In this document: positions 1 through 59,241 of the stretch, one piece after another
How the letters are laid out: the number at the start of each line of letters is the position of its first letter
Position numbering within the stretch: the stretch's first letter is position 1
Assembly (NCBI GenBank): GCA_022690815.1
Contig: JALCZJ010000014.1
Coordinates: 1-59,241 of the forward strand
DNA: 59,241 nt
Origin: Ferrimicrobium sp.
GTDB lineage: Bacteria > Actinomycetota > Acidimicrobiia > Acidimicrobiales > Acidimicrobiaceae
Direction of reading: 5' to 3'
Notes under the pieces: generated by a model
What the model was told of the DNA's origin: nothing
Databases searched by the model: none
What the model saw: the letters and a program-made list of their open reading frames with translations, nothing else
Made by a program: the position numbers and the translations under genes

Positions 1-184
1 TTTGGTGTCACTGCACGTCTCAAGCGACCTGACACTGCCACCATATTCAGTGACGGTCGTCTCCAAGTAGCGGTGGGTATCCACTGACCTTGCACCCTGA
101 ACGCAGGTGACATCCGAGAGTCTGGTCATGGTGGCTCCAAGGCGTGCGCAAGCTCAAAAGGGGTCGCATCGGCCACCTAAATTT
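1..184. other. Left-edge region without recognisable gene
   Basis: Short open frames run off the window edge on both strands (plus-strand frame 1 stops near base 86; a minus-strand frame is open from about base 129 to the edge). Neither shows a known motif or a ribosome binding site. The stretch 292-575, between the inverted-repeat element and the tRNA gene, likewise shows no supported gene. Confidence 0.3.
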
Positions 185-291
185 CTAGGAGCGTGCTGAA
201 TAAGTCATGTTTCAAGAAAATCACAGCTCTCTGACCTGGACTTTTAGCATCTCAGTTTGGCAATAATCGGGCTTATTTAGCACGCTCCTAG
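185..291. mobile_element. 107-bp MITE-like element with 20-bp terminal inverted repeats
   Basis: Bases 185-204 and 272-291 are inverted copies of each other with one mismatch in 20 positions. Both outer ends are CTAG, which is itself palindromic and so could be either part of the repeat or a 4-bp target duplication. The 67-bp interior has no open frame. This is the architecture of a MITE or of an insertion sequence reduced to its ends. A large stem-loop terminator is less likely because the ends are 67 bp apart and no transcription unit leads into it. The parent element family was not identified. Confidence 0.6.
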
Positions 292-575
292 CCAGGGGCC
301 AACACCGTCCAAGCTCGCGTCACTCCTTACCACCAAAGGGCGCATGAATGCGCTACTCGCCGATGAACGCTCGGGCCGGGTGTCTGGCGCCACCGACGCA
401 AACGGTCAGACGGGAGATGTCGAATGACTAAAAGACATCGCCTCACCAACCCAGCAAGGACGCGGAGAGCAATCGGACCACAATCCACACAACACCTCGT
501 TGAAGCTGCCGTGAGCGCAAATGCCACCCTTGAAACTGTCTCGTTATCGACTCAGCCTCACCAGGGACTCTGCGG

Positions 576-649
576 TGGGCGCTAGAGGACTCGAACCTCC
601 GACCTCAGCCGTGTGAAGGCTGCGCTCTAACCAACTGAGCTAAGCGCCC
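576..649 (-). tRNA. tRNA-Val (anticodon CAC)
   Basis: Read on the minus strand, this folds as a complete cloverleaf. The acceptor stem is GGGCGCT/AGCGCCC and the D-arm contains AGCTCAGTTGGTTAGAGC. The anticodon stem CAGCC/GGCTG encloses the loop TTCACAC (anticodon CAC, reading GUG valine codons). The T-arm contains GGTTCGAGTCC and the discriminator is A. The CCA end is not encoded. Confidence 0.97.
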
Positions 650-977
650 GCGAAAAATAGATCATAGTGACTCCGAGAGTTGAAGCTGTCCTCGAAGCGC
701 CTCTGGGCCCATTGGGCTAGCTGTCCTAGACACCACGGCGAAACTCCTCGCAAAACCGAGCGCATGAGCCCTCAACGCTAAGGAGACTGAGCAAGAGAGG
801 TGAAGACAAGGAGAACGAGATCAGGGTTCGACCAAAGCCTGGGAAAGACCTTGGAACATGACCCGCAAAGCTCGTCCAGTTCTCTGATCGATGTGTCAAA
901 CGAGTAGCCAAGCAGTTGGACATCTCAAGGAGCCATCGATCCAAATGGGTGGATGTATCACGTACGGTACAACGAGC
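650..977. other. Intergenic region, no supported gene
   Basis: Only short frames without ribosome binding sites, motifs or consistent codon use are present between the tRNA gene and the hairpin that follows the exporter gene. Confidence 0.4.
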
Positions 978-1016
978 AGCGTTTGGCGGCGACCCTGAGG
1001 ATCGCCGCCAAACGCT
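978..1016 (-). terminator. Strong hairpin downstream of the MFS exporter
   Basis: A perfect 15-bp inverted repeat (978-992 with 1002-1016, core GTTTGGCGGCGA) encloses a 9-nt loop. It lies about 85 nt beyond the stop codon of the minus-strand exporter gene. No U-tract follows, which is common for terminator hairpins in actinobacteria. Confidence 0.6.
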
Positions 1017-1101
1017 TTAGGTGCATAGGTCAATCAATGAGCTGTGATCGGCCACTGGGCCAATCCACTCGTGTGGCCAGCATGAACGGGCCCTATGCCG
1101 G

Positions 1102-2676
1102 TCAGTCGGTCACGGCTTCGATGGTCTTGTCCTCAGAGGGTCGTCGATTGCCGATGGCGAACCCAGTGACGGCACCGATCAGCAAGGCCATAATCCCAAC
1201 CACCATCGCCACATGCAGTCCTGACAGGAAGGCGGCGTGCGAGCCATTGGTGATCGCGGTCTGCAATAACGCCGGTATGTGTGCCACCCGCGGGGCGGCA
1301 CCCTCAGCGATCAGTGGCTTAGCGGCTAGTAGCTTCGGTGCGATAGCGCTCGGGACACCCGCCTTGGTCAGCTTACCGACAAGGGTGGAGCCGACACGAT
1401 CGAGCAAGACCGAACCGAGCACGGAGGTTCCAATGACACCGCCGATCTGCAATGCCGTTGACTGAACACCACCGGCGACCCCAGCGTCCTGTGACGGGGC
1501 ATTCCCGACGATCGCATCAGAGGTAGCAGTGAGCACAAATCCAACGCCGAGGCCCAGAATAATGAATGGAACCGCAAGCAGGAGATAGCTCGAGTTGACC
1601 TCCAATCTCGTTAAGGTCGCTAGACCAGCGGCGGCAAGCAGCATACCGATGGTGACTGGAAAGCGAGGGCCAAAGCGCTGATTGAGGACGGCTCCAAGGG
1701 GGGCCGAGACGACGAACATCGCCGTCAGTGGCAACAGGCGAACACCAGCCTGAATTGGGCTGTATCCATGAACCTCCTGGAGATACAGCGACACGAAAAA
1801 GATAACCCCGTAGAAGGCAAAGAAGTTCAAGATCACGCTAATGGTGGACATCGAGAGTGCCCGACTGGCGAAGATGCGCAACGGCACGAGCGGATTGGTT
1901 ACACGGCCCTCTGCGAAGACGAAGAGGGCGGCTGCAATAATGGCCCCACCGAAACAGGCAAGTGTCTTGGCGTCCAGCCAACCCCATGTCTGGGTTTTGA
2001 TCAGCCCGAACACCAGCAAGAACAGTGTCGCTCCAAGCGTCACAATCCCGGCAAAGTCCGGTGACTCGACATCATGCTCACGACTCTCTCGAAGCACAAG
2101 GACGCTGATGACAATGCCAATGATAGAAACCGGAACATTGAGGTAGAACACCCACTGCCACGAAACATCCTGGACGAGTAACCCACCAACTATCGGACCT
2201 CCGGCAATCGCCACCGCCGAGGCCGCACCCCAGATACCGATGGCGGTATTGAGTTTTTCAAGTGGGAAGGTCTTACGCAAGATCGCCAGCGTATTCGGCA
2301 TGATCATTGCACCAAAGGCGCCCTGGAAGGCACGAAACATGATGACAAGACCAATAGATCCCGATAACCCAACACCCGCACTTGCCAGCGCGAATCCGGC
2401 CATCCCAATGAGATAGATCTTTCGCCGTCCTAGACGGTCGCCCAACTTCCCAGCTGGGATCAGGAGTACAGCGGTAACCAGGAGATAGCCGTTGGTAACC
2501 CACTGAAGATCTGACAGACTCGCGTGTAAGCCGCGAGCGATAAAAGGGTTCGCGATCGATACGACCGTGGCGTCGAGACCGACCATGATGACCCCGAAGG
2601 CAACCGCAACCAGTGACCACCACGGGTTGCCACGTAAACGACCCTTATTTGTACCCTGCATATGTGACGATTCCAT
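1102..2676 (-). CDS. MFS drug exporter, DHA2 (EmrB/QacA, 14-TM) family
   Basis: A 524-residue integral membrane protein of the drug:H+ antiporter-2 family, which exports toxic hydrophobic compounds using the proton gradient. What can be seen: about 14 hydrophobic segments; the motif A region GDRLGRRK after TM2; the 'VTNGYLL' segment in TM2 typical of DHA2 proteins; and the central G/P-rich stretch with 'GPIVGGLL' (motif C). A start eight codons upstream (ATG at 2700) is possible, but the ATG at 2676 has AAAGGAGC just in front of it (2681-2688) and is preferred. The gene stands alone, with a hairpin terminator at 978-1016 and no adjacent regulator on the same strand. Substrate unknown. Confidence 0.93.
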   Translation of the reverse strand: MESSHMQGTNKGRLRGNPWWSLVAVAFGVIMVGLDATVVSIANPFIARGLHASLSDLQWVTNGYLLVTAVLLIPAGKLGDRLGRRKIYLIGMAGFALASAGVGLSGSIGLVIMFRAFQGAFGAMIMPNTLAILRKTFPLEKLNTAIGIWGAASAVAIAGGPIVGGLLVQDVSWQWVFYLNVPVSIIGIVISVLVLRESREHDVESPDFAGIVTLGATLFLLVFGLIKTQTWGWLDAKTLACFGGAIIAAALFVFAEGRVTNPLVPLRIFASRALSMSTISVILNFFAFYGVIFFVSLYLQEVHGYSPIQAGVRLLPLTAMFVVSAPLGAVLNQRFGPRFPVTIGMLLAAAGLATLTRLEVNSSYLLLAVPFIILGLGVGFVLTATSDAIVGNAPSQDAGVAGGVQSTALQIGGVIGTSVLGSVLLDRVGSTLVGKLTKAGVPSAIAPKLLAAKPLIAEGAAPRVAHIPALLQTAITNGSHAAFLSGLHVAMVVGIMALLIGAVTGFAIGNRRPSEDKTIEAVTD

Positions 2677-2949
2677 CGACGCTCCTTTAACGAACTTCAA
2701 CTACGGACTTATTACACCGCCGCGATGACAACGTGGGGACCCATCCGAGCCGACTACTTTGTCAGTCACTGCCATTTCTAACGACCACCCTAGCCGATTT
2801 GTTCCCATGTGCGTCCTTGATTTCACGGCTCTAAGTCTCCCAACCTGTAGCAATGATGAAAATCAGTCGAGAGCTGCGGAAACATGTCATCCGATCGGTT
2901 GACACGCAGCCTGGCGGGAACGTTTTGAGGGGGCTACACTAGAGCCCTG

Positions 2950-4119
2950 ATGACACCGCTCCTGCCCCCCGAAGAGACCATCGCTGCCGTACGAGATCGA
3001 CGTGCCCACTCCTACAAGTGGCGTCGCTACGGCGCTGATATCGTGCCAGCCTGGGTCGCTGACATGGACTTTCCACCTCCACGCCGCGCGCTCGAAGCTG
3101 GTATCGCGCTCCTCGAGGCCGGTGATACCGGCTATCCCTCGCCCGATCTCGTCAACGATTATGAAGCGGCCTACCAAGCGTGGGCACAAACAAACTTTGG
3201 AACCCAGCCAAACAGCCTGAGAACCGTTGGTGATGTCGTTGCCGCGCTGCGCATCATCGTGACGGCCGTCACCGACCCGGGAGCCGGCGTTATTGTCCTT
3301 ACACCCAGCTACCCACCGTTTTTTAGCGTCGTGGCCGGAGCAGAACGCCAACTGATCACGGTTCCAATGCTCTATGAGAATCGGAAGTACCACATTGACA
3401 TGGAACGCCTTGCCGAAGCCGCTGATGACCCCCATACCCAGGCCATCATCGTGTGCAATCCGCACAACCCAACCGGCCGCGTCTTTACTGGAGAGGAGCT
3501 CGTCGGCATTGCAACCCTTGCCGAACGCGCCAACCTCACCGTGATCTCCGATGAGATTCATCAGGATCTACGCGGACCTAACACTCGCCACATTCCCTTT
3601 ACCTCGCTGGACCACCCGGTTGGAGGTCGAGCGATTGTCCTCTCCTCACCGTCCAAATCCTTCAACATCGCTGGTCTCAAGGTTGCCCACATCGAGCTCC
3701 CGAACGACCAACAGTTGCGCAATCGCATCGAGGCCAGTGGGCTACTCACACTGTCTCAGGCGACGTCGATGGGGCTCATCGTTGGCACCCAGGCCTATCG
3801 CACCGAAGGAGGATGGCTCACCGAAGTGAATGCGATGATTGACGATAACTTTCTCAGCGTCGCCAAGGGACTCGGTGATCTCGATGTCCTCACACTCGCT
3901 GAGCGGGAGGGTACCTACCTGCAATGGGCGCAACTTCAGCGACTACCCGAGGGCCAATCCGCGTTCACGCTGCTGCTCGATCGAGCCCATGTGGCCGTGG
4001 GAGCTGGTGAAGACTATCTGCCGGGAGCTCCCTCCTATTTCCGCCTCAACCTTGCCGCCTGGCCGTCGGCGGTTGCGACCATGATCGAAAGGATCCACGA
4101 TGCGCTCAGTTCCCTCTAA
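2950..4119 (+). CDS. PLP-dependent aminotransferase, PatB/MalY type (probable cystathionine beta-lyase)
   Basis: 389 residues, fold-type I PLP enzyme. The N-terminal 'PAWVADMDF' block is the hallmark of the MalY/PatB branch, whose members cleave C-S bonds in cystathionine or other cysteine conjugates. Visible further on: the PLP-phosphate and ring-stacking region around residues 93-120, 'NPHNPTGR' at 170-177, the cofactor aspartate in 'ISDEIHQD' (about 201), and the Schiff-base lysine K236 in SPSKSFN. The promoter box TACACT (2935-2940) ends 9 nt before the ATG and no Shine-Dalgarno sequence is visible, so the mRNA is probably leaderless. The last 20 bases overlap the CmtR-like repressor gene, suggesting coupled translation. 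Aminotransferase activity rather than lyase activity cannot be excluded. Confidence 0.9.
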   Translation: MTPLLPPEETIAAVRDRRAHSYKWRRYGADIVPAWVADMDFPPPRRALEAGIALLEAGDTGYPSPDLVNDYEAAYQAWAQTNFGTQPNSLRTVGDVVAALRIIVTAVTDPGAGVIVLTPSYPPFFSVVAGAERQLITVPMLYENRKYHIDMERLAEAADDPHTQAIIVCNPHNPTGRVFTGEELVGIATLAERANLTVISDEIHQDLRGPNTRHIPFTSLDHPVGGRAIVLSSPSKSFNIAGLKVAHIELPNDQQLRNRIEASGLLTLSQATSMGLIVGTQAYRTEGGWLTEVNAMIDDNFLSVAKGLGDLDVLTLAEREGTYLQWAQLQRLPEGQSAFTLLLDRAHVAVGAGEDYLPGAPSYFRLNLAAWPSAVATMIERIHDALSSL

Positions 4120-4492
4120 ACTCACGCAAGCTCGCCTACACGACTGGAGCATCGATGGCGTCGAAGCCGACACCATCCCCTACCTGGCGCGCTTCTTCGG
4201 CGCGCTCGCGGAGCCAACTCGTCTCAAGCTGTTGCTCGCCATCGATGCCGCAGGGAAACTTGGCGCTACCGAGTGTGTCAAGGCGTCGGGGCTCTCCCAA
4301 GGACGCACCTCGGTCCATCTGGGCTGCCTTGCCGCCTGTGGGCTCATTGCCGTCGAGCGTGTTGGTCGTCGCAAGTACTACCGGATTGCAGACCCGCTCA
4401 TCCCCAACATCCTGCAGCTCGCCAGTCTGCATGCGAAGGACAATATCGCCAGTATTGCCCAATGCCAGCACGTGCACTCAACCGCGTCATAG
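4100..4492 (+). CDS. ArsR-family repressor, CmtR-like (Cd/Pb-type cysteine ligands)
   Basis: A 130-residue winged-helix repressor. 'ALAEPTRLKLL' (residues 35-45) is the ArsR-family helix-1/2 signature and residues 60-95 form the recognition helix and wing. Three cysteines, C76, C80 and C122, are spaced like the Cd(II)/Pb(II) ligands of mycobacterial CmtR (C57, C61, C102: a four-residue step, then about 41). C76 and C80 fall in 'GCLAACGL', matching the same place in CmtR. This spacing, recalled from the family, suggests a soft-metal or thiol-responsive sensor rather than a simple arsenic sensor. The start lies inside the 3' end of the preceding lyase gene (20-nt overlap), so the two are probably one operon. 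No metal pump or transporter gene is adjacent. Confidence 0.88.
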   Translation: MRSVPSKLTQARLHDWSIDGVEADTIPYLARFFGALAEPTRLKLLLAIDAAGKLGATECVKASGLSQGRTSVHLGCLAACGLIAVERVGRRKYYRIADPLIPNILQLASLHAKDNIASIAQCQHVHSTAS

Positions 4493-4641
4493 CACCTCAC
4501 CGTTCTAGTTGCTCACTGCAATCCAGGCAGCGTCGATCAACGACTCCAATCACACCCATTACCCTATGGTGCTAACGCCACTAGGCGCTGTTGATGACGA
4601 AATCGATCGCGGGTACCTACAGAACGCCGCGCGACACCCAG

Positions 4642-5229
4642 TCATACCTGCGTTGTAGCGCTGCTCAAGAGACCGCCTGCATCGATGAGAACCAGGGCAT
4701 CGAGCATCTGATCGATGAAGTCACCCCCGTTCACCGACCACTGATCGAGCACCGTCTCGGTAACCATGAACAAAACATTAGCGATCAGCGACACCCGAGG
4801 ACTCTCAATACCGACCCCGAGCCGATCGGCTATGATCGGGCGAAGTCGAACCGCCGATTCCCAGCCGTCGACCAGCCAACGCGCCCGAAGCGACGGTGTC
4901 GTGGCGAGTAGCTGTAGAAGTTGGCGATCTTGTTCTACTTCAGTTTCACCCTGCACAGCGCGGAAAACAACCTGCACCGACTCGAGAAGACTTTCGCTCC
5001 GTGGGCGCATAGCCAGTGAGGCCAGCAGCTGGTCGATCTTGAGCCATAAAAAGCTCATGACCACCTCTTCCTTGGTGGCAAAGTAGCGAAAGAAGGTTCG
5101 TGGAGAGATGCCAGCTGCTTGGGCGATCTCCTCCACCGTCGTGTGATCGAAACCCTTGGCAACAAAGAGTTCCGCCGCTCTCTGGGCTAACAACGCACGC
5201 GTGCGTTCCTTACGCTCTTTGATCGTCAT
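4642..5229 (-). CDS. TetR-family transcriptional regulator
   Basis: 195 residues from the ATG at 5229 (198 from the GTG at 5238). Residues about 8-55 carry the TetR HTH: 'AAELFVAKGFDHTTVEEIAQAAGISPRTFFRYFATKEE' split over helices 1-4. The rest is a helical ligand domain without a recognisable subtype. A -10 box TAGAGT (5242-5237) lies 7 nt before the ATG, so a leaderless start is likely. Upstream (around 5247-5258) is a GGTACC-centred half palindrome that could be its operator. It is divergent from the small membrane protein gene at 5425, the obvious candidate target. Ligand unknown. Confidence 0.88.
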   Translation of the reverse strand: MTIKERKERTRALLAQRAAELFVAKGFDHTTVEEIAQAAGISPRTFFRYFATKEEVVMSFLWLKIDQLLASLAMRPRSESLLESVQVVFRAVQGETEVEQDRQLLQLLATTPSLRARWLVDGWESAVRLRPIIADRLGVGIESPRVSLIANVLFMVTETVLDQWSVNGGDFIDQMLDALVLIDAGGLLSSATTQV

Positions 5230-5424
5230 CAACGGCACTCTATCGCTGTTGGTACCGCTGTCGGGCCGAACCGTGATGCGAACCTCCCCGGCGAGCTATC
5301 GCCACAGGAGCACTCGTTCAGGTTGCCTGGGTCCCTGGGTTAGTGCAACAAGCCACAGCAAAGCCAATGACGGCGTGCTGGTGCTGGACGCACAACGGTG
5401 TCATCCCGCTAGGCTTGCCCAGGT

Positions 5425-5955
5425 ATGGCCGCCCCACTATCAAAGCGTGAACGTCAGTTTGGCTTCGGCATCGTCGCAGCGACAGCCGTAGCCTACATCG
5501 CCATCTGGACACCGGTGATCATCGGCAAAGTCAAGCCGGCCAAGAACGCATCGTTTCTAGATAACCCAGCCGTTGCCATCACCGAGGGTCTCCTGCTCAT
5601 GGCGATTACCGCGGTGATGATCTATCGCAACCAACGTCGCTTCGCCGGTGTTGGTGCCATTATCGTGGCGCTCGGCGCTGGTTGGGGCAGCTTGGTGCTG
5701 TTGGCCTTCCCTCTTATGGCTTGGGGCGTCTACGCTGGCTTTAAGGTCGACAAAGCTCAGGTCGAGGCACGTCGCCTCGCCCGTCAGGCCAAAAAGGCTG
5801 GGCTTGCACCTCCTGGCAGCTCCGGTGGTGTCGCCAATGGATCGAGCATCGTGAACGCCAGCCAACGGCCACGGCCCACGGCCTCCAAGCGGTATACGCC
5901 ACCAAAACCACCGTCCAAACGCGAGGCGCGACGTAGGCGCAACAGCCGCCCCTAG
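5425..5955 (+). CDS. Small membrane protein with basic C-terminal tail, function unknown
   Basis: 176 residues. Three or four hydrophobic segments (about 15-33, 48-65, 75-90 and 90-107) are followed by a long charged tail rich in Arg, Lys, Pro and Ala, ending in an Arg cluster, predicted to be cytoplasmic. No family was recognised. A -10 box TAGGCT (5410-5415) ends 9 nt upstream of the ATG and there is no clear ribosome binding site, so the transcript is probably nearly leaderless. The gene is divergent from the TetR gene and precedes the lipid-type operon by 40 nt. A separate promoter-like box lies between them, so it may not belong to that operon. Confidence 0.72.
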   Translation: MAAPLSKRERQFGFGIVAATAVAYIAIWTPVIIGKVKPAKNASFLDNPAVAITEGLLLMAITAVMIYRNQRRFAGVGAIIVALGAGWGSLVLLAFPLMAWGVYAGFKVDKAQVEARRLARQAKKAGLAPPGSSGGVANGSSIVNASQRPRPTASKRYTPPKPPSKREARRRRNSRP

Positions 5956-5978
5956 CTCGACGTAAACTGGCAAGACAC

Positions 5979-6014
5979 ATGACGGGAATACTTCGGTGCT
6001 CGATTCTGCGCTAA
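5979..6014 (+). CDS. Possible 11-codon leader ORF overlapping the reductase start
   Basis: An ATG at 5979, ten bases after a TAAACT -10-like box (5963-5968), opens an 11-codon frame (M-T-G-I-L-R-C-S-I-L-R) that stops at 6014, 16 nt inside the acyl-CoA reductase gene, in another frame. If transcription starts near 5976, this would be a near-leaderless upstream ORF, and ribosomes translating it would cover the GTG start of the main gene. It contains one cysteine codon. Inference only. Confidence 0.25.
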   Translation: MTGILRCSILR

Positions 6015-8320
6015 GCGGCAAAACGCTCTTTATAACCGGTGCGACCGGATTTTTGGGGACGGCTCTCGTCGAGACGGTGCTGCGTGCCCTGCCAGAGACC
6101 AACCTGGTGCTCCTGATTCGCCCCGGGCGCAACATCAGCGCTGAGGCGCGTGCTGACAAGGATCTCTTTCGCAATAACTGCTTCGACCGGCTTCGCACGA
6201 CGCTTGGCGCCGATGGCTTTCGCGACGTCGTCGCCACCCGTGTGCGGATCGCCGCTGGCGATGTTGGAACCGATGGCCTCGGCCTTGATGCCGAGGGGCA
6301 ACGGCTCTTGAGTGAGGCCGATGTCGTCATCCATTCGGCCGCCACCGTCAGCTTTGACGCCATGTTCGACCAGGCGGTCGAGATCAACTTGCTCGGACCC
6401 ACCAGAGTCATGCATGCCTACCAAAGGGCCCGCAGTGGTCGTGAGGATCCAGGTCACTTCGTCTCTGTCTCCACCGCTTACGTCGCTGGATCACGCAAGG
6501 GCGATGCGCCCGAGCTCTCCCTCAACGACCAGCCTCACTACCCAGAGATCCCTTGGCGCCACGAGGTCGATGCGGCACGCGCCCAACGCATCTCCACCGA
6601 GGCCTCGAGCCGAGAACCAGACACGCTGGCCGAGCTGCGCGAGGCAGCAATCGCCGAACTCGGCGCCGCCGGTGTCGCCCTGCTCTCGGAGAAGATCGAG
6701 CGACTCCGGGCAGACTGGGTGAAAGACGAGATGGTCGCCAAGGGCCGCGCACGGGCACAGAGCCTAGGTTGGCCCGACGCCTATGCCATGACTAAGGCGC
6801 TTGGTGAGCGGCTCTTGGAGGCTGAACGTGCTAACGTGCCGCTCTCGATCGTGCGACCCTCCATCATTGAATCAGCGCTTCGCGACCCCTACCCCGGTTG
6901 GATCCGTGGTTTTAGGATGGCGGAGCCGATCATCATCTCCTTTGCCCGAGGTCTCTTGAAGGACTTCCCTGGCGTGCCCGAGGGCGTCGTCGACGTCATC
7001 CCGGTCGATCTGGTCGTTGGAGCGATTTTGGCTGCCGCGGCGCATCCCCCGGCAACCACGAGGTTCTACCATTCGGCATCTGGGTCACAGAATCCGCTCA
7101 AGTATCGCCAGCTCGTCTCGCTCATCCGGCGTTACTTTGGTGCCAACCCGCTCTATGACGACATCGGTCAAGCCATCGCGATCCCCGAATGGACCTACCC
7201 CGCCAGGGGCCAGGTCGAATCGACCCTCCGACGATCCAAGCGCATCGTCGATACCTCGACCAAGATCATCTCCAAGCTGCCACTGAGGGCAAACTTCACC
7301 GAGTACCAGGACCGCCTAGCCGAAACACAGCAGGGCCTCGAGCGCGCTGGGTCCTACGTCGAACTCTACGGTGCCTATGCCGAATGCGAAGCGATCTATC
7401 TGGCCGACAACTTAATGGAGCTCGCTGCCACCCTGGATGACACCGACCGAGCGACCATCGCAATCGATCCCCATCTCATCGATTGGGAGTCCTTTGTCCT
7501 TGAGACCCACCTCCCCTCGGTGGTCGAACATGCTCGTGCGCGAACTCGGCCAAAGAGCAGCGCGCCCAAGCGCGTCTCCCGCGAAGATCGACTGCGTTCC
7601 TCCCTCCTCACCGGCCACCGCTTGGCAGCCTTTGACCTTGAAAACACCATTCTGGCCGCCAACGTAGTCGACTCCTTCGCCTGGCTAGCCACCGCCAGTG
7701 TCGAGGGTAGTCATAAGCTCGCCATCGCCGCCTCTCTGTTGGCGGAGGGACCAAAGCTCCTCGCGCTCGATGGCCGAGACCGCTCAGACTTCCTGCGCTA
7801 CTTCTACCGACGCTATCGCGGCGCTGAGCTCGCCGAGCTTGAGCGACGCGCACCTGAATTCCTGACCGGCTACCTCCTACGCAAGTCCTTCCCGCTTGGG
7901 CTCGCTCGGGTCCGAGCGCATCGCAGGGCGGGTCACTATACCGTATGCATCACCGGCGCACTCTCCTTTGCCGTCGCACCCATGGCACCACTCTTTGATG
8001 AGATGCTGGCACTCAACATGGCCACCGATGCCGATGGGTACCTCACCGGTGACGTACCCGGTGCCCTGCCGATCGGCGAGGCGCGTGGAGACCTCCTGCG
8101 TAAAGTGGCCACCAACCATGGGTACAAGATCGAAGAGACCGTGGCCTATGCCGACTCCGCCAGCGATCTCCCGATGCTCGAGGCCGCCGGCACTGCCGTC
8201 GCTGTGAACCCGGATTCCAAGCTGCGCCAACTTGCAAGGCGTCGCGGGTGGCTCATCGAAGAATGGTCCCGTGCCCAGGGCTTTGGCAATATCTTTCTCC
8301 CGATCGGACGGTCACTTTGA
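5996..8320 (+). CDS. Fatty acyl-CoA reductase (extended SDR) fused to HAD-IB phosphatase
   Basis: 774 residues in two parts. Residues 8-360 form an extended-SDR, male-sterility-type acyl-CoA reductase: nucleotide motif GATGFLG at 15-21, a catalytic tyrosine/lysine pair Y263-x3-K267, and 'RPSII' at 287-291. Family members reduce long-chain acyl-CoA to fatty aldehyde or alcohol with NADPH. Residues 540-770 form a phosphoserine-phosphatase-like HAD-IB domain. Its nucleophile is D547 in 'FDLENT' (Glu replaces the usual second Asp), with motif II T653, motif III lysine near 703, and acidic motif IV D720/D724. A helical linker (about 365-535) joins them. The start is the GTG at 5996, since no better start lies upstream. 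First gene of a four-gene overlapping operon; its TGA overlaps the next TTG start. Confidence 0.9.
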   Translation: MLDSALSGKTLFITGATGFLGTALVETVLRALPETNLVLLIRPGRNISAEARADKDLFRNNCFDRLRTTLGADGFRDVVATRVRIAAGDVGTDGLGLDAEGQRLLSEADVVIHSAATVSFDAMFDQAVEINLLGPTRVMHAYQRARSGREDPGHFVSVSTAYVAGSRKGDAPELSLNDQPHYPEIPWRHEVDAARAQRISTEASSREPDTLAELREAAIAELGAAGVALLSEKIERLRADWVKDEMVAKGRARAQSLGWPDAYAMTKALGERLLEAERANVPLSIVRPSIIESALRDPYPGWIRGFRMAEPIIISFARGLLKDFPGVPEGVVDVIPVDLVVGAILAAAAHPPATTRFYHSASGSQNPLKYRQLVSLIRRYFGANPLYDDIGQAIAIPEWTYPARGQVESTLRRSKRIVDTSTKIISKLPLRANFTEYQDRLAETQQGLERAGSYVELYGAYAECEAIYLADNLMELAATLDDTDRATIAIDPHLIDWESFVLETHLPSVVEHARARTRPKSSAPKRVSREDRLRSSLLTGHRLAAFDLENTILAANVVDSFAWLATASVEGSHKLAIAASLLAEGPKLLALDGRDRSDFLRYFYRRYRGAELAELERRAPEFLTGYLLRKSFPLGLARVRAHRRAGHYTVCITGALSFAVAPMAPLFDEMLALNMATDADGYLTGDVPGALPIGEARGDLLRKVATNHGYKIEETVAYADSASDLPMLEAAGTAVAVNPDSKLRQLARRRGWLIEEWSRAQGFGNIFLPIGRSL

Positions 8321-9537
8321 AAGCGCTCGTGATCAGTCGTTCACCGGCTCGGTTCCTCACGGCCCGCGTACTCAAAGATCGACTCACCGACAAGGCGATC
8401 GAGTCGGGACCACTCGCACTCAAAGACGTTGACGTACCACGACTGCCTTCGTCTGACTGGGTACGGGTGCGTCCACTGCTCTCAGGTATCTGCGGCTCCG
8501 ACCTCGCCACCGTGTTCTTCCAATCCTCGCGCTACTTCGAGGCGCTGACCTCGCTTCCTTTCACCCCTGGGCACGAGATCGTCGGCGAGCGTGTCGATGA
8601 ACCGGGCAAACGCATCGTCATTGAACCGGCACTTACCTGCGCCATCCGTGGCCTCGCCCCCTGTGAGTTCTGCGCCAGTGGACAGACCCAACGCTGTGAG
8701 TCCACCACCATCGGTGACCTTAAAGAGGGAATCCAACTCGGCTACTGTGCTTCGACCGGTGGCGGATGGTCGAACGAATTCATCGCCCATGAACGCGCAA
8801 TTCACTCGGTGCCCGACGCACTCAGCCTTGAAGACGCGGTCATGATCGAACCTTTGGCCTGTGCCATCCACGTCAGCCTTCGACCAACCGTGCGTCGCGG
8901 ACATCTCGCCATCATTGGAGCCGGCACCGTCGGACTGGCGAGCCTCGCAGCCTCTGGCCTCCTCGGCGAGTACGACTCGATCACAGTGGTCGCCAAGCAC
9001 CCGCTCCAGCGCCAACTGGCCAAGGAGCTTGGGGCCCACCAGGTGCTCTATAGCGACGAACTGCTCAGCGCAGCTCGTCGCCTGCATGCGAGCCAGCGCG
9101 TTGGCCGCTATCTCAGCAACGGCTTCGATATCGTCATCGATGCGGTTGGGTCGACGACGAGCATCGAGTCCGCCATCGAGTCGGTTCGCCCTGGTGGCGA
9201 GGTGATCATCGCCGGCATGCCTCCACGCCAGCCCCTCGATCTTGCACCCCTGTGGCATCGCGAGGTCACCATCAAGGGCGCCTATGCCTATGGAACCGAA
9301 GAGCTTGATCCTGGGACCGCGAGCCGTCTCGGCCTCGCTGCTACCGATACGCACCCACGCACTTTTGCGCTCGCCATCCACGTCGCCGAGCAGTTGCGTC
9401 TCGGACGCCTCGTCACCCACCACTACCGGCTCAACGAATACGTCCCTGCACTTCGTAAGGCCTATCACGGTGGTCGCGAGGACGCCATTAAAGTTGTCTT
9501 CGATCTCACAAAAAGAAAGTCGGTACACGATGCCTAG
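8317..9537 (+). CDS. Zinc-dependent alcohol dehydrogenase (MDR superfamily)
   Basis: 406 residues from a TTG start whose bases overlap the TGA of the reductase gene (TTGA), chosen because the family-like sequence begins there ('LKALVISRSPAR'). Medium-chain dehydrogenase features: 'GICGSDLA' (catalytic zinc cysteine), 'PGHEIVGE' (zinc histidine and glutamate), four cysteines around 'PCEFCASGQTQRC' for the structural zinc, and a Rossmann motif 'GAGTVGL'. It would interconvert an alcohol and an aldehyde or ketone with NAD(P). In this operon the natural guess is a long-chain or glycerol-derived substrate, but nothing in the sequence fixes it. The stop TAG overlaps the next gene's ATG by 8 nt. Confidence 0.9.
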   Translation: MKALVISRSPARFLTARVLKDRLTDKAIESGPLALKDVDVPRLPSSDWVRVRPLLSGICGSDLATVFFQSSRYFEALTSLPFTPGHEIVGERVDEPGKRIVIEPALTCAIRGLAPCEFCASGQTQRCESTTIGDLKEGIQLGYCASTGGGWSNEFIAHERAIHSVPDALSLEDAVMIEPLACAIHVSLRPTVRRGHLAIIGAGTVGLASLAASGLLGEYDSITVVAKHPLQRQLAKELGAHQVLYSDELLSAARRLHASQRVGRYLSNGFDIVIDAVGSTTSIESAIESVRPGGEVIIAGMPPRQPLDLAPLWHREVTIKGAYAYGTEELDPGTASRLGLAATDTHPRTFALAIHVAEQLRLGRLVTHHYRLNEYVPALRKAYHGGREDAIKVVFDLTKRKSVHDA

Positions 9538-11116
9538 ACCCGGATTTGTTCTCGAGGTTGACCGCGCGACCCCACCGACGCTCTTCTGGCACGGGGAGTC
9601 CTTCCGTCTAGAGCGTCTACCGCGAGGCTCGCGGATCCTCTACCCGCCGGAGCCTCTCAATCCCATCACCGATGTCCGAGCCGCCATCAACCAAGCGCTG
9701 GAGCACCCCGTTGGGGACGCCCAGCCGCTCTCGAGCCTGTTGAACCCCAACATGAAGCTCACGATCGCCTTCGATGATGTCTCCCTTCCGCTGCCGCAGA
9801 TGACGGCACCCGATATTCGCTCACTGGTGATCGAAGCGGTACTTGAACGTGCCGCCGAGGCCGGAGTGACCGATGTCGTGTTGATTGCAGCCCTTGCCCT
9901 CCATCGGCGTATGACTGAGAACGAGCTACGCCATGCCCTCGGCAACCGGGTCTATAACGCGATGGCTCCCCGGGGCCAACTCACCCAACACGACGCCGAG
10001 GACAAGGCCAATATGACCGTCGTCGGGGAGACCGACCGGGGAGAGCTGGTAGAGCTCAACCGTCGTGCGGTCGAGAGCGACCTACTCGTCTACGTCAACA
10101 TCAACCTCGTCTCCATGGACGGGGGACACAAATCCGTCGCTACCGGACTTGCCGGCTACGACTCGATCAAGTTTCACCACAACGTCAACACGATGGTGCA
10201 TTCGCGGTCGTTCATGGATCGACACAACTCCGAGCTCCACTCGTCGAACTGGCGCATGGGACATGTGATCAAAGATGCAGGAGTCAAGATCTTTCAGATC
10301 GAGACGACTCTCAACACCGCGACCTTCCCGGAGAGCTTTCGCTTCCTGTCCAAGCGCGAGTGGGAGTGGAACCTGCGTGACCGGGGCAGCTTTATCGCTG
10401 CCAGCGAGGCGCTCAAAAAGACCCCTCCGCACCTCGCTCGCCAGATCTTTCAATCGGTACGATCCCCCTATGGCGTCACCGGCATCACCGCTGGTGAGGT
10501 CGAGGCGGTCCATGAGATCACTTTGGACCGTGTCTACCAACAGCAACTGGTGCGGGTTGATGGCCAATCCGACATCTTGACCCTTGGACTCCCCTTCATC
10601 GGCCCCTACAACGTCAACTCGATTATGAATCCGATCCTTGTCTATTGCCTCGGCCTTGGCTACTTCTTCAACATGTACCGCAACAAGCCTTTGGTGCGCA
10701 AGGGTGGTGTCGTCATTTTGTCTCATCCGAATCGCCCGGAGTTCGACCCAGCATTTCATCCAAGCTATGTCGACTTCTTTGAACAGGTCCTCACCGAGAC
10801 CACCGATCCGCTGGTGATCGAATCCAAGTACGAAGAGTCCTTCGCGCGCGATCCCTGGTACATCCACCTCTATCGGACCGGCAACGCCTACCATGGGGTG
10901 CATCCGTTCTACATGTGGTATTGGGGGGCCCATGCCCTCGACCATCTTGGTGGCGTGATCGTCCTCGGTGGTGACCCAAAGACGACCCGCCGCCTCGGCT
11001 TCCAAGCAGCCTCGACGATGGCCGACGCCCTTGAGATGGCGCGCTCCATCGTTGGTCAAGACCCGAGCATCATGCACCTGCACTCCCCTCCCTTGGTGAT
11101 GGCTGATGTCTACTAA
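9530..11116 (+). CDS. LarA-like protein (lactate racemase N-terminal/DUF2088 family), divergent
   Basis: 528 residues. The family uses a covalently bound nickel-pincer nucleotide for racemising or epimerising 2-hydroxy acids. Recognisable parts: 'FDDVSLPLP' at 81-89 (the place of the DDxTRP motif), 'LHRRMTENELRHALG' at 124-138 with H125, and 'DGGHKSVATGLAGY' with K201 (expected cofactor lysine) followed by H216/H217. Two features differ from the classical lactate racemase as I recall it: Leu stands where the substrate-binding Arg of DDxxR is expected, and no His is found about ten residues before the lysine. It is also about 100 residues longer than LarA. It probably acts on another substrate or has lost activity. 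It overlaps the genes on both sides (8 and 11 nt). Confidence 0.82.
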   Translation: MPRPGFVLEVDRATPPTLFWHGESFRLERLPRGSRILYPPEPLNPITDVRAAINQALEHPVGDAQPLSSLLNPNMKLTIAFDDVSLPLPQMTAPDIRSLVIEAVLERAAEAGVTDVVLIAALALHRRMTENELRHALGNRVYNAMAPRGQLTQHDAEDKANMTVVGETDRGELVELNRRAVESDLLVYVNINLVSMDGGHKSVATGLAGYDSIKFHHNVNTMVHSRSFMDRHNSELHSSNWRMGHVIKDAGVKIFQIETTLNTATFPESFRFLSKREWEWNLRDRGSFIAASEALKKTPPHLARQIFQSVRSPYGVTGITAGEVEAVHEITLDRVYQQQLVRVDGQSDILTLGLPFIGPYNVNSIMNPILVYCLGLGYFFNMYRNKPLVRKGGVVILSHPNRPEFDPAFHPSYVDFFEQVLTETTDPLVIESKYEESFARDPWYIHLYRTGNAYHGVHPFYMWYWGAHALDHLGGVIVLGGDPKTTRRLGFQAASTMADALEMARSIVGQDPSIMHLHSPPLVMADVY

Positions 11117-12011
11117 GCCCTCGATGAGCTCGCTGCTCGGCTTCATCCTTCGTCGGCCAACCCCGCCGCAATCGATGATTCCACCGCGAAGCCATGCCAC
11201 CGGCACCAACTATGACACCAGCTTTTCGCGCAAGGAGCCGGTTCGAAAGGTCCGCGCGCTGTTGCTCGACGCTGGCATCACACCCTTGACCCGTGCGATC
11301 ACGAAGCCAACCACCATCAACGCCTCGGCACTTGATGGCTTAGAACGTCCGCTTATCTTCGTGGCCAACCACCAGAGTCACCTGGACACGCCGCTCGTCC
11401 TGGCGGTTTTGCCACCCCAGCTGCGCCACCACACGGTGGTCGGAGCCGGTGCAGACTTCTTCTTTGACCGCAGGACCAAGGGCTTCTTCTCCTCGACGCT
11501 GCTCGGCGCTATCCCTATCGACCGCGTTCGCCCCTCGAGAGCCTCAGCGGAGCTGGCGATCCAGCTCCTTGAGGAGGGTTGGAACCTCGTGCTGTTTCCC
11601 GAAGGGGGTCGAACGCCGGATGGTCTCACCCAAGAACTGAAGTCTGGTGCCGCACAGATCGCCATCAAGGTCAGCCGCCCGGTGGTGCCTCTCTTTATCG
11701 ACGGCACTTACGAGATCTACGGCAAGACCAACGATCGGATCCATCCCGGCTCCACCACCGTCGTCATCGGCGAACCGCTCTTTCCCCGCGGCGGTGAAAA
11801 GGTCGCCGAGCTGAACGAACGTATCACCCACGCCCTCGGAGTCCTTGGGCGAGAGGCGGCAACCGACTTCTTTACCGCCAGACAACCCGAGCGTGCGCTC
11901 CCGTTCCCTGCCCCATCGCGAAGTTGGGTCGAGGCGTGGCGATCAAGTGACCATCGCCACCATCCCGACAGTGAGCGCAAGTGGCCAAAGATGTTTGGTT
12001 CCCGCAACTAA
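11106..12011 (+). CDS. 1-acyl-sn-glycerol-3-phosphate acyltransferase-like protein (PlsC family)
   Basis: 301 residues. The two acyltransferase signatures are clear: the HX4D box H89-Q-S-H-L-D94 in 'VANHQSHLD', and 'FPEGGRTPDG' (motif III) about 75 residues later, followed by 'PVVPLFIDGTYEIY' (motif IV). Family members move an acyl chain from acyl-CoA or acyl-ACP to (lyso)phosphatidic acid or a related acceptor at the membrane. The N-terminal 80 residues are unlike plain PlsC and may set specificity. The ATG overlaps the stop of the LarA-like gene by 11 nt. Together with the upstream fatty acyl reductase it points to a lipid product. Confidence 0.9.
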   Translation: MSTKPSMSSLLGFILRRPTPPQSMIPPRSHATGTNYDTSFSRKEPVRKVRALLLDAGITPLTRAITKPTTINASALDGLERPLIFVANHQSHLDTPLVLAVLPPQLRHHTVVGAGADFFFDRRTKGFFSSTLLGAIPIDRVRPSRASAELAIQLLEEGWNLVLFPEGGRTPDGLTQELKSGAAQIAIKVSRPVVPLFIDGTYEIYGKTNDRIHPGSTTVVIGEPLFPRGGEKVAELNERITHALGVLGREAATDFFTARQPERALPFPAPSRSWVEAWRSSDHRHHPDSERKWPKMFGSRN

Positions 12012-12366
12012 CGCACCTCGATCCCCAGTGCAAGATTGCAGACCAATCGTTTGTTGGTGACATCGTCCCCACGTGACTTCTTGTAGTCCGCGCCCAGCGC
12101 CATGTGCGACGCGATCCCTATCGACGAGATCTATCGTGGCCCACCACGGGCGTGGTACACTTTGACTCAATGCCCACGGCACGGCACTAAATGCCTGCCT
12201 CGGAAGCGACCTATCCTCTTCCCACCAGGCTCAGACGTCTTGAAAAGATCACTAGCCTCTCCTAGCACTGGAGACACCATCGTGGTACTCGTCGTCGCCA
12301 AAGCGACGCCGACCCACAGCCTCGGCCGATGTCATCTCATTGGCCACTTCGTCTCGTCTGAGGAAC
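12012..12366. other. Convergent intergenic region, no supported gene
   Basis: Lies between the ends of the lipid operon (plus) and the GntR gene (minus). A TACACT box near 12158-12163 precedes a six-codon frame only. No strong hairpin with a U-tract was seen. Confidence 0.4.
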
Positions 12367-13122
12367 CTACGTCGACTCCATCAACCGCAACCCGGTTGGA
12401 GCAATTGAGTCAAACGACGGTGCGAGCTCGATCTCAAACACGGCCATCGAGGCGGGGAACAGTGAGCGAGAGAAAAGAACCGGATGATCACCCTCATCAA
12501 AGGTAATACGCTCACACATCAGGCCAGGAGCACCGGCCACCACATTGAGCAGTTGAGCGTCGGCATCAGAGATGCTCGCGCCAGCAATCGTCTGCACCGC
12601 GCGCTTCAACGGACGCCGGAGCAATCTCGATGAGCTCAACAACTCATAGAAGGAGCGATGCTCAAGGTCCTTGATCGAGAGGCCTCGGCCGAGGTAGGAC
12701 GGAATCCAAACCGTCACCTTGGCAAACGGCGTCCCATCAGCTAGATTGACCCGCGTCACCTCGAGTAGCTCACCACCACCGAGCACTTCTTCCAAACGCC
12801 CGGTGGCCTCGATCACCCTCGAGGCGATAATACGCCGCCGAGGGACAACGCCGATCTCCTCGAGCTGTTGTTCGATGGTCGAGAATTCACCGAGCACCTG
12901 CCGCAACGGAGCTCGGGTGACGACCCAACCCCTGCCCTGCTGTGACTCGACAAGGCCCTCGCCACGCAGGATCTCAAGCGCCTTACGGACGGTAATACGC
13001 GACACGCCAAACCGTGAACCGAGATCGGCTTCGGACGGGAGTAAGTCGCCGTGACGAAAATCATTGGCAGCAATCTCAGCCCTAATTTCGTCAGCAACGC
13101 TTACGTATCGAGGTACACGCAC
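12367..13122 (-). CDS. GntR-family regulator, HutC subfamily (UTRA ligand domain)
   Basis: 251 residues from a GTG start. Residues 1-70 are the GntR winged helix ('LPSEADLGSRFGVSRITVRKALEILRGEGLV' split over helices 2-3 and the wing). Residues about 85-240 form a UTRA domain, which binds small effectors and controls DNA release. A palindrome-like box ATACTTGTAT lies immediately upstream (13130-13139), overlapping the probable -10 TAGAAT (13143-13138). Matching boxes sit in the aconitase promoter 560 bp away, so the protein probably represses both itself and aconitase. No SD sequence is evident, so the mRNA leader is very short. Effector unknown; a citrate-cycle acid is a reasonable guess. Confidence 0.9.
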   Translation of the reverse strand: MRVPRYVSVADEIRAEIAANDFRHGDLLPSEADLGSRFGVSRITVRKALEILRGEGLVESQQGRGWVVTRAPLRQVLGEFSTIEQQLEEIGVVPRRRIIASRVIEATGRLEEVLGGGELLEVTRVNLADGTPFAKVTVWIPSYLGRGLSIKDLEHRSFYELLSSSRLLRRPLKRAVQTIAGASISDADAQLLNVVAGAPGLMCERITFDEGDHPVLFSRSLFPASMAVFEIELAPSFDSIAPTGLRLMEST

Positions 13123-13129
13123 ATGTCTT

Positions 13130-13139
13130 ATACTTGTAT
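13130..13139 (-). promoter_or_regulatory. Operator-like box ATACTTGTAT at the gntR promoter
   Basis: ATAC-TT-GTAT is an inverted repeat with a two-base centre. The surrounding 15 bp (13126-13140) match the aconitase promoter at 13693-13707 in 14 of 15 positions. It overlaps the presumed -10 of gntR, which would fit autorepression. Confidence 0.65.
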
Positions 13140-13143
13140 TCTA

Positions 13144-13683
13144 TCACACAATCAGTGGCGGCCAAATCACAGGATCGGACGCTGGCCCTGAATGCTGGCC
13201 CCAAAATACTGGAAAAGTTCGCTGATACAACGCCGAGGTGGACCGCCTCGGTCAGCACCTAACTAACCTCGGGCAACCGAATGCCCCGACGATCAAAGAC
13301 CACGAACCGAGGGGCATGCGGGCACGGCCCCCACCCGCACGGCTAGGCAATGCGCGATCTGCGTTACTCCATGCGTCACGCTTAGGTTTGGCCACTCAAA
13401 GCACCGATGACTTGTCTATGGACGAAAGCCCCAAGCGGCAGCGACGGATCGCAGCAGTGGTCGAGGAGTTCGAGCGTGACATCAACGCGCTCCTGATCAC
13501 TTCGCGGAATCAGTGGGCGACAGAGCCTCGACAGCACCCTGAATGAATCGTCAGACGCAACTACCAGGTTGAAGCGCCAGCTTGACCGACGAGCGCACCC
13601 ACCGACTCGCTCCATGGGTTCGATTGCCCGGCTCGCAAATAAGGGACGAGTCCAACCCAACACGCTAAAACAATGCACCGGCG
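13144..13683. other. Long gap between gntR and acn, no supported gene
   Basis: A plus-strand frame (13238-13546) ends in a charged stretch that could be a decayed gene, but it has no ribosome binding site and no recognisable family. An overlapping minus-strand frame is no better. Confidence 0.35.
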
Positions 13684-13732
13684 TTGCACCTGTCTTAAAC
13701 TTGTATTATACTTGTGGGTACCGACGAAAGGA
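13684..13732 (+). promoter_or_regulatory. acn promoter and ribosome binding site
   Basis: TTGCAC (13684-13689) and TATACT (13707-13712) are separated by 17 bp, close to the sigma-70 optimum. AAAGGA (13727-13732) lies 5 nt before the ATG at 13738. Confidence 0.8.
13697..13717 (+). promoter_or_regulatory. Tandem operator-like boxes in the acn promoter
   Basis: AAACTTGTAT (13697-13706) and ATACTTGTGG (13708-13717) resemble the gntR box and are spaced exactly 11 bp apart, about one helical turn. They cover the spacer and the -10 element, where a bound repressor would block RNA polymerase. Confidence 0.6.
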
Positions 13733-13737
13733 TAACG

Positions 13738-15999
13738 ATGACAACCGTGGACGCATCAACCCCCGTAGCCAGCGTAAACAAGCTCTACGAGCGATTCCAA
13801 GAGACGAGCGAGATCGGCCGTCAACGACTTGGGCGCGGGCTTACCTTCGCAGAAAAAGTGCTCTTTGCCCACTTCCTTCACCCCGAAGGCACAGAGCTCG
13901 AGCGGGGACAAAGCTATGTCGAGCTCATGCCAGATCGCGTCGCCATGCAGGATGCGACCGCCCAAATGGCCCTCTTGCAGTTCATGACAGCCGGGTTACC
14001 ACAGGTAGCGGTGCCCGCAACCGTCCACTGCGATCACCTCATCCAAGCACAATTTGGAGCGACCACCGACCTTGAGACCGCCGAGGTGACGAACAAGGAG
14101 GTCTACGACTTTCTGCGCTCCGTCTCAGCCAAATATGGTCTCGGCTTCTGGGAGCCAGGCTCAGGCATCATCCACCAGGTCGTCCTCGAGCAGTACGCCT
14201 TCCCAGGTGCGATGATGATCGGGACCGACTCGCATACCCCGAACGCTGGTGGACTCTCCATGGTGGCGATCGGTGTCGGCGGCGCCGATGCGGTCGACGT
14301 CATGGTGGGGATGCCTTTTAATGTCCGCCTGCCAAAGCTCATCGGCGTGCATCTGAAAGGGGCACCAACCGGTTGGACCGCAGCCAAGGACGTCATCCTC
14401 CGCGTCGCCGAGATTCTCACCGTCAAAGGAGGCACCGGTGCGATTCTGGAGTACTTCGGCGAGGGAGCGCGCGCCCTGTCGACCACCGGCAAAGCCACCA
14501 TCTGCAACATGGGCGCCGAGATCGGTGCTACTTGTTCGCTCTTCCCTGCCGACGAGAACTCGGTCGCCTATTTGCGCTCGACCGGACGCGATGCAATCGC
14601 CGACCTCGTGGCCTCGCACCTGGCAGATCTCACCGATGATCCAGAGGTGGAGCAAAACCCGAAGTTGTACTTCGACCAGGTGATCGAAATCGACCTGAGC
14701 ACCCTCGAGCCCCAAATCGTAGGACCAGGGACGCCAGACCTCGGCCGTGGCGTCAGCGAGATCGGTGCCGAGGCTACCGAGAAGGGGTGGCCAACGGAGC
14801 TTTCGTACACCTTGGTTGGCTCGTGCACCAACTCTTCCTATGAGGACATCGCCCGTGCAGCGTCGATTGCACGTTGGGCAAATGAGCGAGGTCTCAAAGT
14901 CAAGAGTCCACTCTTAGTCACCCCTGGCTCAGAACGCGTGCGCGCCACCATTGAGCGCGACGGACTCCTCGATGACTTGCGTGCCATCGGGGCGACTGAG
15001 CTCGCCAACGCCTGCGGTCCTTGCATCGGACAATGGAAGCGCACCGACAAAGCTGCAGAGGGAGTCAACTCGATCCTCACCTCGTATAACCGCAACTTTC
15101 CCAAGCGTAATGACGGGAGCGCCGACACCCTGGCCTTTATTGCATCACCTGAGATCGTTGTCGCCTACGCGCTGGTCGGCCACTTCAACTTCAACCCCCT
15201 CACCGATGACATCGAAGGAGAACGTCTTCCGCAACCAACCGGCGAACGACTCCCGGCGCAAGGGTTTGCCAGTGAACAATCAGGCTTTCGGGCACCGCCA
15301 AGTGATAGCTCAACCGTCGTGGTCAAGGTGGACCCATCCTCTGAGCGGCTCCAACTCTTGGAACCCTTTAGCCCCTGGGATGGGAAGGATCTCCTCGGAC
15401 TCCCCGTGCTCATGAAGGCGGTTGGCAAGTGCACCACCGACCACATCTCCGCCGCTGGACCCTGGCTTCGCTATCGAGGCCACCTGGACAACATCTCCAA
15501 CAACCTTTTCCTTGGCGTGAACAACGCCTTCGGATCGGTCGCCGGCAAGGGCTGGTGCAAGATCCATGAGACTGAAGAGTCGCTACCGGAGATCGCCCGC
15601 CATTACAAAGCTGCAGGCATCGCCTGGGTAGCGATTGGCGACGAGAACTATGGCGAGGGATCGTCCCGTGAACACGCGGCGATGGAGCCAAGGTTCCTTG
15701 GTGCTCGCGCGATCATCGCCCGCTCCTTCGCTCGCATCGCAGAGACCAACCTGAAGAAGCAGGGAATCTTGCCACTGACGTTTGCGGATCCAGCCACGTA
15801 TGAGCTCATCGAACGCGATGACGCGATCGACATCGTCGATCTTGCCAATCTCGCGCCCGACACTCCTGTCCATGGCAAGATCCATCATGCCAACAGAGAG
15901 ACGGTGGACTTCGTAATGAACCACACCCTCTCACCCACCCACATCGAATGGTTCCATGCTGGGAGTGCGCTTAACATCATTCGTGAGCGTGCTCGCTAG
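13738..15999 (+). CDS. acn: Aconitate hydratase, mitochondrial-type
   Basis: 753 residues from the ATG at 13738 (a GTG 24 bases upstream lies within the promoter and is rejected). It isomerises citrate and isocitrate in the citrate cycle. Length and sequence match the mitochondrial-type aconitase rather than the roughly 900-residue AcnA. 4Fe-4S ligands are the cysteine in 'GSCTNSSYED' and the C-x2-C of 'ACGPCIGQW'. Other landmarks are 'GTDSHTPNAGGL' in the substrate-binding region, and 'YGEGSSREHAAMEPR' in the C-terminal swivel domain. Promoter, ribosome binding site and two GntR-type boxes are visible upstream, and a strong hairpin follows 42 bp after the stop. It is monocistronic. Confidence 0.97.
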   Translation: MTTVDASTPVASVNKLYERFQETSEIGRQRLGRGLTFAEKVLFAHFLHPEGTELERGQSYVELMPDRVAMQDATAQMALLQFMTAGLPQVAVPATVHCDHLIQAQFGATTDLETAEVTNKEVYDFLRSVSAKYGLGFWEPGSGIIHQVVLEQYAFPGAMMIGTDSHTPNAGGLSMVAIGVGGADAVDVMVGMPFNVRLPKLIGVHLKGAPTGWTAAKDVILRVAEILTVKGGTGAILEYFGEGARALSTTGKATICNMGAEIGATCSLFPADENSVAYLRSTGRDAIADLVASHLADLTDDPEVEQNPKLYFDQVIEIDLSTLEPQIVGPGTPDLGRGVSEIGAEATEKGWPTELSYTLVGSCTNSSYEDIARAASIARWANERGLKVKSPLLVTPGSERVRATIERDGLLDDLRAIGATELANACGPCIGQWKRTDKAAEGVNSILTSYNRNFPKRNDGSADTLAFIASPEIVVAYALVGHFNFNPLTDDIEGERLPQPTGERLPAQGFASEQSGFRAPPSDSSTVVVKVDPSSERLQLLEPFSPWDGKDLLGLPVLMKAVGKCTTDHISAAGPWLRYRGHLDNISNNLFLGVNNAFGSVAGKGWCKIHETEESLPEIARHYKAAGIAWVAIGDENYGEGSSREHAAMEPRFLGARAIIARSFARIAETNLKKQGILPLTFADPATYELIERDDAIDIVDLANLAPDTPVHGKIHHANRETVDFVMNHTLSPTHIEWFHAGSALNIIRERAR

Positions 16000-16041
16000 C
16001 ACCTGACTGACGGTCGAAGATCAGCCCAAAGTACACCCGAG

Positions 16042-16070
16042 CACAGTCGACCGAACTTCGGTCGACTGTG
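16042..16070 (+). terminator. Hairpin terminator after acn
   Basis: A perfect 14-bp inverted repeat (16042-16055 with 16057-16070, core CAGTCGACCG) folds into a hairpin with a tight loop, 42 nt after the acn stop. No U-tract follows. Confidence 0.75.
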
Positions 16071-16530
16071 TGGTGGTCTGACCATGGTGGAGGTCGCCCG
16101 TCGTCGTGAGTTCTGAGGGTCGACCGCTTGCACACCCTAGCGCTTGCGGACTGTGATGAGATCAAACGATCATCGAGCCTCCGGCCTCGGGGCGGTCGTT
16201 TCTCGGTGTCGCTGTGATCAGGGCGCCTCGGGGATCGACGCTCTATTTCGAGTTCGGTCGTCCGGCGAGCGCAACACTGAAAGTCATCATCCCCCATCGA
16301 CACCGGTGCCAAGAATGGATGGGAGAATGCCAGGCTCGCGACGAGCACTGCCACCGATCGGCCCCCGTCGGACTCTTCCAGCAAGAGTTCGGGTTGGATT
16401 TGTGCTTGTTCGCATCGATGCTCCAAGGTTCGGGTGATCGCCAACGCACCGTACCAACAGCGTCGATGGCCTCACTACCCGTTTGGTAGCGCGCCGGAGG
16501 CACCAAGGCCGACAACCCAGGTTTGGTAGC
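16071..16530. other. Convergent intergenic region, no supported gene
   Basis: Only overlapping spurious frames on both strands. GTTTGGTAGC occurs twice about 40 bp apart near 16482-16531; its meaning is unknown. Confidence 0.4.
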
Positions 16531-17247
16531 TCACCGATGTCTCGGCGTCCAGAGACTAGCGATTTGGTCCTGACACCGTTCATGGTGGAGCTTCCAATGC
16601 GGCGCCGACGGCTCAACCGCGATCCCCACCCGAGCCAGGAGCAGTTGCGCTAACCCAGGGTTTCGAGCCAAGACCGGACCATGCATGTACGTGCCGATGA
16701 TCGAAGCGTGGATCACGCCGTCGTAGCCATCGTCACCGTTCCCGTTGCCATGCCGCACCCTGGCCAGGGGTTGGGCACCGTCATCGAGAATGGTCATGCC
16801 GCCATGGTTCTCAAAACCCGTCATCAACGCCTGCGAGATCCCGATCAACGGCTCGGACAACACCTCTCCCACCATCCGCTTTGGGGCTGGAACACTCTCG
16901 ATTGGGAGTAGCCCAAGCCCAGCGAGAGTCTTGCCTTCGGCGACGAAGCTGCGACCCAGGAGCTGGTAGCCAGCACAGACCGCTAGAATCGAACCCCCGC
17001 GCTCAACCACGTGGTGCAGCGGTGAGCCCTCTCTCAGGCGTCGAGCCGCCAGCGACTGGGGGCCATCCTCACCCCCGCCAAGTAAGTACACATCACCATC
17101 GAGCGGTACTGCCTCGTTGACTGAGACCGTGACCACCTCCGGCGTCTCCCCACTCCGACGAACGAGATGGGCCAGGATGCGGGCGTTTCCATGGTCGCCG
17201 TAGGTGCCAAGCACCTCGGGGAAGATGGAGACGATTTTTACACTCAC
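16531..17247 (-). CDS. gatD: Lipid II isoglutaminyl synthase, glutaminase subunit GatD
   Basis: 238 residues. A class-I glutamine amidotransferase of the CobB/CobQ-like type. It releases ammonia from glutamine, and its partner MurT uses the ammonia to amidate D-glutamate in lipid II, giving D-isoglutamine. The catalytic cysteine is in 'AVCAGYQLLG' and the histidine in 'GTYMHGPVLARNP'. 'SIFPEVLGTYGDHGNA' near the N-terminus is typical of GatD. The GTG start overlaps the murT stop (GTGA), giving coupled translation of the two subunits. Confidence 0.95.
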   Translation of the reverse strand: MSVKIVSIFPEVLGTYGDHGNARILAHLVRRSGETPEVVTVSVNEAVPLDGDVYLLGGGEDGPQSLAARRLREGSPLHHVVERGGSILAVCAGYQLLGRSFVAEGKTLAGLGLLPIESVPAPKRMVGEVLSEPLIGISQALMTGFENHGGMTILDDGAQPLARVRHGNGNGDDGYDGVIHASIIGTYMHGPVLARNPGLAQLLLARVGIAVEPSAPHWKLHHERCQDQIASLWTPRHR

Positions 17248-18572
17248 GATACCACCCCGGCACCGACTCCCTGGATCGCCCCTAGCTTCTCCAAATCGCT
17301 CACCAACGCGCGAAACGCGGTGTAGTTGCCAAGATAGAGGATGCGATTGCCACCCACCGAACCCGTCGGGTCCACCGATCCCTGGCGGCGCGCAGCCAAT
17401 CGAAGGGCCTCAACCTGAGACGATACGACGGTGACGTCAAAGCCCGCCACCTCAAGGCGCAAGGCAAGATCGGTTGCTCGCTCCCCCGTTGCAATGACCC
17501 GTGCCGAAGACCGCGAGCCATACAGTGTTTCAAAGTCGACATCCCAGATCCAGGAGGTGTCGCACCCGTCCGCTACACGGGCATTGAGCCCAAGCACAAG
17601 CTCACCCTCCAGGGCACCGATGAGACTGAGATTGGCGTGCCAACCCGCAGGGTTCTTAGCGAGATAGGTGACAAGCGATGGCGTCGTTGCCAACTTCGTC
17701 AACCACCAGGTCCCAAAGCGCCCATCAACACCGGTGGATACCGACACACGTCCAATGAGCTCCCCAAGCGGTTTGCCGGTCGCCTCACCAACAGCGACGG
17801 CCGCCATCAGAGCATTCAAGAGGTTGAACCCCCCAGGCAAGCCTGGGTCAAGAACGCCAAGCGAGATCCCTCGCGCCCTCACGCGCCTCTGTTCGTCTAC
17901 CTCGTAGTCCGCCTGTGGCTCCGAGAGGCCACAGGCCTCACAACTCCATTGGCTCTCATACGTCAGCTCGCCCGTACATCGCGGGCACGATTGGGCATCC
18001 TGGTGCCAGCCCTCAGGGCCTTTGACCCAGATAGAACGCCGAAAGAGATTCGCATTCGCGACGATCAACGGGTCGCTAGCGTTGGCCACCACCGTCTCGA
18101 TCACCGCAGCCGACTCGGCGATCCTCGCCGCTAATCGACGCACCTCGAGGTTACGATCCAGTTGATCCCGTGACATATTCAACCAGACAAGGACGGCCGG
18201 CGCAAGACTTGTCGCCACCGATGGCACGTACGCTTCGTCAACTTCAAACACAGCACCGGTCGCATGCCCATTACCCTTGGCCAACACCGTAGCCACACCC
18301 CACGGAAGGTTCGATCCGCGATTAGCCAGTGCCTTAGGACCCAACAGCGCCCGAACGAAGGCGGTCGTCGTCGTCTTACCGTTGGTGCCGGTTACTACGA
18401 TGGATCGTGTTGCAAGACCCTTGGCGTGCCGATGGGAGAGAAAGTCAGGGTCGATCGCCAGAGCGATACGCCCGGGAAGGGTCTGCCCTTGAAAACCCGG
18501 CACGAACCTCGCAGCCAAAGCACTCACGAGTGCCGCGCGGCGCGCCAAATCTGTCCGGAGAGAAGGGTTCAT
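17244..18572 (-). CDS. murT: Lipid II isoglutaminyl synthase, Mur-ligase subunit MurT
   Basis: 442 residues. An ATP-dependent Mur-ligase homologue that activates the D-Glu carboxylate of lipid II for amidation with ammonia from GatD. It has the P-loop GTNGKTTT near residue 62, the central ligase domain with a four-cysteine zinc ribbon typical of MurT (CPRC ... CEAC, about residues 194-215), and the C-terminal DUF1727 region that contacts GatD. AAGGA precedes the ATG at 18572. It is the first gene of the murT-gatD pair. Amidation affects cell-wall cross-linking and lysozyme sensitivity. Confidence 0.95.
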   Translation of the reverse strand: MNPSLRTDLARRAALVSALAARFVPGFQGQTLPGRIALAIDPDFLSHRHAKGLATRSIVVTGTNGKTTTTAFVRALLGPKALANRGSNLPWGVATVLAKGNGHATGAVFEVDEAYVPSVATSLAPAVLVWLNMSRDQLDRNLEVRRLAARIAESAAVIETVVANASDPLIVANANLFRRSIWVKGPEGWHQDAQSCPRCTGELTYESQWSCEACGLSEPQADYEVDEQRRVRARGISLGVLDPGLPGGFNLLNALMAAVAVGEATGKPLGELIGRVSVSTGVDGRFGTWWLTKLATTPSLVTYLAKNPAGWHANLSLIGALEGELVLGLNARVADGCDTSWIWDVDFETLYGSRSSARVIATGERATDLALRLEVAGFDVTVVSSQVEALRLAARRQGSVDPTGSVGGNRILYLGNYTAFRALVSDLEKLGAIQGVGAGVVS

Positions 18573-18833
18573 AGTTCCTTAAGCCTACCCACTAGCTTGG
18601 GGGCCTCATCAAGGTGACCTTGGCGCCCCCCAGAAACGCACACCCTATCCAGAAAGGTGTCGTCCAGGAGAGCGAGCGCACGAAAGGTTCATAACGGCGT
18701 GACACAGGGCTACGACCGACTCGGTACCGATGAGCCTGTGCACGTTGCACCGTGCAACAAACCCTGCAAACAGCCCTGTCAAGTTGTCATTTTTCGCGCA
18801 CCGCCCAAACCTGATGTGCGGCGCAGAACCGAC
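18573..18833. other. murT upstream region with several inverted repeats
   Basis: Between murT and the 6C RNA lies a run of short palindromes: ACAGGGCT (18704-18711) pairs with AGCCCTGT (18772-18779), and inside that pair are CGGTACCG (18722-18729) and GTTGCAC-C-GTGCAAC (18744-18758). Read on the minus strand this would be the murT 5' leader or promoter region. No known riboswitch class was recognised. Confidence 0.4.
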
Positions 18834-18913
18834 AAAAATTGAAAGGAGCCGGCAGGGGGGTGCCGGCTCCTTTTAGGAGCAACGGTTTGGGGGGGGAACC
18901 ATCTCCGTTGCTG
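18834..18913 (-). ncRNA. 6C small RNA
   Basis: Read on the minus strand, two hairpins follow one another. The first has stem GCAACGG/CCGTTGC with a run of eight C in its loop. The second has stem GGAGCCGGCA/TGCCGGCTCC with six C in its loop, followed by UUUC and AAUUUUU. Two stem-loops with six or more cytosines in each loop define the actinobacterial 6C RNA class. A matching promoter lies directly upstream. The second hairpin also serves as terminator. Ends are estimated to within a few bases. Confidence 0.88.
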
Positions 18914-18919
18914 TATTAC

Positions 18920-18948
18920 ATACTAACCACCACCGGCCCCGAATCCAA
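18920..18948 (-). promoter_or_regulatory. Promoter of the 6C RNA
   Basis: On the minus strand, TTGGAT (18948-18943) and TAGTAT (18925-18920) are spaced by 17 bp, placing the RNA start near 18913, just before the first C-loop hairpin. Confidence 0.75.
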
Positions 18949-18956
18949 AGCATTTT

Positions 18957-18970
18957 TATGATACTTCATA
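18957..18970. promoter_or_regulatory. Inverted repeat TATGA-N4-TCATA, possible LysR-type operator
   Basis: A perfect 5+4+5 inverted repeat lies 26 bp upstream of the lysR start and just beyond the -35 of the divergent 6C RNA. Its size and position suit a LysR-type box (T-N11-A), so the regulator may control itself, the 6C RNA, or both. Confidence 0.4.
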
Positions 18971-18995
18971 TCACTTTTTCCGATAGGCTAAGCGC

Positions 18996-19937
18996 ATGGA
19001 GCTCCGCCAATTACGTTCGCTCCTCGCGGTCGAAGAGGCAGGTAGCTTTTCTGCAGCCGCCGAGGCACTCGACACGGTACAGTCGAACATCTCGAGTCAC
19101 ATCTCACGCCTCGAGCGCGAGCTCAACACCCTGCTCATCGACCGTCGCACCGGTACCCTCACTGAAGAGGGAGAGATCGTCGCTCGCCGGTCTCGCCGAC
19201 TCCTTGAGGAGCTCGAGGAGATCTACACCGATCTCGATGGCCTCAAGGCCGACATCACCGGCCGGGTTCGCCTCGGCATCATCGCCACAACCGCAAGCTG
19301 GCTCCTCCCTCTTTTGCTTGATCAACTGGGCTCCGCACACCCCAGGATTGAGCTAGAGATCGCCGAGGGCACCGCTGCCTCGCTTCAGCGGCGGCTGCAC
19401 TCTGGCAACATCGACCTCGCGCTGCTCACTACCCCACTTACGATCGATGGTCTCACCTTCGAGTCCCTCTTCACTGAGACCTACGTCCTCATAACCGAGC
19501 CCGAGCATCCCCTCGCTCACCAGGAGTCGATCTCGCTCTACGAAGCCGTCCAGTATCCCCTCATCGTCCCGCCCAGCCACATAGGCTTTAGAGAAGAGCT
19601 CGAAGCCATGGCTGCTACGCGGGGCCTCCAACTCAAACACACCGCCGAGATCGATGGCCTACACGTCGTTGCCATCCTGGCGCTTGGGGGCTACGGCTCT
19701 GCGATTCTCCCGTCGAGCGCCATCCTGAGCCTCGTGCAGCCAACCCCCCGAGTCTCGATCCCAATCGTCGACCTCAACCCCCGGCGGGTAGGCATCGGTC
19801 GATACCGCAATCGCATCCAATCGGCCGCCTCCAAGGCCGTGGTTGAGACGCTCGTCACCATCCTCCGCTCACCAAAAACCTCGCTCCCGGAAGGCATAGC
19901 AAGCGCTATAAGGAATCCAGAGCGTTCCCGGGTTTGA
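18996..19937 (+). CDS. LysR-family transcriptional regulator
   Basis: 313 residues. Residues 1-60 form the LysR winged helix ('RQLRSLLAVEEAGSFSAAAE' then 'TVQSNISSHISRLE'). Residues about 88-295 form the periplasmic-binding-protein-like effector domain. A -10 box TAGGCT (18984-18989) lies 6 nt before the ATG, so the mRNA is probably leaderless. Neighbours are the divergent 6C RNA and the downstream SDR gene 89 nt away, which has its own good ribosome binding site. The SDR is a possible target. Effector unknown. Confidence 0.92.
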   Translation: MELRQLRSLLAVEEAGSFSAAAEALDTVQSNISSHISRLERELNTLLIDRRTGTLTEEGEIVARRSRRLLEELEEIYTDLDGLKADITGRVRLGIIATTASWLLPLLLDQLGSAHPRIELEIAEGTAASLQRRLHSGNIDLALLTTPLTIDGLTFESLFTETYVLITEPEHPLAHQESISLYEAVQYPLIVPPSHIGFREELEAMAATRGLQLKHTAEIDGLHVVAILALGGYGSAILPSSAILSLVQPTPRVSIPIVDLNPRRVGIGRYRNRIQSAASKAVVETLVTILRSPKTSLPEGIASAIRNPERSRV

Positions 19938-20026
19938 TATAAGTCAGTTAGCGCAAAAAACACTCAAGCTGCCTTTTCATGTCTTGTCCGGCGTCGTAGA
20001 CTAAGAACGTAGAAGAAGGAGGAGCA

Positions 20027-20941
20027 ATGGCAAAGTTTTGTGACCAGAGGATTGTGATCGTGACCGGGGCAGGTCGTGGCATTGGGCGTGCACACGCGCT
20101 GCTCTTTGCTGAACACGGAGCCAAGGTCGTCGTCAACGACCTCGGCGCGGAGGTCGATGGATCTGGCTCTGGCAGTGGACCCGCAGGCGAGGTTGTCGAC
20201 ATGATTCGGGCCTCTGGCGGCGAGGCGGTCGCTAACGGCGACGACGTCTCCTCCTGGGAGGGAGCGCAACGCATCGTCAACACCGCCATCGACACGTTTG
20301 GCGGACTCGATGTCTTGGTTAATAACGCCGGCATCCTCCGTGATCGGATGATCATCAACATGACCGAGGACGAGTGGGATCTCGTCATCGGTGTCCACCT
20401 CAAAGGCACCTTTAATATGATCCACTGGGCGGCGAGCTACTGGAGAGAGCTCTCCAAGGCCGGCACGCCGCGCGATGCCCGCATCATCAACACGACCTCA
20501 GCCTCAGGGATCTATGGCAACGTCGGTCAAGCCAACTATGGCGCGGCTAAGGCCGGCATTGCATCGCTGACCAACATCGCCGCCATGGAACTCGGTCGCT
20601 ACGGGGTTACCGTCAACGCCGTCGCCCCAGTTGCGCTCACGCGTATGACTGAAAATCTTGGAATAGTGGCCGATGACGACGTCAAGGCCAAGGAGCAACT
20701 CGCACCCGAGAACATCTCACCACTCGTCGTGTGGTTGGGCTCTGATCGTTCCCGCTCAATCACCGGTCGCGTCTTCGATGTGGCCGGGAACCATGTCGAT
20801 GTCGCCGAGGGCTGGCATGCCGGACCAGGCGTCGACGCCGCTGGCGTACGGTTCAGCGTCGAGGAGTTGGATCCCCTCATGGTCGATCTCGTCGCCAAGG
20901 CGCGTAAGAACGCGGATATGTCCGGGCACGAACCAGCCTAA
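20027..20941 (+). CDS. SDR oxidoreductase, (R)-3-hydroxyacyl-CoA dehydrogenase-like
   Basis: 304 residues. Classical SDR with 'TGAGRGIGR' (NAD(P) binding, about 13-21), 'NNAG' (about 102-105), the catalytic serine in 'TTSASG' and Y-x3-K in 'NYGAAKAG'. The insert after beta-2 ('NDLGAEVDG' with Ser/Gly repeats) and the length resemble the dehydrogenase domain of peroxisomal multifunctional enzyme type 2, suggesting oxidation of (3R)-hydroxyacyl-CoA esters. AGGAGG lies a few bases before the ATG. It may be controlled by the LysR protein just upstream. Confidence 0.88.
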   Translation: MAKFCDQRIVIVTGAGRGIGRAHALLFAEHGAKVVVNDLGAEVDGSGSGSGPAGEVVDMIRASGGEAVANGDDVSSWEGAQRIVNTAIDTFGGLDVLVNNAGILRDRMIINMTEDEWDLVIGVHLKGTFNMIHWAASYWRELSKAGTPRDARIINTTSASGIYGNVGQANYGAAKAGIASLTNIAAMELGRYGVTVNAVAPVALTRMTENLGIVADDDVKAKEQLAPENISPLVVWLGSDRSRSITGRVFDVAGNHVDVAEGWHAGPGVDAAGVRFSVEELDPLMVDLVAKARKNADMSGHEPA

Positions 20942-21764
20942 CGATCACTTTGCGGCCACATCTAGCCGTTCTCGCTCGACGTGAATTCCTTCGATGTGGC
21001 CGTTTGCGATGTGGGGAGTGTTTCATGTGGCCGCTTTCAACATGACCGGACTCGAGTCGTTGGTGAGTCGGCCCCGAGCAAGCCGATCAGAGTCCCTAAA
21101 GGAGTTTGACGGGCCCAGCCACGCGCTCGCGACGAAAACCACAACGGCTCTGAAGCCAACGCTGAAAGCGCCAACACTCGCGACACGTCCTTGTCCTGCT
21201 TGGGATCTGCCCCGTTTTGACCGGTCCGGCCCCATGTCTCGCTGGCCGCTCATGACTGGGTTGGACCGTGCAATCAGATGGCACGACTCAACGATGCGGA
21301 CAGACTCGATGAATTACGTCAACCAAGTCGCCGCTAACTGTCACCACGCACCAATTCACCCCGTCGCTCGCGACAGGTCGTGCTTGCCAGCGGTTGGTCG
21401 AGCTCTCGGTCGGCGCCGACACCTCGCAGCTAGTTGGGCCGACGCCACTGACGACGAGAACCACGGCCTGGCGGCGTGCTCTCGTTACGCACGACGATCG
21501 ACCGCTCAAGGACAAGGACAGAGCCAACCAACCCAGCAACATTGAGCCATCCATGGACATCCTGGGGATGGTTAGGGTTCTCGGTGGACCTCAGTTGCTC
21601 AGGTACCCATTGCCTCCCCATACCCAAAGGTGCCCCGTCCCTACCACGCAAGGCCAGAGGCCAAAGATCATCTGGATTGAAGTTGGGTTCGCACACGATC
21701 TCGGAGACAACACGACCCGGGTCCGCCAACAGCCGCCCCATCGTGATCAGGGGGCCACAACTCC
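20942..21764. other. Long gap without supported gene; hairpin near its start
   Basis: CGGCCACATC (20953-20962) pairs with GATGTGGCCG (20993-21002), a possible weak terminator for the SDR gene. A third related copy (CATGTGGCCG) follows near 21024. The remaining 730 bp contain only frames without motif or ribosome binding site. Confidence 0.4.
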
Positions 21765-21779
21765 TAGACTGGTTACATC

Positions 21780-22436
21780 ATGACTATCACAGCACGTTAT
21801 CGGTCCACGTCGATCGACAAGCGCGTGCTAGAACTCTTTGCCCTGGTTGGCGATAGCTTTGTTGGTGCCAAAGAGGCCCTCCTGCATAGCGATACCTCAA
21901 TCGCCACCAGGCTTGTGGACCGAGAGCGCCATATCGATGAACTCTATAGCACCCTCCAAGGTGAGGTGAGCCAACGCCTCATGGACGATGACCACAAACC
22001 TGGCGAGTTGCACTATCTCGTCGGCATTGTGCGCATCATTCCAGAACTCGAACGCAGTGGTGACCTCGCCGAACATATCGCACGCAAAGCCGCCCTCGAC
22101 CTGACCCGTGACCTGAAACCTCGCTGTCGCGGCATCATGGAGCAGATGGCCGAGCTGGGTGCATCGATGTGGACCCAAGCCTCCGTCGCCTTCGACGTCC
22201 AAGACCCGATGGTCGCGGTCCATCTCGACCAGCTCGACGAGAGCCTCGACGACCTGCATGTCTCCTTCATGACCGAAGTTGCCTCATCACAACCACCGAT
22301 CGCCATCGCGATGGAGCTCGCATTGGTCGGACGTTTCCTCGAACGCTTTGGCGACCATGCCGTGAATCTCGCACGCACCACTGCAAGCCTCATTACTCAG
22401 GTCGATCCCTACCCCAAAGCGAGCTCTGAGGACTAA
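21780..22436 (+). CDS. phoU: PhoU-family phosphate signalling protein
   Basis: 218 residues made of two PhoU repeats. Each carries the metal-binding E-R-x-x-D pattern: 'ELERSGDLAEHIA' (about residues 84-96) and 'FLERFGDHAVNLA' (about 182-194). PhoU links the Pst phosphate transporter to the phosphate-sensing kinase and dampens the Pho response. Here no pst or phoR/phoB genes are nearby. A -10 box TAGACT (21765-21770) ends 9 nt before the ATG and no SD is seen, so the transcript is probably almost leaderless. Confidence 0.94.
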   Translation: MTITARYRSTSIDKRVLELFALVGDSFVGAKEALLHSDTSIATRLVDRERHIDELYSTLQGEVSQRLMDDDHKPGELHYLVGIVRIIPELERSGDLAEHIARKAALDLTRDLKPRCRGIMEQMAELGASMWTQASVAFDVQDPMVAVHLDQLDESLDDLHVSFMTEVASSQPPIAIAMELALVGRFLERFGDHAVNLARTTASLITQVDPYPKASSED

Positions 22437-22492
22437 CCACCAGCGATGCACACTCCTACCCTTTCCGGGCAGAATGTCGCCACCGCTGGGAC

Positions 22493-23146
22493 CTAACCCC
22501 CTTCGGTGACGAGTTGGCCATCGGCGAGCTCGAGGCTGCGGGTGGCGTATTCGGTGATCGTCTGGTCGTGGGCGGCGATGATGACGACGTTGCTGGCCTT
22601 GGCGTGATTGGCAAGGATCTCCATCACCCGTTCGCGGTTACCAGCGTCAAGCTCTGAGGTTGGCTCATCGGCTACGAGGATGCGAGGGGCTAACGCCAGG
22701 GCCCTGGCGATAGCTACCCGTTGTTGTTGGCCACCGGAGAGCTCACGCACCAAGCGGTTAGCCAGTCCATCGAGGCCGAGCATGGCCAAGAGCTCATCGA
22801 CTGGGCGGGGATCTCCTTGTCCACCGCGCCAGAGCTTTCTACCTAGCTCCACGTTCTCGGCAACACTGAGGGCGGCAACGAGACCAAAGGCCTGTGGGAT
22901 GAGGGCGGTGTCGTGGAGGCTGATTGGTCTTGATGCCTTGGTGGTGTCAGCGAGCATCACCGATCCCTCATCGGGTTGGACGAGACCACAGATGGTGTGT
23001 AACAAGGTGGTCTTGCCAGAGCCAGAGGGGCCAATGAGGGCGAGCATCTCGCCACGGTTGATGTCAATAGCGTCAATGGCCAAGATGCGTTGGCTACCAC
23101 GGTAGACGATCAGGTCACGGACCCAGATGGCGGCGACATCACCCAT
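22493..23146 (-). CDS. ABC transporter ATP-binding protein (second ATPase of the exporter)
   Basis: 217 residues from the ATG at 23146, which overlaps the stop of the preceding ATPase gene by 8 nt; a longer open frame exists but overlaps that gene extensively. Motifs: Walker A GPSGSGKTTLL, Q-loop 'IPQAFGL', signature LSGGQQQRVAIARAL, Walker B 'ILVADEPTS', and the H-loop in 'IIAAHD'. It belongs to the MacB/LolD-like class that energises FtsX-type permeases. Last gene of a three-gene operon with one permease and two different ATPases. Confidence 0.93.
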   Translation of the reverse strand: MGDVAAIWVRDLIVYRGSQRILAIDAIDINRGEMLALIGPSGSGKTTLLHTICGLVQPDEGSVMLADTTKASRPISLHDTALIPQAFGLVAALSVAENVELGRKLWRGGQGDPRPVDELLAMLGLDGLANRLVRELSGGQQQRVAIARALALAPRILVADEPTSELDAGNRERVMEILANHAKASNVVIIAAHDQTITEYATRSLELADGQLVTEGG

Positions 23147-23972
23147 GGTCAGCCTCGTTGATGAGACGGAGTTCGAGTCCCTGGTCGATCGGGGTGACCT
23201 TGACGAGGGAGTCAGGTGGCAACACGTGGCGTAGGTGTGGAGGGAGCTGAAGGGTGCCGTCTTGGCCAACGACGGCAAACTCCTCGCCAAAGCGACCCTC
23301 AGCCCCAACCCTTCCGTCTCGGATGGTGATGGTCCTTGGCATCGCTTGGGCGATGTGGGGGTCATGGGTGACGATGACCACGGTGGTGTGATACTCAGCG
23401 TTGATGCGGGTCAACAGGTCAACGACCAGATCACGGCTCACGTGATCGAGCTGGCTGGTTGGCTCATCGACCAATAGCACGCTTGGGTTGTGTACCATGC
23501 CAACGGCGAGAGCACACATCTGTTGTTGGCCACCTGAGAGGGTGCGAACCACCCGGTCACCAATGGGGGCAAGGCCAAGGGTGTCAAGGAGTTCGGTGGC
23601 ACGTACACGAGATGCCTTGGTGTCAGCGGCAAAGATGAGGTTCTCTCGTACGGTTCCATAGCCAATGAGGTTGTTGGGTGCCCCTTGGAGGACGAGGGAG
23701 ACTTGGCGGCCTCTCAGTTTGGCCAGCTCTCGGGGCTTGTATTGGCTGATGTCTTTGTCACCGAGGAAGATCCGTCCAGCCGAGGGGTTAAACAGGCCAG
23801 CGATGAGGCGTAACAGGGTGGACTTGCCCATGCCAGAGGGGCCAAGGAGGGCAACGACCTCGCCAGGGGCGATCTCAAGGTCCACCCCACGCAAGGCAAC
23901 GACATCACCCTCAGGGATGGGATAGAGATGGACAAGGCCCACCACGCGGATGGAAAGTTGGGTTTGGGTCAT
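23139..23972 (-). CDS. ABC transporter ATP-binding protein (first ATPase of the exporter)
   Basis: 277 residues. Walker A GPSGMGKSTLL, signature LSGGQQQM, Walker B 'VLLVDEPTS' with the D-loop 'QLD', and H-loop 'VTHDPH'. About 55 residues after the ATPase core form a C-terminal extension of unknown role. It overlaps the permease gene by 4 nt and the second ATPase gene by 8 nt. The signature motif lacks the usual RVAIARAL continuation ('MCALAVGMV'), so the two ATPases are not duplicates and may form an asymmetric pair. Confidence 0.93.
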   Translation of the reverse strand: MTQTQLSIRVVGLVHLYPIPEGDVVALRGVDLEIAPGEVVALLGPSGMGKSTLLRLIAGLFNPSAGRIFLGDKDISQYKPRELAKLRGRQVSLVLQGAPNNLIGYGTVRENLIFAADTKASRVRATELLDTLGLAPIGDRVVRTLSGGQQQMCALAVGMVHNPSVLLVDEPTSQLDHVSRDLVVDLLTRINAEYHTTVVIVTHDPHIAQAMPRTITIRDGRVGAEGRFGEEFAVVGQDGTLQLPPHLRHVLPPDSLVKVTPIDQGLELRLINEADHG

Positions 23973-26900
23973 CGGTCACCTGCTCGTAACTCATCAAAGC
24001 TTGCGCGTCCAACGACCCGGATGGCGGCGATGGCGCCAACGATGATCGCGGCGACCAAGACCACGACAACGACGGCGATCTCGCCAAGGACGGGGAGGAC
24101 ATAGCCAAAGTGGAGGCCATCGAGTCCTGAGTCGATCTCGGGGAGGGCTGGAAGGGCTAGGCGGGCTCCAAGGAGGCCGGCTCCAACGCCAGCGATGGCG
24201 GCAGCTACGACCAAGATGGTGGCCTCCAGGATATAGCCGATGACGAGTCGGGCTCTTGAGAGCCCAAGAACACGGATGGCGGCAAACTCGGGGATTCTGC
24301 CTCGACCCTCGACTAAGAGTTCAAAGGCCAGTCCAAGGAGGACGACGATGATGCCAGCGGCGGCAGCGATTGGGAAGAGGCGTTCGGCAAGGCCAAGGGG
24401 TTCATTGGCATAGGAGGCAGCCAGGGACTTGGCTGAGGTGATGGAGTCGATGGTGACCCCTTCGGCTTGGAGTCGGTGGATAATCGAGGGGTTGGCTCCT
24501 TTGGCGAGCCAGATCTCGTTACTGGCGAGGGAGGCAGAGTCTTGGGCTAGCTCAGCTTGGGTGAGGTCAACGATGCTGGCATCGGTACCAACCGAAGGTA
24601 GTGAGGAGAGGGTGAGGATGGGGCGGATGTTGATCTGGTTGCCATCGAGACCAACGGTGACACCGGTGCCAACGGCTGAGACCGAGTTCGATGATAGGGT
24701 CGCTTTGACACTCTGGCTGACGATGGCGGGGATGTAGGTTGGGTAACTAGCGGGTACAACGGCGACGTCGGAGCCACCGCTGGCTGGGTAGGCCGTGAAG
24801 GAGAGGAGGTTGGGGTGGGTTGACACCGATGTCTGCACCCCGCCCGCAGCCCGCCACGGGGACCCAAAGACACTGGCCGAATCGGGGTTCGAACCAGCAC
24901 CGGCTGCACTAACACCTCGAAGATTGCTGACATCAATGGTAAAGTGGGCATTCGGGGAGACAAAACCGCCATTGGTAATGACCGAATACCCGATGCCCGA
25001 GAGCAGGCATTCATCACGAGTACACCCAGTGGGTTCGGTGACGGTCTGTTCCTTGGAGGAGAGCGGCAGGAAGATGATGTTTGGGCTGTCCTGGACCTCG
25101 TTCAGGATCGAGATCTCAAGATCCACGGCCGCCCCGGCGGGCACCGATCCAATCGTGCGCGTCGATAGGGTCAAGTGCGCCGACGTTACCTGCAACGCCT
25201 TGGAGCCAAAGGGATGGAGTTGGCGAGCGATGGCTCCGACCGATTCGGTACCGACCGCCTTCGGCCAGAATACGACGGAGCCAAACCTGCTGGCTTGGAC
25301 GGCCAACGTCGTGCCACTCGAGGCCTTGTAGAGCTCAGCCGCCATGGCCTCATGGCCACCCGGGTCAGCCTGATCGACGGCTCGTGGGAGGCCGAGGTTC
25401 TTTGGTAGTGAGACGGTGAGTACCTTGCCGGCGCCAACCTCGTAGCCAGCGACATCGCTGCGATGACGGGCGATGACCGACTGGGCTCCATAGCCGAAGA
25501 CCACTAAGGCCAGTGCCATGCCAAAGGGGATGATCTGGCGCAACATTGGGGAGCGGGCGCGAAGTTGGCGAACTGCTAGGTACCACGAGATTCTGCGTCC
25601 TTTACGGGTGAGACGGCGAGCACCTCTGAGTGCGAGAGTGGTCAAGGCAATGACGACGATGGCAAACCCAGCACCCAAGAAGGCTGGGGCGGCTCCGGCT
25701 AAGGGATCGACGTTGTTGCCATTGGTTGGGGCGATCACGAGCTGGGCGGTAAGGACCCCAGCGACTACCACGATCAACACGTCGATGAGGGCGCGGAAAC
25801 GACCACGGTTGCGTAGCGCTGAGCGACTTGCCTCAAGGACCCCACGACGAAGCGCAGTGCCAGCTGCAACGACGGTCACCACGAGGGCAGCCACGATGAC
25901 CGCAAGACCCGCGAGGTAGGTGGTGGGCAAGATATAGAGCTTGGTTCCAGCGACGAAGTAGCTATGACCAATGATCGACACCGTGAGGTAGGCGCCGATA
26001 AAGCCAAGTGGGGCTGCGACCACCAGCACCACGAGTGGTTCACCAACGGCTCTAGTGACGATGCTTCTTGGGCGAACGCCTCTTAGTTGGGCGAGTCGGA
26101 ACTCGCCCATTCTGGATTGGACCATCCGCCAGATGAGGGTACCAAAGACGATGAGGCCAAGCAGGACCAGCTCCAAGATGATGACCGTTACCAGGGTGGA
26201 CATTGAGTGTTGGGAGGCGACGATGGAGTTGATCACACCCTCCAGCCCCGAGCTAGCCAGTGCCCGGTCATGGGTGGCAACCACATCAACGTAGTTGGCA
26301 ACAACGGAGGCCGCTTGGTGATAGTTGCTGAACGTCACCACCGACGCATCGAGCGGCATCTGCAACAGTCGGTCGACCCCAAAGTAACTGGTATTGCCCG
26401 CCTGATTATCAGTACTAGTGACCCCAAAGCTCGCCTTGCCACCGAAGAAACCTGGTGCCACGATGATCGGATCGAGCGCCACCACCGAACCCGAGCCTGA
26501 GCCAAACGCGAAGTAATTGTTCCCCCACCAGTAGTTGGTGGAGATATCAGGGATCTCGTAGGTGCCGACAACCGTGTAGGTCGCCGTCGCTCCAGCCCCA
26601 GGGACACCAGCGGCGATCAGGCCGGCGGTGGCACGGATGTGATCACCGACGTTGAGCCCCAGGTAGTGCGCTGTTCTCGTCGAAAGCAGCACCTGGGTGT
26701 TGGTGCTCGGACAGCGGCCCTTGCTGAGCTGTAGGTGTGCACAGACGTCGGAGCGCTCAAAGAACAAGGAGGAGAGCACGGCGTTACCGAGCGATGGCGG
26801 CGGGCTTACCGAGACAGGGAGCGAGGCGGTCAGGAGCCCGTGATGAAAGAGTGGTTGTCCATCAAGACGGGGAACGGCACGTTCGGCGGCCAGCAACTTG

Positions 26901-27121
26901 ACTCGGCTCAGGGCACCGCTGGAACTTACTTGCAGTCCAGTCTTGCTGATCGGAGCATCACGAAGCCCGCCGATCAGGACGGAGTTTTGAGCCGAACCGA
27001 GATAGATCGGTCCGACCGTCGCACCGAGAATAGCGACAATGGCCGCCACCAGCAAGAAGACGAGCGCACCAAGACGAAAACGAAGTCCTCGGACAAACAG
27101 CCCTACCCTGCCACTAGTCAT
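23969..27121 (-). CDS. FtsX/MacB-type ABC transporter permease, double-length
   Basis: 1050 residues. An N-terminal TM helix (about 17-40) leads to a large extracytoplasmic domain (about 45-310), then a three-TM FtsX core (about 315-420), two further TM helices (about 440-500), and another TM at about 530-545. A second large extracytoplasmic domain (about 550-890) follows, and then a second FtsX core (about 915-1040). This is effectively two MacB/LolC-like subunits in one chain, matching the two ATPase genes that follow. Such systems export or extract lipoproteins, peptides or antibiotics. The substrate is not evident. No clear -10 box or SD is visible before the ATG at 27121. Confidence 0.9.
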   Translation of the reverse strand: MTSGRVGLFVRGLRFRLGALVFLLVAAIVAILGATVGPIYLGSAQNSVLIGGLRDAPISKTGLQVSSSGALSRVKLLAAERAVPRLDGQPLFHHGLLTASLPVSVSPPPSLGNAVLSSLFFERSDVCAHLQLSKGRCPSTNTQVLLSTRTAHYLGLNVGDHIRATAGLIAAGVPGAGATATYTVVGTYEIPDISTNYWWGNNYFAFGSGSGSVVALDPIIVAPGFFGGKASFGVTSTDNQAGNTSYFGVDRLLQMPLDASVVTFSNYHQAASVVANYVDVVATHDRALASSGLEGVINSIVASQHSMSTLVTVIILELVLLGLIVFGTLIWRMVQSRMGEFRLAQLRGVRPRSIVTRAVGEPLVVLVVAAPLGFIGAYLTVSIIGHSYFVAGTKLYILPTTYLAGLAVIVAALVVTVVAAGTALRRGVLEASRSALRNRGRFRALIDVLIVVVAGVLTAQLVIAPTNGNNVDPLAGAAPAFLGAGFAIVVIALTTLALRGARRLTRKGRRISWYLAVRQLRARSPMLRQIIPFGMALALVVFGYGAQSVIARHRSDVAGYEVGAGKVLTVSLPKNLGLPRAVDQADPGGHEAMAAELYKASSGTTLAVQASRFGSVVFWPKAVGTESVGAIARQLHPFGSKALQVTSAHLTLSTRTIGSVPAGAAVDLEISILNEVQDSPNIIFLPLSSKEQTVTEPTGCTRDECLLSGIGYSVITNGGFVSPNAHFTIDVSNLRGVSAAGAGSNPDSASVFGSPWRAAGGVQTSVSTHPNLLSFTAYPASGGSDVAVVPASYPTYIPAIVSQSVKATLSSNSVSAVGTGVTVGLDGNQINIRPILTLSSLPSVGTDASIVDLTQAELAQDSASLASNEIWLAKGANPSIIHRLQAEGVTIDSITSAKSLAASYANEPLGLAERLFPIAAAAGIIVVLLGLAFELLVEGRGRIPEFAAIRVLGLSRARLVIGYILEATILVVAAAIAGVGAGLLGARLALPALPEIDSGLDGLHFGYVLPVLGEIAVVVVVLVAAIIVGAIAAIRVVGRASFDELRAGDR

Positions 27122-27236
27122 GCAATGAACGTGACATCAATAACCTTCGCGCAACAAAATCTTCGGCACATCCCAACACCCGAGCTAGCTTAGCCGGGTG
27201 ACGAGACGCTGTCAAGAACAGGGACCCAAATCGCTA

Positions 27237-27890
27237 TCACTGTTGTTCATGATCGAATCGCTTGCGCTCCGCAAGCCGCGCCCCTAGCGCCGCAACCTCG
27301 CTCCGATGGCGCACCCCGAGCTTGGCAAGCAGATTCGAGACGTAGTTCTTGACCGTCTTCTCGGCCAGATAGACCTCGGCGGCGATCTCACGATTAGTCT
27401 TACCTTCGACAATAAGATCAAAGATCTTGCGCTCCTGCTCGGTCAGGCTTGCAAGCGGGTCATCGACCCCATCGCGCAATCGCGAGAGCAGCCGTGTCGT
27501 CAATCCCGGATCGATCAGGCTCTCCCCGGCCGCAATCCGCTTGATGGAGTCAAGGAGCTCATCTACCTTGATTTTCTTGAGCAGATAACCCGACGCCCCC
27601 GCCATGATGGCCGCAAACAGCGCCTCGTCATCGGAGAAGGAGGTGAGCATGATACATTTGAGGCCCGGCGCCTCCGAACGCAGTTCACGGCACAGACTCA
27701 CCCCATCGCCGTCACCGAGACGAACATCGAGCAAGGCGACATCGGCCTCGACCAACCCGAATCGATCAAGTGCCTCGTGAACTCCTCCTGCCTCGCCAAC
27801 CACTTCGATATCCGGGTCGTTGCTCAACAACGCGACGATACCCCGCCGAACGACCTCATGGTCCTCAACAATGAAGAGTCGAATACGCAT
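27237..27890 (-). CDS. devR: DevR/DosR-like response regulator (NarL/FixJ family)
   Basis: 217 residues. Residues 1-120 form the receiver domain with 'VEDHEVVRRG', phospho-acceptor Asp in 'LLDVRLGDGDG' (about 55), the Thr/Ser of 'MLTSFSD' and Lys of 'LLKKIK'. Residues 145-210 form a LuxR-type HTH ('LTEQERKIFDLIVEGKTN', then 'AEKTVKNYVSNLLAKLG'). Many stretches coincide with mycobacterial DevR/DosR, the hypoxia/NO dormancy regulator. No histidine kinase gene is adjacent. The -10 box TAGTGT (27902-27897) ends 6 nt before the ATG, so the mRNA is leaderless. The usp gene lies just upstream on the same strand, separated by a terminator. The symbol is assigned by similarity. Confidence 0.88.
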   Translation of the reverse strand: MRIRLFIVEDHEVVRRGIVALLSNDPDIEVVGEAGGVHEALDRFGLVEADVALLDVRLGDGDGVSLCRELRSEAPGLKCIMLTSFSDDEALFAAIMAGASGYLLKKIKVDELLDSIKRIAAGESLIDPGLTTRLLSRLRDGVDDPLASLTEQERKIFDLIVEGKTNREIAAEVYLAEKTVKNYVSNLLAKLGVRHRSEVAALGARLAERKRFDHEQQ

Positions 27891-27920
27891 AGGACGACAC
27901 TAGTCCCAATCCATCGGGAT

Positions 27921-27941
27921 CAACGAGGCGTAGCCTCGTTG
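27921..27941 (-). terminator. Hairpin between usp and devR
   Basis: CAACGAGGC (27921-27929) and GCCTCGTTG (27933-27941) form a 9-bp stem with a 3-nt loop, 11 nt after the usp stop and directly upstream of the devR promoter, so the two genes are separate transcripts or only partly coupled. Confidence 0.75.
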
Positions 27942-27951
27942 GAACCGGACT

Positions 27952-28380
27952 CTAGCCACGAACGATCGTCACTGGGACCGGACAGTGATGTACCAGTTGG
28001 TCGCTGACGCTACCGAGCAAGAGAGCGCTAAAGCCACCATGACCACGAGCCCCGACCACGACGAGATCCGCCTTCTCGGACTGCTCGATGATCCGTGACG
28101 CGGCATTGCCGCTCTCTAACACCGTCTTGACCTTCACGTCAGGATGCGTCCTTTTGGCTTCCTCCACGGCGCCAGCCAAGAGGGCATTGCCGGTTGCCTC
28201 AAACTCCCCGATCACCGACTCCGAAAGACCAAAGCCATAGTCAGGCTCGGTCCACGCATAGATCAACACCAACTCAGCGTTGCGAAGTTGAGCTTCATCG
28301 AGTGCAAACGCAAGCGCGGGCTTTGACATTTCGGAACCATCGTAACCCAAAACTATCCGATCATACTTACGTACTGTCAT
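27952..28380 (-). CDS. Universal stress protein (UspA family)
   Basis: 142 residues from the ATG at 28380, preceded by GAAGGAG (28388-28394); an ATG eight codons upstream lacks a ribosome binding site. The fold signature is complete: 'VLGYDGSE' at the N-terminus, and the ATP-binding G-x2-G-x9-G-S pattern 'GARGHGG...GSVSD' near 117-132, followed by 'CPVPVTIV'. In mycobacteria several usp genes are DosR targets, and here the gene sits beside a DevR-like regulator with a DosR-box-like sequence about 210 bp upstream. Confidence 0.93.
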   Translation of the reverse strand: MTVRKYDRIVLGYDGSEMSKPALAFALDEAQLRNAELVLIYAWTEPDYGFGLSESVIGEFEATGNALLAGAVEEAKRTHPDVKVKTVLESGNAASRIIEQSEKADLVVVGARGHGGFSALLLGSVSDQLVHHCPVPVTIVRG

Positions 28381-28404
28381 GACTACGCTCCTTCTCTTCT
28401 CCAA

Positions 28405-28717
28405 AATTTTTTGTCAATCAAAACCAAGAAAGTAACTACAGTCTGGCAACAAGTACCAAACTCATCGTGGCCTCGGCCCGCCCTAGCGGACCATAATGCC
28501 AACTCAGCAACCCCATGGCCCATGCCATCTGGTTACGAAGTACACCCATTAGTTGTCAACATTAGTACGGCGTACGAGGTAGACCGAGGGGCAAAGGTCC
28601 CTGTTTTCACGGGTAAAACTCCTCAACCTGGACCCCGATTGGACCGAGAGTGGAGGGAGGCTCACTAACGAGTCAGCGTCGAGTCTTGGTGAGCCTAACT
28701 CCTACCCCACCCCACGA
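28405..28717. other. usp upstream region, no supported gene
   Basis: It contains the DosR-box-like site and, beyond it, a strong hairpin at 28718-28748. A TAAAAC box near 28614 on the plus strand could start a short RNA ending at that hairpin. No convincing protein-coding frame. Confidence 0.35.
28588..28601 (-). promoter_or_regulatory. DosR-box-like palindrome
   Basis: Read on the minus strand, GGGACCTTTGCCCC matches the core of the mycobacterial DosR box (GGGACTwwAGTCCC) in 11 of 14 positions. It lies about 210 bp upstream of usp. Confidence 0.4.
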
Positions 28718-28748
28718 CCCAGATGGCGTCCACCACACGCCATCTGGG
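28718..28748. terminator. Strong 12-bp hairpin with no obvious gene feeding it
   Basis: CCCAGATGGCGT (28718-28729) and ACGCCATCTGGG (28737-28748) pair perfectly around a 7-nt loop, followed on the plus strand by TTCTCCTT. No gene ends nearby on either strand: usp reads away on the minus strand and the MFS gene starts downstream on the plus strand. Confidence 0.65.
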
Positions 28749-28957
28749 TTCTCCTTGACAATCTCGGTTGACGACGCACCGCGGTGCCCAATAAATCGCC
28801 CAATGAGATGTGGCGACTTACCCAACGTTTTGTCCATCCTACTGCCATGCCTTGACCCGTAATGGCTGGGCCTATAGGTGAGCCGCCAGTAGTGGTCAGG
28901 TCTCGCGCTATCGTCGCCAGTCCCAGACCCAAGGTCGCTGAGCGCTCGCTGGCTAGC

Positions 28958-30265
28958 ATGGAGTGCGTGCCCCCTCAGCCGCATCGACGCATAACCGAAC
29001 GGTCGAAGGTCTGGCTCGCGAACTACTTCGACGCGAGTTCGCCCCTTGGTGTCCTGCGTCGCATCCATGCGCTCTCTATCTCCTCGGACACGTTGATGAT
29101 GGTGGCGCTCGCCGGATCGCTGTTCTTTTCGATCTCGCCTGGCGAAGCGCGATCGAAGGTGACGCTGTATCTTCTGTTCACCATGGCGCCATTCGCGGTG
29201 CTGGCACCTCTCATCTCCCCGATCATCGACCGAGGACCACGGGTCCGGCGCGTCGTCGTCATCGGCTCAGGGATCGTGCGCTTCGTTGGAGCCTTCTTTA
29301 TGATCTTCGAACTCCGCTCACTCCTCTTGTTCCCGTTAGCTCTCATGAACTTGGTCGCCTCTAAGGCATACTTGGTCTCGAAATCATCGTTGATTCCGGA
29401 ACTTCTCGACTCTGACTCGCGTGCTGAACTTGGCAGCCTCGTGAAGACGAATGCCAACATCACGCTGCTCGCCGCCGTATCAGGCGCTATCGCCGGGGTC
29501 GTTGGGGCGGGAATTTTGAAGACACCATTCCTCGGCGCCCGCTGGGATCTCATCGTCGAGTTAATCCCCTTAGCCGTCTTCATCTATCAGGCCCGTGCTC
29601 TCGTCCAACGCCTCCCCCCGCGCCCCGTCGAGCGCGTAACGACACGACCGACCAAGAAACGCCGCCCCAGCGGACCCGCCTACGCACAGACCCTCACGCT
29701 GTCGCTTCTCATGAGCGTGCTGCGAGGCCAGGTGGGGTTCTTCGTCTTCCTCATGGCTTTCGCCCTCAAGAACGACCACAGCCCTACCTGGCTCTATGGT
29801 GCTGCACTGGTCGCAAGCTCACTTGGCTCCGCACTCGCAACCCAAGTGACACCGCTCATCCGACGCAAGCTTGGCGAGACGACCATCGTCATTCTCGGTA
29901 CGATCGCGATCGTGGCCGTCGCCTTTGTCGCCGCTACCCTCAGTATCGGCATTGCCGGAGCCATTGTGATCGCCTTCGTACTTGGTGTCGCCGCCGGGGG
30001 TGCCAAGATCGCCTTTGACGCCAACGTACAAACCGCAATGGCAAAGCACGAATACGGACGCCTCTTTGCCCGCTACGAATCCTACTTCCAACTGTCGTGG
30101 GTTCTCGGTGCCTTTGTGGCGACCTTAGCCGACCTGACCCTCGCCGACGGCGAGGCCTTTCTCGGGGCTACCGCTCTCTTGGCGCTCGCCTCCTATGTTG
30201 TTGCAATCTCAGCACTTCGACACTCTGGGGAGGAACCAGATGTCGAGGATCCGGAATGGCAATAG
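28958..30265 (+). CDS. MFS-type membrane transporter, substrate unknown
   Basis: 435 residues from the ATG at 28958 (467 if started at 28862). About 12 hydrophobic segments begin near residue 50 of this version. Basic loops such as 'RGPRVRR' and a central basic linker 'RPTKKRRP' match the two halves of an MFS protein. The later start is preferred because a promoter-like pair TTGACC (28852-28857) and TATAGG (28873-28878) would place the transcript start downstream of 28862. The region between the two starts looks unlike a conserved protein. An acidic C-terminal tail ends in E-D-P-E-W-Q. It stands alone; no substrate is evident. Confidence 0.8.
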   Translation: MECVPPQPHRRITERSKVWLANYFDASSPLGVLRRIHALSISSDTLMMVALAGSLFFSISPGEARSKVTLYLLFTMAPFAVLAPLISPIIDRGPRVRRVVVIGSGIVRFVGAFFMIFELRSLLLFPLALMNLVASKAYLVSKSSLIPELLDSDSRAELGSLVKTNANITLLAAVSGAIAGVVGAGILKTPFLGARWDLIVELIPLAVFIYQARALVQRLPPRPVERVTTRPTKKRRPSGPAYAQTLTLSLLMSVLRGQVGFFVFLMAFALKNDHSPTWLYGAALVASSLGSALATQVTPLIRRKLGETTIVILGTIAIVAVAFVAATLSIGIAGAIVIAFVLGVAAGGAKIAFDANVQTAMAKHEYGRLFARYESYFQLSWVLGAFVATLADLTLADGEAFLGATALLALASYVVAISALRHSGEEPDVEDPEWQ

Positions 30266-30964
30266 TCACAAGCGCCGCCTTCGGCCACCATCAGCGTGGC
30301 GCCTGACCTCGATACGACGCCAAGCTCCCTGCACCGATTGGACCCCAGTGCCGATTGACGAGGCGCACATCGTTGACTTGTGCGCCAGGGCCCAACAGCG
30401 ACCGCCAAGCGACTGATGGCTCGCGACAAGAGCCGCGATCCGTCGACGCCGCTAGGTTGACTTGCCTGCCTGCTTGTTTGCTTGTTAATTGGTTGGTCAT
30501 CCCGGCTCATGACTTGCGATACGGCAGGTGCTTAATGGTGGCGTCAACGTTCAGGGCTTCGCTAGTCACTTGTGTCACCAACAACAAGAGGTTGGGCCAG
30601 GTGGCCGACACCGATGTCGCTTTCCTCCTACCATGATCCACAGGTCAGATGCCGGCGTCCTGCCCAACCGCTGCACAACGACGACGGGCCAGGTTGATCG
30701 GCTAGCCATCTGTCTGTTGTCCTACCCTAATCTGTCTGACGTCGTCAGAGCTCGCGCTCCAACCTTGCATCGTTGACTTCAACCTCCAACAAACGTAATT
30801 CGTGACCCTGGCAATCTTCGATAACTTCTGGAGGTGCCAGATAAGGGTCAGCAAACACGCAAAGACCCTGTCGGCTTCTGTCCTTGGTCCATTGCTGACC
30901 GATTAACGCGCTCAACCCGCATCCCTGCTGGAGTCCTGGGTTCTACATAACGATAAATTCCGAC
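30266..30964. other. Long gap without supported gene
   Basis: No motif-bearing frame. A tetranucleotide-like run of CTTG/CCTG/TTTG units is seen around 30465-30490. No clear terminator for the MFS gene was seen, only a weak 5-bp stem near 30283-30300. Confidence 0.4.
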
Positions 30965-30976
30965 AATACTGGAAGT

Positions 30977-31636
30977 ATGGATCCTGTCAATCCCCCACCC
31001 ACTGGCCGTCGAGTCGGCAGACGAGTCTTTCTCTCCGTGCTTGGGGCTGGGGTCGCGACCACACTGTTTGGCCACGATATCGCCCAAACCGTCAGTGGTC
31101 TCGCCAACGCAGGCGGCTTTAGCCTCGGCGGGTTCGAGATCTACACGGTCACCGGTTCGATTCCACAGATCAAACCAGCATCGTTTCATCTTCGCATCGA
31201 CGGCAGCGTCGCAAGACCAGTCACGCTCTCCTACGACGATCTTCGCTCCCTGCCCCAACACGAGGTGACCTTCACCTTCACCTGTGTCACTGGATGGACG
31301 GTACCCAACACCCATTGGGCCGGCGTTCGACTTGCTGACGTGATCGAAAGGGTTGACCCTCATCCAGGGGTGCATGCTCTGGAGTTTTACAGCGCCGATG
31401 GTGTCTACACTGATTCCCTCAGTCTGTCCCAGGCTCGAGCTTCCGACGTGCTTCTCGCCCTCGATCTCGAGGGTAAGCCGATATCACCAGACCATGGCGC
31501 ACCGGTTCGCTTGCTGGTACCCAGCATGTACGGCTACAAGTCAGTCAAATGGCTCAATCGAATCAACTTTATCGCTCACCAAATCCCGGGGTACTGGGAG
31601 CAGCGGGGGTATCCGGTGAATGCCACCATCTCCTAG
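30977..31636 (+). CDS. Tat-exported molybdopterin-dependent oxidoreductase (sulfite oxidase/YedY-like fold)
   Basis: 219 residues. A twin-arginine signal (R15-R16-V-F-L followed by a hydrophobic stretch) marks export in folded form. The mature part is an oxidoreductase molybdopterin-binding domain with the Mo-ligand cysteine C103 in 'FTCVTGWTV', 'WAGVRLADV' after it and 'PVRLLVPSMYGYKSVKWL' near the C-terminus. Relatives include MsrP/YedY (methionine sulfoxide repair) and sulfite oxidases. The small size and membrane partner resemble the MsrP-Q arrangement, although the partner here is of the cytochrome b561 type. The -10-like AATACT (30965-30970) ends 6 nt before the ATG: probably leaderless. 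Overlaps the next gene by 17 nt. Confidence 0.9.
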   Translation: MDPVNPPPTGRRVGRRVFLSVLGAGVATTLFGHDIAQTVSGLANAGGFSLGGFEIYTVTGSIPQIKPASFHLRIDGSVARPVTLSYDDLRSLPQHEVTFTFTCVTGWTVPNTHWAGVRLADVIERVDPHPGVHALEFYSADGVYTDSLSLSQARASDVLLALDLEGKPISPDHGAPVRLLVPSMYGYKSVKWLNRINFIAHQIPGYWEQRGYPVNATIS

Positions 31637-32204
31637 CCCCTCGCCGGCGACCGGCGATCGTAAGACCCGTTTTGACATCGTCGAGAAGATCATCCACTGG
31701 GTGATCGCTGCGTCAATGCTCATCCTCTTGGGGACAGGGACGATCCTGTTTGTTCCGGCCCTCTCGGCCCACCTACCCAGACCGCTCATCAATCGGATTC
31801 ACATCGACACCGGCATCACCGCAACCGTGGTCCTCGTGCTGGGACTCATCGGCCCGTGGGGACGCGCGCTACGTGGAGATCTCCATGAGTTGATGATTGC
31901 ACCACTCAATCAATTGGAATCCTGGCACGGGACGATCGGTGACTGGCTACATCGAGCAAGTCCTTCACCCGAGGGTGCTCAGCCCGAAAAGTACAACGTT
32001 GGCCAGCGACTCTTCACCGCCGCGGTGGCGGCCCTTGGGATCTTGGCAGTCTTGACCGGGCTCGCCCTGCGCACTCCGGGGCGCATACCGCTCTCGATTC
32101 AAGGTGGAGCAGAATTTACCCACGAACTCGTCTTCTTCGTTCTCGCCGTCTTGGTCATTGGCCACATCGTGAAGGCGGTCCTGGCATGGCGTTCTGGTCG
32201 CTGA
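31620..32204 (+). CDS. Di-haem cytochrome b561-type membrane subunit
   Basis: 194 residues with four TM helices (about 22-46, 62-80, 130-150 and 165-190). Histidines H26, H61, H168 and H182 lie in the membrane regions and can ligate two haems, as in cytochrome b561 and formate dehydrogenase gamma subunits. It presumably carries electrons between the quinone pool and the molybdoenzyme encoded by the overlapping upstream gene. A proline/serine-rich N-terminus precedes TM1, and a loop of about 45 residues joins TM2 and TM3. Confidence 0.9.
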   Translation: MPPSPSPSPATGDRKTRFDIVEKIIHWVIAASMLILLGTGTILFVPALSAHLPRPLINRIHIDTGITATVVLVLGLIGPWGRALRGDLHELMIAPLNQLESWHGTIGDWLHRASPSPEGAQPEKYNVGQRLFTAAVAALGILAVLTGLALRTPGRIPLSIQGGAEFTHELVFFVLAVLVIGHIVKAVLAWRSGR

Positions 32205-33150
32205 CGATCGAACCAGCAAGGTCACCATCGGCCACAGCTGCCCCGGTAGCAAGCTGCAAAACTCGAGCCGTTGGCGCCCATACGTTGGTCGACTGTGATT
32301 CAATGGTGTCTGATGCACTGAGCCGGACGGTTCTCGATCAGCCGCAGGCGATGAGGAGCCTCTTGACAGACAACAGCCGCAAAGCGATGTTCACCTGCGA
32401 TCGGCCAATCGAAGTTACTTCGCCCGACCCAAGACCACCTTGCGCACGATCGCTTGAGCAGGGCATTGTCGAACGATGAACTCTCTACCAGCCAGTCACA
32501 GCGGACCAGAGGCACATCGGCGCGCAGTTATCGCCATTTGGTATCGACGCCTCGGTGCCCTGGTATCCGCTGCTCATTCCTGGTGACTGTTCACCCCGCA
32601 CTGTTGAAGGCGAGAACCAACTCGCGGTCACAGCATCGCCGATCGCTCAACAAACCCGTTATCGAGGCTTGTATGGGCACCATTTGCACTCATTCCGCAA
32701 TCGTGAACAAAGACAGCATCATCGGCGCTGATATCGTTACTAGGAGTGGCCCTGACATCGTTGAAGGGGATGCTGCGCGACACCGGAGCCGAAGATGCTG
32801 CTGACCTCGCCACAGGACGGCAAGTGCCTTCCTGAGCGACGGGCTCTTCCCTGATCGACACGGCCCGTTGTGTACGCAGCTAGTGTCACGCCACAAGGCG
32901 AAAAACCCCCTTCCAGACATTGTCGTAAACACCAACCACCACCAATGGGGGTGCCTAACCACAGGTCCGAGGTCGACCTTGCGTTGAGCGTCGACCGAGA
33001 GTTCAGATCAACGAAAAACTCGCACGGTTGCTCGCAACAACACATCAGCGCGTTGGCTCCGTTCACCGCCTCTACACAACGCTGCAACACTCCGAACGAG
33101 GAACACGCGCCATCATATACAGGCGCAGCCCATCCATCACTAAGATCGGA
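32205..33150. other. Nearly 1 kb without supported gene
   Basis: Several frames of 60-115 codons exist on both strands but overlap one another, lack ribosome binding sites and show no known motif. It could be a decayed insertion or gene; nothing identifies it. Confidence 0.35.
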
Positions 33151-34269
33151 CTAGAGGACTGTCACCATCGTTCCGATGTGCACCATCGGGTAGACGACCG
33201 CCGCCGTTGGGATCGGCAGCTCCACACAACCATCACTTTGCGGGAAACCGTACTTGGCCCGTGGATAACCGTGCACCGCGACCGACCCATGGAAGTAATT
33301 AATCCAGTGGACGAGCACGTGATAATGGCTCCCGTTGAGGTTGGTCCCACTCATGTAGGCCTGCTTGTAGCGAAGGAAAACCGGCCAAGTGCCCTGATGG
33401 GTATCGTCAGCGCCAGCACCAGTATTGCAGATGCTCGTGAGCACCACCTTGCCGTTGATCCAGAGCTTCAGTGTCTCAGGCAGTGGTGACTTCGAGACGT
33501 AGATATAGGAGTACCGGTGTGGGTCCATCTGGTGCTTAGCTGCAGCCGCAAGCAGTGCTGACCACACCGTAGAGGAGGGCTCACCATTGACCGGTAGATC
33601 ACTCACCTTCTCAAAGGACATAATGGCCGCTTGGGTCGCAACACCCCAGGCACCAGGATAGAAGGTCGCCTGTAGCGATGAGGGTTCGTCAGCCCAACGA
33701 ACATTGAAGTTACCCTTTTGCACTAACGCCAGATCGGCATTGGAGGCCAACCGGCTGGTAGCGTGGAAGCTGTCGGGGAGGTAGTTGAGTTGTGCCAAAA
33801 GCTGTTGCATTCTCAAAAGCGACCCTTGCGCGACAGTAAAGGAGGCTTGCTCTGGATTCTGGAGCCGTTGTCCAGAGGTCGCCAAAATACCTGTGGGGCC
33901 ACCTGGTATCGTCAAACTCTCCGAGCCACCCGGGGTGTAGCTAGCATCAGGGGCGAACTCGATGGTAGTGGGATTCTCCAAAAACCAAGAGCCGGCAATC
34001 GGAGGACTCAGCGTCGGCATCGGTGTATGCGAGCTGATCGCGGTTGAAAAGCTGATGGTGATTGCAGCATTAGGACGAACATCGGTAGCCCCAGGGCTTG
34101 GGGTCACGGACGCCACCACCACCGGTGCCTTGGAGGTGCTCGAGTCACTCGACGCCAACGTCGCACTGGACTGGCCATGAAGACTCGGCACGACAACGAT
34201 ACCGACAGCCACCAGGAGCACGACAAGGATACCGACACCCAGGAGCATTATTTTCTTAGAAAAATCCAT
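33151..34269 (-). CDS. L,D-transpeptidase (YkuD) with N-terminal membrane anchor and Ig-like domain
   Basis: 372 residues. A TM anchor at about 7-29 puts the rest outside the membrane. Residues about 50-145 are a Big5-like Ig domain ('VTPSPGATDVRPNAAITISFS'). Residues about 150-245 look like a peptidoglycan-binding segment ('LLAQLNYLPDSF', 'WGVATQAAIMSFEK'). The C-terminal 110 residues are YkuD, with H in 'VAVHGYPRAKYGFP' and the catalytic cysteine in 'QSDGCVELP' (usual form S-H-G-C). It makes 3-3 cross-links or attaches partners to peptidoglycan. A GGGGTG sequence precedes the ATG. Confidence 0.93.
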   Translation of the reverse strand: MDFSKKIMLLGVGILVVLLVAVGIVVVPSLHGQSSATLASSDSSTSKAPVVVASVTPSPGATDVRPNAAITISFSTAISSHTPMPTLSPPIAGSWFLENPTTIEFAPDASYTPGGSESLTIPGGPTGILATSGQRLQNPEQASFTVAQGSLLRMQQLLAQLNYLPDSFHATSRLASNADLALVQKGNFNVRWADEPSSLQATFYPGAWGVATQAAIMSFEKVSDLPVNGEPSSTVWSALLAAAAKHQMDPHRYSYIYVSKSPLPETLKLWINGKVVLTSICNTGAGADDTHQGTWPVFLRYKQAYMSGTNLNGSHYHVLVHWINYFHGSVAVHGYPRAKYGFPQSDGCVELPIPTAAVVYPMVHIGTMVTVL

Positions 34270-34400
34270 CTACATCACCCCGCTCCAGGCTAGTAAGCAA
34301 CTCCTGAATTTGCTCTGAGAAACAGTCGGCATTCCGACCAGACAACGACGTGCTACTCCACATTCGCCTGGTCGAATGTGACGGTTGCTACGATGGTTGC

Positions 34401-35558
34401 GTGCATACCGCAACGACCTCGGAATCAACACGAGCGCCCCGCGTTGCGGCGACCACCATTTTCGTCGTCTATGCCCTTTATCTTAGCGAGCGAACCGTTG
34501 TCGTCGCGAAGGGAAAAATCTCCAGCTTGGCGCTGATCGGCACGACCTTCGCCAACCGCGCACAACTCCCCTCGTACCTATACCAACATCACGGAACCGG
34601 CTACGATGGTCAATTCTTCCTGCGCCTCGCCCTTGACCCGTTCGATCTAGGTATACATGCCTTTGGCATCACCTTAAACGGGGCCTTTCGCGATCAACGT
34701 ATCGTCTATCCCGTGCTGGCCTGGATCCTTGCCCTTGGACATGACCACTGGGTCCCCTACACACTGGTGATCGTGAACCTGATCGCCGTGACAACCATCG
34801 CCTACATGGGCGCAAAGCTCGCCCGAAACAGCGCGCACCCGGCCATGGTCGGACTACTCCTTGGTGGCTACTTCGGCTACACCATGAGTACCGGGCGTGA
34901 CCTGGCCGAACCAACCGCAGCAGCACTGCTGCTCGTGGGCATGTACCTCTACGAACTCGATCACACCATCCTCGCCGGCGTCAGCTTTGCCCTCGCTGGT
35001 CTGGCGCTCGAGACCGAGCTCATCGTACCCATCGGCCTTGGCATCATTTGGCTGGTCGTCATCATCCGACGCCATCGATCGTCGATGAACCCCCTCGTCT
35101 TCTTGATTCCTGGCGTCGCATTCGTAGGGTGGCAGTTCGTGTTGCGCGAAATTCTCGGTCGGGTTGCGCTCAGCGGCGATCTCAAGGGCAATGTCGGAAT
35201 ACCTGTCTATTCGGTGCTGGTGGGCATCGTTCACCACGCCCACACGCTCGATGTCACCAACCTCATCTGGTTTGGCCAGCTCGCCATCATCGGCCTTTTC
35301 GTTGTGCTCGCGGCCCTCAACCTCAACAGTCCCGATGTCCCCGTCTATCTCAAAGTCGCATGGGTGCTGATGTTGGCGCTCACGCTCTCACTCTCAAAAG
35401 AGGTCTGGAACAATTCCTCGTACTTTCGTGCAACGGACATCCTCTGGTTAACCTCGGTGCTGATCTGGAGTCGATCAAACCCGTCTCGATGGTGGCCGGC
35501 GTACCTCGGTTACCTCGCGACCTTCGTTTCGGTCGTTCCGCTGCTGGTCTTCTTCTGA
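34401..35558 (+). CDS. Polytopic membrane protein, GT-C glycosyltransferase-like
   Basis: 385 residues from a GTG at 34401. Roughly ten hydrophobic segments follow a short N-terminus. Near the N-terminus 'GYDGQFFLRLALDPF' and 'RIVYPVLAWILALG' are conserved in a set of actinobacterial membrane proteins that resemble dolichyl-phosphate-sugar-dependent (GT-C) glycosyltransferases. The usual catalytic Asp/Glu cannot be pinned down. The -10 box TACGAT (34389-34394) ends 6 nt before the GTG, favouring a leaderless start there over an upstream in-frame start at 34350. Function is inferred only from general resemblance. Confidence 0.75.
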   Translation: MHTATTSESTRAPRVAATTIFVVYALYLSERTVVVAKGKISSLALIGTTFANRAQLPSYLYQHHGTGYDGQFFLRLALDPFDLGIHAFGITLNGAFRDQRIVYPVLAWILALGHDHWVPYTLVIVNLIAVTTIAYMGAKLARNSAHPAMVGLLLGGYFGYTMSTGRDLAEPTAAALLLVGMYLYELDHTILAGVSFALAGLALETELIVPIGLGIIWLVVIIRRHRSSMNPLVFLIPGVAFVGWQFVLREILGRVALSGDLKGNVGIPVYSVLVGIVHHAHTLDVTNLIWFGQLAIIGLFVVLAALNLNSPDVPVYLKVAWVLMLALTLSLSKEVWNNSSYFRATDILWLTSVLIWSRSNPSRWWPAYLGYLATFVSVVPLLVFF

Positions 35559-35922
35559 TCGTAGCACAGGTGGCGCGAACCATCCCTGGAGATCAGCCGC
35601 CGATACGCCTGCCCAGGGATATCACCGGCCAAGGGACATCAGCACCCGCAACGCAATCGACACCAAGTAGAACCTCTGGTCGTAAAGCGTCTGGATGTCT
35701 GATGGTACCACGGCCTTCGATTGGCCTAGTGGGCCCACGCTGGTGTTGGCGACCCGGTCCGATCGATGCAGACTGTCGGCCTAGATCCACACGAGCCAGG
35801 CAGCGTCATTGGCATCGCTGTTGCATCCACCCGATAGATAGCATTACTACTCCAGCGCGCCGGATACCACAACCTCTAACCATAAGAGCACTGGCACCGT
35901 AGGAATTGTGCCCCCTCGTTAC
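35559..35922. other. Convergent intergenic region, no supported gene
   Basis: Only short frames. An imperfect stem with CCACGGCC (from 35708) against a bulged GGCC..GTGG near 35723-35732 may act as a weak terminator. Confidence 0.35.
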
Positions 35923-37557
35923 TCAGCTCTGGTCGAGCTCAGCCACCACCAAGAACGGGGTGACCGCGTTGCGTCGATCGCTGAGCACCGCCGTCAATGC
36001 GTGGACCGTTCTGGCTCGATATCCATCGACGCCAAAAGCGTGCGCCAGCGCTACGTAGTCAATGGCGGGACCACCAAGTCTGGTGAGTTCATCGGAGGCC
36101 GGCTCAATACCCCTGGCCCGCATCTCAAGACGCAGGATGCGATAGCCGTCGTTGGCTACGATGACGATACCAATCGGGAGATTGCACCGAGCCATCGTCC
36201 ACAGCGCTTGGGGTGCATACAAGGAGCCACCATCGGCCACCAACGCGCGCACCCGGGCACCACTGGCCAGCGCCGCACCGAGTGCCAAGCCAAGTCCGCC
36301 GCCGATCGCACCACCAGGATGAGCCAGATATCGATGCGGTGGGGCCTTGTCTGCATGGAGAAAGGCTGGCGCCGAACTCGTCCTCCCCTCGTCGACGATG
36401 ACATCACCCTCGCAGATAGCGGCCGCGAAAACCTCACCCAGGCGCTCAATCGTCAAGACCTCGTCACCACTCGTGAGATATGAGGGTGGAGCCTCACGCA
36501 ACTCGTTTGCCGCCTTAGCGTCAAGAACACCGCGCACCTCGCCCAAGTCCTTCAATCCGAGATGTCGACACCACTGCCAAAGGATGGTTTCGGCGTCACC
36601 GCCTATCGCCATAACCTGTACGCGTGGCACCCCTCGATCGAACAGGTACCCAGAACGACCCTCCTCAGCGAAATAGGCCAACGGTTCTCCGGCACCGACG
36701 AAGACGACTGCGCTTGGAGTGCCGATCACCGCCCGAGCCTGATCAGGGAAGTAGGGCAGCCGTGGCAGGTAGGGGACGCCCGTACCCCGCTCCATCACGG
36801 CCGGAAAAACCTCCGCCACGCACCGCGCGTTGACCTTGGTTGCGATCGCCATGATCTGAGCAGGACCAGCTCCCAACAAGGCGGTGGAGCCAACGATGAA
36901 CAACGGATCGTCGCCCAGGATTTTCTGATCGAGCTCGGTGACATCGACGGTGGTGACATGTGGGGTGATGACATCGTGTGGGTGGGCAATCGCCATGCGT
37001 TGGGAACGGGCTGCGATCCCAGCTGCGTGGCTCACAACCGGCGTGACGCATGATGACGGCGGCACCTCAGCGGCCATGACGTCCTGGGGTGCGATGACAC
37101 CGACGGGGCCGCCTAGTGAGTGGGCACTGCGCATGGCTGCATCCAAACGAGCATCAATCGTGGCGACATCATCGATCACCACGACCGCTACACAGAAGGG
37201 CTCCATGATGGCCGCCAGGTCGGTATTGAGCGGCGCATCGAGTTCAAGATGGGATGCTGGATGCTCGCCAACGATCACGAGCATCGGCGTGTGGGCACGC
37301 CTAGCATCGTGGACAAAGGCGGCCCCGTTGGAAAAGCCGGGCCCAAGGTGCAACAGTGCCGCACCAACACCTCGGATACGGCCAAAACCATCGGCTGCCG
37401 CCGTCGCGACCAACTCCTGCGCGACGAGCACGGGAGTCACCGACTCACACGTTGTGAGTGCGCGAACGAGTTCGAGTTCCGTGGTACCGGGATTGGTAAA
37501 TACATGGCTGACGCCGAGTTCGCTTAGGCGAGCGACGAGACGCTCGGCGCCTGTCAT
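35923..37557 (-). CDS. Thiamine-diphosphate-dependent enzyme, acetolactate synthase/benzoylformate decarboxylase-like
   Basis: 544 residues from the ATG at 37557. Three domains of the POX/ALS class are present: the Pyr domain ('FTNPGTTELELV' and the conserved Glu in 'VLVAQELVATAAADG'), a central domain (about 190-330), and the PP domain. In the PP domain the ThDP motif reads 'VADGGSLYAPQALWTMARCNLPIGI' followed by N-D, where G-D-G and N-N are usual. It forms or cleaves C-C bonds next to a carbonyl, but the substrate is unclear; this is not the biosynthetic IlvB, which is longer and usually paired with ilvN. The ATG overlaps the stop of a 12-codon leader frame (ATGA). A TTG at 37587 is an alternative start. 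Confidence 0.85.
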   Translation of the reverse strand: MTGAERLVARLSELGVSHVFTNPGTTELELVRALTTCESVTPVLVAQELVATAAADGFGRIRGVGAALLHLGPGFSNGAAFVHDARRAHTPMLVIVGEHPASHLELDAPLNTDLAAIMEPFCVAVVVIDDVATIDARLDAAMRSAHSLGGPVGVIAPQDVMAAEVPPSSCVTPVVSHAAGIAARSQRMAIAHPHDVITPHVTTVDVTELDQKILGDDPLFIVGSTALLGAGPAQIMAIATKVNARCVAEVFPAVMERGTGVPYLPRLPYFPDQARAVIGTPSAVVFVGAGEPLAYFAEEGRSGYLFDRGVPRVQVMAIGGDAETILWQWCRHLGLKDLGEVRGVLDAKAANELREAPPSYLTSGDEVLTIERLGEVFAAAICEGDVIVDEGRTSSAPAFLHADKAPPHRYLAHPGGAIGGGLGLALGAALASGARVRALVADGGSLYAPQALWTMARCNLPIGIVIVANDGYRILRLEMRARGIEPASDELTRLGGPAIDYVALAHAFGVDGYRARTVHALTAVLSDRRNAVTPFLVVAELDQS

Positions 37558-37592
37558 CGTCGAACCGTCACTTTGCGCTGTGACCAACTCAT
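37554..37592 (-). CDS. Possible 12-residue leader peptide before the ThDP enzyme
   Basis: AGAGGAG is followed 7 nt later by an ATG (37592) opening a 12-codon frame (M-S-W-S-Q-R-K-V-T-V-R-R) whose TGA overlaps the ATG of the ThDP enzyme. The good ribosome binding site fits this ATG better than the TTG start of a longer enzyme. It could couple or gate translation. No run of branched-chain codons is present, so classical attenuation is unlikely. Confidence 0.35.
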   Translation of the reverse strand: MSWSQRKVTVRR

Positions 37593-37665
37593 CGCAAGTC
37601 TCCTCTCATGACGCTCCAACACGGTTCACCCTGGTCCCTAGCCTCAAGAGCGGCGCCCCAGCGAT

Positions 37666-38148
37666 TCATAGCGATCCGTCAACGACACAGACTGCGGGAG
37701 CCACAACATCGATAGCACCTTCCCCCGCCTGTAGGCATTCGCGACAAACGCCATAGACGTCAACCTGGTGATATCTCGCCTCTCCCGGCATGTTCGACTC
37801 ATCAAGCTCTGCCGTCGGGGACACCTCGTAGCCGATGACCTTCTGACAGCTCAGGCAATGGAAATGATGGTGATGGGGGGCAAAGGGTGGCAACAACTCG
37901 TACCCGACATCTCCATTGAGCGAGATCGCCTGCACGATCTGCGCCGCCACGAACGCATCGATCGTGCGATACAGCGTCGGTGGATGGATCCCCTCGCTGG
38001 TCAGCTCTGCTAAGAGGTACGACCTCGTCACCGGGTGTTCCTGGCGCAACAGTGCCTCAAAGACCTGTTGGCGCTCGCGCGTAATCTTGAAGTGTCGACG
38101 ATGACACTTCTCTTCGAATGCCTGTTGCAGTCGCTCCTCCACGATCAT
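37666..38148 (-). CDS. Fur-family metal-dependent regulator
   Basis: 160 residues. Residues about 10-85 form the winged helix ('ITRERQQVFEALL', 'HPPTLYRTIDAFVAAQIV'). The dimerisation domain starts with the metal-binding run 'PHHHHFHCLSCQKV' (about 90-103) and ends with 'CRECLQ', so two C-x2-C pairs can bind structural zinc. Fur, Zur, Mur and Nur proteins share these features. The actual metal cannot be read from the sequence. AAGGT lies a few bases before the ATG. Neighbouring genes give no clue to the regulon. Confidence 0.92.
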   Translation of the reverse strand: MIVEERLQQAFEEKCHRRHFKITRERQQVFEALLRQEHPVTRSYLLAELTSEGIHPPTLYRTIDAFVAAQIVQAISLNGDVGYELLPPFAPHHHHFHCLSCQKVIGYEVSPTAELDESNMPGEARYHQVDVYGVCRECLQAGEGAIDVVAPAVCVVDGSL

Positions 38149-39020
38149 CGACCTTGTCGACGCACCGTGACGCCATCGAAGTAGATACCATCGGTTGGCT
38201 CGTCAGCCAACTGACCGCCACCTACTTGATCTGTACCTGTTTGAACAGGGTCAACATCGACGCCGCCGGTCTCGCCAACCAAAACCTGGTTATGCGCCCA
38301 ATACTTCGCCGTTAGGGGCCGACGGGTCGGAACATTACGGTCAACTCCACTACTGACAGCTCCATCGTCAGAAGGCAAAGGATGACTGGCTCCAACGTGG
38401 CTCGTTATGACCCACCACCGCCTTGTGGCTAGTCGCCGTCTAAGCATCGCGCGCGAGGCGCGAGCACACGGACAACCCTCAGCTACTGATCGCGAGCCAA
38501 CGCCCACAGGCCACATCAGGTCTTGTGGACACCATCTTGGCTCCACGTCACAGCGAAGGGGTTCTCCAGGGCTGGCGACGGGACCGCAGAATACCCGATG
38601 AGCAGTGTTGGACGCGTCGCCGAGAACGCCCACGCGATGCCATCGAAGGCCAGCGGGCGGTGTCTGGCTCGCCACGGCCTGATCCTGGCATTCGTGGTCA
38701 ATCACGTCACCCATTGTACTTGGCCCGCACGAGCCGAGCCATTGCACTGGACCTATCCCCTGGCGCTGGACCTATCCTGTAGCGGCGCCAGCCATGGCGT
38801 GAACCATCGATTCGAACGGAAACATCGCGCATGCGCTCCGGAACCTGCGATCAATTGCATCGCACGGTAGCCATTAGCCGTCCGTTCGCCACGATCCGAG
38901 CCCTGGCATCATTGCCGTTGGGTAACAACTCAAGCCCAATCCACGTGGGTGACAAGCTCTTCTGGCGCCACCCAAACCAGAACTGGTTGGGCTGGCTGGT
39001 AGAGTGGAGGAACCAACAAG
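38149..39020. other. Long gap without supported gene
   Basis: A 200-codon minus-strand frame (38145-38747) abuts the fur start, but has no homologue I recognise and reads like non-coding sequence. CTGGACCTATCC occurs twice, 19 bp apart (38747 and 38766), and CTGGCGC/GCGCCAG (38760/38785) can form a small hairpin. Confidence 0.35.
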
Positions 39021-39033
39021 CGAAAGGAAGCAG

Positions 39034-39999
39034 ATGAACTATCGACGATTAGGACGTGCAGGAGTCAAGGTATCCGAACTCTCATTCGGGTCATGGGTAA
39101 CGTTCGGACCTCAAATCGGTGTCGGTGAGGCGACCGAGATCCTCGGCTACGCCTACGAGCAAGGGATCAACTTCTTCGACAACGCCGAGGCCTATTCGAG
39201 CGGCGAGTCAGAGCGGATCATGGGAGCGGCGATCGCACAACTGGGCTGGCCCCGTCACAGCTACCTAGTCTCTTCCAAGTTCTACTGGGGAATCCACGAC
39301 ACGGTCAATGCAAAGTTCACCTTGAATCGCAAGTACCTCATCGAGGCGGTGAACGCCTCCCTCGAGCGTTTTGGCCTCGATCATCTCGATCTGATCTACT
39401 GCCACCGACCCGATCCTGAGACACCGATCGAAGAGACCGTCTTCGCCATGCACGAGTTAGTCTCCGAACACAAGGCCCATTATTGGGGTACCTCTGAATG
39501 GTCAGCTGACGAGATTCGTGCGGCAATCGCGGTGGCGAGAGAGCAGCATCTTCACGCCCCCGTGGTTGAACAACCCGAGTACAACATGCTCGCGCGCAAC
39601 AAGGTTGAGGTCGAGTACAAGCGACTGCTCGACGAGGAGGGCATTGGCCTCACAACCTGGAGTCCGCTCGCCTCAGGCCTTCTGACTGGCAAGTATGCCA
39701 ACGGCATTCCTGCTGGTTCGAGAGCATCGCTCCCGGGTTACGAATGGCTCAAGGAGATGCTCACTGATCCCAAGAGTGCCGCCATCGTGCAAAAGCTTGA
39801 GCCAATCGCCAAGCAGCTTGATGTCACGATGGGCCAGCTAGCCATCGGTTGGTGCCTCGACAACCCCAAGGTTTCGACGGTGATTTTAGGGGCGTCCAAT
39901 CGTGGACAGCTTGAGGAGAATTTGGGTGCCACTGCGGCCCACGAGCGCATCACCCCTGAGGTGCGCGACGAAATTACGAAGATCCTCGACGGCAAGTAG
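39034..39999 (+). CDS. Aldo-keto reductase (Kv-beta/YghZ-like)
   Basis: 321 residues from the ATG at 39034, with GAAAGGAAG just upstream. A TIM-barrel NADPH oxidoreductase. The catalytic tetrad is visible as Asp in 'FFDNAEAY', Tyr of the same segment, Lys in 'VSSKFYW' and His in 'IYCHRPDP'. '[13 protein letters not shown]' near the C-terminus binds the cofactor phosphate. The '[11 protein letters not shown]' N-terminus and '[15 protein letters not shown]' place it with the potassium-channel beta-subunit/YghZ group, which reduces a range of aldehydes and ketones. Monocistronic, with a strong hairpin 150 nt downstream. Confidence 0.94.
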
Positions 40000-40090
40000 A
40001 ACCAAGACACCACTGCACAAGTCGACGTACACTACAGCTCGCGCCTTGATCGCTTGAACTGCAGTAAGGTCGTCGGCATTGTAAGCCATG

Positions 40091-40141
40091 ATGGGCGCTG
40101 TGTCGTCATGGGCGCTGTGTCGTCATGGGCGCTGTATCGTA
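40091..40141. repeat. Tandem repeat, 3 x 17 bp
   Basis: Two identical 17-bp copies starting ATGGGCGCTGTG (40091-40107, 40108-40124) are followed by a third with two changes (40125-40141). It lies in the convergent gap between the aldo-keto reductase and methyltransferase genes. Confidence 0.9.
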
Positions 40142-40151
40142 ATAATCATGT

Positions 40152-40187
40152 CAAATGCCTTGCCTGAGCTTCAGTGCAAGGCATTTG
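40152..40187. terminator. Long hairpin between convergent genes
   Basis: CAAATGCCTTGC (40152-40163) pairs with GCAAGGCATTTG (40176-40187), and the intervening CTGA/TCAG extends the stem past a single bulged T. It probably terminates transcription from both sides. Confidence 0.75.
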
Positions 40188-40348
40188 GCGTTGTGACCAC
40201 CTTGTCTCGTAGCGGACGCACCCAAGTGTTAGCCCACCTAGCGTGAGCGCGTCGTCGTCAACACCACCACGGGCGAATCGTTACGCGAGATCGATTGTCC
40301 AAGTTGGATCGGTAGCCCTGCATTACGTGCACCAGCAATGATGGTCAA

Positions 40349-41125
40349 TCAACAGCGAAACGCCATAAAACCAAGGGTGGCGTAGACAACTTCGGTGACT
40401 AAACCGGTCAGTGCCACCTGTTCGTCGATGACCTCACTCAGCCGTTTAAGTACCTCTCGTCGGTCTACCTCGTCGAGGGCCAGCACCTCGGACATCGTCG
40501 ACATCAGGGCAACAAAGCGTTCGGTTGTATAGGACACCGACGATTCGAATGCGAGTCGTTCCACTCGATAAAAGCCCAGATCTCCTCGGAGGAGGCGCGC
40601 GAGTTCCTGGATCGTTCCATTGAGATCAGGCCTGCGAAAGAGAACCGGCAGTCGATGGCTTGTATCACGAAAGACCGCTGCCAGGGCACCCGCACGTTGC
40701 TCATCAACGATGCTCCCAATATTCCACCAGGTAGCGAAGACTCCATCTCGGCGTAGCAGACGTTTAACACCGCGTAGGGCGTACGCACTGGCGAACCAAT
40801 GCCATGCCTGAGCACACACCACAGCGTCAAAGGAGCGACGTGGTCCCTGATAGTGCTCGAAGTCGCTAATCACCACCTCCAGGTCACCAACGCTGCTAGC
40901 AAGCAATTGTCGTGCCATCTCGGCGTCGGGCTCGACCGCCGTAACCCGAAAACCACGCGCGAGTAGCGCACGGGTGGCGATACCAGTTCCAGCTCCGATT
41001 TCAACGATGGACCCACCAGGTGGGAGCGCGGCTGCGATCTGGTCGAACAGCGCATCCGGGTATCCAGGGCGGGCCGCATCATACGTGGTGGCATTGAGCC
41101 CGAACTGTCTTCCAAAGCTGGTCAC
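40349..41125 (-). CDS. Class-I SAM-dependent methyltransferase
   Basis: 258 residues from a GTG. Motif I 'VEIGAGTGIATRAL' (about 41-54), acidic residue in 'VTAVEPDAEMA' binding the SAM ribose, and motif II/III region 'FDAVVCAQAWHWF' are clear. The 'AQAWHWF' block and the 'YDAARPGYP' N-terminus match a group of small-molecule methyltransferases of unknown substrate. The -10 box TAAAGT (41137-41132) ends 6 nt before the GTG, so it is leaderless, and its promoter region is shared with the divergent amidase gene. Confidence 0.9.
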   Translation of the reverse strand: MTSFGRQFGLNATTYDAARPGYPDALFDQIAAALPPGGSIVEIGAGTGIATRALLARGFRVTAVEPDAEMARQLLASSVGDLEVVISDFEHYQGPRRSFDAVVCAQAWHWFASAYALRGVKRLLRRDGVFATWWNIGSIVDEQRAGALAAVFRDTSHRLPVLFRRPDLNGTIQELARLLRGDLGFYRVERLAFESSVSYTTERFVALMSTMSEVLALDEVDRREVLKRLSEVIDEQVALTGLVTEVVYATLGFMAFRC

Positions 41126-41166
41126 TCGACAACTTTAGCGCAGGCTCGGTTACTAGGGTGAACACT

Positions 41167-42507
41167 ATGATCGAACTTCGAACCATCCAGGATTTTGCCG
41201 ACTTCGCCTCCCAGTCCGACTGGGGCCCGACACTGATCAGTGACCTTGCCCATCGTCAGGAAACCGATGGGTTAGCCGCGCTCCTCTTCCTCGCCAACTC
41301 CGATCAGCCCTTCGCCCGTTCCGGCGCGCTTGGTGGGCTTCCGATCCTCATCAAAGACAATATCGACACCATGGATCTCCCCACCACCGCTGGGTCTTTC
41401 GCGCTCTCGCTCGAGCCACCACGACGCGATGCCGCCGTGGTAGCTCGCCTGCGAGCAGCCGGGGCAACGATCATTGGCAAAGCAAACCTATCGGAGTGGG
41501 CGAACTTCCGTGGGTTCGCGTCGATCTCTGGATGGAGTGCGCGAGGCGGTATCGCCCGCAACCCCCACGACCCCACCCGCTCGAGCGGTGGTTCGAGCTC
41601 TGGCTCTGCAGCTGCGGTCGCAGCAGGTTACGTACCGGTCGCCATCGGCACCGAGACGGATGGCTCCGTCTTGTGCCCTGGCGCCATGAATGGGGTCGTC
41701 GGCTTCAAATCTACTCCGGGTGCCATCGACCGCACTGGAGTCATACCGCTCTCCCACAGTCAAGACTCGGTTGGTATCTTTGCCAACCGAGTCAGTGACG
41801 CTCGAACGGTGGCGACCCACCTCGTCGACGGTCCCCATCAGGCGTTACGGCCTCGCTATGTCATCGTGGAGTCACTGCTAGAGGGGCTCAACCCGAAGAC
41901 GCTCGCCCTCTTTGAGGTGACTATTGCCGCAATGCAAGCCCAAGGTATCGAAATCACCCGCGTGCCAACGGTCGACAAAGGCTCGTTACAACCTGACGAG
42001 GAGGCAGAGTTGATCGTGCTCGCTCATGAACTTGGTGACGATCTCGATCGTTACCTTAAGGATCGCAACGATGCTATCTCACGATCATTGGCCGACATCG
42101 TCGCCTTCAACGCGGCACATGTCGACCAAGAGCTCACCCTCTTTGGGCAAGAGCTTCTCGCCATGAGCCTCGAGCGCACCTGGGACCTAGCTACCTACGA
42201 GAAGGCACGCGACACCAACCGCGAAACAGCAAGGCTCGGCATCGATGCTGCTCTACGCGCGGGCGATGCCGATATCGTGTTGGCACCGACGATGAATGCC
42301 GCGTGGCTAATCGACACGGTCAACGGCGACCCCGACATCCAAGGGAACTGGGCTGTGGCTGCCGTGGCCGGCTACCCGTCGCTCACCCTGCCCATCGGCA
42401 AACTCGATGACCTTCCCATTGGCATGACCATGATCAGTCGAGCTCACACCGACCTAGCGCTTCTCGCCGAGGCCGAGACCGTCCAGCGAACACTCGCGAT
42501 GGCCTAA
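41167..42507 (+). CDS. Amidase (amidase-signature family)
   Basis: 446 residues from the ATG at 41167 (449 from a GTG at 41158). The Ser-cisSer-Lys machinery is present: Lys in 'LPILIKDNIDT', the glycine/serine-rich 'SSGGSSSGSAAAVAAG' with the cis-serine, and the nucleophile in 'GTETDGSVLCPG'. Relatives hydrolyse diverse amides, and GatA is excluded by the lack of gatB/gatC neighbours and the different C-terminus. The -10 box TAGGGT (41154-41159) ends 7 nt before the ATG. Divergent from the methyltransferase. Confidence 0.92.
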   Translation: MIELRTIQDFADFASQSDWGPTLISDLAHRQETDGLAALLFLANSDQPFARSGALGGLPILIKDNIDTMDLPTTAGSFALSLEPPRRDAAVVARLRAAGATIIGKANLSEWANFRGFASISGWSARGGIARNPHDPTRSSGGSSSGSAAAVAAGYVPVAIGTETDGSVLCPGAMNGVVGFKSTPGAIDRTGVIPLSHSQDSVGIFANRVSDARTVATHLVDGPHQALRPRYVIVESLLEGLNPKTLALFEVTIAAMQAQGIEITRVPTVDKGSLQPDEEAELIVLAHELGDDLDRYLKDRNDAISRSLADIVAFNAAHVDQELTLFGQELLAMSLERTWDLATYEKARDTNRETARLGIDAALRAGDADIVLAPTMNAAWLIDTVNGDPDIQGNWAVAAVAGYPSLTLPIGKLDDLPIGMTMISRAHTDLALLAEAETVQRTLAMA

Positions 42508-42693
42508 CGTACGTCGAATCGGGACAATGACATCCGCCCAACCGCGAGCACCGAAACTGGTGCCATCCAAACCGACATCCCTACCACCCCCGCCACACGG
42601 TGAGGGTGCCCTTACCGGACCTGCACGGTCTCCATCAGGGTATGCCAGTCCACCAAGACGGAAGCTTTCAGAGTATGAGGAGTTGTATCTGTC

Positions 42694-43155
42694 GTGACCA
42701 CCATCGACATCGAACGCCACATCCACGTACCGATCGCCATCGCATGGCTTGAGCTTGCCGACATCGCCCACCACATCGACTGGATGGCCGACGCCGAATC
42801 GATCGAATTTAGTACCGATCAACACCGTGGCCTTGGCACCCGTTTCACCTGTCTGACCAAGGTAGGACCATTGCGCACCCGTGATCAGATGGAGATCACT
42901 AGTTGGGAGGAGGGCACCTCGATTGGGGTGCGCCATCGTGGGCTGATCAAGGGTGAGGGCGTGCTCTCGCTGCGCCCCGATGGTACACAGGATGCCTGCT
43001 ATCTGTCCTGGAAGGAGGAGCTGCACTTTCGAGCGATTGTCGGTGGCTCCATCACTGCCTACGTTGCCGAGCCAGTCCTGACGAAAATTTGGGTGCAGAA
43101 TCTTGAGAGATTCGAGAGGTGTGCGCGCCAACGGCTAGAATCAAACGAACCATGA
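42694..43155 (+). CDS. SRPBCC-family (START-like) protein
   Basis: 153 residues. The N-terminus 'IDIERHIHVPIAIAWLELADI' and the C-terminal amphipathic helix are typical of the polyketide-cyclase/START-like helix-grip fold, which holds a hydrophobic ligand in its cavity. No catalytic role can be assigned. The start is a GTG, with GAGGAG about 12 nt upstream. Its stop is 27 nt before the helicase gene, so the two may be cotranscribed. Confidence 0.8.
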   Translation: MTTIDIERHIHVPIAIAWLELADIAHHIDWMADAESIEFSTDQHRGLGTRFTCLTKVGPLRTRDQMEITSWEEGTSIGVRHRGLIKGEGVLSLRPDGTQDACYLSWKEELHFRAIVGGSITAYVAEPVLTKIWVQNLERFERCARQRLESNEP

Positions 43156-43182
43156 TCCACATCGAGCGACCATCACGAAGTC

Positions 43183-45501
43183 TTGTCAAGCGACCTTGAG
43201 GCTCGCTTTCGAGCGCTCTCGAACAAGGCTCCGGTTGCCGAGGTAGAAGACCAAACCAAGGGGACGTCGGCCATTGAGGCGATCGAACGAGCTGGCTTTT
43301 ATCGTGATCAGATCGTTGACGCCATCATCATCCCTGCCAGCAAGGCTCGATATGAACGGACCACAACTCCGCTCTCGGCCATCACCACCCAAGCGCTGCT
43401 CTCGCCTGGTCAAGAGCTTTACTCCCATCAGGCGCACGTCTTTGACCACGTACAGCTCGGGTCGAATGTCGTGTTGTCGACACCCACCGCCTCAGGCAAG
43501 ACACTCGCCTTCGTCCTTCCCACGCTGGAACGACTCCTCGCGAACCCAGACGCAACCGCCCTCTTTCTTTACCCCACCAAGGCGCTCGCCTATGATCAGC
43601 TCGAACGACTTCGCGAGATCGATGAGCGCCTTGGTCATCAACTGCGACCCGCGGTCTACGACGGCGATACACCACAAGCAGAGCGGGCCAAGATCCGAGC
43701 CAACGCCCGAATCATCATCACCAACCCACATGGCCTTCACCTATACCTCGGCTGGCACGCCAGCTGGGGGACGTTTCTGACGAACCTGGCGGTGATCGTC
43801 GTCGACGAGGCCCATTATTACGTCGGCGGTCTGGGAGCCTCCATGCGGGGGCTCCTGTGGCGTCTGGAGCGCCTCACCGCTCACTACGGCGCTCACCCCG
43901 TCTACATCGGCGCCTCAGGCACCATCGCCAACCCAAAGGAGCATCTGGAGAACCTCACCCGCCAGCCATTCGTCTTGGTCGACGATAATGGTGCCAGCCA
44001 ATCGGAGCGAACCATCGTGTTCTGGGACTGCACGAAGGATTTGAAGACCCCACCGTCGACCCAGGCGGCCTATCTCACGCGCCACCTCGTACGCATGCGC
44101 CGCTCGGTGGTCGTGTTTTCCAACACCCGATCCCAGGCCGAGTACGTGGCGATGGCCGGCTCCGATCGCAGCCATCGCATCCTTCCCTATCGCTCTGGGT
44201 ACTCAGCTGAGATGCGTCGTAGAATCGAACACGAACTGCGCACCGGCATCATCCGAGGCGTGTCCGCAACCAGCGCCCTTGAACTCGGTGTCGACATCGG
44301 CTCACTCGACACCGTCATTCTCAACGGCTACCCCGGGTCGATCTCCTCGCTCTGGCAACGGCTTGGTCGCGCTGGTCGCACCGATCTTGATGCGATCGGA
44401 ATCGTCATGGTAGGTGGTGACCCAATCTCTCGATCGCTACTGGCGAACGCGAACCAACTGCTCGAACGCACGCCAGAGCACGCCATCACCGCCACCGACG
44501 ACACCGCGATCCTCGCACGGCACGTCTCTTTGGCCGCCGCCGAGTTACCCCTTGATGCGGGAGCGATCGCCGACATCGAGGCCGATGCCGTTCTCGAGGA
44601 TCTCGTGGCGCGCGACACCTTGAGCCACGAGGGATCCCTGTATCGATCGAATCGCAAGCGGCCACACCTCGGCACACCGTTCATCGAACGCGAGCCCAGC
44701 TACGAGATTCACTTCCCCAAAGTCGGCGAGCACCGAGGGGTCGAGCAGATCTCGATCCGGGCGGCACTACGCGAAGCGCATAAGGGAGCAGTCTTCTTGC
44801 ATTTCGGCTCTCCGTTTCGGGTGCAGCGCATCGACCACGAGCGCCGCGAGATCTACTGCATCCCTGAGACCGAGGGCCATCACACCCAACCGACGCTCTT
44901 TCGGTCGCTCTCACAAGGGCCAAGCCTTGAACGAGTACAGCCTCATCCATGGCTGATACTCGATCGGATCGACGCGCTCGTGGTCGAACAGGTCACCGGT
45001 TACAAGGAGTTCGATGCGACGTCGCGCCAGGTCGCTAAGCGCAAGGTGACAAGCCCCGTCATCTCGAGTCCCGCCGAAGCGGTCGTCATCACCTGCACCG
45101 ACCCAATCGCCGTCGGAATCGCACCCGAGGAGTACTTCGCGTCACTCCATGCCCTTGAGCATGCACTCGCCAAGGTGCTCCCACTCTTGACGCTCGGTGG
45201 CGCTTCGGACCTCGCCAGCCTGACGCTGCGCAACGGCGACCTCCCCTCAATGGTTATCTACTACCTCACCCGTTCGCATCCCGCCCTCATGATCACGAAA
45301 GTCATCGAGCACTTGAACGAGGCCCTGGAGCTGGCCGAGCGGATGATCGCATCGTGCTCATGCGCCGATGGGTGCCCCTTTTGTGTCCTCGATGCTCGTT
45401 GCGACGATGAGGTGATCGACAAGGGTGGCGCACTTAGTCTCGCCCAGGCCTTCGGCAAACTCACCCAAGACAGCACCACCAGCCCCGGCGTGGCTCGTTG
45501 A
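43183..45501 (+). CDS. mrfA: DEAH-box DNA helicase, MrfA/YprA type with C-terminal zinc cluster
   Basis: 772 residues from a TTG. Superfamily 2 helicase: Walker A in 'TPTASGKTLAF' (about 100-110), Ia 'FLYPTKALAYDQ', II 'VVVDEAHYY', III 'GASGTIANP', V/VI 'LELGVDIGSLD' and 'WQRLGRAGR'. The C-terminal DUF1998 region ends with four-cysteine 'CSCADGCPFC', as in Bacillus MrfA, which repairs mitomycin-type DNA damage together with the exonuclease MrfB. No mrfB is adjacent, but a DEDDh exonuclease gene lies about 5 kb away. No SD is seen before the TTG start, which was chosen for lack of alternatives. Confidence 0.88.
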   Translation: MSSDLEARFRALSNKAPVAEVEDQTKGTSAIEAIERAGFYRDQIVDAIIIPASKARYERTTTPLSAITTQALLSPGQELYSHQAHVFDHVQLGSNVVLSTPTASGKTLAFVLPTLERLLANPDATALFLYPTKALAYDQLERLREIDERLGHQLRPAVYDGDTPQAERAKIRANARIIITNPHGLHLYLGWHASWGTFLTNLAVIVVDEAHYYVGGLGASMRGLLWRLERLTAHYGAHPVYIGASGTIANPKEHLENLTRQPFVLVDDNGASQSERTIVFWDCTKDLKTPPSTQAAYLTRHLVRMRRSVVVFSNTRSQAEYVAMAGSDRSHRILPYRSGYSAEMRRRIEHELRTGIIRGVSATSALELGVDIGSLDTVILNGYPGSISSLWQRLGRAGRTDLDAIGIVMVGGDPISRSLLANANQLLERTPEHAITATDDTAILARHVSLAAAELPLDAGAIADIEADAVLEDLVARDTLSHEGSLYRSNRKRPHLGTPFIEREPSYEIHFPKVGEHRGVEQISIRAALREAHKGAVFLHFGSPFRVQRIDHERREIYCIPETEGHHTQPTLFRSLSQGPSLERVQPHPWLILDRIDALVVEQVTGYKEFDATSRQVAKRKVTSPVISSPAEAVVITCTDPIAVGIAPEEYFASLHALEHALAKVLPLLTLGGASDLASLTLRNGDLPSMVIYYLTRSHPALMITKVIEHLNEALELAERMIASCSCADGCPFCVLDARCDDEVIDKGGALSLAQAFGKLTQDSTTSPGVAR

Positions 45502-46115
45502 GCACCAACGTCACGACCAATACCAACCATCGTGGTCAACCGTCGGGCTTGCATCGCCCGGTGCTCGACGCTACCACGCAGGACAGACTTCCCCCAAGAG
45601 CAGCACTACATGACTATTCTGACACTCCCAGAACGCTCGATCACCACCTCGGGCGACTCCGATACCGTCGAGGTGGCTCAGCCGATGCAGTTCGGTCAGC
45701 CATCGTGTCATGGGCTTTGCCACACGCCCCCACCCTTCGAGAGCGCGCGCCACTACAGCATGGCATTCCACTGCAGTGTGGCAATACCGTGCGACAAGGC
45801 TCTGGTACGCACCATGCCATGAGCCGGTGTACCCAACGCCATCAACCACGCTCGCGCCAATAGGTAGGAAGGCGACGACGGTCGTGATTGACCGGCGAGG
45901 ACACGTATTGCTCACGGCGGCGACGCCTGACACCTGAGCGCTCACCACGGCCCAAGACCAGCGCCACCATCGTGGTCAGATGGGTCCATCGTTCTTAACG
46001 ACAAGCCAACACTGGCGAGCTCTCGCTGGACCCATTGGCTAGCTAGTCGCCAGAATCACGTCAGCAACGCGACGCGTCTGTATGCTCAGCGCGTTCCTAT
46101 CACCAGTGCGATCAC
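45502..46115. other. Gap without supported gene
   Basis: CCACCTCG (45644-45651) can pair with CGAGGTGG (45669-45676), a possible terminator 140 nt after the helicase. A 70-codon frame from 45610 has no support. Confidence 0.35.
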
Positions 46116-46784
46116 TCACTTCATTGACTCGGGGGCAAAATCACAGTAGGCAGCGAGCTCACAACGAAAACACGATGGCGTTCGAGCACGACAGATGCGC
46201 CTACCGTGCAAAATAAGCTGCAGCGAGAACGCTCCCCAACGGCTGGCCGGCAGCAGCTCGCAAAGCTCGGCTTCGACCACCTCGGGCGAGGGTGAGGTTG
46301 AAAGCCCCAACCGGTTTGAGAGCCGCAGGACATGGGTGTCCACCGGAAGTCCGGGTTTACCAAAATACACCGAACGAACGACGTTTGCCGTTTTGCGCCC
46401 AACGCCAGGGAGCGTGATGAGCTCCTCCAACGATTCGGGCACCTGTCCTTGGTACCGCTTGACAATCTCATCGGCAAGCTGCACGACATGGGTGGCCTTG
46501 GTGCGGTAAAACCCCGTCGAATACACCAGATGAGCGACGTCCTCGATCGCAGCGGCTGCAAGATCTTCAGGCGTCGGGTATCTGGCAAAGAGCGCTTGGG
46601 TCACCGAGTTGACGACCACATCGGTCGTCTGGGCCGAGAGGACCGTCGCCACCAATAGTTGGAATGGACTCTTGAAATTCAGTGCACATAGACTCTTTGC
46701 ATCACCTGGATAGAGCACCTCGAGCTCCCTGACAATCTGCTCTATCTGTTGTCTTCCCATTAACGAACGCCTTCCCCGACCCAT
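46116..46784 (-). CDS. nth: Endonuclease III (Nth), DNA glycosylase/AP lyase
   Basis: 222 residues from the ATG at 46784 (an ATG at 46760 is an alternative). It removes oxidised pyrimidines and cuts abasic sites in base-excision repair. The helix-hairpin-helix with catalytic Lys is 'LPGVGRKTANVV', the catalytic Asp is in 'PVDTHVLRL', and the 4Fe-4S cluster is C-x6-C-x2-C-x5-C near the C-terminus ('CRARTPSCFRCELAAYC'). Its -10 (TAGGCT, 46799-46794) coincides almost base for base with that of the divergent mshD, and the ATG is 9 nt from it. Confidence 0.96.
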   Translation of the reverse strand: MGRGRRSLMGRQQIEQIVRELEVLYPGDAKSLCALNFKSPFQLLVATVLSAQTTDVVVNSVTQALFARYPTPEDLAAAAIEDVAHLVYSTGFYRTKATHVVQLADEIVKRYQGQVPESLEELITLPGVGRKTANVVRSVYFGKPGLPVDTHVLRLSNRLGLSTSPSPEVVEAELCELLPASRWGAFSLQLILHGRRICRARTPSCFRCELAAYCDFAPESMK

Positions 46785-46792
46785 GCGCAAAT

Positions 46793-46799
46793 TAGCCTA
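46793..46799. promoter_or_regulatory. Overlapping divergent -10 elements of nth and mshD
   Basis: The 7-bp sequence TAGCCTA contains TAGCCT on the plus strand (46793-46798, 6 nt before the mshD ATG) and TAGGCT on the minus strand (46799-46794, 9 nt before the nth ATG), so only one of the two promoters can be open at a time. Confidence 0.6.
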
Positions 46800-46804
46800 G
46801 TAAC

Positions 46805-47734
46805 ATGGCTCAACTCGATGTACGCACAATCAATTCCGATCTCTATCTGCCCTCAATCATCTCGCTTGCTCAAGAGGTCGAGGCCGTGGAGCATCATCGA
46901 GCTCTTGCCGACCATCGTTGGATTAACCTGACCAACTGTAATGCCCAAAACCTCACCAGCTTGATGGCGCTCGACGTCGATACCCAGGTCGTGGCCGGTA
47001 TTTTGACCCGCAGCCAAACGAACAAGGGAGTCGAGTTTGAGCTCGCGATTCGCCCGAGCTATGAGTACACGCTCGTGGTCGGAGAACTCCTGCAACGTGC
47101 GCTAGCCGATGCTGTGACCTATCTCACACCCAGAGTGAGCCTATGGATTCCCAATCCAACCGAGGAGCGAGACCGACTGTATCGCAACTTTGGCTTCCGC
47201 TCGGACCGCGAGGTCATCCAAATGCGCCGCACGCTCCCGTACACCGAGTATCGACCAGACCCTTCGGTCACAATTCGCAACTTTGCCCCAGGCGTAGACG
47301 AGTCGGCTTGGCTCAACGTCAACAACCGAGCCTTCGAGTGGCACCCCGATCAAGGTGACTGGGACCTCGAGACCCTCCAAGAACGCGAGCGCGAACCGTG
47401 GTTCGACCCCGCAGGCTTCTTTATCATTGGCGATCACGATCGAATCGAGGGATTTTGTTGGACCAAGATCCATCACGACGCTCACCCCAAGATCGGCGAG
47501 ATCTATGTGATCGCGGTCGACCCCGATTCGGCTGGCAAGGGGCTCGGTCGTGTGTTGCTGGCCGAAGGCATGCACTACCTCGGCGATGTGTGCCGGCTTC
47601 CCTCCATCATGCTCTACGTTGAGCGAACCAACCAGGGAGCCCAATCCCTGTACCAACGCTTTGGCTTCCTAGCCGACCACTGCGATCGCCGCTACGTCCT
47701 TAGCGCATCAGACCTTGACCAAGCGAGCGACTGA
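46805..47734 (+). CDS. mshD: Mycothiol synthase MshD
   Basis: 309 residues. Last step of mycothiol synthesis: acetylation of Cys-GlcN-Ins with acetyl-CoA. Two GNAT domains are present. The N-terminal one (1-145) lacks a good acetyl-CoA loop. The C-terminal one has 'VAVDPDSAGKGLGRVLLAEG' as the acetyl-CoA-binding loop and 'LYVERTNQGAQSLYQRFGF' near the end. 'WLNVNNRAFEWHPDQGDWDLETL' and 'EPWFDPAGFF' in between are specific for MshD. Leaderless promoter (TAGCCT, 6 nt before the ATG). Mycothiol is confined to actinobacteria. Confidence 0.95.
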   Translation: MAQLDVRTINSDLYLPSIISLAQEVEAVEHHRALADHRWINLTNCNAQNLTSLMALDVDTQVVAGILTRSQTNKGVEFELAIRPSYEYTLVVGELLQRALADAVTYLTPRVSLWIPNPTEERDRLYRNFGFRSDREVIQMRRTLPYTEYRPDPSVTIRNFAPGVDESAWLNVNNRAFEWHPDQGDWDLETLQEREREPWFDPAGFFIIGDHDRIEGFCWTKIHHDAHPKIGEIYVIAVDPDSAGKGLGRVLLAEGMHYLGDVCRLPSIMLYVERTNQGAQSLYQRFGFLADHCDRRYVLSASDLDQASD

Positions 47735-47740
47735 TCAGGA

Positions 47741-47785
47741 CCGATTAATCCTGGCCCGATTAATCCTGGCCCGATTGATCCAGTC
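47741..47785. repeat. Tandem repeat, 3 x 15 bp with palindromic core
   Basis: CCGATTAATCCTGGC occurs twice (47741-47755, 47756-47770) followed by a third copy with three changes (47771-47785). Each perfect unit contains the palindrome GATTAATC. The array starts 6 bp after the mshD stop. Confidence 0.9.
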
Positions 47786-48273
47786 TCGTTGCTCAGAGTC
47801 CGCGCAAGTGGAAGCAACAATACTATCAGACAGGTTGATCCCCAGCCACGCGTAAGGACACGATTAGTAATCCAATCACGCGCATTGGCGGACAGTGTCG
47901 GCGCTTGCGGTATCGCAATCGGTCTGCCCGCTAGCTGGCTGTGTCTTCTCTTTCTGTGCCGATGGCGGGTAATACGTGGCTACTTCGACACCATCCTGAC
48001 ACCACTAGCCGCACCTTGTCTCGGTTCCAGATCCAACCAATGCCTCACCTTGGCCACCAGCGGGCTCTTTGCCTAGTGCCCCGACGATCACAACAGCAAG
48101 CGGCGCTAAGAGCCGATAAGCTGAGCCGTCGGCTGGACAACCAAGCGATCGGCCCCTACAGCACTCCCGAAGCGTCACATAGGTAGCCACGACCCAGACA
48201 GCAACGACACGACACGATACTTTGACGACGCCGAAACGACAACTACAGCTTTAGGAACAAAGGAGTTCTTGTA
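47786..48273. other. Gap without supported gene
   Basis: No coding frame with support. AAAGGAG near 48260 is the ribosome binding site of the next gene. Confidence 0.4.
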
Positions 48274-49344
48274 ATGCACATCGCCAACGAGTCAGACTTC
48301 GGCCAGCACTTTACGAGCCACCGTGATTTTCTCGATACTGCCAGCATTGGTTTGTTACCCAAAGTTACCGCAGATGCCCTCCACAGGGCCGTTGATGCTT
48401 GGGCCTGCGGAGAGGTGAACTGGTTTAACGACTGGCTTACACAGACCGATGTCGCTCGTGCACTCTTTGGGGCCATGGTTGGAGCGGCGCCCGACCAGGT
48501 CGTTACCGGTCCTTCCACATCGGTCCTGGTCGCCCTCATCGCACACTCCCTACCCCAAGGAGCTAGGATCGTAACCCCTAGCATCGAGTTCACCTCGAAC
48601 CTGTTCCCCTATCTGGTGCAAAAGGAGCGAGGAGTCGAGGTCATCACCGTCGCCGAGGAGGACCTCCTTGATGCCATCGACGAATCGACCACCCTCGTTT
48701 CGCTATCGGCAGTGCAGAGCGCCACCGGGCAAGTCTGTGACCTCGATGCAATCCGAACTCGAACAAATGAAGTCGGCGCACTGCTGGCCGTGGATGCGAC
48801 CCAAGCCGCCGGCTGGCTCCCGCTGCACTTCGATGGTTTAGATGCGCTCGTCTGCTCCGGATACAAGTGGCTCCTATCACCGCGTGGCGCGGCCTACATG
48901 GCCCTTTCCGACCGGCTCCGACGGATGATCACCCCACTGTATGCCAACTGGTACGGCGGCGAGAACATCAGCCAGTCGTTCTATGGCCCTCCCCTACGGC
49001 TGGCAACGACCGCAAGAGGGCTCGACCCATCACCGGCATGGCTGTCGTGGGTTGGTGCTGTGCAGTCACTGACGCTAATAAACTCGATCGGCGTCGACGC
49101 CATTCACGCCCATGACACCGCACTCGCGACACGGTTCCTCACCATTTTAGGACAGCCCTTACCAACGAGACCTTCGGCGATCGTCTCACTTGCGGTTCAA
49201 CCCGACTTCATCCCTGACACAATACCTTTTGCCGTCTCGGTTCGCGATGGCCGCCTCCGCGTGTCATTCCACCTGTACAACACCTCCGACGACGTCGAGC
49301 GCGCTGCGGCGACGCTACGACCACATGTCATAGCGTCGGCCTAG
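48274..49344 (+). CDS. Class V aminotransferase-fold PLP enzyme (cysteine desulfurase/isopenicillin epimerase-like)
   Basis: 356 residues with AAAGGAG upstream of the ATG. Fold-type I PLP protein: cofactor-binding Asp in 'LLAVDATQAAGW', Schiff-base Lys in 'CSGYKWLLSPRGAAYM', and an N-terminal 'FLDTASIGLLP' as in class V enzymes that act on the alpha-amino group. The flexible cysteine-bearing loop of true cysteine desulfurases is not evident, and no Fe-S assembly genes are nearby, so a desulfurase role is doubtful. The substrate is unknown. Confidence 0.88.
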   Translation: MHIANESDFGQHFTSHRDFLDTASIGLLPKVTADALHRAVDAWACGEVNWFNDWLTQTDVARALFGAMVGAAPDQVVTGPSTSVLVALIAHSLPQGARIVTPSIEFTSNLFPYLVQKERGVEVITVAEEDLLDAIDESTTLVSLSAVQSATGQVCDLDAIRTRTNEVGALLAVDATQAAGWLPLHFDGLDALVCSGYKWLLSPRGAAYMALSDRLRRMITPLYANWYGGENISQSFYGPPLRLATTARGLDPSPAWLSWVGAVQSLTLINSIGVDAIHAHDTALATRFLTILGQPLPTRPSAIVSLAVQPDFIPDTIPFAVSVRDGRLRVSFHLYNTSDDVERAAATLRPHVIASA

Positions 49345-49664
49345 ATGAGCACAACGAAATCCCATACGATCAAAAACACAACGATGGCCAGTCACGACCT
49401 CGTCATGAGAAGCAGAACTTGGTGGCGCCCATAATCCGGCCCGCTTTGAGGGGCTCGTGGGCGATGGTGGCTCACCAAAGTGTTCCCGCGACCAAACATC
49501 GGCTGAGACTCATGTCGGTACCACTCATGTCGGTACCAAGGGATGTCGATCACCCTGCATCAGTGGTGGCTGCCATGACCGCTGAAGCAGTTCCAGCTTG
49601 GTACACGACGGCCCGCTGGATTTGGCGTCCCTGGTGAGCGATCGTGGGCTACAACAATGCACCG
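49345..49664. other. Gap without supported gene
   Basis: It holds the small tandem duplication at 49508-49537 and nothing else recognisable. Confidence 0.4.
49508..49537. repeat. Tandem duplication, 2 x 15 bp
   Basis: ACTCATGTCGGTACC is repeated twice without a spacer (49508-49522, 49523-49537). Confidence 0.9.
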
Positions 49665-49850
49665 CTATCGAACGAGGAAGTGCCAACCGACCCATGCCCA
49701 ACCAAGCCCGAGCAACAAAGCACCTACCCGACGCGAACGAATGGCAGCCACGACCTGGGTGAGCCGATGATGGTGCCAATGAGCGCTGAACGAGGTCACC
49801 ACGAGCCCAACCGCCACCACGAGCCAGAGCACCAAACTCACGACCCGCAT
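49665..49850 (-). CDS. Small membrane protein (DUF6186-like)
   Basis: 61 residues, with a TM helix at about 4-22, a basic middle ('IRSRRVGALLL') and a second hydrophobic segment ending in 'LGWAWVGWHFLVR'. The 'W-x-W-x-G-W-H-x-F-x-R' type ending is characteristic of a family of short actinobacterial membrane proteins of unknown function. The ATG at 49850 overlaps the stop of the preceding membrane protein gene by 13 nt, marking it as the last gene of a three-gene operon. Confidence 0.7.
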   Translation of the reverse strand: MRVVSLVLWLVVAVGLVVTSFSAHWHHHRLTQVVAAIRSRRVGALLLGLGWAWVGWHFLVR

Positions 49851-50224
49851 AGTACCAACCAAGCACCAAGCACAAGCCAGACCAGAGCAAGAATCACCCG
49901 CCCAAGAGGTGTCTGGCCGACCAACGTATTCGTCATCGAAGAGATCGTCGGATATTGCGACCGAGGACCGGCAAAGAGATCGAACAACTCAACGCCCACC
50001 ACCACCAACGCCGCGACGCCCCAGATCGTGACACCCTTGATGTCGAATGGACGGACGCGTTCATGCAATACCCTTGGCGCAGCGACCAGGAAGAACACGA
50101 CGATGGCCACACCGGTGATCACCTCAGCGTCTCGCGTAAAGGTATGGGTCCAAGCTTCGAGTGCCAACCAGGCAACCACGACCACACCGCCAGCAACAGC
50201 CACAGCGGTGCGAACCCGAGTCAC
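49838..50224 (-). CDS. Membrane protein, function unknown
   Basis: 128 residues from a GTG that overlaps the upstream stop (GTGA). A GTG seven codons earlier (50245) is also possible. Four hydrophobic segments (about 5-22, 33-50, 66-84 and 108-126) make up most of the protein. There is no recognisable motif. It is the middle gene of a minus-strand operon of three small membrane proteins linked by overlapping stop/start codons. Confidence 0.7.
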   Translation of the reverse strand: MTRVRTAVAVAGGVVVVAWLALEAWTHTFTRDAEVITGVAIVVFFLVAAPRVLHERVRPFDIKGVTIWGVAALVVVGVELFDLFAGPRSQYPTISSMTNTLVGQTPLGRVILALVWLVLGAWLVLCGS

Positions 50225-50751
50225 GACGAACGGCTCACCGACCACGAGCCCATCAACGCCATCGCCAACATCGCTGCGACAAAAGCGATGAGTGCAAACA
50301 TGAGCGGCCCAACTCCAGCGCTCCGCGAAAGCACCACGACATCGAGAATTCCGAGCAATATCGGGAGAACGAGAACTCCACGCATGCGAAAGCCCAGCTG
50401 CTTGAGACGATCAGCATCATAGGCGGCGATGCGTCCCTCAAGATCTCGATCAAAACCAGCAAGGCAGCCCTGGGTGCCAGCAGCGGCGCAGTTCGAACAC
50501 TGTGCTCCACACGCTGATGGGGCTTCACTGGAACGCTGGACCCGAGAGGCAACAACCACGATGACGCCCAAGACGAGACCGAGACCCGCCCCAACCCCGA
50601 GCGCCGACGCTTCGGTGAGACCGACCAACACTAGCGGGAGCGACACCATCCCTCCGAAAAAAGCACCAATGCCAACCGCGAACAGCAGGCGAACCCAGAG
50701 AACACGGCGATAGAGGCGAACCGCGTGTGCTTGGTCCAATGATTTATCCAC
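50221..50751 (-). CDS. Cys-rich membrane protein, function unknown
   Basis: 176 residues from a GTG at 50751. Two TM pairs (about 18-44 and 50-68; about 118-138 and 143-166) flank a loop with four cysteines, C81, C85, C88 and C96 (C-x3-C-x2-C-x7-C), which could bind zinc or an Fe-S cluster. The -10 box TAGAAT (50764-50759) ends 7 nt before the GTG, so a leaderless start is preferred over the longer frame reaching 50829, which would run past this promoter. Divergent from the exonuclease gene. No family recognised. Confidence 0.72.
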   Translation of the reverse strand: MDKSLDQAHAVRLYRRVLWVRLLFAVGIGAFFGGMVSLPLVLVGLTEASALGVGAGLGLVLGVIVVVASRVQRSSEAPSACGAQCSNCAAAGTQGCLAGFDRDLEGRIAAYDADRLKQLGFRMRGVLVLPILLGILDVVVLSRSAGVGPLMFALIAFVAAMLAMALMGSWSVSRSS

Positions 50752-50809
50752 GCCATGGATTCTACCCCGTAAACGAACGTGTCGTGAACTCGGCCTAGGC
50801 TGGCTGACT

Positions 50810-51472
50810 ATGGATCGTTCAGTGGTCACTCACGTCACCGATGGCGTGCCTCAGGACCTTCGGCAGGTGACCTTTGTCGTCGTCGACACTGAAACGACCG
50901 GAGCCTCTCCGTACGCTCATCGTCTCACCGAAGTCGCCGCGCTCAAGGTCCGTGGCGGGGAGGTATTGGGGCACTTTCGCTCGCTGGTCTGGGGTGATGA
51001 TCCGATTCCCGGCTTCATCGTCAGCCTCACCGGCATCGATGATCGCATGCGTAGGTGCGCCCCGTTTGAGGCCAACGTCCTCGATGCCTTTCGGGTCTTT
51101 CTCGGCGACGCCGTCATCGTAGGACACAACCTTCGATTCGACCTTGGCTTCCTCAATGCAGCATGCACGCGAGGTCTCGGGCAATCGATCGACAATCACG
51201 CCGTTGACACCTTGCTACTGGCGCGTCGACTTCTACGAGACGAAGTCGACAACTTCAAGCTTGCTACCTTAGCTCACTACCTGCAGCTGCGCTCACCCAG
51301 CCATCGTGCACTCGCCGACGTCGTTACCACGACTGCCCTCCTTCACGCATTGATCGAACGTCTGGGCTCGCTCGGCATCGCGACGCTTGAGGATCTCCAG
51401 CGCTGGTCGGCTCCACGAAAGGCAAGGACAACCTCACAGGGCCGCGTACCGCTCATCGAGCGCACCAGTTGA
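50810..51472 (+). CDS. DEDDh 3'-5' exonuclease (DnaQ/PolC epsilon-like)
   Basis: 220 residues. RNase H-fold exonuclease: motif I 'VVVDTETTG' (D and E metal ligands, about 24-32), motif II 'VGHNLRFDLGFL' (about 105-116) and motif III 'SHRALADVVTT' (His and Asp, about 166-176). Such proteins proofread or trim 3' DNA or RNA ends. Without a polymerase domain it could work as a free repair nuclease. The -10 box TAGGCT (50796-50801) ends 8 nt before the ATG. Confidence 0.93.
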   Translation: MDRSVVTHVTDGVPQDLRQVTFVVVDTETTGASPYAHRLTEVAALKVRGGEVLGHFRSLVWGDDPIPGFIVSLTGIDDRMRRCAPFEANVLDAFRVFLGDAVIVGHNLRFDLGFLNAACTRGLGQSIDNHAVDTLLLARRLLRDEVDNFKLATLAHYLQLRSPSHRALADVVTTTALLHALIERLGSLGIATLEDLQRWSAPRKARTTSQGRVPLIERTS

Positions 51473-52079
51473 ATCGCTGGCCCAGTTGATTTAGCTCATG
51501 CCACCAGCATCCAACGACTCCACAACCCAATTCGACCAAGGACGCACACAACACGACGGTACCAACACCAAGTGCCGACAGCGCGCCCCGGTCCGCACAC
51601 ACAGCTTTGACCTTGCCACGACAATCCGGCGACATCATCAAACGTGGGCATCGAAAAACGTTGGCATCGCCAACCTACCAACCGCCTGCGACATGGCGCC
51701 GGTTGTCACTTCGTAATCGAAGATCAGCATCGACTTATCCTCCTACACGAATCGAGAGGATGCCATGGGCCCACATACACATTGCGTCGACAGAAAACGT
51801 CGCTTGCACGCACTGGCTACGGCGTGCCAGACACCGACTCTGGGGCCCATCGAACCAACACGCAGCAAGCAGCAACCGGCCAGTCAGGAACCAACAAGAT
51901 CGCTGATCAACGCTCAAAGACTCAGCAGGTTAGACACCGATGCGCCAGGACGTCGCCTGTGGCCTTCGTCCATGTGGTCTGGGCTAGGTCAGTCTGGGCT
52001 GGGCAGGGCTGAGTGTGGAGTTGAGGGCAGGGCACGTCCTTACCGGATCGCCTGGGATCACCCAGGACTGCGGGCTACG
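51473..52079. other. Gap without supported gene
   Basis: No coding frame with support. Around 51965-52015 the sequence is a low-complexity run of GTCTGGGCT/GGGCTGGGC units. Confidence 0.4.
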
Positions 52080-53240
52080 TCAGTGCCCTTTTGCTTTGTG
52101 GCGAGGCTGTGATGCGACGAGTTCATCGAGATAAACACCTGCCTGACCACTGGTAAGCGATTCCATCGCACTGGCAACTCCCTCAGCAATGGAGCCAACC
52201 TTGTCGCCAGCGTACAAGGCCGCACCAGCATTGAGCGCAACCAGATCCCGCCTGGCATCGGTGATCGCCCCGGCGAGGATGGATCGCAGCACGTCGGCAT
52301 TCTCGGTAGCGTCGCCACCCTGTAGCTGTGCGAGCGATGCCGTCGGGAGGCCGAAGTCACCTGGGGAGATCTCATAGCAGGTCACCTCGCGATCCCTCCG
52401 TACCTCCCACACCATCGTCGGAGTGCTAAGACTTACCTCATCCATGCCATCGTCTCCCGAGACGACCAAGGCGTGCTCCGATCCCTGGGCTCTGAGCACC
52501 TCGGCCATCGACGGTGCCAACCGGCGGTCAAAGACGCCAACCAGCTGGTACTTTGCTCGGCCCGGATTGACCAAGGGCCCGAGAAAATTGAAGGCCGTTG
52601 GGATCCCCAACGCCCGGCGAACCGGCGCGACAGCGGCCATCGCTGGATGAAAGCGAGTCGCCAGTGCAAAGCCGAATCTCGACGTCTGCACCATCTGTGC
52701 CACTCCTTTTGGATCGAGTTCGATATCGATGCCAAGATGCTCAAGCACATCAGCTGAACCTGTCTTCGAGCTAGCCGCTCGGCCACCATGCTTGAGCACC
52801 CGGGCGCCTGCTGCGCTCGCCACCAGTCCAGCGGCCGTGGAGACGTTGATGGTCCCGTGCCGATCGCCTCCCGTCCCACAGGTATCGAGCACCTCACCAT
52901 CGATGGGGACGACCAACATCTTGGCCGCCATCGCTTTGGCGAAACCAACGAGTTCGTCGACCGACTCCTCCCGTCGGCGCATGAGGACGAGCACCGATGC
53001 CACCACTGGCGCGGGCACCTCGTCGGTGAAGAAACTCATGAGCACACGACTCGCCTCATCCTCGGTGAGATAGCCCCCACGCATCAGTAAAGCCAAAAGG
53101 TCGGCCCACATGGGTGATCCGGTGGCTGGTACCGGTGATGGGCGGCTCTCTACAACCGTCTTTGGCAAGGGGGCATCATCACCATGGTGATCGACGCGGG
53201 CCGCGGGTACGACAGAATCCGGAGAGGCTGACTGGGGCAT
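52080..53240 (-). CDS. trpD: Anthranilate phosphoribosyltransferase
   Basis: 386 residues. Joins anthranilate to PRPP in tryptophan synthesis. PRPP-binding 'DTCGTGGDRHGTINVSTAAG' and 'KHGGRAASSKTGSADVLE' are intact, as is 'VNPGRAKYQLVGV' further on. About 43 residues precede the family start ('MWADLLALLM'), a Ser/Pro-rich extension of unknown role. The ATG at 53240 is preceded at 6 nt by TAGCAT (53252-53247), so a leaderless transcript from within the end of the upstream c-di-GMP gene is likely. No other trp gene is adjacent. Confidence 0.95.
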   Translation of the reverse strand: MPQSASPDSVVPAARVDHHGDDAPLPKTVVESRPSPVPATGSPMWADLLALLMRGGYLTEDEASRVLMSFFTDEVPAPVVASVLVLMRRREESVDELVGFAKAMAAKMLVVPIDGEVLDTCGTGGDRHGTINVSTAAGLVASAAGARVLKHGGRAASSKTGSADVLEHLGIDIELDPKGVAQMVQTSRFGFALATRFHPAMAAVAPVRRALGIPTAFNFLGPLVNPGRAKYQLVGVFDRRLAPSMAEVLRAQGSEHALVVSGDDGMDEVSLSTPTMVWEVRRDREVTCYEISPGDFGLPTASLAQLQGGDATENADVLRSILAGAITDARRDLVALNAGAALYAGDKVGSIAEGVASAMESLTSGQAGVYLDELVASQPRHKAKGH

Positions 53241-53249
53241 TTAGCCATG

Positions 53250-55913
53250 CTAGCCGAGCCCGGTGTGTTCCTCTTTCTCTAATAGCTTCAGGAGTGCAGC
53301 CTCACGCAGCGGTCGAGCAAGATGAAAGCCTTGCACCTCAGGGACACCAAGCTCGATCAGGACATCGAGGCAGGCCTGATCGCCAACTCCCTCTGCGACC
53401 ACCTCGATATCGAGCTCCCCAGCAAGCGCGGCCAATCCCGCCACCAGCCCACGATCGTCACCAGAGCCAAGATCCTTAACGAACTGACGATCGATCTTGA
53501 CGATGTCAACCGGGATGATCTGCAGGTGCCGAAATGACGACGTTCCAACCCCGAAATCATCCAACGCAATCTTGAAGCCCTCGGCCTTGAGCCGACGCAT
53601 CACCCGAGCAATCCGATCGATCAACAGATCCGAAAGCTCTGTCTCGGTGAGTTCGATCACGATCGCGTCACTGGGGATCCCAAACCGGTCCACCAGCTGG
53701 CAAAAGTCACGCACGGTACGACTCTCAGCGGCATTGACGCCACTTAAGTTGATGGACAATCGCATGTTGGTGCCAAGGCCAGCTTCGCGCCAGCGAGCAA
53801 AGCGCGCCATCGCCTCAGCCCGCACAAAGGCATCTAGTTGATCCATGAGACGGTACTGCAAGGCAAGCGAGAGGAAGCGACCGGGCAACAGCAACCCCTC
53901 ACTCGGATGCTGCCAGCGTACAAGCGCCTCGACTGCGGTGATAGATCGACTTGTGGCATCAAAGATCGGCTGGAAACGCAGCAACAGGGCGCCACCGCGT
54001 TCGTCGCCACGCAGGACCCGCACGAGGTCTGGCCCGAGACCGATCTCGACGGCATCGCGCGTTCCTCGATACAGGTTCATCAGGTCTGGGCGGCGCCGTG
54101 AGAACTTGTCGTGGTACATCGCCGAATCGGCGATCGACATCAGTTGATCAAGGTCGACCGTCGATGTCGTGCCGGTCGCGATACCTACCGCCGCCGTCAC
54201 CCGTAGCTCAACCGTCCCTACGGCGACAGGCTGTGACGATATCGCAGCTGCGAGACGATCGGCCACCTGTCTGGCAACCCGTGGTGCCTCGAGGTCGACG
54301 ATGAGCACCGCAAACTCATCTCCTCCAATGCGGCCGATCACGTCGAGGGGTCGCATGCTTTTGCGAATGCGGTTGGCCACCTCGGCCAGCACCCGATCGC
54401 CGATGGCGTGCCCAAACTGATCGTTGACAACCTTGAGCCCATCCACGTCGATAAACAGCAAGCCAACGAGCACCTCGTCGTCTGATTTCATATACTGCGT
54501 AGCAAGATCAAAGAAGCCAGCACGGTTGTTGAGTCCGGTCAATGGATCCATGTGCGCCAGTTGGCGGACCCGCTGGCGCTCAACAGTTCGTTCCTGAATA
54601 TCACGGATGGCCAGTAGGACACCGGTGATACCGGAGGCCGAATCGACAAATCGACGGCGATACGACTCGGCCACAAAGGTCGATCCATCAAGGCGTCGAC
54701 GCTCCTCCTCCTGGACAAGCACATCCTGGTTCAGAACTTGGCGCAACCGCTGACCCTCAAAGTCAGCGACGTTGGTACCGCGCAGCGATACTACCCCACC
54801 TGCACCATGGAGCTCGGCGAAGGCTCGATTGTGCAACGTGATGATCTCCTGGTCGTCAAGGATCGCCACTCCATCAGGCATCAGTTCAAGCACCTCGGCG
54901 GCCAAATCGCTGCGCTCGCGCCCGCTTGCAACAAAGTTGAGCGTCCTTCGTTGGGCTGCAACAACCCCGCCAAAGCGTGCGAGTTCTCGAACCACCTGAA
55001 GGTCACGCAAAGAAAATCGATAAGGCTCCGGGCTAAAAATTGCCACGATAGCCACCAAGGAATCGGTTAAGTCAAAGATCGGGCCGACGACTGCCGAATC
55101 ATGTTGGCTCTCACCTCGAATGGTCAACAAGGCTTGCGTATTCGTACTCGTCCGATCGGCGAGTGATCCGATGAGCACGGACTCACCGCTGTTGGCAACC
55201 CACGCCAGCAGACCAGTGGTGCGATCGATGAGATCACCAGGTTTTCGCAGCGTGTCCCCGATAGCCGCCATCACCGTCATGTTGTGAGTGCCGACCTCGA
55301 GCACAAGGGCACTGCGCGCCCCAGTCAGGACCCTGGCCTCTCGAGCGATCGCCGTCCATGGGATCGCAGTCTCGCGAGCGCTCACCAATCCATCGAGAAG
55401 ACGTTGGTTGGCCCGAACACGTCGATGGAGCCATCGGCTCGAACGCTCCTGTCGATAGCTCTGACTCGCCACCCGAAGCGCCGGGAGGACCTGTTCGAGC
55501 AGTTCGTAGTCCTTTGTCCCGAGGCGGTCAGGGTCGATCACGCCGAGGAGCAGGTGCTCCTCGAGCCTCAGCAACGTCAACTCGGTACCGAGCACCCGCC
55601 GCTCGCACCAAGGCATCGTACCTGGAACGTAGGGGTCAACTTCGAGACCGACATAATCGGCAAAACCGGCAATCGAGTCCGGTACAAGGGGTCGCAAACG
55701 ATGAAAGGCTTCCTCGATCTCAAGGACCGCAATTGCGACACCAAAGTGGGTCTCCAGTAGCTTAAGCAGTTCCCCCAGGGTGGCGTGAGACCCGACATTT
55801 CCAGCGAGGATCGCCGATACCTGACGCAGCAATGCCGCCTTTGACTCGACTTCGTCGACCAGACGATGAGAGGATACGCCAACGACTTGAGAGTGATTGG
55901 CGTTCGTCTTCAC
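53250..55913 (-). CDS. GGDEF-EAL c-di-GMP enzyme with GAF and PAS sensors
   Basis: 887 residues, cytoplasmic. In order: an N-terminal region with no clear domain (1-190), GAF (about 195-330), PAS (about 345-450), GGDEF (about 465-630, GGDEF intact, inhibitory RxxD site present five residues earlier as R-P-L-D), and EAL (about 650-880). The EAL domain keeps the catalytic set: 'EALVRW', the Asn of 'SINLSG', 'ELTETEL', 'DDFGVGTSS', the Lys of 'VKIDRQF' and 'AEGV'. Both synthesis and breakdown of c-di-GMP are thus possible. GGGAGG precedes the GTG start. Divergent from a second c-di-GMP gene. Confidence 0.94.
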   Translation of the reverse strand: MKTNANHSQVVGVSSHRLVDEVESKAALLRQVSAILAGNVGSHATLGELLKLLETHFGVAIAVLEIEEAFHRLRPLVPDSIAGFADYVGLEVDPYVPGTMPWCERRVLGTELTLLRLEEHLLLGVIDPDRLGTKDYELLEQVLPALRVASQSYRQERSSRWLHRRVRANQRLLDGLVSARETAIPWTAIAREARVLTGARSALVLEVGTHNMTVMAAIGDTLRKPGDLIDRTTGLLAWVANSGESVLIGSLADRTSTNTQALLTIRGESQHDSAVVGPIFDLTDSLVAIVAIFSPEPYRFSLRDLQVVRELARFGGVVAAQRRTLNFVASGRERSDLAAEVLELMPDGVAILDDQEIITLHNRAFAELHGAGGVVSLRGTNVADFEGQRLRQVLNQDVLVQEEERRRLDGSTFVAESYRRRFVDSASGITGVLLAIRDIQERTVERQRVRQLAHMDPLTGLNNRAGFFDLATQYMKSDDEVLVGLLFIDVDGLKVVNDQFGHAIGDRVLAEVANRIRKSMRPLDVIGRIGGDEFAVLIVDLEAPRVARQVADRLAAAISSQPVAVGTVELRVTAAVGIATGTTSTVDLDQLMSIADSAMYHDKFSRRRPDLMNLYRGTRDAVEIGLGPDLVRVLRGDERGGALLLRFQPIFDATSRSITAVEALVRWQHPSEGLLLPGRFLSLALQYRLMDQLDAFVRAEAMARFARWREAGLGTNMRLSINLSGVNAAESRTVRDFCQLVDRFGIPSDAIVIELTETELSDLLIDRIARVMRRLKAEGFKIALDDFGVGTSSFRHLQIIPVDIVKIDRQFVKDLGSGDDRGLVAGLAALAGELDIEVVAEGVGDQACLDVLIELGVPEVQGFHLARPLREAALLKLLEKEEHTGLG

Positions 55914-56236
55914 GCGCGACGCCTCCCGTCAAAGGCAGGCGATGATTGCATAGCTTCGGCAAAGGTGACAACCACATCTGCAGCCAACCGGGGCCAGGGA
56001 GCCAAGCTCCAATCAGCTGCGCGCCAATCTACTAAATGCCACGCACCACGGGGCAGCCGTTGCTCACACCCTCTGGCCATTACCTTCATCAACAACGGAT
56101 GACCAACACACCTTGCATCGGTGCGCTCGACGCACCCACTGCGGACGCCAACTGGCCAAGGAGCATCTCCCCTACGCACAGCCGAAACAGCCCCCAATAC
56201 CGAATCACCACGATCACGATCCCCACTAACGAACAT
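55910..56236 (-). CDS. Possible small ORF overlapping the start of the GGDEF-EAL gene
   Basis: A frame of up to 108 codons ends with a GTGA overlap onto the GTG of the c-di-GMP gene. Its last 45 residues look protein-like (Trp-rich 'WHLVDWRAADWSLAPW'). No homologue or ribosome binding site was found, and the good SD of the downstream gene lies inside its end. It may be a real short leader gene or coincidence. Confidence 0.2.
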   Translation of the reverse strand: MFVSGDRDRGDSVLGAVSAVRRGDAPWPVGVRSGCVERTDARCVGHPLLMKVMARGCEQRLPRGAWHLVDWRAADWSLAPWPRLAADVVVTFAEAMQSSPAFDGRRRA

Positions 56237-56447
56237 CCGTCACATCCCATGCATGCAAACAGACCTTCGTATTGAAACCCACCACGGCTCTGATCCTAGC
56301 AACAAATATCACTTTAGGTGTGCGAGGGACCCATATTTCGTAAGAACTGATTCAACAAATGTTGATCGCAGCCGACCTGCGGTGGCTACCACAGCCAGAT
56401 ACCGTTGTTGCTGGACTTGGGGACATTCGACGACATAGGGAGTGTAG

Positions 56448-56459
56448 GTTGGTACCAAC
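56448..56459. promoter_or_regulatory. 12-bp palindrome GTTGGTACCAAC at the second c-di-GMP gene
   Basis: A perfect palindrome directly abutting the probable -10 TATGCT (56460-56465), 20 bp before the ATG at 56480. It is placed where a repressor would block transcription. Nine of its bases (GTTGGTACC) recur upstream of the TetR gene at about 5247-5255. Confidence 0.45.
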
Positions 56460-56479
56460 TATGCTTGCGTACTCCGAGA

Positions 56480-58783
56480 ATGACTGACGTGGCTGACACC
56501 AGCATCGCCTTCCGCGAGATCTCCGCAATCATCGCATCCCAAGAGCCCCTCGAAATGCGCATCGAGCGGCTCACCAGGCTTGCAAACGAACACTTTGAGG
56601 GTGCCATCTTTCTGGACCAGGCTACACCGGCCCTATCATCGGCGACGACTGAACTCACATCGTCAGCCACTAATCGTCTCCGTGGTTGTCAGCTGCTGGC
56701 TCCAGGATTTGCCGAAGGCTCCGCCAATCTCGATGACCTTCAAACCAGGCTTGCTCAGGCATTCGTCAACGCCTATGGCCTGCTTTCGCACCAATTGAAC
56801 CATGAGCGCAAGGCAAAAACAGCGCTCCTTTCGATTCGCGCCACCAATGAGATGATCATGGCCTTGCTCACCCTCGACTACGACAGCATTGGGTGGCAGC
56901 AAGTGACCGAGGCCATCATTGGCCGCCTCTTTCCGGAGAACGTTGCCGTCTTTTCCCTCAACGAACCACCCTCAAATACCCCGGTTGCCACCTGGGTCGC
57001 GCAAGTTCGCCAATCACTGTACTTCAATGACCTTCCGGCTCGCGGCGTCGTCATCAGTGACCATGGCCAGCCAGTCATCGCCGCCGTCGCCGCCGTCGAC
57101 CAAGCAAGTGCTCAAGCCATCACAGTGTGGACCACCAACGAGGCGACGTTCAACCAGGCAACCCTCGCAATCGTCCAAGACTGTCTACGCATCTACGTCA
57201 CAGGTCTGAGCCTCGTCCAACATCAACGGCAGTGGGCAAAGCAAGACTCTATCGTGACGACAATTATCTCGAATCTGGATATCGGGGTCCTCGGCCTCAC
57301 CGAAGACTCAACGATCGTCTTCGCCAACCGACAAGCAGCCCATCTCCTCGGACACACACCGGGTGAACTCATCCAATCTCGATCGAACGCGATCTCGGAA
57401 CAGTTTGGTGACTTTTTGCTCTCACTCGGAACGTCACCGACACCATGGCTGATGACCAACACCATCCTGAGAAAACCAAGCGGCAAGCCACAACCAGCTT
57501 CAATCGCCGTCCGACGTGTCGACGGCGCACATGGCTATCGCTATCTCGTCACCCTGGTCGATACGAGCCGATCCCATTTTGAACTCGAGGAGTGGCGATG
57601 GCACGCCAGCCATGATCCGCTAACCGGCATTCTCAACCGCAATGGTCTAGCCGAAGGTGTTCGCCATCTCGTCGAAGCTTCGGCCATGGTGTTGTTCCTC
57701 GACATCGACCGATTCAAAGTCATCAACGATCTCCTTGGCCACCAAGGAGGCGACCGGGTCATCACCGCCGTCGCCCAGCGGCTCGTCAACGCCACCAAAC
57801 CCAACGACGTCGTTGCCAGGGTTGGCGGCGACGAGTTTGTGGTCGTCGCCCCCGTCGACGCCAACTTTCACAATCTCAAACGCGTAGCCCAACGTATTGT
57901 GGGTGCCATCACCACGCAGCCCATCGACGTCGGTGATCGTCAGCTCGCCATCTCAGTCTCGATGGGCGCCGCACTCGAGACCTACACCGGCAGCCTCGAC
58001 GCACTCCTTGGCCGAGCCGATCACGCGATGTACGAGGCCAAGCGTGAGGGGCAAGCACTGCACCTTGCACGAGGTGAGGACGAGCCGTTCCTGGGCGAGC
58101 CACAACTCGTGGACCCCAATGCCTTTGACTTTCTCCGAGATCGCGACGCCAACCAGGTCGTCGCCCTCGAGATACCCTGGCTCAGGGTTCATGACAATCG
58201 CATCTTCGGCAGCGACCTCACACTGACATGGAGCGACTCGATTCCTGAGACGCCCCGTGACTACGCGATGCGCAACCATCTCCAAAGCGAATACAACTGG
58301 CTCCTCTTGCACCACCTGCTGAGACGAGAACCCACCGTGGGCCGCATCGGTATCTCGCCATTAGCACCCACAAATCGCTTTATCGAACGGCTTGAGCGCC
58401 TGAGCCGAGCCAAGCTCGTCAAGCCTGACAACGTTCAGATCGTCCTGCGCTCTGGGGAGCTGGTGACCGACCAAGCCCTCGAAGAGGCCCTGGTGCTCGT
58501 GCGACGAGCCCGGGCGCTTGGTATCAGCATCGCCCTGCGCTGGGCCTCAGGGGAAGGCGGCGAGGTCGCCCACCTCAGCTACCTCCGCCCAGATCAGGCT
58601 CAGATCGATGTGGCCGGGTGGGTCGACCGACCACCCACGCAAAAACTCAGCTTTGGCCTCACGGCCTTTGTCCGGGCGATGAACGTTGATGTTGCTTTTC
58701 TCCACCCCAACCAACGGTTTCTCAACCTCCTGACGTCCCCACGGCTTCGCGAACTGTTGCCCGATGTGTTGGTGCGGAGCTGA
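56480..58783 (+). CDS. PAS-GGDEF diguanylate cyclase with degenerate EAL domain
   Basis: 767 residues from the ATG at 56480. The N-terminal 240 residues are probably sensory without a clear name. A PAS domain spans about 255-370 ('ISNLDIGVLGLTEDSTIVFANRQAAHLLG'). The GGDEF domain is at about 385-545, with GGDEF intact but the inhibitory site reading K-P-N-D instead of R-x-x-D. The last 210 residues have EAL-like layout but lack its motifs: there is no E-A-L, the DDFG position reads R-W-A-S, and the catalytic Lys position is Gln ('PDQAQIDV'). It should make c-di-GMP with weakened feedback and not degrade it. The EAL remnant may be a binding or regulatory domain. Confidence 0.92.
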   Translation: MTDVADTSIAFREISAIIASQEPLEMRIERLTRLANEHFEGAIFLDQATPALSSATTELTSSATNRLRGCQLLAPGFAEGSANLDDLQTRLAQAFVNAYGLLSHQLNHERKAKTALLSIRATNEMIMALLTLDYDSIGWQQVTEAIIGRLFPENVAVFSLNEPPSNTPVATWVAQVRQSLYFNDLPARGVVISDHGQPVIAAVAAVDQASAQAITVWTTNEATFNQATLAIVQDCLRIYVTGLSLVQHQRQWAKQDSIVTTIISNLDIGVLGLTEDSTIVFANRQAAHLLGHTPGELIQSRSNAISEQFGDFLLSLGTSPTPWLMTNTILRKPSGKPQPASIAVRRVDGAHGYRYLVTLVDTSRSHFELEEWRWHASHDPLTGILNRNGLAEGVRHLVEASAMVLFLDIDRFKVINDLLGHQGGDRVITAVAQRLVNATKPNDVVARVGGDEFVVVAPVDANFHNLKRVAQRIVGAITTQPIDVGDRQLAISVSMGAALETYTGSLDALLGRADHAMYEAKREGQALHLARGEDEPFLGEPQLVDPNAFDFLRDRDANQVVALEIPWLRVHDNRIFGSDLTLTWSDSIPETPRDYAMRNHLQSEYNWLLLHHLLRREPTVGRIGISPLAPTNRFIERLERLSRAKLVKPDNVQIVLRSGELVTDQALEEALVLVRRARALGISIALRWASGEGGEVAHLSYLRPDQAQIDVAGWVDRPPTQKLSFGLTAFVRAMNVDVAFLHPNQRFLNLLTSPRLRELLPDVLVRS

Positions 58784-59081
58784 CCAACGACACGCCAACA
58801 TCGAAACTCAACCATGCGCCCAGGCGTCTACGGGATCTCAGTTGACGCCACCGACGGTGATAGGTGTCGATTGACAGGTGAGCGAGGCCTACCGGTGCCG
58901 CCGATCAGCAACTATGCTCCACCCACCACAAGCGGTGCCACAGACAGAGACACGCCAACTTGGATCCGTCGGCACCACCAGACAACTGCTTGCACGCAGG
59001 GGGACGCTACTGGTACGGCCAAACTGACTACTCTTCAGCATAGCTAACCATAATGTCTCAATAACAAAGTTAGTACCTATT
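58784..59081. other. Gap without supported gene before the insertion sequence
   Basis: No motif-bearing frame. The left end of the adjacent insertion sequence may lie near 59082 (GGGTGATCTGCATATCC), but the other end is outside the window, so this cannot be checked. Confidence 0.3.
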
Positions 59082-59152
59082 GGGTGATCTGCATATCCAG
59101 CTGGGTACTACACCGCCAGATGTTTGTCACAGCTAGAGCACCTCTTGAGGGT

Positions 59153-59241
59153 ATGAGTGGAATCGGTCGGCTCAAGGGTTTGAGTTTTTAGGAGTTCTCC
59201 CGTCAGTTTGGAACCGAGGAGAAGTGTGGTGAAGTGCTCTT
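59153..59241 (+). pseudogene. Start of an IS1595-like transposase gene with in-frame stop (cut by window edge)
   Basis: Translation from the ATG at 59153 gives M-S-G-I-G-R-L-K-G-L-S-F, then TAG (59189-59191), then 'EFSRQFGTEEKCGEVLF' to the edge. The pattern F-x2-F-x3-F-x-T-E-E-x-C-x3-L is the N-terminus of IS1595-family transposases. The stop stands where Gln (CAG) would be natural, so a CAG-to-TAG nonsense change is likely and the copy is probably inactive unless a later start is used. Confidence 0.55.

Follow-up and report, generated by a model that had tools for sequence, protein, structure and literature searches.

A conserved operon joining a fatty acyl-CoA reductase, a LarA-like protein and an acyltransferase, with a possible role in ether lipid synthesis

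What product would call for a protein of the LarA superfamily to be encoded between a fatty acyl-CoA reductase and a PlsC-type acyltransferase? The question is raised by a 59,241-nucleotide stretch of DNA from Ferrimicrobium sp. (contig JALCZJ010000014.1; hereafter the window), in which four overlapping open reading frames occupy positions 5996-12011 of the plus strand. Successive genes overlap by 4 (TTGA), 8 and 11 nucleotides, and the gene set and its placement are confirmed: the ORFs, their families and their overlaps were all found as an earlier note on this DNA had described them, and they form one operon. The reading that we favour, with moderate confidence, is that the operon would make the alkyl (ether) form of a glycerolipid building block, with a LarA-like nickel-pincer (NPN) enzyme and a dehydrogenase replacing alkyl-DHAP synthase (AGPS) and a reductase.

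The genes flanking the operon can be set apart from it. Upstream and divergent lies the gene of a TetR-family regulator (4642-5238, minus strand; PF00440), a non-conserved neighbour: at 1e-8 its product matched nothing in the 20 loci compared, and a TetR cluster that accompanies the operon in 14 of 64 loci may or may not include it. The small putative membrane protein encoded directly upstream of gene 1 (5425-5955, plus strand) is probably outside the module; it matched no family in Pfam or NCBIfam, it has a homolog at locus L040, and its cluster occurs in six of 64 loci and in none outside the order. A promoter and terminator scan returned no promoter-like and four terminator-like sites, not above shuffled sequence.

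Gene 1 (GTG 5996 to TGA 8320) encodes a 774-residue protein, in which a fatty acyl-CoA reductase (FAR) is fused to a HAD-IB-type phosphatase. The NAD_binding_4 domain (E 6.9e-54) covers residues 13-344 (about 6032-7027) and the HAD domain (E 1.1e-21) residues 544-729 (about 7625-8182). The nearest solved structure, 7eoz, carries the name "Fatty acyl-CoA reductase" (E 1.3e-57; residues 6-171 and 243-514 aligned), and the HAD part matches the structures 3fvv and SerB. Reductase residues Y263 and K267 and HAD residues D547, D720 and D724 are invariant in the alignment. HAD motif I reads D-L-E-N-T in the window protein, and the replacement of its second Asp by Glu in all 87 sequences of the order counts against our reading. 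Gene 2 (TTG 8317 to TAG 9537) encodes a zinc-type MDR alcohol dehydrogenase (ADH) of 406 residues (ADH_N and ADH_zinc_N), of the ketose reductase or polyol dehydrogenase type: profile searches (E 1e-30) returned the NADP(H)-dependent ketose reductase 1e3j and the xylitol dehydrogenase 7y9p. The gene is missing from three operons of the order (L033, L034 and L169), which likewise weighs against our reading. The product of gene 4 (ATG 11106 to TAA 12011), a PlsC-type acyltransferase of 301 residues (PF01553, E 1.1e-20), bears the HX4D motif as NHQSHLD together with FPEGGRTPDG, and is one of two PF01553 matches in its genome.

The LarA-superfamily protein itself (528 residues) is encoded by gene 3 (ATG 9530 to TAA 11116). 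It contains a Lar_N domain (2.2e-39) and belongs to the LarAH14/15/16 family (NF052592, 875.9 bits against a cut-off of 740), which NCBIfam labels a hydroxyacid isomerase. The AlphaFold model (mean pLDDT 83.5) has a predicted two-domain LarA fold, nearest to 9q3k_A (Z 36.6, rmsd 2.9, 454 residues aligned); against LarA 5huq_A the values are Z 29.3, rmsd 3.2 and 410 residues. Residues H122, K198 and H214 are kept in all 147 unique full-length orthologs and correspond, in a mapping to published LarA numbers made by hand from alignments, to the first catalytic His108, the NPN-linking Lys184 and the Ni-ligand His200, respectively. The second catalytic residue, His174, is lost: position 189 is occupied by Asn (145 orthologs) or Ser (two) and the loop is shortened. 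One outside ortholog carries a His next to this site, at position 190, an exception that we count against our reading. The site of Arg75, which binds the NPN phosphate and the substrate carboxylate, holds Leu, Ile or Cys in all 144 orthologs with a letter there (three have gaps) and lies in a loop (82-85) of low confidence in the AlphaFold model. Because the carboxylate-binding Arg and the second His are lost, the protein is unlikely to be a hydroxyacid racemase, despite the kept nickel-pincer residues and one catalytic His. In the LarA literature the second His is given as absent in LarA groups 14 and 15, and the LarAH14 of Frankia as negative in all seven activities assayed (Table 1 there).

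The association of the four genes extends well beyond the window. All four are present in 71 of the best 80 of 570 loci, and in the other nine the missing gene falls at a contig or locus end. In a separate gene-order count, which mixes two collections and may include a species twice, seven loci look reordered as an artefact of sorting long overlapping ORFs by start. Among 246 genomes of the phylum, the LarA family exceeds its cut-off in 55 and the reductase-HAD protein in 58, with both in 54, LarA alone in one and the reductase alone in four (Fisher p 2.2e-48, relatedness ignored). The five exceptions are all contig-end cases, presumably so for G138, where LarA is split over two contigs. The families thus occur together in other genomes, the opposite of the outcome that the earlier note had named as refuting. 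The module is widespread and uncharacterised, across many families of the phylum, and Ilumatobacter coccineus and Rubrobacter xylanophilus are presumably among the genomes that carry it. Given this spread, the role in an acidophile membrane suggested by the earlier note is not supported, and an acidophile-specific trait was rejected. A LarA subgroup scoring about 420-540 bits (families f48, f61 and f58; loci L152-L157) was set aside: no FAR-HAD, ADH or PlsC of the operon type adjoins it, and at one of the six loci the HAD part is weakly matched (109 bits) on the opposite strand.

In the pathway that we favour, FAR would convert a fatty acyl-CoA to a fatty alcohol, which the LarA-like NPN enzyme and the ketose-reductase-like ADH would attach to the glycerol-phosphate backbone through hydride-mediated chemistry at its C2, with the ADH acting at C2 of the glycerol unit. 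Together they would do the job performed elsewhere by AGPS and a short-chain reductase (SDR). PlsC would acylate the sn-2 position, and the HAD domain would remove phosphate at some point in the pathway. We infer the ether product, the order of the steps and the identity of the ether-forming enzyme; that the product is a lipid, as had been proposed earlier, is the likeliest reading. As to mechanism, we offer tentatively, and as a doubtful proposal, that the LarA-like protein acts as an alkyl-ether synthase with hidden redox chemistry. NPN would accept the hydride from C2 of 1-acyl-glycerol-3-phosphate, a fatty alcohol would replace the acyl group that sits beside the transient ketone, and the hydride would then return. 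A single active site with one acid/base histidine could in this manner yield 1-O-alkyl-glycerol-3-phosphate.

Parallel loci in two other groups point, by analogy, to 1-O-alkyl ether lipids. In family f44, which we take to be the Rubrobacteraceae (its member G099 presumably being R. xylanophilus DSM 9941), reductase-HAD, ADH and LarA occur together in 17 of the 20 loci inspected. In 13 of 16 loci a PlsY gene immediately precedes them (a pattern search gave 10 and gene listings three; two were verified by Pfam and NCBIfam), with none upstream of the operon genes in G099 and G070. The family has no PlsC of the operon type: G099 and G070 each have two PF01553 proteins, none of which resembles it. 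These absences count against our reading. The Rubrobacterales are reportedly rich in mixed ether/ester lipids, and a putative 1-O-alkyl glycerol phosphate operon is said to have been described in all five species studied. That operon may be the present one, in which case the lipid assignment would be less novel, and the role of LarA would presumably still be so.

The second parallel is one locus on the 2.35-Mb plasmid NZ_CP109481.1 of Streptomyces sp. NBC_01450, the sequence covered by this search. Here, the gene of a reductase-HAD homolog (36% identity, 98% coverage) is divergent from a run of three genes, for an SDR, a PlsC and an AGPS. The structures that this AGPS matches best, 2uuu (E 1.6e-114) and 4bby (8.9e-85), show it to be genuine, and it has the motif SHHHGVG; the PlsC scores 196 bits against the operon profile. 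That the parallel is a single locus counts against our reading. A plasmid search for LarA gave three distant matches. AGPS and SDR stand beside the Streptomyces reductase-HAD, and LarA and the dehydrogenase therefore occupy their positions in the present operon.

Known ether routes were searched for in 14 carriers. The three PF02913 proteins of the Ferrimicrobium genome read GEHGIG, GEHGIG and AEHGIG in place of the AGPS motif (S-H-H-H-G), which is also absent from the PF02913 matches of G012 (four) and G099 (three). PF09989, which we take to be the Ger/PlsA domain, was found in none of the 14 carriers, with a positive Thermotoga maritima control; it also matches three controls not known as ether-lipid makers. 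An AGPS or Ger/PlsA route was rejected for the Ferrimicrobium genome, where neither the motif nor PF09989 was found. Counted against our reading are AGPS-motif proteins alongside the operon in four of the 14 carriers (G186, G263, G271 and G284): that of G186 adjoins GlpD- and GlpK-like genes, and that of G271 matches AGPS structures best (E 1.4e-55), far more weakly than the Streptomyces AGPS does. The motif was checked at 41 of 42 PF02913 places, the remaining one being a weak fragment in G041 (21.9 bits). A literature search for a link between LarA and ether lipids found nothing relevant.

Could the operon instead make a lipid without an ether bond, either a glycerolipid or, for instance, a diol- or hydroxy-lipid? 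The LarA-like protein would then be a redox isomerase of a small polyol or sugar acid, supplying the acceptor or head group, and the FAR alcohol would serve for an ester. We consider this unlikely. The closeness of the ADH to ketose reductase and xylitol dehydrogenase is consistent with it, as are the NCBIfam label of the LarA family and the carbohydrate metabolism suggested for a related single-His subfamily in Gatreddi 2025. The WS/DGAT family (PF03007) also fits, being present in nine of the 14 carriers, a finding that we count against the ether reading; it is absent, however, from the other five (the Ferrimicrobium genome, G012, G099, G070 and G106), and wax esters made by WS/DGAT are therefore not the sink there. 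As a general explanation such esters were ruled out for those five genomes and are possible in the other nine. The fixed linkage of LarA to FAR and PlsC, the loss of the carboxylate-binding Arg and the AGPS of the Streptomyces counterpart also argue against this rival.

It is rather improbable that the ether bond is formed by another step, catalysed for instance by FAR-HAD or by an enzyme unlinked to the operon, and that the LarA-like protein does no more than set the configuration or redox state of C2 of glycerol, as it would if it converted glycerol-phosphate enantiomers, or DHAP-type and G3P-type compounds, into each other. The ADH would fit the same C2 position, but with the second His missing, the known two-base mechanism would not be expected to invert C2, although a one-way racemase is allowed in Gatreddi 2025.

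The NPN biosynthesis genes bear on whether the LarA-like protein uses the cofactor at all. The larB and larE homologues that, by the earlier note, a working LarA needs are present in the same genome, together with larC (LarB 209, LarC1 114 and LarE 287.7 bits, each exceeding its cut-off), and that genome has no PF09861 protein besides the operon LarA. In all three f42 carriers, larC follows PlsC on the same strand at a distance of about 1.5-1.7 kb. LarC occurs in 51 of the 55 LarA carriers versus 103 of the 191 other genomes in the phylum set (p 2.7e-8), and in 47 of 56 carriers in a 60-genome survey of the order. It was not found in carriers G047, G052 and G054 (95-96% complete) and G291 (98%), nor in carriers G128, G149 and G212 or the less complete G014, G020, G024, G027 and G035; LarE is below cut-off in G052 and G054. 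These gaps weigh against our reading. That the LarA-like protein is NPN-independent, repurposed or structural is very unlikely: the four good-quality carriers without LarC, two of which have no LarE above cut-off either, and the Frankia protein with its seven negative assays speak for it, and against it stand the NPN-linking Lys and the Ni-ligand His kept in every one of the 147 orthologs, the retention of larB, larC and larE in a genome whose only LarA is that of the operon, and the closeness of larC to the operon in f42.

Glycerol ether formation in aerobic bacteria is little characterised, most of its myxobacterial steps being described in a review as uncharacterised, and the LarA papers leave open what homologs that lack the second histidine do. 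The operon joins these two questions and suggests a substrate class. It also offers a genetic marker by which possible producers of ether lipids can be picked out in many families of the phylum, a point of relevance to lipid biomarkers. If the favoured reading is confirmed, the nickel-pincer cofactor would have a new job; if the hidden-redox proposal is true as well, glycerol ethers would have a further route beyond AGPS and Ger/PlsA, and the cofactor a role in lipids.

Among known systems, the Ger/PlsA route of anaerobes would likewise give 1-O-alkyl lipids, and its PF09989 domain is absent from all 14 carriers. The resemblance to the myxobacterial ether-lipid set remarked on earlier is borne out: like elb of Myxococcus xanthus (ElbA-E), the present operon has a FAR, an acyltransferase, a HAD and a dehydrogenase, the LarA-like member being the novel part. 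Unlike elb, it is without the ACS or ACP domains of ElbD (none is listed for the four proteins), its FAR is fused to the HAD, and its dehydrogenase is of the MDR type, another superfamily than ElbE; the function of ElbC is given as unknown in the myxobacterial review. With the AGPS route (animals and Streptomyces NBC_01450), it has FAR(-HAD) and PlsC in common at the NBC_01450 locus, and PlsY gives a glycerol-phosphate context in the Rubrobacteraceae, whereas LarA and an MDR dehydrogenase stand in place of AGPS and SDR, and the genome's own PF02913 proteins lack the AGPS motif. The single-His NPN proteins (9q2u/9q3k and 9q3j) share with it the full-length fold, both NPN-binding residues (Lys and His), a single catalytic His and the loss of the second. 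Compared with these, the operon LarA is 24-26% identical in structural alignment, is hydrophobic where they have Lys and LarA has Arg, has a shortened second-His loop, and is encoded in a lipid operon.

The four open reading frames and overlaps that the earlier note had placed at positions 5996-12011 of the window (forward strand) were borne out by ORF positions. The first protein (5996..8320) is a NAD_binding_4 reductase joined to a HAD domain (Pfam and NCBIfam), followed by an MDR zinc dehydrogenase (ADH, 8317..9537; Pfam), a Lar_N protein (9530..11116) scoring 875.9 bits against NCBIfam LarAH14/15/16 (cut-off 740), and a PlsC protein (11106..12011; Pfam). Since the structure-profile match to the solved fatty acyl-CoA reductase (FAR) 7eoz spans the Rossmann part as well as the region that follows it, the reductase is, by resemblance, a full FAR, more than a thioester-reductase domain. 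In the HAD domain the nucleophile and the two Asp of motif IV are retained. In motif I, Glu takes the place of the second Asp in all 87 sequences from the Acidimicrobiales, the order of the window, and in 9 of 28 outside it; because of this replacement the predicted phosphatase activity of the window's HAD is uncertain. The window's own genome contains two PF01553 matches, and the operon PlsC is therefore not its sole acyltransferase.

The operon is followed by a GntR regulator and an aconitase (12367-15999), homologs of which lie near it in several loci of the order, a synteny without obvious functional link. A MurT/GatD-like pair (MurT_C and GATase_3) occupies 16531-18572 on the reverse strand.

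The LarA family was detected in 56 of the 60 relatives surveyed, 54 of them over cut-off, and was not found in G025, G036, G038 and G057. Among the best 80 of 570 named loci, which include Ferrithrix and Acidithrix, all four genes are present at 71, the remaining nine being broken by contig or locus ends. The co-occurrence that the earlier note had proposed checking was found across the phylum sample of 246 genomes: 55 carry the LarA family over cut-off, 58 the reductase-HAD (E 1e-60 or better) and 54 both. The five exceptions all trace to contig ends: the contig in G250 starts with a fragment of the reductase, LarA pieces share a contig with the reductase in G138 and G192, and contigs of 5.1 and 4.7 kb in G098 and G280 stop at or just past the ADH. 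Where presence varies within a family, as in f7 and f42, a genome has either both genes or neither, and G120 retains both on separate contigs. Outside the order, the four-gene set occurs in 14 of 15 inspected loci of PlsC-bearing families, the 15th stopping behind LarA.

The Rubrobacteraceae (family f44) carry the reductase-HAD, ADH and LarA without the operon PlsC, this three-gene set being present in 17 of 20 loci; of the remainder, L145 was clipped by the extent of the stretch taken, and L178 and L179 are two places of G120. Against the operon-PlsC profile, the PF01553 proteins found in G099 and in G070 reach only 12-52 bits, compared with 408 for the window's PlsC. PlsY lies directly upstream, often overlapping, in 13 of the 16 f44 loci with the reductase start inspected (10 by pattern, with L147, L160 and L177 read from gene listings; L173 and L144 confirmed by Pfam and NCBIfam), and upstream on a further contig, in G280; it is not upstream of the operon in G099 and G070. 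A Rubrobacterales study reportedly describes mixed ether/ester lipids, to judge by its title, and an operon for alkyl-glycerol phosphate is said to have been proposed already in Rubrobacter, as an abstract suggests.

The predicted model of the LarA protein (mean pLDDT 83.5) matches the whole LarA fold. Its best structural matches are single-histidine nickel-pincer cofactor (NPN) proteins (Z 36.6, rmsd 2.9, 454 aligned); LarA itself (5huq_A) gives Z 29.3 (rmsd 3.2, 410 aligned). H122, K198 and H214 are invariant across the 147 unique full-length orthologs, of which 111 come from the order and 36 from outside it. Where LarA has Arg75, the 144 orthologs with a letter at that position all carry Leu, Ile or Cys; according to published work, this Arg (Arg73 in the Isosphaera enzyme) contacts the NPN phosphate and the D-lactate carboxylate. 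The loop at the second-His site is shortened; position 189 is Asn in 145 orthologs and Ser in 2, and one ortholog outside the order has His at 190. Published studies describe LarA groups 14 and 15 as missing the second His, report none of seven assayed activities for Frankia LarAH14, and propose another hydride-mediated reaction for such proteins. A second LarA subgroup (L152-L157; about 420-540 bits to NF052592) shows the Leu and single-His features outside this lipid operon.

Gene set, linkage and residues were observed; an ether product, an order of steps and a candidate ether-forming enzyme are inferred. FAR would supply a fatty alcohol, which LarA with NPN, aided by the ketose-reductase-like dehydrogenase, would place onto a glycerol-phosphate backbone via a C2-keto stage; PlsC would acylate sn-2, and the HAD would remove phosphate. 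Ether-lipid operons as such are already known; the literature searched, which leaves out most subscription journals, yielded none with a nickel-pincer protein.

The larB and larE homologues that the earlier note had suggested seeking are present in the window's own genome as a larB-larC pair and larE, all over cut-offs, and the operon LarA is its only PF09861 protein. Each of the three carriers in family f42 has larC some 1.5-1.7 kb past PlsC, on the same strand. LarC accompanies 51 of 55 LarA carriers compared with 103 of 191 other genomes in the phylum sample, and 47 of 56 carriers in the order survey. Several absences count against the proposed pathway. LarC was not found in carriers G047, G052, G054 and G291, in G128, G149 and G212 of the phylum sample, or in five less complete carriers (G014, G020, G024, G027, G035), and LarE did not pass its cut-off in G052 and G054. 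Within the order, ADH is absent from the operons at L033, L034 and L169. All three lie in genomes (G052, G051 and G291, respectively) without a LarC1 match, G051 having the C-terminal half of PF01969 despite this; the pattern, with only three cases, suggests a tie between ADH and the nickel cofactor.

Known alternative routes were checked in 14 operon carriers. The AGPS-type (alkyl-DHAP synthase) SHHHG motif, looked up in 41 of 42 PF02913 places, occurs only in G186, G263, G271 and G284, and PF09989 in none of the 14. WS/DGAT was found in nine and not in the own genome, G012, G099, G070 and G106. In G186 (L259, 5558-10617) the AGPS-motif protein is flanked by genes that look, by eye, GlpD-like and glycerol-kinase-like, a setting that hints at another role in glycerol metabolism for its FAD-oxidase branch.

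At the protein level, the reductase-HAD matched a sole record among 72,556 plasmids at a coverage of at least 80%, that of Streptomyces sp. NBC_01450; as a parallel to the window's operon it is one single locus, which counts against the proposed pathway. The stretch lacks annotated features, and its genes were predicted from ORFs and codon usage. A 264-aa protein immediately behind the reductase (L255, 14295-15089) has no Pfam or NCBIfam match; its E/H spacing recalls, by eye, ferritin-like di-iron proteins, and it might be an oxygen-dependent lipid-modifying enzyme. On the strand opposite the reductase-HAD are an SDR, a PlsC that reaches 196 bits against the profile of the operon PlsC, and a 566-aa protein that overlaps this PlsC and, among solved structures, best matches alkyl-dihydroxyacetone-phosphate synthases (E 1.6e-114). 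No LarA match was found on this plasmid at E 1e-5. For mammalian alkyl ether lipids, PMC9131029 gives the set as reductase, AGPS, keto-reductase and acyltransferase. The plasmid locus and the window's operon have FAR-HAD and PlsC in common, whereas AGPS and SDR in the former stand against LarA and the MDR dehydrogenase in the latter.
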